Shown here one piece after another: positions 1-52,645 of a DNA stretch of 52,645 nucleotides. The translations under genes were made by a program, and so were the position numbers. The stretch is from Acidobacteriota bacterium. GTDB taxonomy: Bacteria; Acidobacteriota; Terriglobia; Bryobacterales; Bryobacteraceae. Location of the stretch: assembly GCA_017307505.1 (NCBI GenBank), contig JAFKEE010000063.1, forward strand, positions 1-52,645. Reading direction: 5' to 3'. Below the pieces are notes generated by a model. That model saw only the letters and a list, made by a program, of their open reading frames with translations, was not told the origin of the DNA and ran no database searches. The stretch's first letter is position 1. Each line of letters starts with the position of its first letter.

Positions 1-659
<659 letters not shown>

Positions 660-773
660 TGTTTTGTTCCCTTTCCGGTACCGCTGGAGAATATCTGGAA
701 CCTTTTGGGACGCCTCGTTTTGGCTGCCATCCGTCCGGTTCACGTGGATAGATGGAGGCAACCCCCAAGAAGA

Positions 774-804
774 TTCAATTGTTCTGAACTTGTGAACTAT
801 TGAA
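774..804. promoter_or_regulatory. Candidate ArsR-type operator (imperfect palindrome)
   Basis: TTCAAT at 774-779 and ATTGAA at 799-804 form perfect inverted arms, with further GTTC/GAAC half-sites between them. ArsR-family repressors bind such AT-rich dyads. It lies between the divergent SDR and ArsR genes and touches the TTG proposed as the regulator start, so it could repress both. Binding is inferred only. Confidence 0.4.
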
Positions 805-1228
805 CCCGAATGATGGGACAAGTGCTCCTATAGATGTGCGACCGCTGTTCCATCCCCGGGCCGAAGAGATCAAGGTAGGCGAGATTCTGCACGCCTTGTC
901 CGATCCCGTGCGGGCCGCCCTCTTCGTAGACATCGTCGAACAACAGTGCCCGCGCAACTGCACTGCATTTCTAAGGCTTAGGAACCGGTCGATGCCCAAG
1001 TCCACGTTGTCCCAGCAGCTCAAGATCCTGCGGGAAGCGGGACTGGTCCGCGGCGAGCGGCATGGGGTGGAGATGCACAGCACCTCGCGCTGGGAGGAGA
1101 TCGAGGGGCGGTTTCCCGGCCTATTGCGGGCGATTCTGGGCGCGCACGCAATCGAATGGCAGGAAACGGCGCGCGCGGAGGAGGCGGCGTTCCGCTCAAC
1201 CCGGCCGGGGCATGGCCCCTTGCGTTAA
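800..1228 (+). CDS. ArsR-family winged-helix transcriptional regulator
   Basis: Helix-turn-helix repressor of the ArsR/SmtB family, 142 residues from a TTG at 800. The recognition helix region is the stretch PKSTLSQQLKILREAGLV, followed by a wing containing GERHGVEMH. A Cys pair (QQCPRNC) precedes it, but the classical metal-binding CVC motif is absent, so an organic-ligand or redox sensor is as likely as a metal sensor. No Shine-Dalgarno precedes 800; a GTG at 836 would give a protein starting directly at the conserved RPLFHP segment and would leave the upstream palindrome wholly outside the gene. It is divergent from the SDR gene, its probable target. Its stop codon shares a TTAA with the stop of the convergent phosphatase gene. 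Confidence 0.88.
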   Translation: MNPNDGTSAPIDVRPLFHPRAEEIKVGEILHALSDPVRAALFVDIVEQQCPRNCTAFLRLRNRSMPKSTLSQQLKILREAGLVRGERHGVEMHSTSRWEEIEGRFPGLLRAILGAHAIEWQETARAEEAAFRSTRPGHGPLR

Positions 1229-2415
1229 CCCACGCGGCATTTGGCGACGATCAGGGTGACGTCGTCCTGCTGCTCAGCGCCTCCGAATTCGTTCACTGCG
1301 CCCACAACCTGCTCCAGGATTTCCGCGGCGCTACGGCCGCGGCTGCCGTCCAGGATAGCTTTCAGCCGATCGATGCCGAACTCGGCGCCATGCGGGTCGA
1401 AGCATTCCGTGACACCGTCGGTGTACAGCAGCAAGGTATCGCCCGGACTGAGATGGGTCTCGGCGGCCGAACAGCCGGAAGCTGCGAAGAGACCGACCAC
1501 GGTGCTGGTTGCACCGAGCGATTCAATCCCACCGCCGGCGCGCAGCACCAGGGCGGGCGGATGTCCGCAGTTGACATATTGAAGGCGGCCGGTCGCCTCG
1601 TTGTAGGCGCCAAAGAACATGGTGGCGTAGGCAGTGGGGACCGTATTGTCGAAGAGGTGGCGGTTCACTGACTCCATGAAGCGCGGCGGATCCTCGACGG
1701 CCAGGGCCAGTTGACCGCGAACGACGGCCTGCAGATTGGCCATGACCAGCGCCGCGGCGATTCCCTTGCCGGAGATGTCGCCGATCACGAAGCCGGCTGA
1801 GTCTCCGCCCAGACCAAGGCAGTCGAAGTAGTCGCCGCCGATCTGGCGCGCCTGAATGCACTGCCCGGCGAAGTCGATGGTACGCAGGCGAGGCAGAGCC
1901 TGCGGCAGGAGACGGGCCTGGAATTCGCGGGCGATGGCCATCTCGTGGATGGCGCGGCGCTCGTTCTCCGCGCGTTCTGCAGCGGCGCGGCGCTCGTCCT
2001 CCAGTCGCTGGCTGACTTCGTCGTGGCTCATGAGAGCGAAAGAGTTACCGTCGGGGTCGACGAAGGATGTGAAAACTCCGCCCCAGGTGGTGGACAGGGG
2101 TTCGAAGCGGAACTCGACTCCGCGGCTTTTCCATTCCGCAAATACGGCGTGGATGTCATCGGTCACGAAGACCACGTGGCCCGAATGGCCAATCAACTCG
2201 CTCTCAGGGCTGCCCGGCTGGAGAGAGAGCAGGCCCAGAAGCGCGGTGCCGTCTGGAGGGGCGACAGCGATAAACCGGCCGACGGTATCCGTTTCATAGT
2301 CGAAGATGAGGCGGAAGCCGAGGAGTTGCGTAAAGAAGTGGAGACTGCGGTCCAGATCGCTCACATACAAGTGGACATGGTGGATGGAGAGATGCGGAGC
2401 CAGGGAGAGTGCCAT
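1225..2415 (-). CDS. VOC (glyoxalase-like) domain fused to a SpoIIE/RsbU-type PP2C phosphatase
   Basis: 396 residues with an unusual two-domain layout. Residues about 8-132 are a vicinal-oxygen-chelate domain (IHHVHLYVSDLDRSL start, closing FVDPDGNSFALM). Residues 135-170 form a charged, probably coiled-coil linker rich in Glu/Arg/Ala. Residues about 175-396 are a PPM-type serine phosphatase with the metal-binding motifs GGDYFD (193-198), GDISGKG (212-218) and LLYTDGVTE. SpoIIE/RsbU phosphatases dephosphorylate anti-sigma-factor antagonists; the VOC domain would be the sensory or ligand-binding input in place of PAS or GAF. No antagonist or anti-sigma gene is visible nearby, so the target is unknown. 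Start ATG 2415 has no strong Shine-Dalgarno. The reading frame stays open about 170 bp upstream without another usual start codon. Confidence 0.9.
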   Translation of the reverse strand: MALSLAPHLSIHHVHLYVSDLDRSLHFFTQLLGFRLIFDYETDTVGRFIAVAPPDGTALLGLLSLQPGSPESELIGHSGHVVFVTDDIHAVFAEWKSRGVEFRFEPLSTTWGGVFTSFVDPDGNSFALMSHDEVSQRLEDERRAAAERAENERRAIHEMAIAREFQARLLPQALPRLRTIDFAGQCIQARQIGGDYFDCLGLGGDSAGFVIGDISGKGIAAALVMANLQAVVRGQLALAVEDPPRFMESVNRHLFDNTVPTAYATMFFGAYNEATGRLQYVNCGHPPALVLRAGGGIESLGATSTVVGLFAASGCSAAETHLSPGDTLLLYTDGVTECFDPHGAEFGIDRLKAILDGSRGRSAAEILEQVVGAVNEFGGAEQQDDVTLIVAKCRVG

Positions 2416-2707
2416 TAACGGAGGTCCCCTGGCATCCGGATCCGAAGCCCGCGGGCACCAAATGAGCGAGGTTTGGACCCCGCTGGGGGAGGCGCCTGCA
2501 TCGATGAGGAGTGCTTCGAGTGAATCCAGGTCATAATCGCTTCCCCGCCCTTCCGGTTGGAACTCCGAGTCCCAGGCTTTGAGTCATTATTGACGCAGGC
2601 GACTGATGGGGACAACCTACTGCAGCACCAGGGATCCTGCCACCGGCGAACTGAGGAGGACGGAGGCAACCAGGCGATGACGGCCTGACAGTAGCCAGGG
2701 TTCTTCG

Positions 2708-3016
2708 CTATCGCGCTTTTCGGGTGGAGGGAGCGGCGGCCGGGGGCAGGTAGTGGATCCGGATCAGGTAGATGTTTTCGCCAGGGCCGTGCTTGGCGAC
2801 TTTCAGGAGATCGACCACGCCCAGGAAGCCGGACTCCCGCGCCAGGGCGGGCGTGATGTCGGGCAGGCCGATCGGGGTGATGGAGTCCACTTCGATTTCT
2901 CCTTCGTCCATCCGGTACCGGCCGCCGACCTTGACGTGGGGGCGCTGCCAGATCCGGACGCTGCAAGTGATTTCGCCGCGGCGCACTCCGTCGCGCAGCC
3001 GTTTGGTGAAGACCAT
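2708..3016 (-). CDS. Small ASCH/PUA-like domain protein
   Basis: 102 residues. It opens with VFTKRLRDGVRRGEITCSVRIW and has the pattern of ASCH-type beta-barrels: a basic helix followed by a strand-rich region (VKVGGRYRMDEGEIEVDSI) and a closing strand (ENIYLIRIHYL). ASCH domains belong to the PUA-like fold and are predicted to bind RNA or modified bases; some hydrolyse N4-acetylcytidine. No function can be assigned here. It follows the large permease on the same strand by 50 bp, and a 292-bp stretch with no convincing gene separates it from the phosphatase downstream. Family assignment is from remembered sequence pattern. Confidence 0.65.
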   Translation of the reverse strand: MVFTKRLRDGVRRGEITCSVRIWQRPHVKVGGRYRMDEGEIEVDSITPIGLPDITPALARESGFLGVVDLLKVAKHGPGENIYLIRIHYLPPAAAPSTRKAR

Positions 3017-3065
3017 GAGGCGAGTCTACAACGGGCGATACCAGTCCTGGCGCTCAACCAGTTAC

Positions 3066-5768
3066 TTATTCATATCGCAGCGCTGTATTGGGATCCAGCC
3101 GCATTGCTCGCCGCGCCGGCAGGTAGGAGGCCAGCACGGCCACTAAACCAAGGAGTAGCGCCACGCCTGCGAAGGTCACAGGGTCGGTGCTGCTGATCCC
3201 GAACAGGAGGGTGGTCAACAGCCGCGTGATCAGCAGGGAGGCGCCGATGCCGATGGCGGCGCCCAACGCTGCCAACCGTGCACCCTCCCCCACCACCAGA
3301 CGCAGGATGTCCTCTCGTCTCGCGCCCATGGCCACACGGATGCCGATCTCCTGCGTCCGCCGGGCCACGGAAAACGCGACGACTCCGTAGATGCCGATTG
3401 CCGCGAGGGACAGCGCCGCGGCCGCGAAGAGGCCGACGAGCAGCAGCAGGAACCGGCGGTCGGCCAGCCAGCCGCTCATCTGTTCCTCAAAGGTCGAGAA
3501 CTTGAGGGGGACGTCGGGCGCCATTTCCTGAACAATCGCGCGCGCCTGCTGCACGACCTTCTTGACCGGCGCCGCGGTGCGCAGCAGAAGCGTCGGCGTC
3601 GAATTGAGGTTCATGCCTCGCTGCCGGTAGTTGACGTAGACGACCGGGCCCGGCGGTGCATCGAGGCCGCGTGCCCGGACATCGCCCACCACTCCCACCA
3701 CGGTGAGCGGCTTCAGGTTCCCGTCCATATTGCCGAACTCCAGCTCCTGGCCCAGTGGGTCCTGCTCCGGCCAGCGCTGCCGCGCCAGCGCTTCGCTGAT
3801 CACGGCGACGTGCTGGGCTTCCGCCTGATCCTGAGCGGCGAACATCCGTCCGCGCACCAGCGGAATCCCCATCGTGCGGAAGTACTCTTCTCCGGCCACA
3901 GCATAAAGGGCGTGCCCGGTCTGGCCGGAATTCTGGCCCATGCGCTGGAACTCCTCGAAATCGGCAGGAGGCTTGCGGCCATTGAGAATCAGGAAGTCCC
4001 CTTCGGCCAGGTTGTCGCCCTCGGCCACCGGCATGGCACCGGAGACGCCCACGGCCTCGACACCCGGTAGCGCCTGCAAGCGCGCGGAGACGCGCTCCAG
4101 CAGCCGAGCCTGGCGCGCCACAGCGTCCGGTCCGAGCGCCCCATTCTGCTCCGTCTCCACGGGCACCGAGAACTGCATCGTGACCAGGTTGCGGGCCTGA
4201 AAACCAGGGCTCGTGGAAACCAGCCGCAGGAAGCTGCGGCCTAGTAGTCCCGCCGCAATGAGGATCACCAGTGTCGCGGCAATCTCACCGGTCACGACGA
4301 CGCCGCGCAGCCTCTGGCTGGCGCCCGTGCCGGTGTATGCCCTGGATCCCGAAGCGAGCGCCTGCTGCACGTCGCCGCGTCCGGCCCGCCAGGCGGCCAG
4401 CGCGCCCAAGGCAGCGCCCACCGCGAATGTTGCCGCGAGAGCGAATAGCAATACCCCCGTGTTCATGACGATGCCCTGCTGCCGGGGCAGATTCGCCGGG
4501 AGGATCGCCGGCAACAGCCGCACCGCCCAGGCCGCCAGAAGCACGCCCAGCGTGCCTCCAGCCAGGGAGAGAGCGAGCGATTCCACCAGAAACTGTTGCA
4601 GCAGGCGGCCACGACCGGCGCCCAAAGCAACACGCAAGGCCAACTCCTTGCGCCGGGCCGCACCACGAGCCACCAGCAGGCCGGCCACATTCGCGCACGC
4701 CACCAGCAGCAGCAAGCCGACAGCGCCCAGCAAGGTCAGCAGCGCGGTCTGTACGTCGCCCACAAGGGCCTTGTCCAAAGGCAGCACCGCGGCGTCCTGC
4801 AGATCCACTTTCTTCCCGTACTCGGCCCGGATCCGGCGCGCGATGGCGCTCAGGTCCTGACGCGCCTGCGCCAGCGTCACACCAGCCTGAATCCGCCCAA
4901 TGCCACGCCAGTTGTGTCCGGTGCGGTTCTTCGATTGCGACTGCAGCCCGGCGGGCGTCCACAGCGCATTGCCGGCCGGATAGTCGAAGCTTTCCGGCAT
5001 CACGCCGACGACGGCATAATCCTTGCCTTCGATCTTCAGATGGAGCGGCGAAAGGTCGTCCGCGCCTCCGAAGTAGCGCTGCCAGAAGGGGAAGCTGACG
5101 ATTACCGCGGGGATTCCCTGGGTCCGGCTCTCTTCAGGGGAAAAGATCCGCCCGCGGAGTGGCTTGACGCCAAAGGTGCTGAAGAATCCATGGGAGACCT
5201 CTGACCATTTCACGCGCGCCGGCTCACTGCCGCCCGAGACCGACGCCGGGCGTTCGTTATAAGCAGCGAGCGAGGCAAAGGTGTGGTTCTGCGTCAGGAA
5301 GTCGTCGAAGTTGCCATCCGCGAGATTGATGCGGTGGCCGTTTGGAGCCTGCTCCCAGATTCTGACGATCTGTTGCGGCTCCGGATAGGGCAGCGAGCGC
5401 AACAGGACGGCATCCACGACGGAAAAGATGGCCGTGAAGGCGCCGATGCCCAGGGCCAGGGTAAGGATGCTGACCGCAGTGAACCCCGGATTGCCGGTGA
5501 GAGTCCGGCCTGCATAACGCAGATCGGCCCAGAGGTTGTCGATGCGGTTTTCCCAACCGTAATCGCGTACCTCCTCCCGCACAGATGCGGGTGCGCCAAG
5601 TTCCAGCCGCGCCGCCCGGCGCGCCTCTTCGGGCGAGAGTCCCCTGGCAACGAATGTGGCGGCCGTCTCCTCAAGGTAGTGGTCGATCTCGTCATCAAGT
5701 TCCTGATCGGCGGCGTTCCGATCGATCAACCTGCGCAGGCCGTGGGAGAGTTGGCGCCAGAGAGACAC
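3066..5768 (-). CDS. Acidobacterial-type duplicated orphan permease (ADOP; MacB/FtsX fold)
   Basis: 900-residue membrane protein of the MacB/FtsX ABC-permease fold, duplicated and without an ATPase gene beside it, as is characteristic of the ADOP family in Acidobacteriota. Residues 1-85 are the ADOP N-terminal prefix (helical, DEIDHYLEE and LSPEEARRAARLELG). The first FtsX half begins near residue 95 with a transmembrane helix (GFTAVSILTLALGIGAFTAI), has a large periplasmic domain, then three helices around 330-440. The second half repeats this and ends with helices near 770-880. The start is GTG 5768, three bases after the PadR stop, so the two are co-transcribed. Substrate is unknown; related MacB proteins act as mechanotransmitters in efflux or lipoprotein handling, but a lone permease may not do so. 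Confidence 0.93.
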   Translation of the reverse strand: MSLWRQLSHGLRRLIDRNAADQELDDEIDHYLEETAATFVARGLSPEEARRAARLELGAPASVREEVRDYGWENRIDNLWADLRYAGRTLTGNPGFTAVSILTLALGIGAFTAIFSVVDAVLLRSLPYPEPQQIVRIWEQAPNGHRINLADGNFDDFLTQNHTFASLAAYNERPASVSGGSEPARVKWSEVSHGFFSTFGVKPLRGRIFSPEESRTQGIPAVIVSFPFWQRYFGGADDLSPLHLKIEGKDYAVVGVMPESFDYPAGNALWTPAGLQSQSKNRTGHNWRGIGRIQAGVTLAQARQDLSAIARRIRAEYGKKVDLQDAAVLPLDKALVGDVQTALLTLLGAVGLLLLVACANVAGLLVARGAARRKELALRVALGAGRGRLLQQFLVESLALSLAGGTLGVLLAAWAVRLLPAILPANLPRQQGIVMNTGVLLFALAATFAVGAALGALAAWRAGRGDVQQALASGSRAYTGTGASQRLRGVVVTGEIAATLVILIAAGLLGRSFLRLVSTSPGFQARNLVTMQFSVPVETEQNGALGPDAVARQARLLERVSARLQALPGVEAVGVSGAMPVAEGDNLAEGDFLILNGRKPPADFEEFQRMGQNSGQTGHALYAVAGEEYFRTMGIPLVRGRMFAAQDQAEAQHVAVISEALARQRWPEQDPLGQELEFGNMDGNLKPLTVVGVVGDVRARGLDAPPGPVVYVNYRQRGMNLNSTPTLLLRTAAPVKKVVQQARAIVQEMAPDVPLKFSTFEEQMSGWLADRRFLLLLVGLFAAAALSLAAIGIYGVVAFSVARRTQEIGIRVAMGARREDILRLVVGEGARLAALGAAIGIGASLLITRLLTTLLFGISSTDPVTFAGVALLLGLVAVLASYLPARRAMRLDPNTALRYE

Positions 5769-5771
5769 GGG

Positions 5772-6107
5772 TCAGGCCTCGGCCTTTAACAGACGCGCAA
5801 TGGCGGTGGCGCGGCGGTTCCAATTCGCGGTTTCGATGCCCATCTGTTTCCGGCCCGCCGGAGTCAGACGATAGAACTTCGCCTTGCGCGCATTCTCGGT
5901 CTGGCGCCACTCGGAGTCGAGCCAACCCATGCGCTCCAGCCGCTGGAAAGCGGTGAGCAGCGAGCCGGGATTCACCTTGAAGACCCCGCGCGATACCTGC
6001 TCGATCCGCCGGGCGATGCCGAAGCCGTGCATCGGCTCCAGGTCGAGCGATTTCAGGATGAGCATGTCCAGGGTGCCCTGGATGAGATCTGTATTCTGTT
6101 CTTCCAT
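5772..6107 (-). CDS. PadR-family transcriptional regulator
   Basis: 111-residue winged-helix protein. It begins LIQGTLDMLILKSLDLEPMHGFGIARRIE, the standard PadR opening, followed by the recognition segment PGSLLTAFQRLERMGWL and the wing KFYRLTPAGRKQM. PadR proteins of this short type act as dimeric repressors released by a ligand. It is the first gene of a two-gene unit with the large permease and is likely its regulator and its own; a 13-bp perfect dyad lies 48 bp upstream. Start ATG 6107. Confidence 0.93.
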   Translation of the reverse strand: MEEQNTDLIQGTLDMLILKSLDLEPMHGFGIARRIEQVSRGVFKVNPGSLLTAFQRLERMGWLDSEWRQTENARKAKFYRLTPAGRKQMGIETANWNRRATAIARLLKAEA

Positions 6108-6154
6108 GGATTCAACTTCCGCGCCGCCGCGACTTCAGCTTACTGCACGCTACT

Positions 6155-6167
6155 CTTGATCGTCAAG
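6155..6167. promoter_or_regulatory. Candidate PadR operator dyad
   Basis: CTTGATCGTCAAG is a perfect 5-3-5 inverted repeat 48 bp upstream of the PadR start, and a further GTCAAG half-site lies at 6176-6181. Its position in the divergent region between padR-permease and DUF2760 suits autoregulation. No binding evidence; the motif is short. Confidence 0.35.
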
Positions 6168-6253
6168 ATATGACAGTCAAGGGAAAAGGTAACGATCCGG
6201 GGCGAATCCCTGGAGAAGACCGCCCGGCGACGCCGCCAGCCCGGCATATCCCC

Positions 6254-6283
6254 TTGACTCGTATGGTCCAAAGCCCGTTGTAT
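6254..6283 (+). promoter_or_regulatory. Possible promoter of the DUF2760-Hsp70 operon
   Basis: TTGACT at 6254-6259 matches a -35 box in five of six positions. An 18-bp spacer leads to TTGTAT (6278-6283), a poor -10. The position is right for the operon starting at 6310, but the -10 is weak. Confidence 0.3.
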
Positions 6284-6309
6284 CCTTGAGTTTTGGAGGT
6301 AAATCCGCT

Positions 6310-6846
6310 TTGAGCCGCATTGGTATGGCTTTTCGTGCGTTTTTTGGGATTCTGGGAGGCTCGCTCGCAGAAGACATCGCACAGGCGCACGGGTATTCAA
6401 AGACCCCGGTGAAGAAGGCTCCCGAACCGCCGAAGGAGCCGGTGCTGAAACCGGAGGCTGGAGCCATGCAGGTGCTTGGCATTCTTCAGCGGGACGCCCG
6501 CCTGCTGGATTTTGTCATGGAAGACATTACGCCGTTTTCGGACGACCAGGTGGGCGCCGCGGTGCGATCGCTCCACGACCAATCTCAGGAGGCGTTGCGG
6601 AAGTATTTCAAGCTGGCCCCGGTGATTGACGGAGTGGAAGGCACGTTCACCAAGCCGGAGTCGGCCGGCGCGCTGGCCAAGGATGCCTCGGCCATCAAGT
6701 TCGTCGGCAATCTGCCGGCGCAAGGGAAACCAACGGGCGGACTGCTGCGGCACAAGGGCTGGCGGGTGGATTCCACCATGCTGCCCGCGCTGAATCCAAA
6801 GACAAACCTGTCGATTCTGGCTCCGGCGGAGCTGGAAGTCGAATAG
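6310..6846 (+). CDS. DUF2760-domain protein
   Basis: 178 residues from TTG 6310, chosen because GGAGG (6295-6299) lies ten bases upstream; an in-frame TTG at 6286 has no such site. After a short hydrophobic/basic N-terminus (GMAFRAFFGILGGSLAEDIAQ) there is a Pro/Lys/Glu-rich linker, then the conserved domain with MQVLGILQRDARLLDFVMEDI and the closing GGLLRHKGWRVDSTMLP. DUF2760 is a domain of unknown function. I recall it as a neighbour of atypical Hsp70-like genes, which is exactly the case here: two Hsp70-family genes follow directly. It may be a co-chaperone or client adaptor (inference). Confidence 0.88.
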   Translation: MSRIGMAFRAFFGILGGSLAEDIAQAHGYSKTPVKKAPEPPKEPVLKPEAGAMQVLGILQRDARLLDFVMEDITPFSDDQVGAAVRSLHDQSQEALRKYFKLAPVIDGVEGTFTKPESAGALAKDASAIKFVGNLPAQGKPTGGLLRHKGWRVDSTMLPALNPKTNLSILAPAELEVE

Positions 6847-6865
6847 GAAAGGCCGGCAAAGTTTC

Positions 6866-8620
6866 GTGCGAATTCTGGGTATCGACCTCGGCACCACAAA
6901 CTGCGGGTTCGCCTCGACGTCCGCGGATGCGGACACCGCGGTGGAACTGTTTGCTATCCCGCAATTGACGAATCCCGGCGAAGTGCAGGCCGAACCGCTG
7001 CTGGAGTCGGCCCTGTACCTGGCGCGGGAGGGTGAATTCGCGGAAGGCGCGCTGGACTTGCCGTGGTTTGAAGGCAACCGGACCATCACGGGACGCCTGG
7101 CGGCGCGCCGCGGGGTGGAAACGCTGGGCCGCCTGGTGACCTCGGCCAAATCGTGGCTGTCCTACACCGGCGCGGACCGGACCGCGGCGATCCTGCCGGT
7201 GAACGCACCGGACGGCGCTCCGAAGGTGTCTCCTGTGGAAGCCAGCCAGCGTTACCTGGAACATCTGAAAGCCGCCTGGGACTACGAGCATCCGGATGAA
7301 CCGTTCGCGGAGCACAACGTCGTACTCACCGTCCCCGCCTCTTTCGACGAAGTGGCGCGGCAGTTGACCCAGAAGGCCGCCGAACAGGCGGGCTACCGTA
7401 ATCTGATCCTTCTGGAAGAGCCGCAAGCCGCGTTCTACGCCTGGCTGGAGCGGCACGAGAACTGGCGGGAAAGCGTACAGCCGGGCGACCTGATCCTGGT
7501 GATCGATGTCGGCGGCGGCACCACCGATTTCACACTGATCAGCGTTTCGGAAAGCGCGGGTTCGCTGCAACTCGAACGCGTGGCCGTAGGCGACCACCTG
7601 CTGCTGGGCGGCGACAACATGGATCTCGCGCTTGCCCATTCGGCCGCGGCCCGCATGGGCAAGCTGGACGCCATGCAATTCCACACCCTGTGGCAGCAGT
7701 GCCGCCTGGCGAAAGAGAGCCTGCTCTCGAACGACGAATTGCAGGAGGCACCGCTGACCATTCTCGGCCGCGGCTCCTCGCTGATTGGCGGCACGATCAA
7801 AGGAAAGCTGACGCGTTCCGAAGTCGAGACGCTGTTGGTGGATGGCTTCTTCCCGGTCGTCACGTCGCACGACATGCCCGCCCGCCAGCGCCGCTCCGGC
7901 CTGATGGAAGTGGGGCTGCCGTACGAGCCCGACGCGGCCATCACCCGGCACCTGGCGCGATTCCTGCGGCGCGACGCTACAGGGATGGCGTGCCCGACCC
8001 ATGTCCTCTTCAACGGAGGCGTTTTCCGTGCCGGCCATCTGCGGGAGCGCGTGATTGAGGTTTTGAACGCCTTCCTCGCGGAAGAATCCAAGCCGGCCGT
8101 CATCGCCTTGGAAGGCGACGACCTGATGCATGCCGTCGCTCGCGGAGCGGCGTATTACGGCCGTGCGCGGCAAGGACGCGGCATCCGGATCCGCGGCGGC
8201 GTACCCCGCACCTATTACATCGGCATCGAATCGGCCATGCCCGCCGTACCCGGCTTCGCGGCCCCAATGAAGGCCTTGACGGTGGTTCCCTTCGGTATGG
8301 AAGAGGGGACGGGCACCAAGGTCCCCAATCGCGAATTCGCCCTAGTGGTGGGCGAACCGGCGGAGTTCCGGTTCTTCTCGTCCTCGGCCCGCAAGCACGA
8401 TGACGCGGGGACACTGCTGGAAGAGATTGATTCCGACCTGGAAGAGATCGCGCCCATCCAGGTCCATCTGGAGGGCCAGGAAGGCCAGATGGTGCGTGTG
8501 TCGCTGGAGGCGCACGTGACCGAGACCGGAGTGCTGGAGTTGTGGTGTGTGGCCCGCGATGGCCGCCGCTGGAAGCTCGAGTTTCAGGTGCGCGACGCAG
8601 GACAGAAACGAAACCCATGA
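6866..8620 (+). CDS. Hsp70-family protein (short, atypical)
   Basis: 584 residues from GTG 6866. The actin-like ATPase elements are clear: phosphate-1 loop GIDLGTTNCGFA at the N-terminus, the stretch VLTVPASFDEVARQ, phosphate-2 VIDVGGGTTDFTL near residue 213, and the adenosine-region motif FNGGVFRAG near 380. The C-terminal part (about 430-584) is a short beta-rich region lacking the long DnaK lid and a EEVD-like tail. It is not DnaK: no grpE or dnaJ is nearby. It overlaps the next Hsp70 gene by four bases (ATGA), so the two are translationally coupled and probably work together. Confidence 0.93.
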   Translation: MRILGIDLGTTNCGFASTSADADTAVELFAIPQLTNPGEVQAEPLLESALYLAREGEFAEGALDLPWFEGNRTITGRLAARRGVETLGRLVTSAKSWLSYTGADRTAAILPVNAPDGAPKVSPVEASQRYLEHLKAAWDYEHPDEPFAEHNVVLTVPASFDEVARQLTQKAAEQAGYRNLILLEEPQAAFYAWLERHENWRESVQPGDLILVIDVGGGTTDFTLISVSESAGSLQLERVAVGDHLLLGGDNMDLALAHSAAARMGKLDAMQFHTLWQQCRLAKESLLSNDELQEAPLTILGRGSSLIGGTIKGKLTRSEVETLLVDGFFPVVTSHDMPARQRRSGLMEVGLPYEPDAAITRHLARFLRRDATGMACPTHVLFNGGVFRAGHLRERVIEVLNAFLAEESKPAVIALEGDDLMHAVARGAAYYGRARQGRGIRIRGGVPRTYYIGIESAMPAVPGFAAPMKALTVVPFGMEEGTGTKVPNREFALVVGEPAEFRFFSSSARKHDDAGTLLEEIDSDLEEIAPIQVHLEGQEGQMVRVSLEAHVTETGVLELWCVARDGRRWKLEFQVRDAGQKRNP

Positions 8621-11259
8621 AGATCGGTATTGACCTCGGCACGACGAACTCCGCGTGCGCGTTTATCGACCCCAACGAGGCGGATGGCGCGGATTTCCCG
8701 CCAGTTCACATTCTGCCGATTCCGCAGGAGGTGATCGGCGGCCAGATCGAATCCCGGCGTTCCCTGCCCTCGTTCCTTTACCTCGAGGGCGACGGGCTCA
8801 CCGGTGAGAACGCGCGCGAACAAGGAGCGCTGGTTCCCACCAAGCTGGTGCACTCCGCCAAGTCGTGGCTGTCGAACTCTGAGGTGGACCGGACCGCGAA
8901 GATCCTGCCGTGGGACGCGCAGGAGGCCGGCCGCGTGGTGTCGCCGGTGGAAGCGTCGGCCCGGTATCTGAAGCACATTCGCGACGCGTGGGAAGCCACC
9001 GGCCGTGGATCGATCTCTGAACACGATGTCGTGCTGACCGTGCCTGCCTCATTCGACGAGGAAGCGCGCGAACTGACCGTACAGGCTGCCCACGACGCGG
9101 GCATCGAGAACCTGACCCTGCTGGAAGAGCCGGCAGCCGCGTTCTACTCCTGGATCGCCAACCACCTCTCGCAATCGCAGAAGTCACTCACCGACGGCAT
9201 GACCGTGCTGGTCGTCGACGTCGGCGGCGGCACCAGCGACTTCACGGTAATCCGGGTAGGCCGCGAAGGCGACCGCGTCAACTTCACGCGTACGGCCGTG
9301 GGCCGGCACCTGCTGCTTGGCGGCGACAATCTGGACCTGACCCTGGCGTGGCTGGTGGAGTCGAAACTCAACAAGCAGCTCTCCCTGCGCCAGCGGAGCG
9401 CGCTGCGCCGGCAGTGTTCGGCGGCGAAGGAAAAACTGCTGGGTTCGGCGGATCTGGCGAGCGTGGACATCACCGTGCTCGGCGGAGGCACGTCGCTCAT
9501 CGGCGGAACCCTCAAGGCGACGGTTCTCCGCGAAGAGGCGATGGAACTCGCGATGGAGGGCTTCCTGCCGTTCTGCGGGCTGGACGAGAAACCCCAGGAA
9601 GACAAGAAGAGCCTGTTCCGCGAAATCGGCCTGCCATACGTCAGCGACCCGGCCGTCACCCGCCACCTCGCAGCCTTTCTGCAATCCTCACAATCGCCGG
9701 CGCCGGACGCGATCCTCTTCAATGGCGGGTTCTTCATCCCGGAGATCCTGCGCCAGCGGGTCACCGACGTAGTGGAGAGCTGGTACGGCAAGCGGCCGCT
9801 CGTCTTCGAGAACAATGACCTGGATCTGGCAGTCGCCGTGGGCGCGTCGTATTACTCCTACGTGCGCGGGACCGGCAGCGGTGTGCTGGTGCGCGGCGGC
9901 CTGCCGCGGGCCTATTTCCTGGGCGTCGATTCGCCGGATACGGCGGCGCTGAAGACTGTCTGCCTGGTACCGCGCGGCACGGAAGAGGGCTCCACCCTGA
10001 CTCTGGATCTCGAGAACCTGCAACTGGTCGCCAACAAGCCCGTCAAATTCAAGCTGTACTCCTCCCTGCTGCGCACGGAAGACCAGGTGGGCGAAGTGGT
10101 GGAGTTCCCGGTTCAGGAAGTGGCCGAGAACCTGCATCAGCACGCTCCGCTGGAGGCGGTGATCCGCTTCGGCAAGAAGGCGGAGGAACGTCTGGTTCCA
10201 GTAAAACTGGGCGTGCACCTGAGCGAAGTGGGCACGCTGGAGATCTGGGCGGAGTCCAAGATCAGCGAGCACCGCTGGCGGCTCCAGTTCGAACTGCGCA
10301 AGCCCGTCCTGGCGGAGCAGGTGAAGAAATCGCGCCCCGTGGCCGTCATCAGCGCGGAAGCCCTGGCGGCAGCGGAAGAGGCAGTGCGGGCGGTGTTCCA
10401 GCATGGCACGCTGGCGCCCGAGGAGTTGCCCGGGAAGCTGGAACAGATCCTCGCGCTGGGCCGCAATTCGTGGCCGCTGGAGGTGATCCGCAAGCTGGCG
10501 GATGTCTTCCTGGAACTGAACGAAGGACGTCGAAAATCACCAGCCCACGAAGTACGCTGGCTGAACCTGGGCGGCCTGTGCCTGCGCCCCGGCTTCGGTC
10601 ATCCCGGCGACGACTACCGCATCGAACTTGCCCGGCGCGTCTGGGCGCAGGGAACTGCCTTTGGCAACAAACCCGAGAACGAAACACAGTGGTGGATCTT
10701 CTGGGGCCGTGTGGCGGGCGGGCTGAACAAGAACCAGCAGGCCGATGTGTTCCAACGGATCGCCTATGCCTTGCTGCCGAAGGGCAAGCCGCAACGGTTG
10801 AACTCCAGTCTCGAACGAGAGATGTGGCGCTGCGCGGCGTCGCTGGAACTATTGCCCGCAGGCACGCGAACCGACCTTGGCAACGCCCTCGTGAAACGGC
10901 TGCGGTCGGAGGCGAGCGCGTCGGACTTCTGGTGCCTGGCCCGCATCGGCGCCCGCAAGCTCTTCTACGGACCGCTGAATCAGGTGCTGCCGGCAGCAAC
11001 GGCGGTGCGCTGGATTGAAGGGATCGGCAAGGTGAAGGGCAGCGAGGAGTGCATCGCGCGCCTGGGACAAAGTACAGGCGATGCGACGCGGGACCTGCCG
11101 CCCGGCTCCCTCGAAATGGTGCGGCGCACGCTGGCCGGCTCCCCGGAACTGCTGTCGCTCTTTGAAGGCGACACACCCAGCGATCTCGACTCGATGGCCC
11201 GCGTCTTTGGCGAAGAACTGCCGTCCGGCCTTGTGCTGGCGGAATCCGCACAGGAATGA
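8617..11259 (+). CDS. Hsp70-family protein with C-terminal DUF3731
   Basis: 880 residues from ATG 8617, whose first bases overlap the stop of the preceding Hsp70 gene; a longer upstream frame is ignored because the P-loop GIDLGTTNSACAF should lie at the N-terminus. ATPase motifs are complete: VLTVPASFDEEARE, VVDVGGGTSDFTV, LLLGGDNLDL and FNGGFFIPE. After a beta-rich segment ending near residue 565, about 300 residues follow that match the DUF3731 extension, helical and Trp-rich (WWIFWGRVAGGLNKNQQ). The paired short and long Hsp70 proteins suggest a heteromeric ATP-driven chaperone or assembly factor of unknown client. Downstream thiL overlaps its stop by four bases. Confidence 0.93.
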   Translation: MKIGIDLGTTNSACAFIDPNEADGADFPPVHILPIPQEVIGGQIESRRSLPSFLYLEGDGLTGENAREQGALVPTKLVHSAKSWLSNSEVDRTAKILPWDAQEAGRVVSPVEASARYLKHIRDAWEATGRGSISEHDVVLTVPASFDEEARELTVQAAHDAGIENLTLLEEPAAAFYSWIANHLSQSQKSLTDGMTVLVVDVGGGTSDFTVIRVGREGDRVNFTRTAVGRHLLLGGDNLDLTLAWLVESKLNKQLSLRQRSALRRQCSAAKEKLLGSADLASVDITVLGGGTSLIGGTLKATVLREEAMELAMEGFLPFCGLDEKPQEDKKSLFREIGLPYVSDPAVTRHLAAFLQSSQSPAPDAILFNGGFFIPEILRQRVTDVVESWYGKRPLVFENNDLDLAVAVGASYYSYVRGTGSGVLVRGGLPRAYFLGVDSPDTAALKTVCLVPRGTEEGSTLTLDLENLQLVANKPVKFKLYSSLLRTEDQVGEVVEFPVQEVAENLHQHAPLEAVIRFGKKAEERLVPVKLGVHLSEVGTLEIWAESKISEHRWRLQFELRKPVLAEQVKKSRPVAVISAEALAAAEEAVRAVFQHGTLAPEELPGKLEQILALGRNSWPLEVIRKLADVFLELNEGRRKSPAHEVRWLNLGGLCLRPGFGHPGDDYRIELARRVWAQGTAFGNKPENETQWWIFWGRVAGGLNKNQQADVFQRIAYALLPKGKPQRLNSSLEREMWRCAASLELLPAGTRTDLGNALVKRLRSEASASDFWCLARIGARKLFYGPLNQVLPAATAVRWIEGIGKVKGSEECIARLGQSTGDATRDLPPGSLEMVRRTLAGSPELLSLFEGDTPSDLDSMARVFGEELPSGLVLAESAQE

Positions 11260-12113
11260 ACGAACTCAGCCTCATCACCGCGATCCGGAAGTGGTCGACG
11301 CCCAGGGCAGCGGCCGCGGGCGTGGTGAAGGGCATCGGCGACGACTGTGCGATCATCCGGCCCCGCGCCAACGAGGATCTGTTGTTCACAACGGACTTCG
11401 TCCTCGAAGACGTCCACTTCACACGTGCCACCCAGACCGGTATCGACACCGGCTGGAAGGCCCTGGCCCGCGGCCTCAGCGACATCGCGGCTATGGGCGG
11501 CGACGCCCGTTACGCCCTCGTCTCGCTGGCCCTGGCGCCCTGGTGCTGTCACAACTATGTCCGGGATCTGTATAAGGGCTTTAACAAGCTGGCCGGGCTG
11601 CATGGCGTGCAGATCATCGGTGGAGACGTGTCGCGGACAGAGAAGCTCACCATCGACGTCATCGTGATTGGATCCACCCCGCGCGGCAAGGCGCTGCGGC
11701 GCGACGGGGCGAAACCGGGCGACGTGATCTACGTCAGTGGAGCCCTGGGCCGGGCCGCCGTGAAGGATTATAAGGACCGCCCCGTCCCCCGCCTCGAACT
11801 GGGCCGCAAACTGCGCGGCAAAGCGACATCCTGCATGGACTTAAGCGATGGACTGGCGATGGACCTGCACCGCCTGGCCGTGGAGTCCGGCGTCGCCGCC
11901 GAGCTCGACGGGCCGCTGCCCTCCGCCCCTGACGCCACCCTGGAACAGGCCCTCTTTGGAGGCGAAGACTACGAACTCCTGTGCACCCTGCCGGCCGGCC
12001 GCCGCGCGCCCAGGGAATTGACCCGCGTAGGGCTCATCGTGAAGGGCAAACCGGGCCGCGTGACCCTGGCGGGCGAAAGTTTACAACCCCGCGGTTGGGA
12101 TCCCCTCGCCTGA
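11256..12113 (+). CDS. thiL: Thiamine-monophosphate kinase
   Basis: ThiL phosphorylates thiamine monophosphate to thiamine diphosphate with ATP, the last step of thiamine biosynthesis. 285 residues, somewhat shorter than the common 310-350. Seen: GIGDDCAII near residue 28, TTDFVLEDVHF, the AIR-synthase-like stretch KALARGLSDIAAMGG, GGDVSR, MDLSDGLAMDL and FGGEDYELL, which carry the Mg-ATP and substrate ligands of the family. ATG 11256 overlaps the Hsp70 stop (ATGA), so it is expressed with the chaperone-like module although no other thiamine gene is present; the coupling may be incidental. Confidence 0.95.
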   Translation: MNELSLITAIRKWSTPRAAAAGVVKGIGDDCAIIRPRANEDLLFTTDFVLEDVHFTRATQTGIDTGWKALARGLSDIAAMGGDARYALVSLALAPWCCHNYVRDLYKGFNKLAGLHGVQIIGGDVSRTEKLTIDVIVIGSTPRGKALRRDGAKPGDVIYVSGALGRAAVKDYKDRPVPRLELGRKLRGKATSCMDLSDGLAMDLHRLAVESGVAAELDGPLPSAPDATLEQALFGGEDYELLCTLPAGRRAPRELTRVGLIVKGKPGRVTLAGESLQPRGWDPLA

Positions 12114-12219
12114 CCGGATTCCGCCATTCGCTGCAAATCCGCCGCCTCTCCCTGCATTCCGTAACCTGACCGGAGCCTCTGGCCGCATGCTGTATCCAGG
12201 ACAAACTGGGAGGCCCGCA

Positions 12220-13233
12220 ATGAGCCAGATTTGGAGTCGAACTCTCTTCGCCACGTTATTGCCCCTCATGGCCGTCCACGCCGACGGCACCATGCCGCAA
12301 AGGACGGCCGCCGTGGTGCTGTTCCCGGGCGCGCAGGTGATGGGCTACGCAGCGCCCATCGACATTCTGCGCTACGGCGGCACCAGCGTCTTCACGGTCG
12401 CCGAGAAGCCCACCGTCGTGACGAATGGCGACCTTAGCGTGAACGCACAGTATACCTTTGATAACGCACCGGATCCGGACATCCTGCTGGTGCCGGGCGG
12501 CAGCAATATGAAAGCGGAACTCGAGAATCCGCGCCTGCTCAACTTCCTGCGCGACAAGGCAGGAAAGGCCCAGATCGTCCTCTCTGTGAGCAATGGCTCC
12601 TTCCTGTTGGGCAAGGCCGGCCTGCTGGACGATCAGACCGCAACCGCCACGTTCGGCCTGACGGAAGGCCTGCGGCGCATCGCCCCGCTGGCCCGGGTGG
12701 TGGACGATGTCCGCTATGCGGATAGCGGCAAGTACGTGACGTCGGCGGGCCTGTCCGCGGGCATCGACGCAGCTCTGCACGTCCTGGAAAAGCTGGACGG
12801 ACGAGGCGCCGCGCAGATGGCCGCCCTCGCCGTGGAATATAACTGGGATCCCGAGGGATCTTTTGTCAGGTCCCAACTGGCAGACCGGCTCTGCGCTTTC
12901 CGCTACAGCGTGACGCAGGCGCAGTCCATCCGCCGGGAGGGCGACGAAGAGCAGTGGGTGAATGAGTGGGCGGTGACGGATCCGTCGTCTCCGGAAGTAG
13001 TCTTCGATGCCTTTCAGACGGCGATCCGGAAGCACGTGACCTGGATGGAGTCGACGCCGCAGTGGACGAAGATCGACGGCGAGGATGCCCCTTTGCGCAG
13101 CCAGTGGCGCTTTCGGGATGAGCGGGATCGAAGCTGGCGCGGAGTTCTGGAAGTTACGCCGAATACGGTGAGCGGTCAGGGGGTGGTTGTCCGCCTCTCC
13201 TTGCACCTGGATCCCCGGCGTGCGTCAATCTGA
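12220..13233 (+). CDS. Exported DJ-1/PfpI-like protein lacking the nucleophilic Cys
   Basis: 337 residues from ATG 12220, chosen for GGGAGG six bases upstream and for the signal peptide it gives (SRTLFATLLPLMAVHADG); an in-frame ATG at 12187 would bury it. Residues 29-200 have the DJ-1/PfpI fold: AAVVLFPGAQVMGYAAPIDIL, ILLVPGGSN, and the nucleophile-elbow region QIVLSVSNGSFLLGKAGLL. At that elbow the family normally has Cys (SVCTG); here it is Ser124. Residues 200-337 are an extra domain of unknown type ending in a beta-rich segment. Loss of Cys argues against glyoxalase or protease activity and for a binding role. It precedes a LytS/LytTR-like pair by only a few bases, so it may act with that system. 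Confidence 0.8.
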   Translation: MSQIWSRTLFATLLPLMAVHADGTMPQRTAAVVLFPGAQVMGYAAPIDILRYGGTSVFTVAEKPTVVTNGDLSVNAQYTFDNAPDPDILLVPGGSNMKAELENPRLLNFLRDKAGKAQIVLSVSNGSFLLGKAGLLDDQTATATFGLTEGLRRIAPLARVVDDVRYADSGKYVTSAGLSAGIDAALHVLEKLDGRGAAQMAALAVEYNWDPEGSFVRSQLADRLCAFRYSVTQAQSIRREGDEEQWVNEWAVTDPSSPEVVFDAFQTAIRKHVTWMESTPQWTKIDGEDAPLRSQWRFRDERDRSWRGVLEVTPNTVSGQGVVVRLSLHLDPRRASI

Positions 13234-13237
13234 TGGA

Positions 13238-14356
13238 ATGCAAGGCATGAATCCGGCAGTACCGCGTAACCCGTCGCGCATCCGCGTGACGTGGTGGAAG
13301 TTGTCCGCCGTCTGGGTAGCGTTCGCCCTGTTCAACGCCACCCAGGTGGTGCTCAGCGTCAAGGCGGAGATGCCGGAGGTGCCGGGCACCCCCTTGTTCA
13401 TCCGGGCGTTTCTGGGCTGGATGATCTGGGCGATGGCGACACCCCTGGTCGTCGAGTTAGGGCGGCGGTATCCGTTGCGCCGGCCAGGACTGGCGGTAGC
13501 CTTGCCGCTGCACCTGGTGACCTGGATCGGCATAGCCGCCACACGCGCGGTGCTGCTGGTGGTGCTGGCCGCGGAGTTGATCAAATACTGGCCGAACGAA
13601 GGAAAAAGTACGTTCCTGGAGCGGCTGGGCGGGCAGTTCCTGGCCCAGCTGCACATGGACCTGCTGGCTTATGCCGGCGTGATGATCTTCTGCGCGTGGC
13701 GAGAGTCGCAGCAGAGACTGCAGGAACGGGATGTGCGCGAGGCTCAGCTCGAGACGCAGCTCTCGCAGGCGCAACTGCGAGCGCTGCGGGCCCAGTTGAA
13801 TCCGCATTTCCTGTTCAACACCCTGAACGGAATCTCGGCCCTGGTGCGCGACGGCAACCAGGCCTGTGCGATCCGCATGCTGGTGGGATTGAGCGACCTG
13901 TTGCGCTATGTCATCGACAGCCCGCCGGACCTCGAGGTGGAGTTGGACGAGGAGATCCGCTTCGCCAAGCAGTATCTCGACATCCAGCAGATGCGGTATG
14001 GCGAGCGCCTGGGTGTGAACTGGTCGGTGCCCGAGGAGTTGGGCGGAGCCCGCGTGCCGAGCCTGATCCTGCAGCCGCTGCTGGAAAATGCGATTCAGTA
14101 CGGTGTGGCAGCCAGAAATGCCGCCGTGAACATCCGCGTCAGTGCGGCTGAATCGGACGGAGTCCTGAAACTGACGGTGAACAATGATGGCCCGTCGCTG
14201 CAGGAGAATCCGCGGCGAGCCGGGGTCGGCATCGCGAACACGCGCCAGCGCCTGGAAACCCTGTATGGCGAGCGGGCCGGCCTGGACGTCCATGACGCCC
14301 GGCCCTCGGGGGTGGAGGCGGTGATCCACCTGCCGCTGCGGGAGGAACCTGCGTGA
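13238..14356 (+). CDS. LytS/YehU-type sensor histidine kinase
   Basis: 372 residues from ATG 13238 (ATG 13247 is nearly as good; neither has a clear Shine-Dalgarno). The N-terminal ~155 residues contain four predicted membrane helices. A short coiled coil (ESQQRLQERDVREAQLETQL) leads to the His_kinase block ALRAQLNPHFLFNTLNGISAL with the phospho-accepting His. The ATPase follows with N-box LLENAIQYG and the G-box region GVGIANTRQRLE. This kinase type pairs with LytTR regulators, and the next gene is exactly that, overlapping by four bases. Signal unknown; the exported DJ-1-like protein upstream is a candidate partner. Confidence 0.93.
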   Translation: MQGMNPAVPRNPSRIRVTWWKLSAVWVAFALFNATQVVLSVKAEMPEVPGTPLFIRAFLGWMIWAMATPLVVELGRRYPLRRPGLAVALPLHLVTWIGIAATRAVLLVVLAAELIKYWPNEGKSTFLERLGGQFLAQLHMDLLAYAGVMIFCAWRESQQRLQERDVREAQLETQLSQAQLRALRAQLNPHFLFNTLNGISALVRDGNQACAIRMLVGLSDLLRYVIDSPPDLEVELDEEIRFAKQYLDIQQMRYGERLGVNWSVPEELGGARVPSLILQPLLENAIQYGVAARNAAVNIRVSAAESDGVLKLTVNNDGPSLQENPRRAGVGIANTRQRLETLYGERAGLDVHDARPSGVEAVIHLPLREEPA

Positions 14357-15132
14357 CGGCCGCCCCCCGCATCCGCGCGCTGCTGGTGGACGACGAGCCG
14401 CTGGCCAGGAAGAACCTGCGGCTGCTGCTGGAGCGCGACCAGGAGATCGAGGTCGCCGGCGAAAGCGCCAGCGGCCTGGAGGCCATGCAGGACATTCCGA
14501 AACTCGAGCCCGATCTCGTGTTTCTGGATGTTCAGATGCCCGAGGCTGACGGGTTCGACGTCATCGCGACGCTGGATCCCGAGAGCATGCCGGTGATCGT
14601 GTTCGTGACGGCCTATGACCAGCACGCCATTCGTGCCTTTGAAGTGCAGGCCGTCGACTATGTGTTGAAGCCCTTCGATGACGAACGCTTCGCGAGGGCG
14701 CTGGAGAACGCCAAGAGACAGGTGAGGTGCCGCGAAATGGAACAACTGGGCGAGCGTTTGCTGGCGTTGGCGGCTGCCCGGCCCGGGCAGGCGAAAGAGG
14801 GAGAGGCCGGGTTCACAGACCGCTTCATTGTGCGGACCGGCAACCGCCTGGTGCTGGTGCGGGCTCCTGAGATCGATTGGATCGAGGCCGCGGACTACTA
14901 CGTCCGGCTGCACGTGGCGGGCCGCGCCCACCTGGTGCGGCAATCCATGGCCGAAATGGAGCGATGCATGGACCCCGAGAAGTTCGTGCGCGTGCACCGC
15001 TCCACCATCGTGAACATCGACCGGATCCGCGAGGTCCAGCTGGGCGTCGATGGGGAGCACCGCGCCGTCCTTTCTGACGGCACAGAGCTCAAGATCAGCC
15101 GCGGGTATCGCCGCCGGCTTGGATTCCTCTAG
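14353..15132 (+). CDS. LytTR-family response regulator
   Basis: 259 residues from GTG 14353, overlapping the kinase stop (GTGA). The receiver domain spans residues 6-120 with acidic pair DDE at 13-15, phospho-acceptor Asp59 in VFLDVQMPEADG, and Lys in YVLKPF. The C-terminal LytTR DNA-binding domain (about 155-258) shows IDWIEAADYYVRLH, FVRVHRSTIVNIDRI and the ending ISRGYRRRL. It should bind pairs of direct repeats upstream of its targets, which are not identifiable here. The gene ends five bases from the convergent YeiH-like stop. Confidence 0.95.
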   Translation: MTAAPRIRALLVDDEPLARKNLRLLLERDQEIEVAGESASGLEAMQDIPKLEPDLVFLDVQMPEADGFDVIATLDPESMPVIVFVTAYDQHAIRAFEVQAVDYVLKPFDDERFARALENAKRQVRCREMEQLGERLLALAAARPGQAKEGEAGFTDRFIVRTGNRLVLVRAPEIDWIEAADYYVRLHVAGRAHLVRQSMAEMERCMDPEKFVRVHRSTIVNIDRIREVQLGVDGEHRAVLSDGTELKISRGYRRRLGFL

Positions 15133-15136
15133 AGGA

Positions 15137-16411
15137 TCAGATCTTAGGCACGGCGAAGAACATGCCGCCGAAGATCGCCCACGCCAGGATCAGCGTCCAG
15201 ATCACATTGGCCGTCTGGGCGCCCAGGAACGCGAAGAACGGTCGGCCGTTCTCCATCGTCAACAGATCGGTGAACTTCGTTTCCAGCCCGATGCAGGCAA
15301 AGGCGAGAGCGAACCAGGCGGTCCGCAGCCCGGTGAGCGTTCCTTTGGTTGCCTTGACTACGGCGGGATCCACCAGGAAGCTGAACGCGAGGGACGCGGC
15401 CACGAACCCGATCACAAACTTGGGGAACCGCTCCCAGATCACTTTCGCGCTGGCCTTCGGCTGATCGCCGTTGCCAGATTTCATCGACCACCAGATCGAC
15501 AGCAGGAACGCCGCTACACCAATCAGCACGTTCTGCGAGAACTTCACGATGGTGCCCATCTTCATGGCCGTTTCGCTGATGAGAGACCCGGCCGCGACGA
15601 CGCTGCCCGTGGTGTCGAGCGTCCCGCCCAGCCACGCGCCTCCCACCACGTCGGTGAGACCCATTGTCTTGATCAGCCAGGGCTGAATGACAATCATCGG
15701 CACAGCCACAATGAGGACGACACTCGCCACGTAGCTCAACCTCCGCCGGTCACCCTGGATGGCGCCGCAGGCCGCAATGGCGGCGCTCACGCCGCAGATG
15801 GAGACGGCCGTGGACAGCATGGCCGAGAACTCGTCATCCAGCTTCATGCGCCGGCACAACCAGAAACTGAAGTACCACACAACAATGACGACCAGGACCG
15901 CCTGCAGCATGCCCAGAACCCCGGCTTCCATGATGTCCTGGAAGAGAATCGTGGCGCCCATGATCACCAGGCCGCTCTTGATGAAGTATTCCGTGCGCAC
16001 GGCCTCCATCAGCCAGTCCGGGCAGCCGATCCCGTTGCTGACGAGCAGGCCGAGAACCAGCGCGAAAATGACATACTCGATGCCCCAATAGGCCACCGTA
16101 CTGTTGCCGGCGAGGAGTTGCGCCAGCCAGCCCAGCGCGAAGACCACAAGGAAGCCCAGTGCGAACCGTCCGGCTTTGGCGCCCAGGGCCAGGGCGCCAG
16201 GCAGCGCCATCACGAACAGAATCGCGCACAGAATCAGCGAAGTCTGCATGTTGGCGGAACTGAATAGGCCGCCCAGCGCGGTGGTGGAAGCCCATTTGAA
16301 AGCGGGCAAAGCGGGCCGGAGGCCAAGAGGTACAAGAATCAGGGTCGCCAAGCCCAGCCAGACGGCCAGCCAGTCCTCATGAATCCACCAGCGGTTCGAT
16401 GCAGAAGCCAT
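15137..16411 (-). CDS. YeiH/UPF0324-family membrane transporter (putative sulfate exporter)
   Basis: 424 residues with about ten to eleven hydrophobic helices. Family landmarks are FALVLGLLVSNG, EYFIKSGLVIMGATILF, STAVSICGVSAAIAACGAI, GAWLGGTLDTTGSVVAAG and the last helix pair LAFACIGLETKF. The family (COG2855) is annotated as putative sulfate exporter; only a few members have been studied, so the substrate is not established. Start ATG 16411. It follows the giant hybrid kinase on the same strand after 35 bp and may be co-transcribed with it. Confidence 0.9.
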   Translation of the reverse strand: MASASNRWWIHEDWLAVWLGLATLILVPLGLRPALPAFKWASTTALGGLFSSANMQTSLILCAILFVMALPGALALGAKAGRFALGFLVVFALGWLAQLLAGNSTVAYWGIEYVIFALVLGLLVSNGIGCPDWLMEAVRTEYFIKSGLVIMGATILFQDIMEAGVLGMLQAVLVVIVVWYFSFWLCRRMKLDDEFSAMLSTAVSICGVSAAIAACGAIQGDRRRLSYVASVVLIVAVPMIVIQPWLIKTMGLTDVVGGAWLGGTLDTTGSVVAAGSLISETAMKMGTIVKFSQNVLIGVAAFLLSIWWSMKSGNGDQPKASAKVIWERFPKFVIGFVAASLAFSFLVDPAVVKATKGTLTGLRTAWFALAFACIGLETKFTDLLTMENGRPFFAFLGAQTANVIWTLILAWAIFGGMFFAVPKI

Positions 16412-16446
16412 ATCTATCGAACACTACCACGCAGCAGCGGGTGGCT

Positions 16447-19400
16447 TCAGGAAACTGGATTCCGGCGGGTCATCTCCTCGATCACACCGAACAGCTTTTC
16501 GGCTTCGTAAGGCTTGGTGAGGAAGCCGTCCATGCCCGCCGCGAGACAGGAACCCTCGTCGCCCTTCATGGCGTTGGCGGTCAGGGCCAGGATGGGCACA
16601 TGCCCGCCCAGCGCCGCCTCCAGGCTGCGAATCTGGCGTGTCGCTTCCAGCCCGTCCATGCCGGGCATCTGGACATCCATTAGAACCACGTCGAAGGGTT
16701 GGGCAGAGATTTTGTCCACAGCCTGCTTGCCGTCGGAGACAGCCACAACGTCATGGCCCCGCTTGCTCATCAGGCGTTCCACCAGCTTGCGGTTCACCGG
16801 ATTGTCCTCGGCCACAAGCACTCTCAGCCGGCCAGGAACGGAAGGCTCAGGCGGCGGCTCGGGTTCCGGCTCTGCCTGCTTCTCCAGCGGTGCCACCAAC
16901 TGCATCTTCACCCAGAAACGGAACAGGCTGCCTTTGTCCGGTTCGCTCTCCACTTCCAGCCGGCCGCCCATCCCGTCGACAATCTTCGCCGAGATCGCCA
17001 GGCCCAGGCCGGTGCCGCCATAGCGGCGCGTCACCGATCCATCCGCCTGCCGGAAGGCTTCGAAGATCAGCTTCTGCTGATCCAGCGGAATCCCGATGCC
17101 CGTGTCCTTCACCTCGAACCGGACTTCCGCATCGTTGTCGACGGTCCGGTCGAGCATCACGCTGAGCGAGACGGAACCTTTCTCGGTGAACTTCAACGCA
17201 TTGCCAAGCAGGTTCAGCAACACCTGCCGCAGTCTCGAACTGTCGCCGATGATACGGTTCGGCAATTGGTGGTCAAAGGTGCACGTGAGTTCCAGCTTCT
17301 TGGCGGCAGCCCGGCCTGTGAGCGTCCGCACCGCCTGCTGCACCGTGTCTCGCAGCATGAACTCTTCGTGGCCGATCTCCATGTAACCGGCTTCAATCTT
17401 GGACAGATCCAGGATGTCGTTCAGCAGGGCCAGCAGGCTGTCGGCGGAGATCTTGACGGTCTCCAGATAGTCCTTCTGCTCCGTCGTCAGCGCCGTGCCC
17501 AGCGCCAGTTCCGTCATGCCCAGGATGCCGTTCATGGGCGTCCTGATCTCGTGGCTGACATTGGCCAGGAACTCGTCCTTCAGGCGGTTGGCCCGTTCAC
17601 TCCGCTCCTTCTCCAGGCGAAGCTGCTTCGTGCGCTCGTCCACCGCGCGCTCCAGGCGCTCGGTCTCTTCCCGATGCTGGTGCTTGGCGCGCTCAATTCG
17701 CCACAGACCGGCGGCGATCAGCATCAGCACCACCAGCCCCTGCAGGTAGCGGTTGGCCCACCACGGCGGCATGATCGTAAAGGCAAAAACGGCCGGCTCC
17801 CGGCTCCATTCCTTGTAGCCGTCGAAGCCGTACACCTCCAACCGGTAGTCGCCCGGCGGCATTTCCGCAAACTGCATCTCGCGTTGCGAAGTATTCTGCC
17901 ACTCGGAGGACAAACCCACCACGCGGTAGCGGAAGCGCTGGCTGGAAGGACGGGAGAACGACAGCACCGCAAACCGGACCGTCAAGGTATTCCAGCGGTA
18001 GCCCACCTTGGCCTTCGTCTGCAGCGTTTGAGGATGCCCGCCCAGTTGCACCGACGTGAGCACCACGCGGGGCGGACCGGGGCTGGCCTTGACTTCGGAT
18101 TCGTGGAAGCGCGAAAGACCCGCGCTGGTTCCAATCCAAACCGTGCCGTCCGGCTCGGCGGCAAACGCATCGGAGTTGCAGTCGTCCCACACCAGGCCGT
18201 CGCCGCGCCTGTACTGGGACCACTGTTTCCCGTTGAAAACGCCCACCCCGCGGTCTGTGCCGACCCACATGTTGCCCTTGGTATCAAAGCGCGTGAAGTA
18301 GACCTGGTTCGAAGGCAGGCCGTCCGCGGGCGTCAGATGGGAGAGTTGCAGCCGGTCGCCCTGGCGCGTGACCCTGGTCAGGCCCATGCCTGTCTGGTAA
18401 GCAATCCACAGAGTTCCGTCCGGCCCGTCGCTGATCGACCAGACACCCTCGTATTTGAGGCCCTCCTGCAGGCCGTACCGCAGCCACCGTCCACCGGTCC
18501 GGCGGAACAGTCCATGCGTCGTGCCGTACCAGACCTCGCCGTCCGGCAGGACCTTCATGGTCAGGCCCGTTGCTTTCTCGGAACCCGGCACCTCGATGGC
18601 GTCGAAATGGCGCGTCTTCGCATTGAACAGGTACAGACCGGACTTGGTGGTGGTTGACGCCCAGAGTTGCCCCTGTTTGTCGATCTCCAGATGCGAAATG
18701 TAGTGATTCCGCGCCAGTTGCGGCATCGGGAAGCGGTCGATCCGGCCGGTCGAGGGGAAGAAGTGAATCGCCCCGTAGCCGCGCAGGCCCGCCCACATGC
18801 TGCCGTCCGAATCCATGGCCAGCGCCTGGATCTCCTCCCCCTGCAGCGCCCGAACGGCCTCAAAGTAGAAACTTTCCGCCTTCCTGCGCCCCCGGTAGAG
18901 GCCCCCACGCGTGGCGACCCACACTGTCCCGTGCCCGTCAGGCAGGATCTGCCAGACGAGTTCGTCATTGAGTCCTTCCGTGTAGGTGTAGCCTTCCCAC
19001 TCTCCGTAGCCGATCCAGCGGAAGAGCCCGCGGCCCAGCAGGCCAACCCACATCGCCCCGTCCTTGTCCCGGAAGATCATGGACACGTCGTTCGCCGCCA
19101 GCCCCTGCGCGCGGGTGACAAAGCGCCAGTGGGTCCCCTCCAGGATTGCGAAGCCCTCTTTGAGCGGCACCAGCAGCCGGCCTTTATTGTCCAGGGCCAG
19201 TTGCGGCACCCACGGGCTGCTGAGCGACCGGTCACAGGGCACCGGGACAAATGCCTCCGTCCCCGGCCTGCGTACCATCACCATCACCCGGTTGCGGATC
19301 CACAGATTGCCCTCGGCATCCTCCAGCATGTACTGCCAGGGATCCTTAGGCTGCTCTGTCCATGTGGCCGCGGGCACCTCATTCTCGCCTTCGAGGCGGC

Positions 19401-19962
19401 AGATGGAATTCAGGCAGCCGAACCAGACCTCGTTGCGCCGGTTCACCATCACACTCGCCACCGGACTCGTCACGCCCGTCGCGTAATGGAACTTCCAGAC
19501 GCCCGTCTTCTGCCGGACCCCGATGAGCAGGCCGGAAGGTGTTGCGACAAACACCCTGCCGGACCGGTCGGAGGCTACCCCCTGCGCGCCAACCACCTTC
19601 TTGGCCGGGGCAATGTCGACCTTATCGAACCGGTTCCCGTTCTGCACCCACAAGCCCACCGGCGTGCCCAGCCAGATCGTCCCGTCCGCACTTTGGTGCA
19701 TCGACTGAAGCGAGGTAGCCGGGACGCCCTCCCGGGCTCCGAATTCCGCGAAACTGTGTCCATCGAAGCGATACAGCCCGTTCTGGGTGCCTACCCAAAG
19801 AAAGCCGTCCTTGTCCTGGATCACTTGCTCGACGGCCAGGTTCAGCAGTCCGTCGGCATAGCCAAACTCTTGAAAAGCAAACTTTTGGGCACAGACGCGC
19901 GGTGCCAGGCAGATGACTGCCAGGCACGCTGCCAGCCTGAGGCTGCTCGCGCGAAGGTCCAT
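16447..19962 (-). CDS. Hybrid two-component system with periplasmic propellers (HTCS-like)
   Basis: 1171 residues from ATG 19962, preferred over an ATG 90 bases upstream because it opens with a signal peptide (LRLAACLAVICLAPRVCAQ). Residues about 25-690 consist of repeated two-component-regulator propeller blades (W-x-G-T-x-x-G-L pattern, e.g. DGFLWVGTQNGLYRF and DGTVWIGTSAGLSRF). A Y_Y_Y immunoglobulin-like domain follows (FRYRVVGLSSEWQ, LPPG-like PPGDYRLEV). One membrane helix (LQGLVVLMLIAAGLW) precedes a coiled coil, HisKA (NVSHEIRTPMNG), HATPase (NALKFTEKG, DTGIGIP, GTGLGLAIS) and a C-terminal receiver (VAEDNPVNRKL, LMDVQMPGMDG). No DNA-binding output is present, unlike the HTCS of Bacteroides. 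Such sensors often detect polysaccharide fragments. Confidence 0.94.
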   Translation of the reverse strand: MDLRASSLRLAACLAVICLAPRVCAQKFAFQEFGYADGLLNLAVEQVIQDKDGFLWVGTQNGLYRFDGHSFAEFGAREGVPATSLQSMHQSADGTIWLGTPVGLWVQNGNRFDKVDIAPAKKVVGAQGVASDRSGRVFVATPSGLLIGVRQKTGVWKFHYATGVTSPVASVMVNRRNEVWFGCLNSICRLEGENEVPAATWTEQPKDPWQYMLEDAEGNLWIRNRVMVMVRRPGTEAFVPVPCDRSLSSPWVPQLALDNKGRLLVPLKEGFAILEGTHWRFVTRAQGLAANDVSMIFRDKDGAMWVGLLGRGLFRWIGYGEWEGYTYTEGLNDELVWQILPDGHGTVWVATRGGLYRGRRKAESFYFEAVRALQGEEIQALAMDSDGSMWAGLRGYGAIHFFPSTGRIDRFPMPQLARNHYISHLEIDKQGQLWASTTTKSGLYLFNAKTRHFDAIEVPGSEKATGLTMKVLPDGEVWYGTTHGLFRRTGGRWLRYGLQEGLKYEGVWSISDGPDGTLWIAYQTGMGLTRVTRQGDRLQLSHLTPADGLPSNQVYFTRFDTKGNMWVGTDRGVGVFNGKQWSQYRRGDGLVWDDCNSDAFAAEPDGTVWIGTSAGLSRFHESEVKASPGPPRVVLTSVQLGGHPQTLQTKAKVGYRWNTLTVRFAVLSFSRPSSQRFRYRVVGLSSEWQNTSQREMQFAEMPPGDYRLEVYGFDGYKEWSREPAVFAFTIMPPWWANRYLQGLVVLMLIAAGLWRIERAKHQHREETERLERAVDERTKQLRLEKERSERANRLKDEFLANVSHEIRTPMNGILGMTELALGTALTTEQKDYLETVKISADSLLALLNDILDLSKIEAGYMEIGHEEFMLRDTVQQAVRTLTGRAAAKKLELTCTFDHQLPNRIIGDSSRLRQVLLNLLGNALKFTEKGSVSLSVMLDRTVDNDAEVRFEVKDTGIGIPLDQQKLIFEAFRQADGSVTRRYGGTGLGLAISAKIVDGMGGRLEVESEPDKGSLFRFWVKMQLVAPLEKQAEPEPEPPPEPSVPGRLRVLVAEDNPVNRKLVERLMSKRGHDVVAVSDGKQAVDKISAQPFDVVLMDVQMPGMDGLEATRQIRSLEAALGGHVPILALTANAMKGDEGSCLAAGMDGFLTKPYEAEKLFGVIEEMTRRNPVS

Positions 19963-20143
19963 GTCGGGTTTATCGACAGAAAGGCCCTGAAAGTTGAGCG
20001 CTGTGTAGGCTTGCTGACAAGTCTTTCTTAAGAAAGACCTTTCCGGCCCCATTCAGCGGCCGTCAGGGGCCCCGTCCGGAGGGGAATCTCCTGCTCTACA
20101 CTGGGAGAATACCTCGGGAAGGGGGCAGGCGCAGGGGCCGGCA

Positions 20144-20860
20144 ATGAATCGCGAATATCACAAGTGGCACAGCCAACGGTTGGGCCGGGAGATGGAACTC
20201 CTGCAGTTCGGGCATGGGGGCGTCCCCCTGCTGGTCTTCCCCAGTTCGATGGGCCGGTTCTTCGAGTACGAGGATCGCGGCATGGTGCAAGCCATGCAAT
20301 GGCAACTGGATACAGGCCAAACCATGCTCTTCTGCGTCGACAGCGTGGACAAGGAGAGCTGGTACAACAAAGGCATCCATCCGGCCGACCGCGTCCGCAG
20401 GCACGTGCAATATGAAGAGTACATTCTGAAAGAGGTGCTGCCGCTCATGCGGGGCAGCAGCGGGCACCACCGCGTCGCGGTCACCGGTTGCAGTTTTGGC
20501 GGCTACCACTGCACGAACTTCGCCCTCCGCCATCCGGAGTGCGTGCACACCTGCGTCTCCATGTCAGGCGCCTACGACATCAAACAGTTCCTGGGCGGGT
20601 ACTACGACAACGACTGCTACTTCAACAACCCGGTCGATTTCGTCCCCAACACGCAGGACGCCTGGTATCTCGACCAGTACCGCCGCGAGATCCGCTGGGT
20701 TTTCGGCGCCGGCGAGCATGACATCTGCCTGGAGGAGAACCGGCGCATCTCTGGGATCTTCAATGCCAAAGGCATCCCCCACTGGTTCGACTTCTGGGGC
20801 CTCGGCGCGGTCCACGATTGGCCCTTGTGGCAGCTCATGTCGAAGAAGTACTTTAGCTAG
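20144..20860 (+). CDS. Alpha/beta-hydrolase (esterase-like), first gene of amidoligase cluster
   Basis: 238 residues, no signal peptide, of the putative-esterase (EstA/Esterase_D-like) group. The nucleophile elbow is GCSFGG with Ser117; Asp193 (GEHDICLE) and His224 (GAVHDWPLW) complete a plausible triad in correct order. Start ATG 20144 has GGGG upstream (AGGGGCCGGCA). It precedes an ATP-grasp ligase by 33 bp and is on the same strand as five further genes. In such a setting a hydrolase could release or trim an ester- or amide-linked product, or be a thioesterase-like editing enzyme (inference). It is divergent from the hybrid kinase. Confidence 0.85.
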   Translation: MNREYHKWHSQRLGREMELLQFGHGGVPLLVFPSSMGRFFEYEDRGMVQAMQWQLDTGQTMLFCVDSVDKESWYNKGIHPADRVRRHVQYEEYILKEVLPLMRGSSGHHRVAVTGCSFGGYHCTNFALRHPECVHTCVSMSGAYDIKQFLGGYYDNDCYFNNPVDFVPNTQDAWYLDQYRREIRWVFGAGEHDICLEENRRISGIFNAKGIPHWFDFWGLGAVHDWPLWQLMSKKYFS

Positions 20861-20893
20861 AACGCGGAATCATCTTCAACGGAGGAAGTAGTG

Positions 20894-21835
20894 ATGAAGA
20901 AGATCGGGCTTTTGTACGGGATGGAGAACACCTTCCCGATGGCATTGGTGGACCGGATCAACTCGCGCCACGTCGACGGGGTAGTGGCCGAGAGCCTCAT
21001 GACCGGTGCGTTCCGCATGGACAAGCCCAGCGGCTACGAGGTCATCATCGATCGGATTTCCCACGATATCCCGTTCTACCGGGCCTATCTCCGCAACGCC
21101 ATCCTCCACGGCGCGAAGGTCATCAACAATCCGTTCTGGTGGAGCGCCGACGACAAGTTCTTCAACTACGCCCTGGGCGAGCAGATCGGCGTCGCCGTAC
21201 CCAAAACCGTCATGCTGCCGCATCACTCCCACCCGCCGGGCACCACCGGCCAGTCGATGCGCAACCTGATGTATCCGCTCAACTGGCAGGAAGTATTTGA
21301 TTACATTGGCTTTCCGGCATTCATGAAACCCCACCTGGGCGGCGGCTGGCGGAACGTCTACAAGGTGAACTCGCCCGACGAGCTCTATGCCGCCTACAAC
21401 GAAACAGGCGACCTCGGCATGGTGCTCCAGGAGAACATCGATTTCACGGAGTACTACCGCTGCTACGTCATCGGCCGCGAAAAAGTGCACGTCATGGCCT
21501 ACGACCCGCGCCTCCCGCACGAGCAGCGCTACGTCACGACCGCCGATCCCACCCAGTCCCCCCTCTACGGCCGCATCGTCGCCGACGCCCTGAAGCTCTG
21601 CCGCGCGCTCGGTTACGACATGAATACCGTCGAGTTCGCCGTTCGCGATGGCATCCCCTACGCGATCGACTACCTCAATCCCGCGCCCGACGCCGACCGC
21701 TTCTCCGTCGGGGAAGCAAACTTCGAGTGGATTCTCGAAGCCATGGCCGACCTCGCCATCGCGACCGCGCTGAGCCCTGCCCTGCCGCGGGACGACTACC
21801 ATTGGGGCCGGTTCCTGGCCGGCGGCCGGCGCTAA
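20894..21835 (+). CDS. ATP-grasp ligase (RimK-like)
   Basis: 313 residues from ATG 20894 (GGAGGA seven bases upstream; a GTG one codon earlier is possible). ATP-grasp enzymes join a carboxylate to an amine or thiol through an acyl phosphate. Visible elements: N-terminal pre-ATP domain; Lys145 in FMKPHLGGGWRNV (nucleotide loop); the hinge VLQENIDFTEYYRCYVIG; and C-terminal metal ligands Glu247 (NTVEFAV) and Asp259/Asn262 in AIDYLNPAPDAD, where the family more often has Glu before LNP. Substrates unknown. It lies between the esterase-like gene and a GCS2-type ligase, 19 bp from the latter. Confidence 0.9.
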   Translation: MKKIGLLYGMENTFPMALVDRINSRHVDGVVAESLMTGAFRMDKPSGYEVIIDRISHDIPFYRAYLRNAILHGAKVINNPFWWSADDKFFNYALGEQIGVAVPKTVMLPHHSHPPGTTGQSMRNLMYPLNWQEVFDYIGFPAFMKPHLGGGWRNVYKVNSPDELYAAYNETGDLGMVLQENIDFTEYYRCYVIGREKVHVMAYDPRLPHEQRYVTTADPTQSPLYGRIVADALKLCRALGYDMNTVEFAVRDGIPYAIDYLNPAPDADRFSVGEANFEWILEAMADLAIATALSPALPRDDYHWGRFLAGGRR

Positions 21836-21854
21836 CGTTCGGGAGGAGAGCCTC

Positions 21855-22964
21855 ATGACACGTCCAAGCTTCACCATCGGAATCGAAGAAGAGTACATGA
21901 CCGTCGATCCCGTGACACGGGAGCTGCGCAGTCACATCGACGCGGAAATGATCGAGCAGGGCAAGCTGGTCCTGCGCGAGCGGGTAAAGCCGGAGATGCA
22001 CCAGTGCGTGGTCGAGGTCGGCACCGAGATCTGCCACAACATCGCCGAGGCCCGGGCCGAGATCACCACCATCCGCCGTCATATGGTCGCCCTTGCCAAG
22101 GCCAACGGCCTCAGGCTGGCGGCGGCCGCCACCCATCCCTTCTCCCACTGGCGCAATCAGAGCATTTATCCGGACGAACGCTACCGGACGATTGTCGAGG
22201 ACATGCAGAACGTGGCGCGCGCCAACCTGATCTTCGGGCTCCATGTGCACGTCGGCATCGAGGATCGCGAAACCGCGATCCACATCATGAACGCCGCTCG
22301 CTACTTTCTGCCGCACATCCTGGCGCTCTCCACAAACTCACCGTTCTGGCTGGGGGATGAAACCGGATTGCGCAGCTACCGCTGCAAGGTCTTCGACAAG
22401 TTCCCCCGGACGAACATCCCGGACTATTTCCAGAGCTACGGCGAGTATGAGAGCCTGGTGAACCTTCTCATCCAGACCGGCTGCATCGACAATGCGAAAA
22501 AGATCTGGTGGGACCTCCGGCCCCATCCGACGTTCTCCACCATCGAGTTCCGCATCTGCGACCTGCCCATGCGGCTGGACGAAACCATCGCCCTGGCCGC
22601 GCTCATCCAGGCCACCGTGGTAATGCTTTGGAAACTCCATTCCAATAACCAGGGCTTCCGTCTCTATCGCCGTATGTTGTTGATGGAGAACAAGTGGCGC
22701 GCCGTCCGCTATGGAATCAACGGCAAGCTGATCGACTTCGGCAAGCGGGTGGAAGTTCCGTTCCGCGACCTTATGGAGGAGTACTTCAATATGGTGGCGC
22801 CGGTCGCCGAAGAGTTGGGCAGCCTGAACGAAATCAATTACCTGCGCCGGATCCTGGAAGAGGGCACGGGCGCCGACCGCCAGTTGAAGGTTTTCCACGA
22901 AACCCGCGACCTGAAGGCTGTCGTGGACTACATCATTCAGGAAACAGAGGCAGGACTGAATTGA
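21855..22964 (+). CDS. Carboxylate-amine ligase, YbdK/GCS2 family (COG2170)
   Basis: 369 residues with the glutamate-cysteine-ligase type 2 fold. The opening FTIGIEEEYMTVDP carries the metal-binding Glu residues; further landmarks are HQCVVEVGTEIC, the HVHVGIED segment and WWDLRPHPTFSTIEFRICD. YbdK of E. coli has weak gamma-glutamylcysteine ligase activity, but other members make different amides, so the acceptor here is open. ATG 21855 has GGGAGGAG ten bases upstream. The stop overlaps the start of the aminopeptidase gene (TTGA), evidence for one transcript. Confidence 0.93.
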   Translation: MTRPSFTIGIEEEYMTVDPVTRELRSHIDAEMIEQGKLVLRERVKPEMHQCVVEVGTEICHNIAEARAEITTIRRHMVALAKANGLRLAAAATHPFSHWRNQSIYPDERYRTIVEDMQNVARANLIFGLHVHVGIEDRETAIHIMNAARYFLPHILALSTNSPFWLGDETGLRSYRCKVFDKFPRTNIPDYFQSYGEYESLVNLLIQTGCIDNAKKIWWDLRPHPTFSTIEFRICDLPMRLDETIALAALIQATVVMLWKLHSNNQGFRLYRRMLLMENKWRAVRYGINGKLIDFGKRVEVPFRDLMEEYFNMVAPVAEELGSLNEINYLRRILEEGTGADRQLKVFHETRDLKAVVDYIIQETEAGLN

Positions 22965-23962
22965 TCCCCTTCGACCCTGAGTTGACCCAAGGAGCGCGCA
23001 ATGCAGTCAGGGTCTGCCTGCGCGTCCAGTCGCACGAGAAAGTCACGGTCATCACCGACAACGTCTCCCGCGAAATCGCGGCGGCGCTGGAGGCGGCCCT
23101 CACAGAAATCGGGGCCGCCTACCGCACCTTCGTGCTGGAGGAATGCGCCCCCCGCCCGCTGGAGGGCATGCCTCAAGCTGTGCTGGACGAGATGGAGTCC
23201 AGCCAGGTGAGCATCTTTGCCGTGGTGGCGCAGCGCAATGAGCTTCGCAGCCGCATGCAGATGACTGACGTAGTGAATCGCCGCAAGATCCGCCATGCCC
23301 ACATGGTGAACATCGAGAAGCGGATCATGCTCGAAGGCATGCGGGCTGACTACCTGGCCGTGGACGATCTCAGCCTCCGCCTGCTCGAGATCACCCGTCC
23401 GGCGAAACAGATCCGCGCCCGCAATGCCGCCGGCACGGATATCGTGGCCGCGATGAATCCCGACTATAAGTGGCTGAAAACAAGCGGGATTATCAGTGAG
23501 AACACGTGGGGCAACCTGCCCGGCGGCGAAGTCTGGACCACGCCCGGTGAAGTGAACGGCCGCTTCGTCGTGGACGGCGTGGTGGGCGACTATCTCTGCG
23601 CGAAGTACGGCGACCTGGCTGCAACTCCGCTCACACTGCTCATCGAGGGCAATCGGCTCAGGGAAGCTCACTGCACCAACAAGGAACTGGAAGCCGAATT
23701 CTGGAACTACACCCATACCGATGAAAACTCAGACCGTGTGGGCGAGTTCGCCATCGGCACCAACCTTGGCGTCCGTGACGTCATCGGCAATATCCTGCAG
23801 GACGAAAAGATCCCCGGGGTCCACATCGCTTTCGGCAATCCCTATGGCGACCACACCGGCGCGCAGTGGTACTCTTCCACCCACATCGACGTCGTGGGCC
23901 GCAAGTTCACCATCCATGCCGACGACCGCCTCATCATGCGCGACGGGGAGTTTGCGCTGTGA
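22961..23962 (+). CDS. M29-family metalloaminopeptidase (AmpS-like)
   Basis: 333 residues from TTG 22961 overlapping the ligase stop; GCAGGA lies just upstream, and the frame upstream of this is only the ligase gene in another frame. M29 enzymes are co-catalytic metallo-aminopeptidases. The metal ligands appear intact: Glu190 (GGEVWTTP), Glu262 (GEFAIGTN), His288 (VHIAFGNPYGD), and His308/Asp310 (STHIDVV). The N-terminal half (about 1-180) is the lid domain. In an operon with two kinds of amide-forming ligase it may trim the product or an inactive precursor, or hydrolyse the amide in reverse (inference). Its stop overlaps the next start (GTGA). Confidence 0.92.
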   Translation: MIPFDPELTQGARNAVRVCLRVQSHEKVTVITDNVSREIAAALEAALTEIGAAYRTFVLEECAPRPLEGMPQAVLDEMESSQVSIFAVVAQRNELRSRMQMTDVVNRRKIRHAHMVNIEKRIMLEGMRADYLAVDDLSLRLLEITRPAKQIRARNAAGTDIVAAMNPDYKWLKTSGIISENTWGNLPGGEVWTTPGEVNGRFVVDGVVGDYLCAKYGDLAATPLTLLIEGNRLREAHCTNKELEAEFWNYTHTDENSDRVGEFAIGTNLGVRDVIGNILQDEKIPGVHIAFGNPYGDHTGAQWYSSTHIDVVGRKFTIHADDRLIMRDGEFAL

Positions 23963-25146
23963 AAGGAGATGAACTCCGGCGGCTCTTCAATGCCCACTTC
24001 ACGCCGGAGCGGTATGCTCGCTTCCAGTCACTGATCGACGAACGCAGCGGCACCCATGTCGCATTCCGCCTCTGCGAGACGCCCTGCTTCTTCGACTCCG
24101 ACTTCATGCACCGCATCTCGCGGGAAGGCAAGGAACTCATCGGCCAGTTGGTGGACGATCCCGCCTACCGCAGGACCTCCGACGCCTCCCTGCCGGAGCA
24201 GTACAACGTCCCGAACGAACCCGCCGAGCCGATGTTCGTCCAGGTGGACTTCGGCGTCATCCGCGGAGCGGACGGCCTGCTGCACCCAAAACTGGTCGAG
24301 ATTCAGGGCTTCCCTTCCCTCTACGCCTTCCAGCCCGTCCTGGCCCAGAGCTACATCGACGCCTACGAGATGCCGGCAGACCTGCACTACCTGCTGGATG
24401 GCCTGGATAATTCTCAGTACTGGAAGCTGCTGAAAGAGTCGATCGTAGGCGGCCACGATCCCGAAAACGTAGTCCTCCTGGAGGTCGATCCGGACCACCA
24501 GAAGACCCGCTGCGATTTCCTGCTGACGGAGCGTATGCTCGGAGTCCGGGCCGTCTGCCTTGCTCAGGTCCGCAAACAGGGCAGGAAGCTCTACTATCAG
24601 CGCGATGGGCGGGAGGTGGAGATCCGCCGCATCTACAACCGCGCGATCGTCGACGAAATCGAGCGCCGCCAGGTCCCCATGCCCTTCGATTGGCGCGACG
24701 ACCTCGACGTCGAATGGGCCGGCCACCCGAACTTCTACTTCCGCATCTCGAAGTTCTCTATTCCGTATCTGCACCACCCCTCGGTGCCGGAAACCATCTT
24801 CCTCGACCGTCTGGAAACCCTGCCGGAAGACCTGTCGAAATGGGTCCTGAAGCCGCTCTACTCTTTCGCCGGCCTGGGCGTCGTCATCGGACCCACCCGG
24901 GCCGATATCGACGCCATCCCGCCCGCCGAACGCCCCAACTTCATCCTCCAGGAGAAGGTGGACTTCACACCTGTCGTCGAAACCCCCTTCGGTCTGACGA
25001 AAGCCGAGATCCGGGTCATGTACGTCAACCGCCGACCGGTCACCCACATCATCCGCATGGGCCGCGGCAAGATGATGGGCGTGGACCACAACAAGAATAT
25101 GGAGTGGGTCGGAGCCAGCGCGGCGCTGTACCATGAAGAGTCATGA
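23959..25146 (+). CDS. ATP-grasp-like protein with apparently circularly permuted motif order
   Basis: 395 residues from GTG 23959, overlapping the aminopeptidase stop. The order of ATP-grasp elements looks reversed compared with classical enzymes: a putative metal-binding segment FVQVDFGV...KLVEIQGFPS (residues 93-120) comes first, while the nucleotide-binding Lys loop WVLKPLYSFAGLGVV (295-309) and the hinge FILQEKVDF (328-336) lie C-terminal, ending with IRVMYV and a conserved tail KMMGVDHNKNMEWVG. This order is known from the circularly permuted ATP-grasp families linked to peptide synthesis. The stop overlaps the start of the small gene that follows (ATGA). Catalysis is inferred; the family call is by motif only. 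Confidence 0.8.
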   Translation: MKGDELRRLFNAHFTPERYARFQSLIDERSGTHVAFRLCETPCFFDSDFMHRISREGKELIGQLVDDPAYRRTSDASLPEQYNVPNEPAEPMFVQVDFGVIRGADGLLHPKLVEIQGFPSLYAFQPVLAQSYIDAYEMPADLHYLLDGLDNSQYWKLLKESIVGGHDPENVVLLEVDPDHQKTRCDFLLTERMLGVRAVCLAQVRKQGRKLYYQRDGREVEIRRIYNRAIVDEIERRQVPMPFDWRDDLDVEWAGHPNFYFRISKFSIPYLHHPSVPETIFLDRLETLPEDLSKWVLKPLYSFAGLGVVIGPTRADIDAIPPAERPNFILQEKVDFTPVVETPFGLTKAEIRVMYVNRRPVTHIIRMGRGKMMGVDHNKNMEWVGASAALYHEES

Positions 25147-25490
25147 CGCCGGATGAGGAAGACCTGCTCGACCACGTATTCGACTACCTCTGCGAGGAAC
25201 AGCCGGAGACGGTAGCCGATATTGCCGACGATGAGATCCGCCGCCGGGCGGCCCTCGGCATCCGCCGGGCCCAGGGCCACGGCATCGAACAGCCCGAGGC
25301 GATCACCGCCTACGTGTCGTTGATGTTCCTGGTCGCGCCCGATTTCGACGTGCATCCGAAGATCGGCAAGGTTCTGGCGGACACCAGCGTCCCCGCGGCC
25401 CTGCGAATGAAGCAGATCTTCTCCCGAACCTCGGAGGCCGACTGGGAAGAGGCGGCCGAAAAGTCCGCCGGTTGGGACGCGCTGGCCTAG
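25143..25490 (+). CDS. Small helical conserved protein, last gene of amidoligase cluster
   Basis: 115 residues from ATG 25143 overlapping the ATP-grasp stop. It is acidic at the N-terminus (PDEEDLLDHVFDYL) and predicted mostly helical, with the stretch GIRRAQGHGIEQPEAITAYVSLMFLVAPDFDVHP. A pattern of this type (R-A-x-x-x-G-I followed by LMF and PDFD) occurs in small proteins near secretion-related genes, but I cannot name a family securely. Translational coupling implies a role in the same pathway, for example as carrier, regulator or peptide substrate. It lacks a Gly-Gly leader site or core-like C-terminus, so a RiPP precursor is unlikely. Confidence 0.75.
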   Translation: MTPDEEDLLDHVFDYLCEEQPETVADIADDEIRRRAALGIRRAQGHGIEQPEAITAYVSLMFLVAPDFDVHPKIGKVLADTSVPAALRMKQIFSRTSEADWEEAAEKSAGWDALA

Positions 25491-25553
25491 CCGGACTGCC
25501 CCCTGGCGCAGCAGTTCTCCGGGCGGCGCAGGCTGCTAGAATACAAATCGAGC

Positions 25554-25630
25554 GCGCCCGTAGCTCAGTTGGATAGAGCGTCTGGCTTCGAACCAGCAGG
25601 TCGGGAGTTCGAGTCTCTCCGGGCGCGCCA
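25554..25630 (+). tRNA. tRNA-Arg (anticodon TCG)
   Basis: 77-nt cloverleaf. The acceptor arms GCGCCCG and CGGGCGC pair fully, the D arm is GCTC/GAGC, the anticodon loop CTTCGAA gives TCG (reads CGA), the T arm is GGGAG/CTCTC with TTCGAGT loop, and the CCA end is encoded. The first anticodon-stem pair (T27-C43) is mismatched. Confidence 0.95.
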
Positions 25631-25642
25631 GATCCCGCCCAC

Positions 25643-26395
25643 TCACCCCCACCCCGCATCCAGCCCCAGGTACGCCAGCCCATATCGCCGCCCGAACTCG
25701 TGCAGACCCGCGGTGTCGAAGTGCACCGAGTCGCCCTTGTCCTTCAGTCCGGCCGACGAAACAAATGCCACCTTCCGGGCGCGCAGCGGCAACTGCGCCA
25801 GGTGCTCGTTCACCACACCCGCATACGGGCTGCTCTCCGTCTTCAGAAACTCGCCCAATTGTCCGACAACGACCGGCAGTTCGGGACTGCCCAACTCCCC
25901 GCGCAAGGCGTTCATCATCGGCACCCAGCGCGACGTGTACGACCGCGCCAACTCCTCTTTTCCGCTATCCGCTTCCCCCTGGTGCCACAGAATCCCGCAG
26001 AACGTCCCCGCCGGCGCCGCCGCTTTCGCACGCTGCACCGCCTGTGTGAACAGCGCTCCGCCGGGCTTCCATTCATCCAGACTCGAGCCGCCCATCGCCG
26101 CCGGAACGAGTCCAATCTTCTGCTGCGGAGCAAACCGCAGCAGTGTCCGAGCGAACGATCGCGCCAGGCCCACCGCGGCAATCGGCTTGTCGAAGTGGAT
26201 CGGATCCACCGCCGGCACCCACGCCATCTCCTTATTGAGCGCAAACACGCCGGGAATCGGCGCCTGATCTTCCGGTGTGACCACTCCGCGCCCCGCCATG
26301 TTCGATTGTCCAGCCAGGAGGAACAGCTTCATGCCCGCAGGCTGCGCCTGCAGCGCCAGAGCGGGCATACCCGCCAGGAACACTCTTCTTTGCAT
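25643..26395 (-). CDS. SASA-type (sialate O-acetylesterase-like, CE6) SGNH esterase
   Basis: 250 residues. The N-terminus RRVFLAGMPALALQAQPAG resembles a Tat-like or Sec export signal. Block I is LLAGQSNMAG with the catalytic Ser, the middle block WHQGEAD is typical of CE6/SASA proteins, and the Asp-His pair is in DSVHFDTAGLHEFG. These enzymes remove O-acetyl groups from xylans or sialic acids. Start ATG 26395 with GGGGGAGG upstream on the sense strand. It ends 12 bp past the tRNA and is co-directional with the cysteine-synthase-like gene upstream. Confidence 0.9.
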   Translation of the reverse strand: MQRRVFLAGMPALALQAQPAGMKLFLLAGQSNMAGRGVVTPEDQAPIPGVFALNKEMAWVPAVDPIHFDKPIAAVGLARSFARTLLRFAPQQKIGLVPAAMGGSSLDEWKPGGALFTQAVQRAKAAAPAGTFCGILWHQGEADSGKEELARSYTSRWVPMMNALRGELGSPELPVVVGQLGEFLKTESSPYAGVVNEHLAQLPLRARKVAFVSSAGLKDKGDSVHFDTAGLHEFGRRYGLAYLGLDAGWG

Positions 26396-26413
26396 CGCGT
26401 CCTCCCCCGGAAA

Positions 26414-27355
26414 CTAGACTGCGGAACGCATCGGTTCGAAGACTTCGGTCGTGAAGTAACGCTCCATGCGATCGGGCAGCACCGTCACCACCTGCGCCGC
26501 CGGTCCCAGCCGGCGAGCGATCTGGGCCGCCGCTGCATAGTTTAATCCGGAACTGGCGCCCACGGGGAAACCGCGCCGCATCAAAGCCCGCGTAGTGGCC
26601 AGAGCCTCTTTGTCGCGCACCTCCAGGATCTCCAGGCCAGGCATCTCTTCGGGTTTCAGAATGCTCGAGATGCAGTCGATCACGCCCGGGATCCGCGCGC
26701 TGAAACTGCAGCACTCCACCTCCGGAGCATCACCCAGATCCACAGGCTTGGCCAGTACAGGAATCGGCGCGCAGCCGTTCTCGCAGATGCCCTGATACAG
26801 CCCGACCAGCGTACCGCCCGTGCCCACGCCGCTCACCACCGCATCCACCTGCCCGCCGGGAATCTGGTCCAGCACCTCCCGCGCCGTCGTGTGGGCGTGG
26901 GCCACCGCGTTCTCTGGATTGGAGAACTGGCACGGCAGGAAGCCGTTCAACTCCGCCGCCAGACGCTGCGTCTCGGCAATCGAACCGCGAATCCCCAACG
27001 CCTTGGGCGTGAGCCGGATCTCGCCTCCAAACGCGCGGATCATCAGCACGCGTTCATTGCTGACCCCCTCGGGCATCACCGCGATGAACCGCAGTCCCAA
27101 CTGGGCCGACACTAGCGCCATGGCGATGCTGGTCGACCCGCTGGAAGCCTCCAGCACAACGCTGCCCGGCTGGATCTGCCCCTCCCGCCAGGCTTTGGTC
27201 AAAATGTGGCGTGCGATGCGATCCTTCGTCGACCCGCTGGGATTGAGGAACTCCAGCTTGCACCAGATGAGCGGACCCTCATCCTCCAGCCGGATCGGCG
27301 CCAGCGGAGTGGGCCCCAGCAGGTGAAGGTACGCATTTAGTTCAGGCAGCTTCAT
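26414..27355 (-). CDS. PLP-dependent cysteine synthase/CBS-fold protein
   Basis: 313 residues from ATG 27355. Fold-type II PLP enzyme: the PLP Lys is Lys44 in NPSGSTKDRIA, the substrate loop reads EASSGSTSIAMA (O-acetylserine sulfhydrylases usually have a T-S-G-N-T-G form), and the phosphate-binding loop is GVGTGGTLVG. The Gly-Ser change in the substrate loop makes a canonical CysK role uncertain; diaminopropionate- or cystathionine-forming relatives have similar changes. An open frame continues upstream of 27355 but is the antisense of the heparinase gene. It is divergent from that gene across 45 bp holding a palindrome. Confidence 0.88.
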   Translation of the reverse strand: MKLPELNAYLHLLGPTPLAPIRLEDEGPLIWCKLEFLNPSGSTKDRIARHILTKAWREGQIQPGSVVLEASSGSTSIAMALVSAQLGLRFIAVMPEGVSNERVLMIRAFGGEIRLTPKALGIRGSIAETQRLAAELNGFLPCQFSNPENAVAHAHTTAREVLDQIPGGQVDAVVSGVGTGGTLVGLYQGICENGCAPIPVLAKPVDLGDAPEVECCSFSARIPGVIDCISSILKPEEMPGLEILEVRDKEALATTRALMRRGFPVGASSGLNYAAAAQIARRLGPAAQVVTVLPDRMERYFTTEVFEPMRSAV

Positions 27356-27366
27356 CTCTTCCAGGC

Positions 27367-27390
27367 TACACACAACCGGGCAATTGTGTA
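27367..27390. promoter_or_regulatory. Candidate operator palindrome between divergent genes
   Basis: TACACA (27367-27372) and TGTGTA (27385-27390) are perfect inverted arms 12 bp apart; ACACAA/TTGTGT gives an overlapping alternative pairing. It occupies most of the 45-bp gap between the cysteine-synthase-like and heparinase-like genes and lies just upstream of the proposed start at 27401. No regulator gene is adjacent. Confidence 0.35.
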
Positions 27391-27400
27391 TGAATGTCTT

Positions 27401-29356
27401 ATGTTCACTCCAACCCGGCGTGCCATCCTGTCGGCCCCTGCCGCCGCCTTGCTGGCCGGAGCACAGGACGTCAAACAACCGCCGGAGTCGCGCCGGCTGC
27501 TCTCCTCGAAATTCGATGCCGGCCGCTTCTCCAGCCTCCTGCTGCCGCCAGCCCAATGGACTCCTTACCCCCGGGCCTCCAACCGGCCTGCCTGGCAGGC
27601 TCTGCCCGCCGGCCTCCGCTCCGCTTTCATCGACGCGGCCAGCCAGCAGAAAGGGAAGCCTTGGCCGTCCCTCCCCGCCAGTGTCTTCCTGGATTTCCAG
27701 CGCAACGGAAACCGCACGCGGTTCGAGGCCCTTACCTTCGGCCGCCGCAACCGTCTCCGCCAGGCTGTCCTGGCCGAATGCATGGAAGGCGCCGGCCGCT
27801 TCCTCGACGACATCCTCGACGGGCTCTGGCTCGTTTGCGAGGAGAGCTTCTGGGGTGTCCCTGCCCATATCGGCGTCCAGAAAGCCGGCAATGGCCTCCC
27901 GGATATCAGCGAACCCATCGTCGACCTTTTTGCGGCAGAAACGGCGAATACCGTAGCCTGGACCGACTACCTGCTCGGCCCGCAACTGGAGAAGCTGTCT
28001 CCTCTCATCCGGCCGCGTCTCCTCGCCGAGGTGCGCCGCCGCCTGCTCGATCCCTGCGCCACCCGCAACGACTTCGGCTGGATGGGACTCGACCCGCAGA
28101 ACCAGCGCCCCTTGAATAATTGGACCCCCTGGATCGATTCGAACTGGCTCACCGCGAACCTACTGATGGAACAGGACGCGGCCAGGCGATCCGCCACCGC
28201 CTACCGCATCCTGAATTCGCTTGACCGCTTTCTCGACTACTACCACCCCGACGGCGGCTGCGATGAAGGCCCCAGCTACTGGAGCCGCGCCGGTGCCTCT
28301 CTCTTCGACTGCCTGGAACTCCTCCACTCCGCCTCCTCCGGCCGTCTCGACTTCTTTGACGTGCCGCTCGTCCGCGAAATCGGTACTTACATCTACAAGG
28401 CCCACATCGCGGCCGACTGGTATGTGAACTTCGCCGACGCCTCCGCGCGCGTCGTTCCCAACGGCAATCTCGTCTGGCGCTATGGCCGGAGGATCCAGGA
28501 CCCAGGCATGACCGCCCACGGCGCCTGGATCGCCGCCAGCCACCCCAAGCCCAATGTGGAACCCGATGCCCTCGGCCGCGCCATCGACGAAGTCTTCCAT
28601 GCAGGGGAACTGCACGCCGCCGGCGCCGGTGCCCAGCCGCCGCTGGTGCGCGACGTCTTTCTGCCCGGTGTCCAGGTGTTCGCGGCACGCCGCCGAAATG
28701 GCTCGACAGAAGGCTTCTACGTCGCCGCCCAGGGCGGCCACAATGCGGAAAGCCACAACCACAACGACGTGGGGAATTTCATTGTCTTCCACAATGGCGA
28801 ACCGGTCCTCATCGACGTCGGCGTGGAAATGTACACCGCCAAGACCTTCTCCAGCCGGCGCTACGAGATCTGGACGATGCAATCCGGCTGGCACAACTGC
28901 CCCACCATCAACGGGGTGGCCCAGCAGGCCGGACGGTCGTTCGAAGCCCGCTCCGTCACCAGCTCAAACGACGACCGCGCTGCCCTCTTCTCCCTGGAAC
29001 TCCAGCACGCCTACCCCGCCGAAGCCGGAGTAAAACAGTGGCGTCGCCAGATCCGCCTCGACCGCTCCGCCGACTCTGTCTCCATCCAGGACCGGTTCCA
29101 GTTGGCCAGGACCCAATCGGTCGAACTGAGCCTCATCACCACCCGCCAGGCGAAGGAAGCCGCGCCGGGCGAACTGCACCTGGAAGGCGGCTTCGTTCTG
29201 CGCTACGACAAGTCGCTCCAGGCCGTGATCGACGATCACTCCTCGGCCGACGCGCGGCTCCAACCCATCTGGGGTCCCCTGGTCCGCCGCATCCGGCTCT
29301 CCACCAACACACCGCCGGCGGAAGGTGGATACACTGTGACCATTACCCGCACATGA
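27401..29356 (+). CDS. Heparinase II/III-family protein (predicted polysaccharide lyase)
   Basis: 651 residues from ATG 27401, giving a twin-arginine-like signal (FTPTRRAILSAPAAALLAGAQ). The N-terminal ~330 residues form the alpha/alpha toroid part (WMGLDPQNQRPLNNWTPWI, DGGCDEGPSYWSRAG with the GPxYW signature). The C-terminal part carries the Heparinase_II_III beta-sandwich segment HNAESHNHNDVGNFIVFHNG, in which the two His and Asn residues match family catalytic positions. Lyases of this fold cleave uronate-containing polysaccharides by beta-elimination. The stop overlaps the next gene (ATGA). Substrate not assignable. Confidence 0.9.
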   Translation: MFTPTRRAILSAPAAALLAGAQDVKQPPESRRLLSSKFDAGRFSSLLLPPAQWTPYPRASNRPAWQALPAGLRSAFIDAASQQKGKPWPSLPASVFLDFQRNGNRTRFEALTFGRRNRLRQAVLAECMEGAGRFLDDILDGLWLVCEESFWGVPAHIGVQKAGNGLPDISEPIVDLFAAETANTVAWTDYLLGPQLEKLSPLIRPRLLAEVRRRLLDPCATRNDFGWMGLDPQNQRPLNNWTPWIDSNWLTANLLMEQDAARRSATAYRILNSLDRFLDYYHPDGGCDEGPSYWSRAGASLFDCLELLHSASSGRLDFFDVPLVREIGTYIYKAHIAADWYVNFADASARVVPNGNLVWRYGRRIQDPGMTAHGAWIAASHPKPNVEPDALGRAIDEVFHAGELHAAGAGAQPPLVRDVFLPGVQVFAARRRNGSTEGFYVAAQGGHNAESHNHNDVGNFIVFHNGEPVLIDVGVEMYTAKTFSSRRYEIWTMQSGWHNCPTINGVAQQAGRSFEARSVTSSNDDRAALFSLELQHAYPAEAGVKQWRRQIRLDRSADSVSIQDRFQLARTQSVELSLITTRQAKEAAPGELHLEGGFVLRYDKSLQAVIDDHSSADARLQPIWGPLVRRIRLSTNTPPAEGGYTVTITRT

Positions 29357-30372
29357 TTCATACGGAAGAGCAACTGGAAGAGGCGCTCAGCGCACCGTCC
29401 CGCGAGGACATCGAGGCGGTCAAGGCCCTGCGAGGCCCCATCCTGATCCTCGGCGCCGCGGGCAAAATGGGACCCTCGCTGGCGCGACGCCTCAAGCGGG
29501 CCATGGCAGCCGCCGGCAACCCTGGCGAGGTCATCGCTGTCTCGCGGTTCAGTTCGCCGGAGTCGCGCACCCAGTTCGAGTCCTGGGGCATCGCCACCCT
29601 CCCCTGCGACATGCTCCAGCCCGGCGCTCTCGAGGCTCTGCCGGACTCGGAAAATGTCATCTACATGGCGGCCCGCAAGTTCGGGTCCACCGGCAACCCC
29701 TCGCTTACCTGGGCGATCAACGCTTTCCTGCCCGGCCTGGTCGCCCGCCGCTACCAGGCTTCCCGCATCGCGGCCTTCTCCTCCGGTAACGTCTATCCGC
29801 TCGTGCCGGTCGAATCGGGCGGCGCCACGGAACAGACTCCGCCGCAACCCATCGGCGAGTACGCGCAATCCGTCCTCGCCCGCGAGCGGCTGTTTGAGCA
29901 CGCCGCCCTGGAATGGGGCACGCGGGTTACCCTCATCCGGCTGAACTACGCGGTGGAACTGCGCTACGGCGTCCTGGTCGACATCGGCCGCAAAGTCCTG
30001 AACGGAACCCCTGTCGACGTCACCATGGGTCACGTCAATGTCATGTGGCAGGGGGATGCGAATTCGGTCGCCATCCGGTCCCTGGCCCATTGCGCCTCAC
30101 CGGCCTTCGTGCTCAATCTCACCGGACCCGGCACCCTGCGCGTACGCGACATCGCACAGGAGTTCGCTGCGCGTCTCGGCCGCGGCGTCGAGATCCAGGG
30201 CAGCGAGGCGCCCACCGCTCTGCTGAACAATGCTTCCCTTTGCCACTCCGTTTTCGGGCCGCCGCAGGTAAGCGTTGCGCAGATGATCGACTGGATCGCC
30301 GGGTGGATCCAACACGACGGCCGGCTGCTCAACAAGCCGACACACTTCGAGAATCGAGAGGGGCGTTTCTGA
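29353..30372 (+). CDS. NAD-dependent epimerase/dehydratase-like protein with altered active site
   Basis: 339 residues from ATG 29353 overlapping the heparinase stop. The Rossmann Gly motif is GAAGKMG (LILGAAGKMGPSLARRL); FSSGNVYP contains the Ser of the active site and EYAQSVLARER the expected Tyr. The Lys normally four residues after the Tyr is Val here, so ordinary SDR catalysis may be lost or substituted; I recall close relatives with the same loss. It sits between the lyase and a DapA-like aldolase, which suits processing of an uronate-derived sugar. Confidence 0.87.
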   Translation: MIHTEEQLEEALSAPSREDIEAVKALRGPILILGAAGKMGPSLARRLKRAMAAAGNPGEVIAVSRFSSPESRTQFESWGIATLPCDMLQPGALEALPDSENVIYMAARKFGSTGNPSLTWAINAFLPGLVARRYQASRIAAFSSGNVYPLVPVESGGATEQTPPQPIGEYAQSVLARERLFEHAALEWGTRVTLIRLNYAVELRYGVLVDIGRKVLNGTPVDVTMGHVNVMWQGDANSVAIRSLAHCASPAFVLNLTGPGTLRVRDIAQEFAARLGRGVEIQGSEAPTALLNNASLCHSVFGPPQVSVAQMIDWIAGWIQHDGRLLNKPTHFENREGRF

Positions 30373-30374
30373 TC

Positions 30375-31337
30375 ATGTCCTGGCGAGAAAGACTGCACCA
30401 GGGGCTTGTCATCCCCGCCCATCCACTCTGCCTCACACCGGAACGGACCCTCGATGAGGCCCACCAGCGCGCGCTCACCCGCTACTACCTCGACTCCGGC
30501 GCCGGTGGTCTCGCCGTTGGAGTCCACACCACCCAGTTCGAGATCCGGGATTGCGGCCTGCTGCGGCCCGTCCTGGAATTGGCGGCGCAGGAGGCCCGGG
30601 ACTCGGACGCCATCCTGATTGCCGGCATCTGTGGACCCACCGCGCAGGCTCTGCGGGAAGCCGCCCAGGCGAAAGACCTCGGCTACCACGCCGGACTGCT
30701 CAGCCTCGCCGCGCTCCGCGACTCCACCGTGGAAGAACTCATCCAGCACGCCCGCGCCGTCTCCGAAGTGATCCCCGTCTTCGGTTTCTACCTGCAGCCC
30801 GCCGTGGGCGGCCGGGTCCTGCCGCACGAGTTCTGGCGCCGGCTGTGCGAGATCGAGAACCTGTGCGGCATCAAGGTAGCCCCGTTCCATCGGTACCAAA
30901 CGCTGGACGTAGTACGCGCCGTCGCGGAATCCGGCCGGGAGAACGAGATCGCGCTCTACACCGGCAACGATGACAACATCGTGGCGGACCTGTTAACCCC
31001 CTTCACCTTCGGAGGCACGACAGTCCGTTTCGCCGGCGGCCTGCTCGGTCAGTGGGCGGTAGGAACGAAGAGCGCGGTTCAGTTACTGCGGCGCATTCAC
31101 GAGGGCACTAACCCGTCGTTACTTCTCGCCCTCGGCGCTCAGCTCACAGACCTGAACTCCGCCCTGTTCGACGTCTCCAACAGTTTCCATGGCTGCATCG
31201 CCGGCATCCATGAGGTGCTGGTGCGCCAGGGACGGATGGCCGGCCGGTGGTGCCTTAACCCCCGCGAAGACCTGTCGCCCGGCCAGGCGGAGGAGATCGG
31301 CCGGGTCATGGCGGCCTACCCCCACCTCCTTGAGTAA
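30375..31337 (+). CDS. DapA/NanA-superfamily aldolase or dehydratase
   Basis: 320 residues from ATG 30375, two bases after the previous stop, with GAGGGGCG upstream. TIM-barrel class I aldolase: Schiff-base Lys167 in CGIKVAPF and Tyr139 in FGFYLQP correspond to the family's catalytic pair; the GTTGE-like pyruvate loop is changed to GVHTTQFE. This argues against true dihydrodipicolinate synthase and for a sugar-acid aldolase or dehydratase. It is the last gene of a three-gene run with the lyase and epimerase-like genes. Confidence 0.88.
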   Translation: MSWRERLHQGLVIPAHPLCLTPERTLDEAHQRALTRYYLDSGAGGLAVGVHTTQFEIRDCGLLRPVLELAAQEARDSDAILIAGICGPTAQALREAAQAKDLGYHAGLLSLAALRDSTVEELIQHARAVSEVIPVFGFYLQPAVGGRVLPHEFWRRLCEIENLCGIKVAPFHRYQTLDVVRAVAESGRENEIALYTGNDDNIVADLLTPFTFGGTTVRFAGGLLGQWAVGTKSAVQLLRRIHEGTNPSLLLALGAQLTDLNSALFDVSNSFHGCIAGIHEVLVRQGRMAGRWCLNPREDLSPGQAEEIGRVMAAYPHLLE

Positions 31338-31338
31338 G

Positions 31339-31367
31339 ACGTTTGTTTTCAATTCAGTTACAAACGT
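31339..31367. repeat. Inverted repeat downstream of the aldolase gene
   Basis: ACGTTTGT (31339-31346) and ACAAACGT (31360-31367) form a perfect 8-bp dyad with a 13-nt loop, directly after the aldolase stop. The stem is AT-rich and no T-run follows, so it is a poor terminator; it may instead be an operator upstream of the winged-helix gene. Confidence 0.45.
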
Positions 31368-31403
31368 TTCAGAGCAACATTAACACTCCGTCCAGGCACC
31401 GGC

Positions 31404-31433
31404 TTTACGCCTTGGTCAGGTTGGTGATATATT
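31404..31433 (+). promoter_or_regulatory. Candidate sigma-70 promoter of the winged-helix gene
   Basis: TTTACG (31404-31409), 18-bp spacer, TATATT (31428-31433; five of six matches). Transcription would start near 31440, giving a leader of about 30 nt with GGGAG before the TTG start at 31472. Confidence 0.45.
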
Positions 31434-31471
31434 CTGTCCAGTCGTAAAGTCCGCTTCCAGGGAGTCCCAAG

Positions 31472-32026
31472 TTGGACCTGCAAATTCATACCTCCGCGCA
31501 GCAGGCGGAACTCGAGGCAGTGATCGCTTCCGGTATCTTTGCCCGGGCACCGTCTCTCGCACAATTTCTCTCCTATATCTGTAAGAAGCACTTCGCTGGC
31601 GAATCGCACCTGATCAAAGAAACCAACATCGCCACAGAAGCTTTGGGCCGCATCGAAGGCTTCGATCCAAAGAAAGATTCCATCGTTCGAGTGGAGGCGC
31701 ACCGGTTGAGGAAGCGCCTCAAGCAGTACTATGAGGGCGAGGGCGCCACCCATGAGTTGCGCATCGAAGTCCCTCTCGGCGGCTATGCCCCGGCTTTCGT
31801 CGAGCAGCACCCGCAGCGTGTGGAAGAGCCCCAGCCCGAAGTGGTGGTGGAAAGCACACCGCTCCCCGAGATCCCTCTTCCGCCTGCCTCTTCCTTCCAC
31901 TTCAATCCCCGGTGGCTCATCGCCGCGGCCATCATGCTCATCTGCTGTGGTCTGGTGCTGTTCAGCAACAGTGCCCACGGCAACGAGTCCGCCGGTTCAG
32001 TCGCACCCGCTGCCACTCAACGTTAA
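31472..32026 (+). CDS. Membrane-anchored winged-helix protein (adenylate-cyclase-like N-domain only)
   Basis: 184 residues from TTG 31472 (GGGAG at 31459-31463). Residues 8-115 match the DNA-binding-like N-terminal domain that in Acidobacteriota usually precedes TPR repeats: LAQFLSYICKKHFAGESHLIKETNIATEAL, SIVRVEAHRLRKRLKQYY, ELRIEVPLGGYAPAF. After a Pro/Glu-rich linker there is one membrane helix (WLIAAAIMLICCGLVLF, about residues 149-165) and a 19-residue tail; the TPR or catalytic region is absent. The protein may be a truncated member or a minimal ToxR-like membrane regulator. It lies 169 bp before hpnJ. Confidence 0.82.
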   Translation: MDLQIHTSAQQAELEAVIASGIFARAPSLAQFLSYICKKHFAGESHLIKETNIATEALGRIEGFDPKKDSIVRVEAHRLRKRLKQYYEGEGATHELRIEVPLGGYAPAFVEQHPQRVEEPQPEVVVESTPLPEIPLPPASSFHFNPRWLIAAAIMLICCGLVLFSNSAHGNESAGSVAPAATQR

Positions 32027-32146
32027 CCAGCCTTAAGGAGCGCTGCGGTCCTGCCGCGGCGCTCCCGCCCAGCCCGCCTCCTGCCTTTCACCTCATCCGG
32101 TTACGTCCTGCCCACCCCATTGTGCAGACGCTACTATCAACTGCCC

Positions 32147-32155
32147 TGATACAAT
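32147..32155 (+). promoter_or_regulatory. Candidate extended -10 element before hpnJ
   Basis: TG at 32147-32148 followed by one base and TACAAT (32150-32155) matches an extended -10; no good -35 is seen, as is usual for this promoter type. It lies 41 bp before the hpnJ start. Confidence 0.4.
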
Positions 32156-32195
32156 GATGGTTTGGGAAGTTCGATCTAAAATTGGGTAGGGGTGA

Positions 32196-33659
32196 ATGCG
32201 CACTCTCTTTTTGAATCCTCCTTCGTTTGAAGGTTTCGACGGCGGAGCTAGTTCCCGCTGGCCGGCCACGCGTGAAATCGAGTCCTACTGGTATCCTGTC
32301 TGGCTTTGCTATCCCGCCGGCCTGCTGCCCGATTCGAAGGTCGTCGACGCGCCTCCGCACAAGATCACCATTGAGCAGACCGTCGCCATGGCGAAGGAGT
32401 TCGAACTGCTGGTGCTCTTCACGTCCACACCGGGCTTCGAGGTGGACGTCAAGATGGCCCGGATGATGAAGGATGTGAACTCGAAGCTCAAGGTCTGCTT
32501 CGTCGGTCCGCCCGTCACCACCGAACCGGAGAAGGCCCTCAGGGAATCGGCCATTGACTTCGTCGTTCGCCGCGAGTTCGACTACCAGATCGTCAACTAT
32601 GCCAAGGGCACGCCGCTGTCGGAACTGCCCGGCGTCAGCTACCGCAAAAACGGCGAATTCGTCCATAACCCCGAAGGCGGCTACATCGAGAACCTCGACG
32701 AGTTGCCCTGGGTCACCAAGGTCTACAAGCGCGACCTCGACTTCCGCCGCTACAACGTCCCGTTCCTGCTGAACCCCTTCATCTCGCTCTACACCTCGCG
32801 CGGCTGCCCGGCCATGTGCACCTTCTGCCTCTGGCCGCAGACCCACTCCGGCCACCGCTGGCGCCTGCGTTCGGCCGACGACGTGGTGAACGAGGTCCGC
32901 TGGGCGAAGGAGAACTTCCCCGGCCTCAAAGAAATCTTCTTCGACGACGACACCTTCAACTACAAGGGCGCCCGCACCATCGAGCTCTGCAAGAAGCTGG
33001 CTCCGCTGGGCGTCACCTGGTCCTGCACGTCGCGCGTCACCACCGACTACGACACCCTGTCCGCCATGAAGGACGCCGGCGGCCGCCTGATGATCGTCGG
33101 CTACGAGTCCGGCGACCAGCAGATCCTGAAGAACATCAAGAAGGGCGCCACCATCGACATGGCGCGCCGCTTCACCCGCGACGCCCACAAACTCGGCCTC
33201 ACCATCCACGCCGACTTCATCGTCGGCCTGCCCGGCGAGAGCCGCGAGTCGCTCCGCAACACCATCAACTTCGCCAAGGAAATCGACTGCGAGACCATCC
33301 AGGTCTCCATCGCCCACCCCTATCCGGGCACGGAGTTCTACGACTACGCCCAGAAGAACAACCTGATTCAGATCGGTGCTTCTATGACCGACGAGACCGG
33401 CCACCAGCTGCCGAACATCGTCTACCCGGGCTTGAACCGTGGTGAGCTCGTGGAGTGGGTGCAGCGCTTCTACGACGAGTATTACTATCGTCCGAAGGCC
33501 GCTTTCCGCGTCGTCAGCAAGGCCGTCATGAACGGCGACGTCAAGCGCCTTTACAAGGAAGCCCGCGAGTATCTCAACCTGCGCAGCAAGCGGAAGCAGT
33601 TTGTGGCCGACCACCAGGCCAGCAACGCGGCCGCCGCGCGGATGGCGAACGGCGACTAG
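32196..33659 (+). CDS. hpnJ: Hopanoid-associated radical SAM protein HpnJ
   Basis: 487 residues from ATG 32196. The opening RTLFLNPPSFEGFDGGASSRWPATREI is the HpnJ signature I recognise. Residues about 40-130 resemble a B12-binding domain without the DxHxxG motif. The radical SAM cluster motif is Cys204-x3-Cys208-x2-Cys211 (GCPAMCTFC), followed by the GE-like segment and DFIVGLPGES. HpnJ converts bacteriohopanetetrol glucosamine to the cyclitol ether by ring contraction in studied bacteria. The downstream genes, two EmrE-like proteins and hpnI, are in the same operon; hpnK, the deacetylase between HpnI and HpnJ steps, is not in this window. Confidence 0.92.
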   Translation: MRTLFLNPPSFEGFDGGASSRWPATREIESYWYPVWLCYPAGLLPDSKVVDAPPHKITIEQTVAMAKEFELLVLFTSTPGFEVDVKMARMMKDVNSKLKVCFVGPPVTTEPEKALRESAIDFVVRREFDYQIVNYAKGTPLSELPGVSYRKNGEFVHNPEGGYIENLDELPWVTKVYKRDLDFRRYNVPFLLNPFISLYTSRGCPAMCTFCLWPQTHSGHRWRLRSADDVVNEVRWAKENFPGLKEIFFDDDTFNYKGARTIELCKKLAPLGVTWSCTSRVTTDYDTLSAMKDAGGRLMIVGYESGDQQILKNIKKGATIDMARRFTRDAHKLGLTIHADFIVGLPGESRESLRNTINFAKEIDCETIQVSIAHPYPGTEFYDYAQKNNLIQIGASMTDETGHQLPNIVYPGLNRGELVEWVQRFYDEYYYRPKAAFRVVSKAVMNGDVKRLYKEAREYLNLRSKRKQFVADHQASNAAAARMANGD

Positions 33660-33666
33660 TAAGGCA

Positions 33667-34044
33667 ATGAAACCCGCCACCCTGCTCCTCACGGCGGCGG
33701 TGGTCGTGTTGAACGTCCTCGGCAATTTTGCGCTCGGCTGGGGTATGAAACACGCCCCGGCCGGCGCGGGTCCCATCCTGTCCCTGCTGCAGCCCTTCGT
33801 CATCCTGGGCATCGTCATGCTCATCGCCTGGACCCTGCTGCGCATCAGGCTGCTGGGTCTGGCGGACCTCAGCTTCGTCCTGCCCGTCACCGCCATCGGT
33901 TACGTGCTCAGTGCTGTCATGGGCGCCGTTTTCATGAATGAGCACGTCTCGCTGCAGCGCTGGAGCGGGACCCTGCTCATCTTCGCCGGAGCGGCGATGA
34001 CGGGCCTTACCCCCGCCGCGACAGACGAGGACGCCAAGCCATGA
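33667..34044 (+). CDS. EmrE/DMT-family small membrane protein, first of pair
   Basis: 125 residues from ATG 33667, seven bases after the hpnJ stop. Four predicted helices: LLLTAAVVVLNVLGNFALGW, SLLQPFVILGIVMLIAWTLL, LADLSFVLPVTAIGYVLSAV and WSGTLLIFAGAAMTG. The third helix carries the Pro-rich DLSFVLP segment typical of small-multidrug-resistance-like and ArnE/ArnF-like proteins; the substrate-binding Glu14 of EmrE is not present, so drug efflux is unlikely. It overlaps the second EmrE-like gene by four bases, implying a heterodimer. Context suggests moving a lipid-linked or hopanoid intermediate across the membrane. Confidence 0.85.
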   Translation: MKPATLLLTAAVVVLNVLGNFALGWGMKHAPAGAGPILSLLQPFVILGIVMLIAWTLLRIRLLGLADLSFVLPVTAIGYVLSAVMGAVFMNEHVSLQRWSGTLLIFAGAAMTGLTPAATDEDAKP

Positions 34045-34352
34045 AGCCCTGGTTGTTTGTGGCCGGCGTCGTCCTCTCCACCGTCTGCGCCGATCTGCTG
34101 CAGTCCCACGGCATGCGCCGGGGCGGCGCCAACTGGAAAGTCCCGCTCTCCTTCGTCTTCCTCGCCACCTCATTCTTCTCCTTCACGCAACTGCTGGTCG
34201 TCGCCGATCTCAGCTTCAGCGTGCCCGCCACCGCGGGCAGCATCGTGCTCGAAACCATCCTTGCGAAGCTTGTGCTGAAGGAGAACGTGGACCTCCGCCG
34301 CTGGATCGGCGCGGGCCTGGTGGCCGCCGGGGTCTTCCTCCTTTCGCATTGA
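34041..34352 (+). CDS. EmrE/DMT-family small membrane protein, second of pair
   Basis: 103 residues from ATG 34041, overlapping its partner by ATGA. Four predicted helices with the DLSFSVPATAGSIVLETI segment in the third, a paralogue of the first protein's DLSFVLP region. Like the first it lacks an EmrE-type N-terminal Glu. The C-terminus (WIGAGLVAAGVFLL) overlaps the start of hpnI (TTGA). Adjacent SMR pairs such as ArnE/ArnF flip lipid-linked sugars; a comparable role for GlcNAc-hopanoid or its donor is inference. Confidence 0.85.
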   Translation: MKPWLFVAGVVLSTVCADLLQSHGMRRGGANWKVPLSFVFLATSFFSFTQLLVVADLSFSVPATAGSIVLETILAKLVLKENVDLRRWIGAGLVAAGVFLLSH

Positions 34353-35494
34353 AGTTGTACCAATTGATGCTGTCTCTCGCCATTCTGATTGCCGGTGCCG
34401 TGGCGGTGGCCTATCAGGTCACGGCGCTGCTGGCCTGTCTCATCCACTGGGCTGTCGCCCGCCTGCGCTACCGCAAGCCTCCGTCCAGCCCGAAGCCGCC
34501 CATCTCCATCCTCAAGCCGGTCCGCGGCCTGGATTCCGGCTTCGCCGCCGCCATCCGCAGCCATGTGGAACAGGACTACCCTGAGTACGAGATTCTCTTC
34601 GGCGTCCGCGATCTGGAAGACCCCGCCGTCCCGGCGATCCGCGCCCTGATCGAGTCATACCCCAAGCGGACCATCCGTCTCGTCCACTGCACAGCCGACG
34701 CGCCCAACGGCAAAGTCGCCATCCTGCAGGAACTCGAGAAACACGCCCGGCACTCGGTCCTGCTGGTGAACGACGCGGACATCACCGTGCCCAGGGACTA
34801 CCTGGCACGCGTGGTGGCCCCTCTGGAGGCGAAAGAGACCGGTGTCGTCACCTGCCTCTATCGAGCCACCGCCGCCTCCGTGGCCGGCCAATGGGAAGCC
34901 CTGGGCATTGCCACCGACTTCATCCCCTCCACCTTGGTCGCGCCGCTGGTGGGCGTCAAGGAGTTCGGACTCGGCTCCACCCTCTGCTTCCGGGCCGAAG
35001 ACCTCAAGGCTATCGGCGGCTTCGAAGTCCTCAAGGAATACATCGCCGACGACTACCAGCTCGCCAAACGGATCACTCAACTCGGGCGTCAGTCGTTCCT
35101 GTCGGAAGTCACGGTGAGTACGACGCTTTCCGACCCGGACTGGCTCTCCGTCTGGCGCCATCAGCTGCGCTGGGCCCGCACCATCCGCGTGTCGCGGGGC
35201 GGAGGCTACCTCGGACTGCCGGTGACACACGCCGGTCTGTGGGCGCTGTTGAGCATCCTCACCGGACACTATTCGATGGCCGTAGTCGTGCTGGTGGCAC
35301 GCATCAGCATGGGCCTCACCGGCGGTTTCCTCGTGCTGCGCCACTGGCCTGCGGTGTTCGCCGCGCCGCTCATTCCGCTGTGGGATCTGTGGGCCTTCCT
35401 GGTCTGGTTGGCCGCACTGACCGGCCGCACCATCCACTGGCGGAATCGGGTCACGGAGCTCCTGCCCGACGGCCGCATGAAGCAGCCGGACTGA
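34349..35494 (+). CDS. hpnI: Hopanoid-associated glycosyltransferase HpnI (GT2/GT21-like)
   Basis: 381 residues from TTG 34349 overlapping the previous stop. Membrane helix at 3-27, then a ceramide-glucosyltransferase-like GT domain: ISILKPVRGLDSGF, EQDYPEYEILFGVRD, PNGKVAILQEL, the DxD-type NDADITVPRDYL, EYIADDYQL and the RHQLRWARTIR motif ((Q/R)xxRW). Three C-terminal helices follow. HpnI adds N-acetylglucosamine to bacteriohopanetetrol; HpnK and HpnJ then act. The gene ends three bases from the convergent lpxA stop. Confidence 0.92.
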   Translation: MKLYQLMLSLAILIAGAVAVAYQVTALLACLIHWAVARLRYRKPPSSPKPPISILKPVRGLDSGFAAAIRSHVEQDYPEYEILFGVRDLEDPAVPAIRALIESYPKRTIRLVHCTADAPNGKVAILQELEKHARHSVLLVNDADITVPRDYLARVVAPLEAKETGVVTCLYRATAASVAGQWEALGIATDFIPSTLVAPLVGVKEFGLGSTLCFRAEDLKAIGGFEVLKEYIADDYQLAKRITQLGRQSFLSEVTVSTTLSDPDWLSVWRHQLRWARTIRVSRGGGYLGLPVTHAGLWALLSILTGHYSMAVVVLVARISMGLTGGFLVLRHWPAVFAAPLIPLWDLWAFLVWLAALTGRTIHWRNRVTELLPDGRMKQPD

Positions 35495-35497
35495 GCC

Positions 35498-36286
35498 CTA
35501 CTCGCGGCAGATGCCGCGCTTGCTGCTGCGCACGAACTCGGTGAGATGCAGTGTGTGCGGTGTGGGCACCTCGGCCTCGATCCGCGCCAGCGCCTCTTCC
35601 AGCTTGAGATTCGACCGGAACAGCAGCTTGTAGGCAGTCTTCAGGGCGGACACTTCGGCGAGCTTGAAACCCGCTCTCTTCAGCCCCACCAGATTCAGCC
35701 CCTTGGCCGCGATGTTGAAGTCGGAGTACATGAAGAACGGCGGCACATCGCTGTTCACCCTGACATTGCCCGCAATCATCGCCAGCCGCCCGATCTTTGA
35801 GAACTGATGCACCACCACGCCGCCGCTGATGAACGCCTGGTCTTCCACCTCGGCGTAGCCCGCCAGCAGCGAGCAACTCGCCACCACGATGTTCGACCCC
35901 ACGATGCAATTGTGGGCGATATGGCCCGAAGTCATCACGAAGTTGTCGTTGCCGACAATGGTCTTGCTCTCCGGCGCGGTACCGCGGGAAATGGTCCAAT
36001 GCTCGCGGATTTTGTTCCCGTTGCCGATGATCAGGTAACTGCGCTCACCGGTGAAGTTCTTGTCCAGCGGATCCGTGCCCAGGATCACCCCGGCCGAGAA
36101 TTCGTTGTTGTCGCCAATAGTGGTCCAGCGCTTGACCAGGACGTACGGCTCCAGCAGGCATCCGGCGCCGATCTGCACATCCTGCTCGACAACAACAAAC
36201 TCACCAATTCTTGTTTGCGGCCCAATGACGGCATCCGGATGCACTCGGGCCGTCGGCGCCACATAGGCCGAAGGATCAACGGGCAT
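35498..36286 (-). CDS. lpxA: UDP-N-acetylglucosamine O-acyltransferase (LpxA)
   Basis: 262 residues, the usual LpxA length. LpxA transfers a 3-hydroxyacyl chain from ACP to UDP-GlcNAc, first step of lipid A synthesis, in the cytoplasm. Left-handed beta-helix hexapeptides (IG.., V/I-G-x-N-x) run over residues 3-190, the catalytic His lies in TSGHIAHNC near residue 120, and the C-terminal helical domain begins with LNLVGLKRAGF. It stands alone, divergent from lpxD by 47 bp; fabZ and lpxB are not adjacent. Start ATG 36286. Confidence 0.95.
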   Translation of the reverse strand: MPVDPSAYVAPTARVHPDAVIGPQTRIGEFVVVEQDVQIGAGCLLEPYVLVKRWTTIGDNNEFSAGVILGTDPLDKNFTGERSYLIIGNGNKIREHWTISRGTAPESKTIVGNDNFVMTSGHIAHNCIVGSNIVVASCSLLAGYAEVEDQAFISGGVVVHQFSKIGRLAMIAGNVRVNSDVPPFFMYSDFNIAAKGLNLVGLKRAGFKLAEVSALKTAYKLLFRSNLKLEEALARIEAEVPTPHTLHLTEFVRSSKRGICRE

Positions 36287-36333
36287 AAACTAATAATGAT
36301 ACAGGTCCCTCCCGGGACAAGGAGAGAAACCGA

Positions 36334-37314
36334 TTGCTGGTGCGTGAGATTGCAGAGCAACTGAGCGCGACCTTCGAAGGCGATGGCGAGCGGATGATCG
36401 AGGACGTTGCTCCTCTCGATTCAGCCGGCAGCCACCAGATTTCGTTCGTCGGGAACCGCCGCGCGGCCCGCGACGCCCAGGCGTCGGCCGCCGGCTGCCT
36501 GATCGTGACCCTCGACTTCGCCAACACTGGCGGGCGCACCTTGATCCGCTGCAAGGATCCGCGCGCCGCGTTCTCCAAGGTCATCCCCCGGCTTCGCAAG
36601 CTGGAGGTTTCCGAACCCGGCATCCACCCCACGGCCGTCATCGGCAAGGACTGCCGCATCGGCGAGGGCTGCACCATCGGCCCTTACTGCGTGCTGGGCG
36701 ACCGCGTCGAACTAGGCTCCCACAGCCGCCTCGTCGCCCATGTCACCATCTACTCCGACGTCTCTATCGGCGCGCGCGCTCTCATCCATTCCGGCGCCGT
36801 GCTCGGCGCCGACGGCTTCGGCTTCGTCTTCGAGAATGGCCGCTACTCGAAGTTCCCCCAGATCGGCCGCGTGGTCATCGGCGACGACGTTGAAATTGGC
36901 GTGGGCAGCGCGGTCGACCGTGCCGCCCTCGGCGTGACCAGCATCGGCGACGGAACCAAGCTCGACAACATGGTCCACATCGGCCACAACTGCCGAGTGG
37001 GCAGGCATGTGGTCATCGTGGCGCAAACGGGCATGGCCGGCGGCACCATCATTGAGGACTATGCCGTGATCGGCGGCCAGGTCGGGCTCGGCGACAACGT
37101 CACCATCAAGTCGGGAGCCGTGCTGGGCTCCGGTGCGGGTGTCCTCTCATCAAAGATTGTCCGAGGCGGCGGCGAAGTCTATTGGGGCACGCCAGCGCGG
37201 CCATTGAAGGAGTATCTCGAAGCGCTGGCCAACGTGGCCCGCATCCCGCAGCTCAAGCGGGAAATCGCCGACCTGCAGGAGCGGCTCGAGGCCCTGGAGA
37301 AAAAGGAAGAGTGA
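36334..37314 (+). CDS. lpxD: UDP-3-O-(3-hydroxyacyl)glucosamine N-acyltransferase (LpxD)
   Basis: 326 residues from TTG 36334 with AAGGAG ten bases upstream. LpxD adds the second acyl chain in lipid A synthesis. The N-terminal uridine-binding domain (about 1-95; DVAPLDSAGSHQISFVGNR) precedes hexapeptide repeats from residue ~100; the catalytic His is in VHIGHNCRVG, and the C-terminal helix is charged (LKREIADLQERLEALEKKEE). It is divergent from lpxA and followed with a GTGA overlap by a P-loop protein gene. Confidence 0.95.
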   Translation: MLVREIAEQLSATFEGDGERMIEDVAPLDSAGSHQISFVGNRRAARDAQASAAGCLIVTLDFANTGGRTLIRCKDPRAAFSKVIPRLRKLEVSEPGIHPTAVIGKDCRIGEGCTIGPYCVLGDRVELGSHSRLVAHVTIYSDVSIGARALIHSGAVLGADGFGFVFENGRYSKFPQIGRVVIGDDVEIGVGSAVDRAALGVTSIGDGTKLDNMVHIGHNCRVGRHVVIVAQTGMAGGTIIEDYAVIGGQVGLGDNVTIKSGAVLGSGAGVLSSKIVRGGGEVYWGTPARPLKEYLEALANVARIPQLKREIADLQERLEALEKKEE

Positions 37315-37712
37315 GGATTATCGTCGGCGGCCTGGGGCGCAAGACAGGCAAGACCACGCTCGTCTGCCGCATCATCGCCCTGTCGCGGGAGCGGAACTGG
37401 ACCGCCGTCAAGATCTCCCACCATCCGCCGCCCGAAGGCGCCATCTATTCCCTGTTGCCCGACAATGCGGAGGGCGACACCAGGCGTTTCCAGGAAGCCG
37501 GCGCACAACAAACCTTCTGGCTGCGCGGCGATCTCATCAGCGCCTTGCCGGAGCTCAGGGCTCTGCTGTCCGGCTCCCCCAACTGGATCGTGGAATCCGG
37601 TCAGGCGATCCGCCACCTCGAGCACGACTTCGCCTTACTTGCGGTGGACCCCGCGCACATTGAGGACGAGAAGGTGCTCGGCCTACTCGACCGCGGGGAA
37701 GTGGACGCTTAG
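37311..37712 (+). CDS. MobB-like P-loop NTPase
   Basis: 133 residues from GTG 37311 overlapping the lpxD stop. The Walker A motif is GGLGRKTGKTTL at residues 5-16, followed by NWTAVKISHHPPPEG and DTRRFQEAGAQQTFWLRG, a pattern like MobB (DSxRHxxAGA). MobB binds GTP in molybdopterin guanine dinucleotide assembly, but no molybdenum cofactor gene is nearby and the protein is shorter than MobB; similar small NTPases act elsewhere. Function unknown. Its last 30 bases overlap the convergent kinase-like gene. Confidence 0.78.
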   Translation: MRIIVGGLGRKTGKTTLVCRIIALSRERNWTAVKISHHPPPEGAIYSLLPDNAEGDTRRFQEAGAQQTFWLRGDLISALPELRALLSGSPNWIVESGQAIRHLEHDFALLAVDPAHIEDEKVLGLLDRGEVDA

Positions 37713-38330
37713 CGTCAGCGTCTGCCCCTCCGCCGCCGCCCGCAGCCTGCCCGAGCAGTAAGTCACAAATCGCCGCACGCCGCTGCCCGGCGCAGGCGGG
37801 TCAATGGTGCGCAGGAGATCGTCTATCTCCGCGTGCACCTCTGCCTGAATGTCGAGCCGGACGAAGCCTTCCTCATTCTCGAGATCCAGGCGAATAGGAT
37901 CTTTCGCCTGGGCTACGCCTCGAAAGAACGAGAGCAGGTGCTGGCACAAACAGTGCCCCAAGTGCGGCGGCATCAGCGCACGCGCCAGCGGATCACTGAC
38001 GCAGATCTCGAGGTTCCGCTCTTCGTGCAGGGCCATCTCCGTGCCGATGCGCACCATGTGGTCCTTCAGGCAGACCGGGCCCAACTCAGCCCCGGGCAAT
38101 CGCATCGCCAGCGCCGCATCTTCAATCAGCCAGTGCGCGTGCTGCACCATGCGCCGCAGGCGCTCGCACTGCATTTGGATCTCCGGCGACTCCGCCGCGA
38201 GGACCATGTCCAGATAGTACGCAATCGACTCAATCCCACTGAGCGGCTGGCGCAGTTCGTGAGCCAGGTGACTGAGCATTCGCTCCTGGTCTTCCTGCAA
38301 GGTGTAGGACCTGTCGACGCCGGATGCCAT
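37683..38330 (-). CDS. HisKA-containing protein without recognisable ATPase
   Basis: 215 residues. Residues 12-85 form a HisKA dimerisation/phosphotransfer domain with H-box HLAHELRQPLSGIE (His24). The remaining part occupies the place of the HATPase but lacks the N-box Asn (the site reads LGHCLCQHLLSF) and any DxGxG or GxGLGL loop; it ends RRFVTYCSGRLRAAAEGQTLTLSVHFP. It may be a phosphotransfer protein like ChpT/Spo0B, which have a degenerate ATPase and a HisKA-like four-helix bundle. No kinase is adjacent. It overlaps the convergent MobB-like gene by 30 bp. Confidence 0.8.
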   Translation of the reverse strand: MASGVDRSYTLQEDQERMLSHLAHELRQPLSGIESIAYYLDMVLAAESPEIQMQCERLRRMVQHAHWLIEDAALAMRLPGAELGPVCLKDHMVRIGTEMALHEERNLEICVSDPLARALMPPHLGHCLCQHLLSFFRGVAQAKDPIRLDLENEEGFVRLDIQAEVHAEIDDLLRTIDPPAPGSGVRRFVTYCSGRLRAAAEGQTLTLSVHFPAVE

Positions 38331-38357
38331 AATTCGGAACTCCCAAAGAATAGCACC

Positions 38358-39266
38358 TCATCGCCGGCCAGGGTGTCTCTCTTCGTGATCTTCTTTGCCT
38401 TCGAGATGCGTGATGATTTCCACGGGCCGGTCGAGGCTCATCGCCAGCTCAGACTCGAGGTGCGTGGCCGTCGCATGCGCCTTCCCAATCGGCATCTCGT
38501 CTGGAAATAAAAGGTGAACTTCGACGAGGACGCGGCCGCCGGTCTCGCGCAGCCGCAGCTCGTGATAGTCGATCCCCAACTCAGCGGCGAGCGCATCCAG
38601 CCGGGCGCGCAGCTTCTTCTCCGTCTCGGGATCCGCATAGTCCAGCAGGCCGCGCGCGCTGGTCCACATCAACATGCCGCCGGACCACAGGATGTTCGCC
38701 GCCATGACGATGGCGCAGATGGGATCGAACGGCTTCCAACCCGTCACCATCACCAGCACGAGGCCCACGATGACGCCCAGGCTGGTCCAGCAGTCGGTGA
38801 AGACATGCTTGCCATTGGCGACCAGGATCATGGAGTTGTTCTTGCGGCCGGTCCGGATCAGATACCAGCCCAATGCGCCGTTCATGAGTCCGGCCGACAA
38901 CGTGATCAGCGTTCCCATGCCCAGGGCCTCCAACTGCAGCCCCTGCATCCACTTGTAGATGGCCGTGACGATGATGGCCACGGCTGCCGCGGCGATCAGC
39001 GCACCCTCAAAGCCCGCGGAGAAGAAGTTGATGCGCTCATAGCCATAGTGGAACCGTTCGCTGGCCGGGCGGCGGCTCAACCAGAGGCTGAAGGACGCGA
39101 AAGCGACGGCGGCCAGGTGGATGATCGACTCCAGGGCATCGGAGAAGATGGCCGACGATCCGGTCAGCAGCCAGGCCGCGCTCTTGGCCGCCAGCATGAC
39201 CACGCCGGTCCACAGCGACAGCCGCATCGCAAATACGGGAGCATCGGAGCCCTTACTCTGCGTCAC
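38358..39266 (-). CDS. Cation diffusion facilitator (CDF) transporter
   Basis: 302 residues with six predicted membrane helices and a C-terminal cytoplasmic ferredoxin-like domain (ELRLRETGGRVLVEVHLLFPDEM). The metal site in helix 2 is SDALES (Asp43, with Ser47 where zinc exporters have Asp), and in helix 5 it is NGKHVFTD (HxxxD). Characteristic RFHYGYERI precedes helix 3. CDF proteins export divalent metals by proton exchange; the altered helix-2 site makes the metal uncertain. Start ATG 39266. It follows on the same strand as the potassium block. Confidence 0.92.
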   Translation of the reverse strand: MTQSKGSDAPVFAMRLSLWTGVVMLAAKSAAWLLTGSSAIFSDALESIIHLAAVAFASFSLWLSRRPASERFHYGYERINFFSAGFEGALIAAAAVAIIVTAIYKWMQGLQLEALGMGTLITLSAGLMNGALGWYLIRTGRKNNSMILVANGKHVFTDCWTSLGVIVGLVLVMVTGWKPFDPICAIVMAANILWSGGMLMWTSARGLLDYADPETEKKLRARLDALAAELGIDYHELRLRETGGRVLVEVHLLFPDEMPIGKAHATATHLESELAMSLDRPVEIITHLEGKEDHEERHPGRR

Positions 39267-39310
39267 TGCGTCATTGTACTAGATGGCTCTGCGGAGCAGG
39301 CTGCCGGCCG

Positions 39311-40441
39311 TCAGTTCGTCCGGCTCGCCCGTTCCGCCACTACCGTGACTTGCATATCGCTGGCGAGCCGCACCACCTTCATCACGAAGTCGCGCAGCGC
39401 CACAAGACCGACCAGTCGTTTGGATGGCTTGGACAGGAAGATCTGCGTGACGCCGTTGCGGCGGGCAAACTCGACCAGCGCCTGGGCTGGATCCTCACCC
39501 TCCAGCACCCGCGTTTCCACACGCAGCTTGCGTGCGAATTCCAGGTGCTCTTCCATGGCCAGACGCGTCGGAGCCGGCAACTGCGTCAGATCCGCCACGG
39601 GCAGGATGCAGACGGCAAAGCAATCCGCCTGGAGGTAATCGGCCACGCGGCGCCCGCGGCGGATCAACGCGGCCGTCGTCGGAGCCTCCGAGATATGGAT
39701 CAGGATCTTCTCCTTGTGCGTCTCCATGCTGCCGTTCGTTGCCTGACGCGCCGGATCATACGGCAACTCAATCTCACTCTGTCGAATATCCACTTCGTGC
39801 GCCGCCTGTCGCATAGCCAACTCCCGCAGGGCCGCCAGGGCCGGCTCCTTGAAAAAATTCTGTATCGCGCGCTGCGCCTTGTCCGGTGCATAGACCACCC
39901 CGCGCTGCAGCCTGTTCAATAGCGCGGTGGGCGGCAGGTCCACCAGCACCAGTTCCGCTGCCTGCTTCACCACCCAGTCGGGTATCGTCTCTCGCACCTG
40001 AATGCCCGTAATCTCCCGCATCTGATCGTTGAGACTCTCCAGATGCTGGATGTTCATGGTCGTATGGACTTCAATCCCTGCCTCCAGCAAGGCCATGACG
40101 TCCTCCCAGCGCTTCCCTCTCTCCGCGCCGGGCACATTGGTGTGAGGAAACTCGTCCACCAGGCAGATCTCCGGCCTGCGAGCCAGGATCGCCGGAGTAT
40201 CCATCTCGTCAAAGACCCGGCCCCGGTACTCGATGGTCCGCCGCGGCACAAGCTCCAGCCCTTCCAGTTTGGCGATGGTGTCCTGCCGTCCGTGCGGCTC
40301 GAAGTACCCTACCACCACATCGTGGCCGTCCTTCCGCAACTGCTGGCCTTCCTCCAGCATCTTGAAGGTCTTGCCGACGCCGGCTGCGTACCCGAGAATG
40401 ATCTTCAAACGCCCCGCCGGGCGGGGCGAAGGTTCCGTCAC
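39311..40441 (-). CDS. Stand-alone KdpD sensor module (KdpD-N plus USP), copy 2
   Basis: 376 residues from GTG 40441 overlapping the stop of copy 1. Residues 10-215 are the KdpD N-terminal domain with Walker A GYAAGVGKTFKM and Walker B region ICLVDEFPHTNVPGAERGKRWEDV; residues about 240-370 are a universal-stress-protein fold (KILIHISEAPTTAALIRRGRRVA). No membrane helices or kinase domains follow, in contrast to the ~900-residue KdpD. Expressed at the end of the kdp operon, it would sense K+, ATP or c-di-AMP and act in trans on the kinase encoded upstream (inference). Confidence 0.92.
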   Translation of the reverse strand: MTEPSPRPAGRLKIILGYAAGVGKTFKMLEEGQQLRKDGHDVVVGYFEPHGRQDTIAKLEGLELVPRRTIEYRGRVFDEMDTPAILARRPEICLVDEFPHTNVPGAERGKRWEDVMALLEAGIEVHTTMNIQHLESLNDQMREITGIQVRETIPDWVVKQAAELVLVDLPPTALLNRLQRGVVYAPDKAQRAIQNFFKEPALAALRELAMRQAAHEVDIRQSEIELPYDPARQATNGSMETHKEKILIHISEAPTTAALIRRGRRVADYLQADCFAVCILPVADLTQLPAPTRLAMEEHLEFARKLRVETRVLEGEDPAQALVEFARRNGVTQIFLSKPSKRLVGLVALRDFVMKVVRLASDMQVTVVAERASRTN

Positions 40442-41553
40442 ATCGCTCCTCCGGCATGGGGAAAGATCCTGACGTCGATCCCCTCGGACTCCAGAATCAG
40501 GCGCTCCACCGGGTTAGGCCGCCAGCTGTTCCACCAGCGTGTCCGCTGGCTGTGACCCACGAAGATCTGGGTCACGCCCTGCTCGCCGGCGAACTTCAGG
40601 ATGGCGCCCACGGGATCCTCACCATGCAGCACATGCACCTGGGCATGAGCCTCGCGCGACAGCGTCAGGTTCAGCTCCAGCGTCTTGCGGTCCTCTTTTT
40701 CCAGGTCGCTCTGCTCGACGTACACGGCGTATAGCTCCCCGTGAAACCGCTCTGCCTGGCGCCGCGCGCGGCGGATCATCAAAGCCGCGTTGGACCGCGG
40801 AGTCAGGCAGACCAGAATCCGCTCATTCGCTCCGTAGTGCTGCTCCACACCGTTCCGGTGGAGATACTCTTCCAACTGATGATCCACCACTTCCGCCGCG
40901 AGGAGAAGCGCAATCTCGCGCAGCTCCGAGAGCTGCCTTGAGAGCTCTTCGGGCGCAACCACAAAGCCTTTGCGGCTATTCACCCGATCCACGCAGTACT
41001 CCGGCGGAGCGTCCACGATCTCGATCTCATCGGCTGTCAGGAGGAACGCCAGAGGCACCGACTCCTTCACCACCCGGCCGCGGATGGCCTCCACCTGCTC
41101 CTGCCGCTCTGCCACATACTGCAGGTTGATCGAGGTGATGACGGAGATACCACTGCGCAGCAGTTCTTCGACATCCTGCCAGCGGTGGGGGTGCCTCGAG
41201 CCGGGCGGATTGTCATAGGCCAGGCCATCGATGAGACACACGGAGGGGTGCCGCTTGCGGATGGCCTGCACGTCCAGGGCGGGCGAGCCGAAGTCCGTCC
41301 TGGGAGGAATCACCTCGAAGCGATCGATCAACTCCTCCACGTCCGGCGACACGGCGTGCTGGGCGGCGGCCACGACTACATCCTGGCCCCGTTCCTTCCG
41401 CCGCCGGCCCTCGTCCAGCATGCGAAACGACTTGCCTACACCGGAGGCATATCCGAGAAAGATCTTGAGCTTCCCGCGCCGCAGATGGCGCTCTTCCAGC
41501 TCTGCCTGTCTTAAGAACTTCTCGGGACTTGGCCTGCGATCCACTTCTGTCAT
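40438..41553 (-). CDS. Stand-alone KdpD sensor module (KdpD-N plus USP), copy 1
   Basis: 371 residues from ATG 41553, preferred for GGAG six bases upstream; an ATG at 41565 is possible. KdpD-N domain: Walker A GYASGVGKSFRML, then VCLIDGLAYDNPPGSRHPHRWQDVEELL, which retains the HPHRWQDV signature of KdpD, though the Walker-B Glu is Gly here. The USP domain follows (ERILVCLTPRSNAALMIRRA, ELYAVYVEQ). Like its downstream paralogue it lacks the transmembrane and kinase portions. The two copies differ much in sequence, so the duplication is old and they may have different ligands. Confidence 0.92.
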   Translation of the reverse strand: MTEVDRRPSPEKFLRQAELEERHLRRGKLKIFLGYASGVGKSFRMLDEGRRRKERGQDVVVAAAQHAVSPDVEELIDRFEVIPPRTDFGSPALDVQAIRKRHPSVCLIDGLAYDNPPGSRHPHRWQDVEELLRSGISVITSINLQYVAERQEQVEAIRGRVVKESVPLAFLLTADEIEIVDAPPEYCVDRVNSRKGFVVAPEELSRQLSELREIALLLAAEVVDHQLEEYLHRNGVEQHYGANERILVCLTPRSNAALMIRRARRQAERFHGELYAVYVEQSDLEKEDRKTLELNLTLSREAHAQVHVLHGEDPVGAILKFAGEQGVTQIFVGHSQRTRWWNSWRPNPVERLILESEGIDVRIFPHAGGAM

Positions 41554-41572
41554 AAACCGCTCCATCCTTCAT

Positions 41573-41587
41573 CCCCCTGCCGGGGGG
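41573..41587 (-). other. Intercistronic GC hairpin between kdpC and KdpD-N copy 1
   Basis: Five C, five-base loop, five G: a short GC-rich stem between the kdpC stop and the sensor gene. No T-run follows, so not an intrinsic terminator; it could stabilise the upstream mRNA or lower expression of the sensors relative to the pump. Confidence 0.4.
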
Positions 41588-41591
41588 CGTT

Positions 41592-42176
41592 TCACCTGGC
41601 CGCTGGGAACTTCTGATCCATCGCCATGTTCAGAGCCAGCACATTGACGCGCGGCTCGCCCAGCAGGCCCAGGGCGCGGCCTTCCGTGGTCTGGTCAATG
41701 ACCGCCTTCACCTGTTCCACGTCCACGCCCCGGGCCGCGGCCACCCGGGCCGCCTGCGCCAGGGCCGCCGCCGGGCTGATGTGCGGATCCAGGCCACTGC
41801 CGCTCGCGGTCAGAATGTCCGCGGGGATCGGCTCGGTGTGACCGGGATTCTCCTTGCGGAACTGGTCCGCCGAGGCTTTCACGCGATCCACCAGCTTCTG
41901 GCTGGTAGGACCGAGATTGGAGCCGCTGGAGGCCGAGGCGTCATACCCATCGGAGCCCGCTGCCGATGGCCGCGGGTGAAAGTAACCGGGCTTGCTGAAG
42001 TTCTGGCCGATCAGGCTTGAACCGACCACCTTGCCGTGCAGGGAGACCAGGCTCCCGTTCGCCTGCTTCGGGAACAGGACCTGGCACAACGGAGTGACGA
42101 TCCCCGGGTAAGCCAGGCCCGTCAGCACTGTCAGCGCCAGGGTCAATCGCAATCCGGGAAGAAGTTGTTTCCACAT
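41592..42176 (-). CDS. kdpC: Potassium-transporting ATPase subunit C
   Basis: 194 residues. One N-terminal membrane helix (GLRLTLALTVLTGLAYPGIVTPL), then the periplasmic domain with GSSLIGQNFSKPGYFHPRPSA, the internal SGSNLGPTS and the C-terminal SGSGLDPHISPAAALAQAARVAAARG. KdpC stabilises the KdpFABC complex and raises substrate affinity. ATG 42176 has AAGGAG upstream, nine bases after the kdpB stop. Confidence 0.97.
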   Translation of the reverse strand: MWKQLLPGLRLTLALTVLTGLAYPGIVTPLCQVLFPKQANGSLVSLHGKVVGSSLIGQNFSKPGYFHPRPSAAGSDGYDASASSGSNLGPTSQKLVDRVKASADQFRKENPGHTEPIPADILTASGSGLDPHISPAAALAQAARVAAARGVDVEQVKAVIDQTTEGRALGLLGEPRVNVLALNMAMDQKFPAAR

Positions 42177-42185
42177 ATCAGCTCC

Positions 42186-44315
42186 TTACGCAAGCCTCAA
42201 CACATGCACCAGCTGGTCGATCAGCCAGATGCCGGGGAACGGGGCGATGATGCCGCCCAGCCCGTAGACCAGCAGGTTGCGCCGCAACAGGCTGGCTGCC
42301 GATTCCGGCCGGTATTTCACGCCGCGCAGCGCCAGCGGCACCAGCACGATGATGATCAGCGCATTGAAGATCACCGCTGAGAGCACGGCGCTCTGCGGGT
42401 TGTGCAGCCCCATGATGTTCAGCGCGCCGAGAGCCGGGTAGGTCGCCATGAACATCGCCGGGATGATCGCGAAGTACTTGGCCACGTCGTTCGCAATCGA
42501 GAACGTAGTGAGCGCGCCGCGGGTGATCAGCAACTGTTTGCCGATGGCCACCACTTCAATCAGCTTGGTGGGATTGGAATCCAGGTCCACCATGTTGCCG
42601 GCTTCCTTGGCGGCCATGGTGCCGGTATTCATCGCGAGCCCGACATCGGCCTGTGCCAGAGCCGGAGCGTCATTCGTCCCATCGCCAGTCATTGCCACGA
42701 GGCGGCCGTCGCTCTGCTCCTTGCGGATGTAAGCGAGTTTGTCCGCCGGCGATGCCTGCGCCAGGAAGTCATCGACCCCGGCTTCCGCCGCAATGGCGGC
42801 AGCCGTCAACGGGTTGTCGCCAGTGATCATCACGCTACGGATGCCCATGGCGCGCAACTGGCCCAGCCGCTCTTTCATACCGCCCTTGACGATGTCCTTC
42901 AGGTAGATGACACCTAGCGCCCGGGACCCGTCGGCCACTGCCAGCGGCGTGCCGCCCAGGCGCGAGATGCGTTCCGAGATCGCGGTGAGATCCTGAGGCA
43001 CGCGCCCGCCCTGCTCCTTCACGAACTGGCAGATCGATTCCGTCGCGCCCTTGCGCAGCCGGCGCTGATCGATATCGACGCCGCTCATGCGGGTATAGGC
43101 GGAGAACGGAATAAAGTGCGCCTCGTGATGGGCCACTTCGCGGCCGCGCAGACCGTACTTCTGTTTCGCCAGCACGACGACCGAACGTCCTTCCGGAGTC
43201 TCGTCGGCCAGGCTCGACAACTGCGCCGCATCGGCCAGTTCGCTTTCGGTGACCCCAGGCACGGGGATGAACTCCACGGCTTCGCGGTTGCCGATCGTGA
43301 TGGTGCCCGTCTTGTCGAGCAGCAGCGTATTGACGTCGCCGGAAGCTTCCACCGCGCGCCCGCTCATGGCCAGAACGTTGTGCTGCATCACACGGTCCAT
43401 ACCGGCGATACCGATGGCGGACAGCAGCCCGCCGATGGTCGTTGGAATCAGGCAGACCAGCAGCGACACCAGGACCGCCACCGATGGGACGGAACCAGTG
43501 CCGGATGCGCCGGCGCTGTACTGCGCAAACGGCTGGAGCGTGACTACGGCCAGCAGGAAGATGAGGGTCAGACCGGCGATGAGAATGTTCAGCGCAATCT
43601 CATTGGGCGTCTTCTGGCGCTCCGCGCCTTCCACCAGCGCGATCATGCGGTCGAGGAACGTCTCGCCGGGGTTCGAGGTGATCCGGATGCGCACCTGGTC
43701 CGACAGGATCTTCGTGCCGCCGGTCACCGCGCTGCGGTCGCCGCCGGATTCCCGAATCACAGGGGCGCTTTCGCCCGTGATCACCGACTCGTCGACCGTC
43801 GCGATGCCTTCGATCACCTCGCCGTCGCCAGGGATGAGGTCCCCGGCTTCGCAGATCACCACATCTCCAGCGCGCAACATGGAAGCCGATACCGACTCAG
43901 TAGCTCCGCCGGACTTCACACGCTTGGCCACGGAATCCGTCTTCGTCTTCCTCAGGGCATCGGCCTGCGCCTTGCCGCGCGCTTCGGCCATTGCCTCAGC
44001 AAAGTTGGCGAAAAGGACTGTGAACCAAAGCCACAGCGAGATCTGCGCCGTGAACCCGATGCCGCCGGCGCCGGTGGCCAGGTCGCGCACCATGAACAAG
44101 GTGGTCATCAGGGCCCCGGCTTCCACCACGAAGATCACCGGGTTCTTCAGCAGGACCTTGGGGTTCAGCTTGACGAACGATTCGATGATGGCGCGCCGCA
44201 GAATCTGCGGGTCGAACAGCGGACGGGCATGGGTCAGTTTCTTCGGCAGCAGTTCGCTGCCTTCCACTGGCTGCTGCGGTGTCTCCACCGGTACTTCTTT
44301 GGTAGCTTGCGGCAT
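42186..44315 (-). CDS. kdpB: Potassium-transporting P-type ATPase subunit B
   Basis: 709 residues, a little longer than E. coli KdpB because of an N-terminal extension (about 25 residues). P-type ATPase landmarks: phosphorylation motif DKTGTIT, TGES (GESAPV form [11 protein letters not shown]), KGATES, and the hinge [18 protein letters not shown]. It hydrolyses ATP to drive K+ import through KdpA. ATG 44315 lies two bases after the kdpA stop, with GGGGAGG inside the kdpA end. Confidence 0.97.
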
Positions 44316-44316
44316 G

Positions 44317-46107
44317 TTAGAAGAGCCTCCCCTGTTGCATCAGGAAGTGTTCGACAATCGGGGTCAGCGAGAGAGCCGGGAAGAACGTCAGCGCGCCGAC
44401 AATCACCACGGTGCCCGCCAGCAGGCCCACGAACAGAGGGCCGTGCGTCGGGAATGTTCCGCTGGTCACCGGTACGCGCTTCTTGGCGGCCAGGCTGCCC
44501 GCGGCCGCCATCAGAGGGATGATCATCAGGAAGCGGCCCACCAGCATGGCCAGGCCGATGGTGAGGTTGTACCAGGGCGTGTTCGCGCTGATGCCCGCGA
44601 AGGCGCTGCCGTTGTTTGCAGCACCGCTGGAGTAGGCGTAAAGGATCTCCGCCAGGCCGTGCGGGCCGCTGTTATTCAAGTTGCCCACGCCCGGTCCATA
44701 CGACCCGTTCCAGTAAGCATCCTTCGGGAACTGGATGACGGCCGTGATGCCCGAGAAGAGCAGGATGGCCGCCGACGTCGCCAGCATGGCCAGCATCGCC
44801 ATCTTCACTTCCTTGCTCTCGATCTTCTTGCCCAGGTACTCCGGAGTGCGGCCAACCATGAGCCCGGCGATGAAGACCGCCACGATGGCGAAGAGCAGCA
44901 TGCCGTAGAGGCCAGCGCCCACGCCGCCGAAGATGACTTCGCCCAGGTGCAGGTTGAAGAGCGGCACCAGCCCGCCCAGGGGCGTGAAGCTGTCGTGCAT
45001 GCCGTTCACCGCACCGCAGCTGGCATCGGTGGTGATGGTGGCGAATAGTGCGGTTGCGGCGATTCCGAACCGCACTTCCTTGCCCTCCATGTTGCCGCCC
45101 GGCTGGTTGGCCGTGGCCGCTGTCTGGATGCCCAGCTTCGCCAGGACCGGGTTGCCCGCCTGCTCCGAGGCGTACAACGCAAAGACCCCGGCAAAGAAGA
45201 GAAGGCTCATAGCCGCGAAGAGAGCCCAGCCTTGCCTTGTATCGCCCACCATGCGGCCGAACGTGTAGGTGAGTCCGGCGGGGATGATGAAGATCATCAG
45301 CATCTGCACGAAGTTCGTGAGCGGCGTCGGATTCTCGAACGGGTGGGCGGAGTTCGCATTGAAGAAGCCGCCACCATTGGTGCCGATCATCTTGATGGCT
45401 TCCTGCGAAGCCACCGGCCCTTGAGCGAGGACCTGCGCCTTGCCCTCCACGGTAGTCACTTGCGTATAGGGGCTCAGGTTCTGAATGACGCCCTGCGAGC
45501 AGAGGAACAACGCGCCCACCAGCGACAGGGGCAGCAACAGGTAGAGCGTGCCCCGCACGAGGTCGACCCAGAAGTTGCCGAGCGACGAGGACTGCTGCCG
45601 GGCGAAGCCGCGGATCACGGCAACGGCAATAGCGATACCCGCCGCCGCCGAGACGAAGTTCTGAACCGTGAGCCCGGCCATCTGCACCAGGTAGCTGAGT
45701 GTGGTCTCGCCCACATAGCTTTGCCAGTTGGTGTTGGTGACGAACGATACGGCGGTATTGAACGCGAGGTCCGGGGTCATGGCCGTCGCGCCGCCGGGCG
45801 CATGCGCGCCGGAAAAGCCCTGCGGATTCGCGGGCAGCACGCCCTGCAGCCGCTGCAGAAGATAGAGCACAACAAAGCTGAACAGGCTGAACGAGAGCAG
45901 GCTGGCCGTGTACTTGGTCCAGCGCTGCTCTTCCTTCTCATCCACGCCGCCCAGAGCGTAGAGGAGCTTCTCCACGGGCCGCAGCACCGGGTGGAGGAAA
46001 GTCCGCTCACCCGCAAACAGCCGCGTCATGAAGACGCCCAGCGGCTTCGTCACGGCAAGGATCACCGTGAAGAAGACCAGAATCTGAAGCACACCCAGTG
46101 TAGTCAT
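44317..46107 (-). CDS. kdpA: Potassium-transporting ATPase subunit A
   Basis: 596 residues with ten predicted helices; the channel-like subunit that binds K+. Selectivity-filter-type loops are visible at [42 protein letters not shown] and [13 protein letters not shown]. Longer than E. coli KdpA (557), mainly in the region after the second helix (KQ-rich absence, [15 protein letters not shown]). ATG 46107 follows kdpF by nine bases, with AAGGGA upstream. Confidence 0.97.
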
Positions 46108-46116
46108 GGCAGTCCC

Positions 46117-46200
46117 TTAGAAGCGCTCCGGCTTCAACAATGCATAGATGAGGTAGAGGAACAGCAGTACGGCAGCGATCCCCGCGATCACGTAGTCCAT
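46117..46200 (-). CDS. kdpF: KdpF, small subunit of the potassium ATPase
   Basis: 27-residue single-helix protein: starts MDYVIAGIAAVLL and ends YALLKPERF, matching KdpF, whose typical ending is L-x-x-PE-x-F. ATG 46200 has AAAGG upstream. KdpF stabilises the KdpABC complex in the membrane. Too short for usual gene calling and easily missed. Confidence 0.93.
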   Translation of the reverse strand: MDYVIAGIAAVLLFLYLIYALLKPERF

Positions 46201-46240
46201 TTCGATTTACCTTTCTTCGGGCTCGCGCCGGCCAGGCGCA

Positions 46241-46324
46241 TCAGAGTTTTTCGCAGGCCCGCGTGAACCACCAGCACGCGACAAAGAAGGCCACCGCGAT
46301 GGCCAGGTAGAAGAGATCAAGCAT
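46241..46324 (-). CDS. 27-residue single-span membrane protein upstream of kdpF
   Basis: Starts MLDLFYLAIAVAFF and ends WWFTRACEKL. One helix with a Cys/Arg/Glu/Lys C-terminal tail (TRACEKL). The start is ATG 46324 with GAGG upstream, eight bases after the stop of the 156-residue gene; the stop is 40 bases before kdpF. Same length as KdpF but different tail (no PERF). I recall similar short peptides upstream of kdpF in Acidobacteriota and other phyla. A second accessory peptide of the Kdp complex is the likely role. Confidence 0.82.
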   Translation of the reverse strand: MLDLFYLAIAVAFFVACWWFTRACEKL

Positions 46325-46332
46325 TGAGCACC

Positions 46333-46803
46333 TCACTCTGAATCGGAGAAGACCACCTGATGTCCGGCGGACCGCAATCGCGCCGCCAGCCGGAATTTTC
46401 CGGAAGGCCACCATCCGCGATGTCCGCCGATTACAAGCACGGAGCGGGGGCGCAGCGCCGCGTGGATGGTCTGCCAGGGATCGCGGCACCGCCGCACATC
46501 GATGCGCGTCTCCAACTGGCTGTCTTCCAGCACAAGCTGGAATTCGCGGATCAGGTGGCCGGACGAAACGGGCGGCTCGTCCAGCGGTAGCGGATAGGGC
46601 ACCACTTGCGGCACCAGCAGCCGGATGGCGGTGGCCACGCCCTGCGCCAATCGGCCCGCGGCCTGCAGGGCAGCCAGCGTTTCCCTGACCGTCGTGAATA
46701 GCACGACGATCTCAAAGGAGTGCAGGTCAGCTCGAAACGGACCGGTTTCTGCCGCTCTGGCCGGCCCCGACTCTGCCCGATGAATCACGGATTGCGGAAT
46801 CAT
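46333..46803 (-). CDS. Conserved 156-residue protein, first gene of the kdpF-ABC operon
   Basis: Soluble, alpha/beta. The N-terminal ~25 residues are probably unstructured. Then come SFEIVVLFTTVRETLAALQAAGRLAQG, a strand with IRLLVPQVVPYPLPLDEPPV, the Cys-containing DVRRCRDPWQTIHAALRPRSVLVIGGHRGWWPSGKFRLAARL, and a closing HQVVFSD. The fold order resembles a minimal universal-stress-protein-like Rossmann domain (two strands, LVPQVVPYPLP loop, VIGG). It has no ATP-binding GxxG-loop of the usual kind. I recall similar proteins next to kdp in Acidobacteriota. Possible K+ or nucleotide sensor, function unknown. ATG 46803 is preceded by GGAG and the candidate KdpE box. Confidence 0.8.
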   Translation of the reverse strand: MIPQSVIHRAESGPARAAETGPFRADLHSFEIVVLFTTVRETLAALQAAGRLAQGVATAIRLLVPQVVPYPLPLDEPPVSSGHLIREFQLVLEDSQLETRIDVRRCRDPWQTIHAALRPRSVLVIGGHRGWWPSGKFRLAARLRSAGHQVVFSDSE

Positions 46804-46837
46804 GTCCTAGCTCCGATTTCGAGCTTACGGAGCAGGG

Positions 46838-46865
46838 CATAAGGAAGTCATAAGGGCGGGCTAAG
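46838..46865 (-). promoter_or_regulatory. Candidate KdpE binding site: three direct repeats at 11-bp spacing
   Basis: CATAAG at 46838-46843, CATAAG at 46849-46854 and GCTAAG at 46860-46865 are spaced exactly 11 bp. OmpR/PhoB-class regulators such as KdpE bind tandem repeats at this period. It lies 35-62 bp upstream of the first gene of the kdp structural operon and downstream of kdpE, as expected for activation of that operon. Confidence 0.6.
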
Positions 46866-46901
46866 GATTCCATTGTCGCCGCCACACTCTTCGCAAGTGG
46901 T

Positions 46902-47593
<692 letters not shown>

Positions 47594-47597
<4 letters not shown>

Positions 47598-49060
47598 ATG
47601 CGGACTCCCTCCAACGGCAACCGGAGGCAGAACTCCGCGCCCGCGCCGGAAGCCCCTTCGATATGCAGGCTGCCACCGTGGGCCTTGAGGATCTCGCGGG
47701 CGATGTGCAGGCCCAGACCCGTGCCGGGCACCGTGCCCTTCGACGTGTTGCGCCGGTAGTAAACCTGGAACACCTTCTCGCGCTCCTTCTCGGGAATGCC
47801 TTTGCCCTGGTCGATCACGCGGATCTCCATGGCCCCATCCACTACGGCCGCGGTGAGGCGGAGTGGCGACTCCGGCGGCGAATATTTCAGTGCGTTGTCG
47901 ATCAACTGCCGCACCGCCAGCGCGATGAGGTCGGGATCGAACAACACGGCCGGCAGGTCGTCCGCCGCTTCCACCGTCGCGGCGCGGCCCTCCAGCCTCG
48001 ACTGGAAGGTCGAGAGCACATGGGCCAGGAATGACGGCACATGCTGGGCCTGCTTCTCGACGAGGACCTTGCCCGCTTCGATCTGAGACATCCGCACGGC
48101 CTCATTGACGAGCAGGGTGAGGCGGTCTGTTTCTTCGTCGATGATCTCAGTGAACTCGCGGACATCCGGAGCTACCCGGTCCGGCTCGCTCAGGATCGAG
48201 GTGGAGGCTGCCTTGATCGAGGTGAGGGGTGTCTTGAACTCGTGAGCGATCGCGTCGAGGAGGGTGGATTTGAATTCCTCGCTCTGCCGGGCCGCCTCTG
48301 CTTTGCTGGCGATTTCGGCCGACCGGGCGCGTTCCAGGGCGATGGCCACGAGGTTGACCAGCGCCTCCATGGCTCCGTCGGAGCAGGACAACCCCAGCAT
48401 GGCGACACTTCCGATGGGCCGTCCACCCAGCGTAATGGGCAGCACCATCAGCAGCCTGGAGGCATCGGAACTCCGGACACCGTCGAGCGCGACCTGTTTC
48501 AACCGGTCATCGATGGTAGGCAGATCCCCGGCGCCGCCGCGGTAGACCTCGCCTTCGGCCGCATCATAGAGTGCGACCGCGGGACAGTCGAAGGCCTGGG
48601 CGATGAAGCGGGCGGCCTGCTGCCCTACCGGCTGCGCCGTGTCGGTGAGCAGAATCGACCGGCTGAAGGAGTAGAGGCGTTCCGTCTCCTGCTGCCGCTC
48701 GCGCGCTTCGACGGCCTGCATCTTCGCGCGGTTCGACAGGTGGCTGGCGACCAGGGCTGTTGCCAGAAACGCGCACAAGGCCACCCAGTTCTCCGGATCG
48801 GCGATGGTGAAGCGGCCCAGCGGCGGCAGGAAGAAGAAGTTGAAGCACAGGACCGCCACAAGAGAGGCAGCGACCGCTTCGTGAAGCCCCCAAGCCGTCG
48901 CCAGGCCCAGGACGACGATGAGGAACGCAAAGCCCACGGTCGTGGCATTCACGACCAGGCCCATGCGCGCCACAGCCGTGACCAACAGCACGATTGCGAT
49001 TCCAGCGGTGGAGCGAAGAATCGTACCCCACACACCTAACCGCCGTTCCCACATGCTCAT
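47594..49060 (-). CDS. kdpD: KdpD-like histidine kinase lacking the KdpD-N and USP domains
   Basis: 488 residues, about half of E. coli KdpD. It starts directly with the four-helix DUF4118 membrane domain (residues 15-105; LCFNFFFLPPLGRFTIADPENWVAL is the KdpD signature), then a GAF-like domain (about 130-245), HisKA (IAHEFKTPLTSIK), and HATPase (LIDNALKYS, DQGKGIPEKEREKVF, GTGLGLHIA). The missing input domains are encoded as two separate proteins at the operon end. It overlaps kdpE (ATGA) and begins 84 bp after the permease stop. Confidence 0.94.
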
Positions 49061-49143
49061 GGCTCCGCCTCAATCATCGGCAAGGTTGCGCCTTTCACTC
49101 TGTGATGATGGCACGCCTGCACCGCGGCGCAAGCGTGCTCAGG

Positions 49144-51330
49144 TCAATGTCCAGCGGACTGGTCTATGTCCTTGAGGATCTCCGCCCGCTGGTCGGTATG
49201 CAGCTCCGTTTTCAGCCGGCGCAGGGCTACACCCACGACGTCGCGGTGGCGCAGGCGGTGCCCGGGACCGGACGAGGACAGATCGCGCCACAGCTCGTGC
49301 AACAGCTCGATGTCTTCGGGCCACAGGCGGGGCGGGTGCGGTCCCAAGTTGACGAAACTCGGCCGTTCGGCCGGATCGTCGGGGACCACCTCCAGGGAGA
49401 TGGCCGGCCGCGGTTCCGGCAGCCGCTCCCACTGGATGCCGATAGCGTGACCCTGTTGGGCCGTGGTGATTTTCGGGGAGGTGCCGATGACGATGCGCGA
49501 CGACTGGAGGCGCGCCGCTGTTTCCACCAGGGCTCCGTTGGGATCGTCGCCCGGCACGGTGAGCAGCTTGACCGATTTGCCTTCCTTCTCCGCCAGCGTC
49601 ACCACCTTGGTGAACAACTCGGATTCCCGCTCAGTGAAAGGGGCATCCTCATCGGAGATGGACACTGCCACGATATCGATTTTGCGGATGTCGGTCTTCT
49701 GGAGCACCCGGTGGAGGTGATTCAGCCGGTTTGGATTGCGCACGGCTACCAGGACGTTGCCGGGCCGCACGTCAAGGATCTCGGTCGAGACGCCCTCGGC
49801 ATCTTCCAGCCGGAACTGCTCGTGACCCGCATCCAAAGCCAGCGCGCGCCGGCGGTTCAGCTTCTCGGAGACAGTGAAGAGGATGAAGAAGGCCAGGGTG
49901 AAGATGACGCCGGAGACCGTCGCGATCTTCTTGGTCAGGACGTTGGTGATGGCCAGGGTGAACAGCGACAGGGCAATCAGGCCCAGGCCGACGGGCAACT
50001 CGATGCCGCCGATGTGCAGGTTGAGCGGCACTTTCCACTCGCGCGGCCGCTTGTCCTTGAAGCGCAGCACCAGCACCGAGGTCGCGTTGAAGGCAAAGCT
50101 CCACACGACGCCGAAGGCGTACGCCTCGCCCAGCAGGTAGACATCGCCACGGCTGAGGATGATGGTTACGATCTGCAGCGCGACGATCATGTTCACGAGG
50201 CGGTGGGTTGTGCCGTATTTCTTATGAGGGCTGCGGAACCAGTTGGGGAGGACGTTGTCTTCCGCCACGCGGTTCAGAACGCCGTTCGAACCGATGATGG
50301 CGGTGTTGACGGCGCCGGAGAGGATGAGCGCGCCGACAAAAACGACGAAGGCGTGGAAGAGCAAGCGCAGAGCCAGAGGCCCGTCCAGGTTCATTGCCAG
50401 GCCGCCGATGAGGTTGTCCAGGAACAGCTTGCGGTCGGTGTCCGGGATGATCATCACGGCGAAGAACGAGACCAGCGAGGTGAAGACCAGGGAGTAGATG
50501 AAGATCACCAGGCCGGCGCGTTCCAGGTTCTTCAGCTTGGGGTGGGCGATCTCGCGGTTTACCTGCGCGAGCGACTCCTCCCCCGACATGGCGAGCAGCG
50601 AATGGCCCAGGCCCACGAGGATGGCGACAGCGGGGATCATCTGAACCCAGGATCCGGGCAGCCAGCCGAGGGACTCCTCGCTCAGTTTGATGTTGCCGAG
50701 GACGGGCATCGGCACGGCCTGGAAGTGGCCGCGCAAGATGGTGTACAGACACCAGGCGATGAGGATCACCACCATCAGCGTGGTGATCTGCATGATGCGC
50801 AGCGCTTTATGGCTCGACTCGTGAATGCCGATGATGTTCTTGCGCCAGAAGTAGACGGTCACCACCAAGGCGAAGATTACGGCGAAGCCGGCTTCGCTGA
50901 TGAGGTGCGGCTGGTGGAAGAAGTGCTCGGCCGTTTCGTTGATCAGCCCGGCCAGGTAGAGACCGGCGGAGACGCCGCTGATGGGGCCGGTGAGCACGTA
51001 GTCGAACATGAGGGCCGAGACGGCGAGTTTGGCCATGCGCGACCCGAGCGCCTCGTGGACGACGCGGTAGACGCCGCCGCGGACGTACATGGCGCAGCCC
51101 TCGATGTACACGGCGCGCACCGCGTACGAGAAGAGCATGATGGCCAGGATGAACCAGGGGGCGGACTTGCCGATGGCTTTTTCGGTGATACCTCCGACGT
51201 AGTAGGCCGAGGAGGCCAAGTCAGAGAGGACAATGGCGGCGGCCCGCCAGAAGGAAATGAACGAGAGGGCAATCGTTGAGGCGATGACAACTCGGTTTGG
51301 AGTCATCGCCACTCGCTGTGACGCTTCCAC
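49144..51330 (-). CDS. KimA-like APC-family permease with C-terminal USP-like domain, probable K+ importer
   Basis: 728 residues from GTG 51330 (AGGAG nine bases upstream). About 12 helices in residues 10-500, with LSDLASSAYYVGGITEKA near the first helix, FDYVLTGPISGVSAGLYL and GHSLLAMSGEESLAQVNREI, positions that align by eye with KimA (DALSSVAYG, DYILTVAVSVSAG, ALTGVEAISN). The cytoplasmic tail has a USP-like fold (VLVAVRNPNRLNHLHRVLQKT, KIDIVAVSISDEDAP, SSRIVIGTSPKI). KimA is a proton-coupled K+ importer inhibited by c-di-AMP. A c-di-AMP riboswitch precedes this gene and kdpDE follow, which strengthens a K+ role; an amino acid transporter is the alternative. Confidence 0.85.
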   Translation of the reverse strand: MEASQRVAMTPNRVVIASTIALSFISFWRAAAIVLSDLASSAYYVGGITEKAIGKSAPWFILAIMLFSYAVRAVYIEGCAMYVRGGVYRVVHEALGSRMAKLAVSALMFDYVLTGPISGVSAGLYLAGLINETAEHFFHQPHLISEAGFAVIFALVVTVYFWRKNIIGIHESSHKALRIMQITTLMVVILIAWCLYTILRGHFQAVPMPVLGNIKLSEESLGWLPGSWVQMIPAVAILVGLGHSLLAMSGEESLAQVNREIAHPKLKNLERAGLVIFIYSLVFTSLVSFFAVMIIPDTDRKLFLDNLIGGLAMNLDGPLALRLLFHAFVVFVGALILSGAVNTAIIGSNGVLNRVAEDNVLPNWFRSPHKKYGTTHRLVNMIVALQIVTIILSRGDVYLLGEAYAFGVVWSFAFNATSVLVLRFKDKRPREWKVPLNLHIGGIELPVGLGLIALSLFTLAITNVLTKKIATVSGVIFTLAFFILFTVSEKLNRRRALALDAGHEQFRLEDAEGVSTEILDVRPGNVLVAVRNPNRLNHLHRVLQKTDIRKIDIVAVSISDEDAPFTERESELFTKVVTLAEKEGKSVKLLTVPGDDPNGALVETAARLQSSRIVIGTSPKITTAQQGHAIGIQWERLPEPRPAISLEVVPDDPAERPSFVNLGPHPPRLWPEDIELLHELWRDLSSSGPGHRLRHRDVVGVALRRLKTELHTDQRAEILKDIDQSAGH

Positions 51331-51346
51331 AAACGGCTCCTTGCGC

Positions 51347-51366
51347 GCACCCCTTCAGGGGGCTGC
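51347..51366 (-). promoter_or_regulatory. Hairpin in riboswitch expression platform next to the RBS
   Basis: A small stem (GCA/TGC plus CCCC/GGGG with one bulged G, loop CTGAA) lies between the aptamer and the AGGAG of the permease. No T-run follows, so translational control is at least as likely as termination. Confidence 0.4.
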
Positions 51367-51369
51367 GGC

Positions 51370-51495
51370 TTCTCAATTCGTCTGCGAGGTTAGCTGACGG
51401 GCTCGGGCTGAAAAGTACCCTACGGCCAAACGCTGCCGATACGCCCCGGGACTTGGGTCCCCCGCCCCCCTGCTTTTGCAGGAGGCTCGACGTTT
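51370..51495 (-). promoter_or_regulatory. c-di-AMP riboswitch (ydaO/yuaA class)
   Basis: On the minus strand the leader shows the hallmark blocks in order: a CCTGC-AAAA-GCAGG hairpin, GGGGGACCCAAGT (51463-51451), GGGGCGTATC, AGGGTACTTTTC, GCCCGAGCCCGTCA, GCTAACCTCG (51394-51385), then the 3' P1 strand GACG and GAG. CGTC near 51492-51489 can pair with GACG at 51382-51379 to close P1. This class binds c-di-AMP and generally turns genes off; K+ transporters are common targets. Limits are approximate. Confidence 0.92.
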
Positions 51496-51684
51496 ACAGG
51501 GTAGCACCTCGTGGGAAAGACGGCGGGCCGGCGGGGGGCGGGATGGTTCCGGTGTCCGGGGTGGGATGGAACGGTTTGGTTTTCAAAGAACTGGGGAAAT
51601 GGGCGATGAAGGCCGCAGAGCCGGTCAGGGGACCGGCTGCGGACGTGGGCGTCCGCCTTACCGATGTCAGGCCTTTGCGGGTGG
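51496..51684. other. Intergenic region upstream of the riboswitch
   Basis: 189 bp (354 bp between genes including the riboswitch leader). It must hold the promoter of the riboswitch transcript on the minus strand; I see no convincing -35/-10 pair. G-rich on the plus strand. Open frames here are compositional. Confidence 0.4.
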
Positions 51685-52645
51685 TTATGGGCCTCGGGTT
51701 TGGGCGGGATGGCCGATGGGCGGGCGGGGCGCGGTTGCCAGGTGGTGGGCGACGGGTGGGCGGATTGGCTTTGTTCGCTCAGGGAGAGTGAATTTGGCGG
51801 GGTCGGTCGCGGGTGATGAGGATGGAGCGTGCCGTTCCGGGACTGGGCCGGGTGTGGGTACCAGCGTTGGCTTTGTTCGCTCGTGGAGAGTGGATTGGGC
51901 AGTTGCGGTCGCGGGTGATGAGGATGGGGCGTGCCGTGCCGGTACCAGGCCGGGTGTGGGTTCCGACGATGGCTTTGATTGCTCGTAGAGAGTGGATTGG
52001 GCTCTTGCGTCGGAGTCCGAGTGCTGTTGGGCATGGTTGTCCGTTGGGGATGCGGAGGTGGAGCGGGTGTTGGGGGCCAGTGTGGGTTCGTCCGGTTTCG
52101 CGGCTTGGTGGGCCTTGGCCCGCTTACTTACGTGCGCGGTTCGCAGCGTGATTGAAACTGCTGCGGGATGGTTGGGGGAAGGTGCGGGGAGCGCGGTTTT
52201 GGCGGCTGGGTTTGGTTTGCGGGATTGCTTCAGGTAACGGAGGCTGAGGCCAGGGACGGTGGGCGGCCGGATGGCCTTCACTGCCTGGGGCGCCGGGACG
52301 GGCCGGACGGCGCGGAAGCCGCCTCGGGTTCCCAGCGGGTGATGGAAGCCGACCGCCGGCAGAGTTGAATTCACGACGCCTGCCGGTGTTGGCTGATCTT
52401 CGGCTCCGGGTGCTGTCGCGAACGCGGTGCTGGCTTCCGCTGCGAGGAGGATGGGGCGACTGGAACCGGCTGCGGAGGCGAGCAGGGCGTGAGTTCTGGC
52501 CGGGATGCCGGTTTGGTGCGCTACGTCGCCGATGATGTAAGGGAAGATCGACTTCTGGATCGCCCGGATTCGGACGCAGATCCAGGCGTGGTAGCGGCCC
52601 AGGGCCTGGACGACTTCGGCGTGGTTCTCTCGGATCCAGAGGGAG
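51685..52645 (-). CDS. Unrecognised Pro/Ser/Thr-rich protein with 34-residue repeats (5' end outside window)
   Basis: The frame is open from the right edge to a stop at 51685, about 319 residues visible. The first ~65 residues look folded and helical (IRENHAEVVQALGRYHAWI, then VRIRAIQKSIFPYIIGDVAHQTGI). The rest is low-complexity, rich in Pro, Ala, Ser, Thr, His and basic residues. Two full 34-residue repeats (pattern QSTL-x-E-x-x-KP...PTPG-x-VP-x-RHAPSSSPAT) and parts of flanking ones lie near the C-terminus. No signal peptide or motif can be judged without the N-terminus. A second minus-strand frame over the same repeats is also open, because 102 is divisible by three; this frame is chosen because it continues to the window edge. 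Confidence 0.6.
   Translation of the reverse strand, partial: SLWIRENHAEVVQALGRYHAWICVRIRAIQKSIFPYIIGDVAHQTGIPARTHALLASAAGSSRPILLAAEASTAFATAPGAEDQPTPAGVVNSTLPAVGFHHPLGTRGGFRAVRPVPAPQAVKAIRPPTVPGLSLRYLKQSRKPNPAAKTALPAPSPNHPAAVSITLRTAHVSKRAKAHQAAKPDEPTLAPNTRSTSASPTDNHAQQHSDSDARAQSTLYEQSKPSSEPTPGLVPARHAPSSSPATATAQSTLHERTKPTLVPTPGPVPERHAPSSSPATDPAKFTLPERTKPIRPPVAHHLATAPRPPIGHPAQTRGP
51765..52010. repeat. 102-bp tandem repeat (two full copies and a partial third)
   Basis: Copies start at 51765, 51867 and 51969, each beginning TTGGCTTTG-like (the third is ATGGCTTTG) and containing GCGGGTGATGAGGATGG and GGCCGGGTGTGGGT. Period is exactly 102 bp, so the reading frame is kept. Copies differ by scattered substitutions. 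Confidence 0.85.

Follow-up and report, generated by a model that had tools for sequence, protein, structure and literature searches.

Neighborhoods in which ATP-grasp and GS-like amide ligases stand beside peptidases were reportedly described by Iyer, Abhiman, Burroughs and Aravind in 2009, with predicted peptide-like products. The plant-type glutathione pathway pairs a GCS2-type ligase with GSS, and the COG2307/COG2308 system combines a permuted ATP-grasp, a permuted GS-like protein and an NTN-hydrolase, with alpha-E genes alongside. Acidobacteriota, for their part, are abundant in soil, and few of their metabolites are known. According to PMC12568646, Cp1B has been proven to act as an amide ligase independently of any NRPS, with the acyl-phosphate site residues R139/D141/E163/N165, and GhExE is given as the signature of GCS2/PafA in PMC2588565.

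Here, we describe six genes, g1 to g6, at positions 20144-25490 of the window, meaning the whole 52,645-nucleotide stretch that was analyzed. With a probability of roughly 60%, g1-g5 encode a soluble, NRPS-independent pathway whose product, a short isopeptide or amide, is edited by hydrolysis. The enzymes look equipped to make and trim a small peptide-like molecule with no ribosome involved. The open-licence PMC literature yielded no paper on this cluster.

Gene content and enzyme families

All six genes run in one direction on the + strand. The g1-g2 gap is 30 or 33 bp, as set by the choice of g2 start, the g2-g3 gap is 19 bp, and g3/g4, g4/g5 and g5/g6 then meet in three 4-bp overlaps, the TTG start of g4 overlapping the g3 stop and the GTG start of g5 the g4 stop. 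This layout agrees with the co-directional genes, gaps and successive overlaps listed in the first-pass annotation. A codon-usage gene caller found no additional genes between 20144 and 25490; neighbor genes were clustered after such calling, as spurious antisense ORFs dominated a clustering based on every ORF. Promoter and terminator scans of both strands gave zero hits, below shuffled sequences, which carries little weight in a GC-rich genome. None of the six proteins holds a strongly hydrophobic stretch (top 19-residue Kyte-Doolittle mean, 1.52), and in family searches, gene calls and hydropathy the cluster genes proved to include neither an NRPS nor a carrier, a transporter or a precursor peptide, in keeping with the earlier description of soluble proteins lacking these components. 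A precursor peptide in the window was rejected for want of room. Defense and phage readings were also rejected, given zero PADLOC matches for the six proteins and zero PHROGs matches for the three proteins tried (g4-g6).

The first gene (g1, 20144..20860) encodes an alpha/beta hydrolase of the esterase type (PF00756 Esterase, 1.8e-8), with 5vol as its best profile match among solved esterases (2.7e-9). The nucleophile of its GCSFGG motif is Ser117, and Ser117, His224 and Asp225 occur in 55/55 aligned rows, Asp193 in 51/55 and Asp216 in 43/55, the three Asp residues all being candidates for the acid of the triad; in these rows, as in the other alignments, some genomes enter twice (e.g., L054 and L119). 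The g2 product (20891 with GTG or 20894 with ATG, to 21835) is a RimK/D-Ala-ligase-type ATP-grasp ligase that matches TIGR00768 (RimK) weakly (2.3e-7, far below the family cut-off), shows weak D-Ala ligase matches and aligns by profile with D-Ala-D-Ala ligase 3r23 (1.1e-4). Among 86 rows, Lys146 and Gly150-152 are kept in 84, Gln180, Asp260 and Asn263 in 85 and Arg190 in all, and Glu181 is variable (41/86). A plasmid collection held four Streptomyces matches to g2, annotated as RimK family, the one inspected adjoining a LysW gene, and zero g5 relatives. The assignment of g3 (21855..22964) as a GCS2/YbdK-like carboxylate-amine ligase rests on PF04107 GCS2 (6.6e-66), NCBIfam PRK13515 (1.3e-165; 550.7 bits versus a cut-off of 371) and a phmmer match to YbdK 1r8g (6.7e-51), the match being full length and the GhExE signature present. 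Within this signature, here GIEEE, Gly9 and Glu11-13 are found in 65/69 rows (the other 4 are gapped), and Arg233 and Asp236 are found in 69/69; g3 is single copy, with one match within its own genome.

The fourth gene (g4, 22961..23962, TTG start) encodes an M29-type metallopeptidase of short form (333 aa; PF02073, 8.9e-16), with profile matches to AmpS 1zjc (1.2e-5) and NicX 7cn3 (7.4e-4). Glu190, Glu262, His288, His308 and Asp310, which we take to be the M29-type metal ligands, are present in 52/52 rows; the AmpS alignment reaches the first three positions, and His308/Asp310 fall in the NicX-aligned part. This full conservation sustains the M29 metallopeptidase named at first pass, its aminopeptidase role being predicted. 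M29-like proteins include a dioxygenase, NicX; dioxygenases of its type have a His-His-Asp iron site, and the weak g4-NicX alignment is gapped around the first His. The AlphaFold2 model of g4 is poor: its pLDDT is 65 and drops below 50 across residues 170-195 and 252-314, where the metal ligands lie. For that reason it was left out of the fold search.

Zero Pfam or NCBIfam matches were obtained for g5 and g6. By its AlphaFold2 model, Foldseek and a profile match to a second family, F8, the g5 product (23959..25146, GTG start) is a predicted glutathione-synthetase-type, circularly permuted ATP-grasp ligase. The model scores a pLDDT of 88.8 and a pTM of 0.89 (residues 370-372 and 374-382 below 50) and retrieves human GSS at an E of 2.6e-13. 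The 42 Foldseek matches at E<=0.001 comprise glutathione, homoglutathione, glutathionylspermidine and trypanothione synthetases, GSS-like nematode proteins, YgiC/YjfC, Cp1B and one protein labeled a putative gamma-glutamylcysteine synthetase. The hhalign probability between g5 and F8 is 91 over 348 columns; the F8 representative matches PF04174 CP_ATPgrasp_1 (28 bits versus a gathering score of 23.1), and g5 has no such match at the gathering score (in the A7 set, 1/29 members at an E of 0.031). Asp97 and Glu114 of g5 are found in 73/75 rows (the other 2 are gapped). By motif spacing rather than superposition, Gln95 (58/75) and Gln116 (73/75) stand at the Arg and Asn places of Cp1B; hence, the donor or acceptor of g5 may differ. 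Across g2, g3 and g5, key residues of the three amide-forming ligase types proposed earlier are conserved in the alignments, so that their possible absence, raised as grounds for doubt, did not materialize.

The last gene (g6, 25143..25490) encodes a small acidic protein (115 aa, pI 4.4) that has zero Pfam, NCBIfam, PHROGs or PADLOC matches. It was seen in its own genome, in same-genus genomes (G002, G003, G005-G008), in two other genera of the same family (G013, G020) and in loci L032 and L033. The cluster was first called a six-gene one; six genes are indeed present here, but g6 was seen in near kin only, and the six-gene form is local. Sulfotelmatobacter-type loci carry small inserts of their own, F17 (7 loci) and F39 (4 loci), which resemble ordinary small proteins of other families, putatively DUF1801-like and SnoaL-like.

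Conserved order and alternative parts in Acidobacteriota

A contig scan by short peptide patterns, which reaches close relatives only, found 37 loci, all carrying Acidobacteriota names. Of these, 27 extend >=5 kb upstream of g5, and 25 of the 27 show g1-g2-g3-g4-g5 in unchanged succession. The arrangement is not due to chance, and the lack of conserved order that the first-pass annotation had named as a ground for refutation does not apply. Among 396 Acidobacteriota genomes, a strong g2 match accompanies g5 in 48/51 (Fisher p 2e-26) and g4 in 33/34 (Fisher p 9e-19), although these p values ignore relatedness among genomes. For this comparison, g2 was kept at ~7e-72 or better (41/155 g2 genomes dropped, as they had weaker matches or a longer family of ~30% identity), g4 at 6e-77 or better (87/121 dropped) and F8 where its best match reached at least 1e-102 (12/76 dropped); 2/53 g5 genomes (E 8e-5 and 2.4e-4) were dropped as well.

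The spacing of g2 and g5 in the 48 genomes is <=12 kb in 26, larger on one contig in 11 and split between contigs in 11. The distribution is patchy: of the 114 genomes that carry g2, g5 is missing from 66 and g4 from 81, g5 is present in 30/101 relatives, and of eight same-genus genomes, G001 (78% complete) and G004 (97% complete) gave no match and G003 a fragment only.

In other families, g2 is adjoined by F8, the second permuted ATP-grasp. F8 and g5 occur together in only 6 of the 396 genomes, and they largely substitute for each other in the g2+g3 setting. The hydrolase slot varies too, some loci having an amidotransferase-like protein (F10) instead of the M29 gene. F10, sought within the retrieved loci, is class-I amidotransferase-like, with Cys155 and His260-Pro-Glu262, and we read Cys155/His260/Glu262 as its catalytic triad. 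The core is g2+g3 with g5 or F8 as the permuted ATP-grasp, while an M29 or amidotransferase-like protein fills the hydrolase slot.

A proposed ligase pathway and its alternatives

In the pathway that we propose, g3 would phosphorylate a carboxylate in a side chain, that of the gamma position of glutamate being the most likely, and couple it to an amino acid or another amine. Next, g5 (F8 in other families) would activate the carboxylate of this product and add a further amine or amino acid, and g2 would attach another residue at one end. The g4 protein (or the amidotransferase-like protein elsewhere) and g1 may trim, proofread or recycle intermediates. That all three ligases work on a single molecule, in which sequence they do so, which substrates they use and what the hydrolases do is our inference, going beyond the observed fold or family of each enzyme, catalytic residues, gene order and co-occurrence. 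The pathway draws support from conserved g1-g5 order, g5-g2 and g4-g2 co-occurrence, a g2-g5 link that persists even where the genes lie apart, and the retention of key catalytic residues. Further points in favor are the mutual replacement of F8 and g5, a g5 fold of the GSS/GspS/YgiC/Cp1B kind, to which a proven NRPS-independent ligase belongs, and cluster genes free of a precursor ORF, carrier or transporter. Against it stand the patchy spread with many g2 genomes lacking g5 or g4, the missing Pfam match and Gln95/Gln116 of g5, the poor g4 model and the dioxygenase among M29-like proteins. Moreover, g5 could belong to another step or another pathway altogether, since in 22/48 genomes it is not located within 12 kb of g2.

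More tentatively, and at somewhat less than even odds, the cluster may represent a modular assembly line, widespread in Acidobacteriota, whose product is a soluble isopeptide or amide. In it, a RimK-like+GCS2 core would be combined with one of two exchangeable permuted ATP-grasps and one of two exchangeable hydrolase-type proteins. If so, the end-caps placed on a shared scaffold may differ between families. Such a pathway, in many Acidobacteriota families and free of NRPS/RiPP hallmarks, would probably escape genome miners that seek these. The ATP-grasp exchange amounts to a natural experiment that could tell which enzyme determines a building block, and a product search needs the expression of five proteins only.

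An alternative is a tagging system for proteins or peptides, in which a small amino-acid chain made by GCS2 would be joined to its target by the RimK-like enzyme and the permuted ATP-grasp and taken off again by the M29 enzyme. RimK-type enzymes do modify proteins, and permuted ATP-grasp/GS-like pairs were reportedly predicted as tagging systems by Iyer et al. in 2009. In addition, the PafA/Pup ligase is related to GCS2, as stated in PMC2588565. However, g3 belongs with the free YbdK/GCS2 ligases, and no small target or tag gene is conserved, with g6 in near kin only and F17 and F39 resembling ordinary small proteins; we therefore regard tagging as unlikely, at perhaps one chance in six.

Less probable still is a catabolic gamma-glutamylation, in which g3 would cap an amine with glutamate and the hydrolases would uncap it after conversion. 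Its appeal lies in the resemblance of F10 to PuuD of putrescine use, which has the class-I amidotransferase fold, but the cluster has no conserved oxidoreductase or aminotransferase, an aldo/keto reductase (F21) adjoins in few loci only, and two extra ligases would be left without a role. As for a dedicated thiol pathway akin to glutathione, suggested by the plant-like pairing of GCS2 with a GSS-type permuted ATP-grasp and by the Foldseek match of g5 to GSS, the "like a thiol" idea of the first-pass annotation is weakened by BshC, the final enzyme of bacillithiol synthesis, which was found in the same genome above the curated cut-off by a search that covered BshC only, and by the prediction of bacillithiol for Acidobacteria in PMC6282198. 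Motif spacing also puts Gln in g5 where Arg and Asn would be expected, and a third ligase and the M29 enzyme go unexplained; we rate this reading as the least probable of all.

Comparison with known systems

Like g5 in the pathway proposed here, Cp1B of the fungal E-64 pathway is a GSS-fold ATP-grasp in an NRPS-independent small-molecule pathway, but it is partnered by an oxygenase and an amide synthetase that works by adenylation, in contrast to GCS2, RimK-like and M29 proteins here. E. coli YgiC/YjfC, peptide-spermidine ligases according to a title cited in PMC12568646, and glutathionylspermidine synthetase are among the closest solved folds to g5 besides GSS. Nevertheless, g5 shows no sequence-level match to their families, with sub-threshold profile similarity only (YgiC, E 0.66).

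The COG2307/COG2308 system shares the permuted ATP-grasp, F8 matching PF04174, but differs in that g5 has no PF04174 match; NTN-hydrolase and alpha-E gave zero family matches among the six window genes. Plant-type glutathione synthesis unites the same two enzyme folds in one pathway, whereas our cluster adds a RimK-like ligase, an M29 enzyme and an esterase, carries Gln95/Gln116 where motif spacing would put Arg/Asn and lies in a genome that also encodes BshC. The closest likeness is to the amidoligase/peptidase neighborhoods, which reportedly also unite several ATP-grasp/GS-like-fold ligases with peptidases. At least two ligases with conserved active sites stand beside a peptidase here, in an order conserved in relatives, and we class the cluster as a kind of amidoligase/peptidase neighborhood, distinguished by the two alternative permuted ATP-grasps and the two alternative hydrolase-slot proteins described here.

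Layout, conservation and spread of the cluster

Gene calls bore out the six co-directional genes that the first-pass annotation had read as an amidoligase cluster at 20144-25490. Pfam and NCBIfam searches assigned g1 to Esterase, g3 to GCS2 (PRK13515) and g4 to the M29 peptidases. For g2 they returned RimK and D-Ala ligase models at weak scores, and neither the permuted ATP-grasp g5 nor the small protein g6 had a family match. Two short gaps come first, followed by 4-bp overlaps (TTGA, GTGA, ATGA) among the last four genes. Upstream, on the minus strand, lies a gene labeled by eye as a hybrid sensor kinase (16447-20052); downstream are tRNA-Arg(tcg) (25554-25630) and an opposite-strand gene. 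The window's own genome carries one copy of g3, and PRK13515 exceeded its cut-off in none of 14 control genomes.

A contig scan recovered 37 loci, and order was scored in the 27 whose flank upstream of g5 reaches 5 kb or more. The order g1-g2-g3-g4-g5, whose loss among relatives had been named as grounds for rejecting the cluster, is kept in 25 of them; the exceptions are L038, in which the locus ends before a g1 appears, and L048, where g5 stands by itself. Record titles range from Bryobacterales through Acidobacteriaceae and Candidatus Sulfotelmatobacter. The g5 gene was found in 30 of 101 relatives' genomes, its own included, and in 53 of 396 genomes of a phylum sample (51 strongly). Among eight same-genus genomes, two are without g5 and a third has only a fragment: in G003, the remnant (L122:8572-10499) includes a g5 match that spans just query residues 367-393, with a g6 relative 1.2 kb further, and the 18-kb stretch yielded none of g1-g4. 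This close relative seems to have lost the cluster, g6 outliving it. Downstream of g5 in loci L034-L068, an ORF of ~800 amino acids resembles a Ser/Thr protein kinase by eye. In 25 of the 37 loci its start lies 1.3 to 6 kb from that of the g5 ORF; this is probably synteny, outside the pathway.

Exchange of modules around g2

Co-occurrence in the 396 genomes was counted from strong matches only, weaker rows being dropped, and the Fisher tests ignore kinship. On this basis, g2 occurs in 114 genomes, g5 in 51, g4 in 34 and F8, an alternative permuted ATP-grasp, in 64. The gene g2 accompanies g5 in 48/51, g4 in 33/34 and F8 in 61/64 genomes, and g5 accompanies g4 in 30/34. In 11 of the 114, g2 occurs without g5 or F8. 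Where g2 and g5 are both present (48 genomes), they lie within 12 kb in 26, farther apart on one contig in 11 and on separate contigs in 11; in the bacterial family f11, g5 is often away from g2 yet retained. G452:C35:74300 and about 20 similar proteins form a longer family (open frame ~425 amino acids), 26-30% identical to g2, in other Acidobacteriota.

F8 (~450 amino acids; representative matching PF04174 CP_ATPgrasp_1 at 28 bits vs 23.1) stands in the order g2-F8-g3 in other families (L139, L140, with one small additional gene, L144, L147, L149, L171 and L175), in loci fetched around g2 from genomes picked mostly for absence of g5. In 25 genomes g2 and F8 are at most 4 kb apart. In a single comparison of shallow alignments, the F8 and g5 profiles aligned over 348 columns (hhalign probability 91, E 1.2e-6). 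Only six genomes hold both, the window's own among them; its F8-like gene (L180:9273-10718, G000:C6) is a distant stand-alone permuted ATP-grasp paralogue, and the surrounding 19.5 kb showed neither F10 nor any of g1-g5. The g2 tree, built from fetched loci (79 of 86 rows kept by length, labeled by genome, the window as g5), contains a 56-row clade (support 100/100) with 51 g5-type, four neither and one F8 row. Partner labels change eight times vs a mean of 25.6 in shuffles, a gap inflated by near-copies.

The hydrolase slot varies likewise. F10, an amidotransferase-like protein, lies directly between g3 and g5, in the M29 place, in L109 (10107-11180), L111, L115 (10158-11168), L125 and L129, and its ten genomes, sought in fetched loci only, overlap with none of the 34 g4 genomes. 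Neither M29 nor F10 lies there in L113, L116 and L127. One F10 protein scanned against Pfam had no match, and elsewhere F10 hit only GMP synthase, weakly (E 0.07). Its motifs (GGPGH, Cys155-His156, His260-Pro-Glu262) resemble the class-I amidotransferase triad. The g2-based system is modular, with ligase and hydrolase modules exchanged. An aldo/keto reductase follows g4 in L097 (PF00248, the one scanned), L104 and L158, between g4 and g5 in the first two; it is a possible tailoring enzyme in f11.

Fold of g5 and catalytic residues

A PDB sequence search with a single g5 protein gave no match, and a profile of 29 relatives gave sub-threshold matches, including human glutathione synthetase (E 0.25) and YgiC (E 0.66), interspersed with unrelated proteins. 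AlphaFold2 modeled g5 well from an alignment of 33 homologues (pLDDT 88.8, pTM 0.89; residues 370-372 and 374-382 poor), and the model gave 42 Foldseek matches at E<=0.001: glutathione, homoglutathione, glutathionylspermidine and trypanothione synthetases, YgiC/YjfC, nematode GSS-like proteins, fungal Cp1B and one putative gamma-glutamylcysteine synthetase. The modeled fold of g5 is GSS-type.

Absence of catalytic residues had been the other ground named for rejecting the cluster, and alignments of g1-g5 retain the key positions, so neither ground holds. In g5, Asp97, Glu114, Gln116, Lys298, Pro299, Ser302, Ala304, Gly305, Gly307, Gln331, Glu350 and Arg352 are conserved in 72-75 of 75 rows. 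Extracts of the E-64 paper (PMC12568646) place the Cp1B acyl-phosphate site at R139, D141, E163 and N165, where, matched by motif spacing, the g5 family shows Gln95-x-Asp97 (Gln95 in 58/75) and Glu114-x-Gln116; a g5 site differing from that of Cp1B is a lead from sequence. In g3, Gly9 and Glu11-13 occur in 65/69 rows (the other four gapped), Arg233 and Asp236 in 69/69, Glu54 and Gly128 in 67/69, His130 in 66/69 and Gln50 in 60/69. All five M29-type ligands of g4 are present in 52/52 rows. Ser117 and His224 of g1 are present in 55/55, with more than one Asp a candidate for the triad acid, and Lys146, Gly150-152, Asp260 and Asn263 of g2 in 84-85/86, with Glu181 variable.

Predicted chemistry and known systems

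All three ligase families work via an acyl phosphate. Because three such ligases are kept together with two hydrolases, the best explanation of g1-g5 is amide formation in steps plus editing or trimming, in which the ligases would form the amide bonds in turn and the hydrolases would edit or trim. There is no need for a second major thiol, since BshC is found above cut-off in the window's own genome and bacillithiol is predicted for Acidobacteria in an excerpt of PMC6282198.

Searches of the open-licence PMC literature turned up no paper on the g1-g6 cluster. Amidoligase and peptidase neighborhoods as a kind were reportedly described in 2009; new here are the cluster's spread inside one phylum, the modeled GSS-type fold of g5 and the swapping of ligase and hydrolase modules. 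In glutathione synthesis, a GCS2 enzyme is followed by a GSS-fold enzyme, the same pairing as g3 and g5. The GSS-type fold, according to extracts of PMC12568646, also yields peptide-polyamine amides (YgiC/YjfC) and pseudopeptides (Cp1B).
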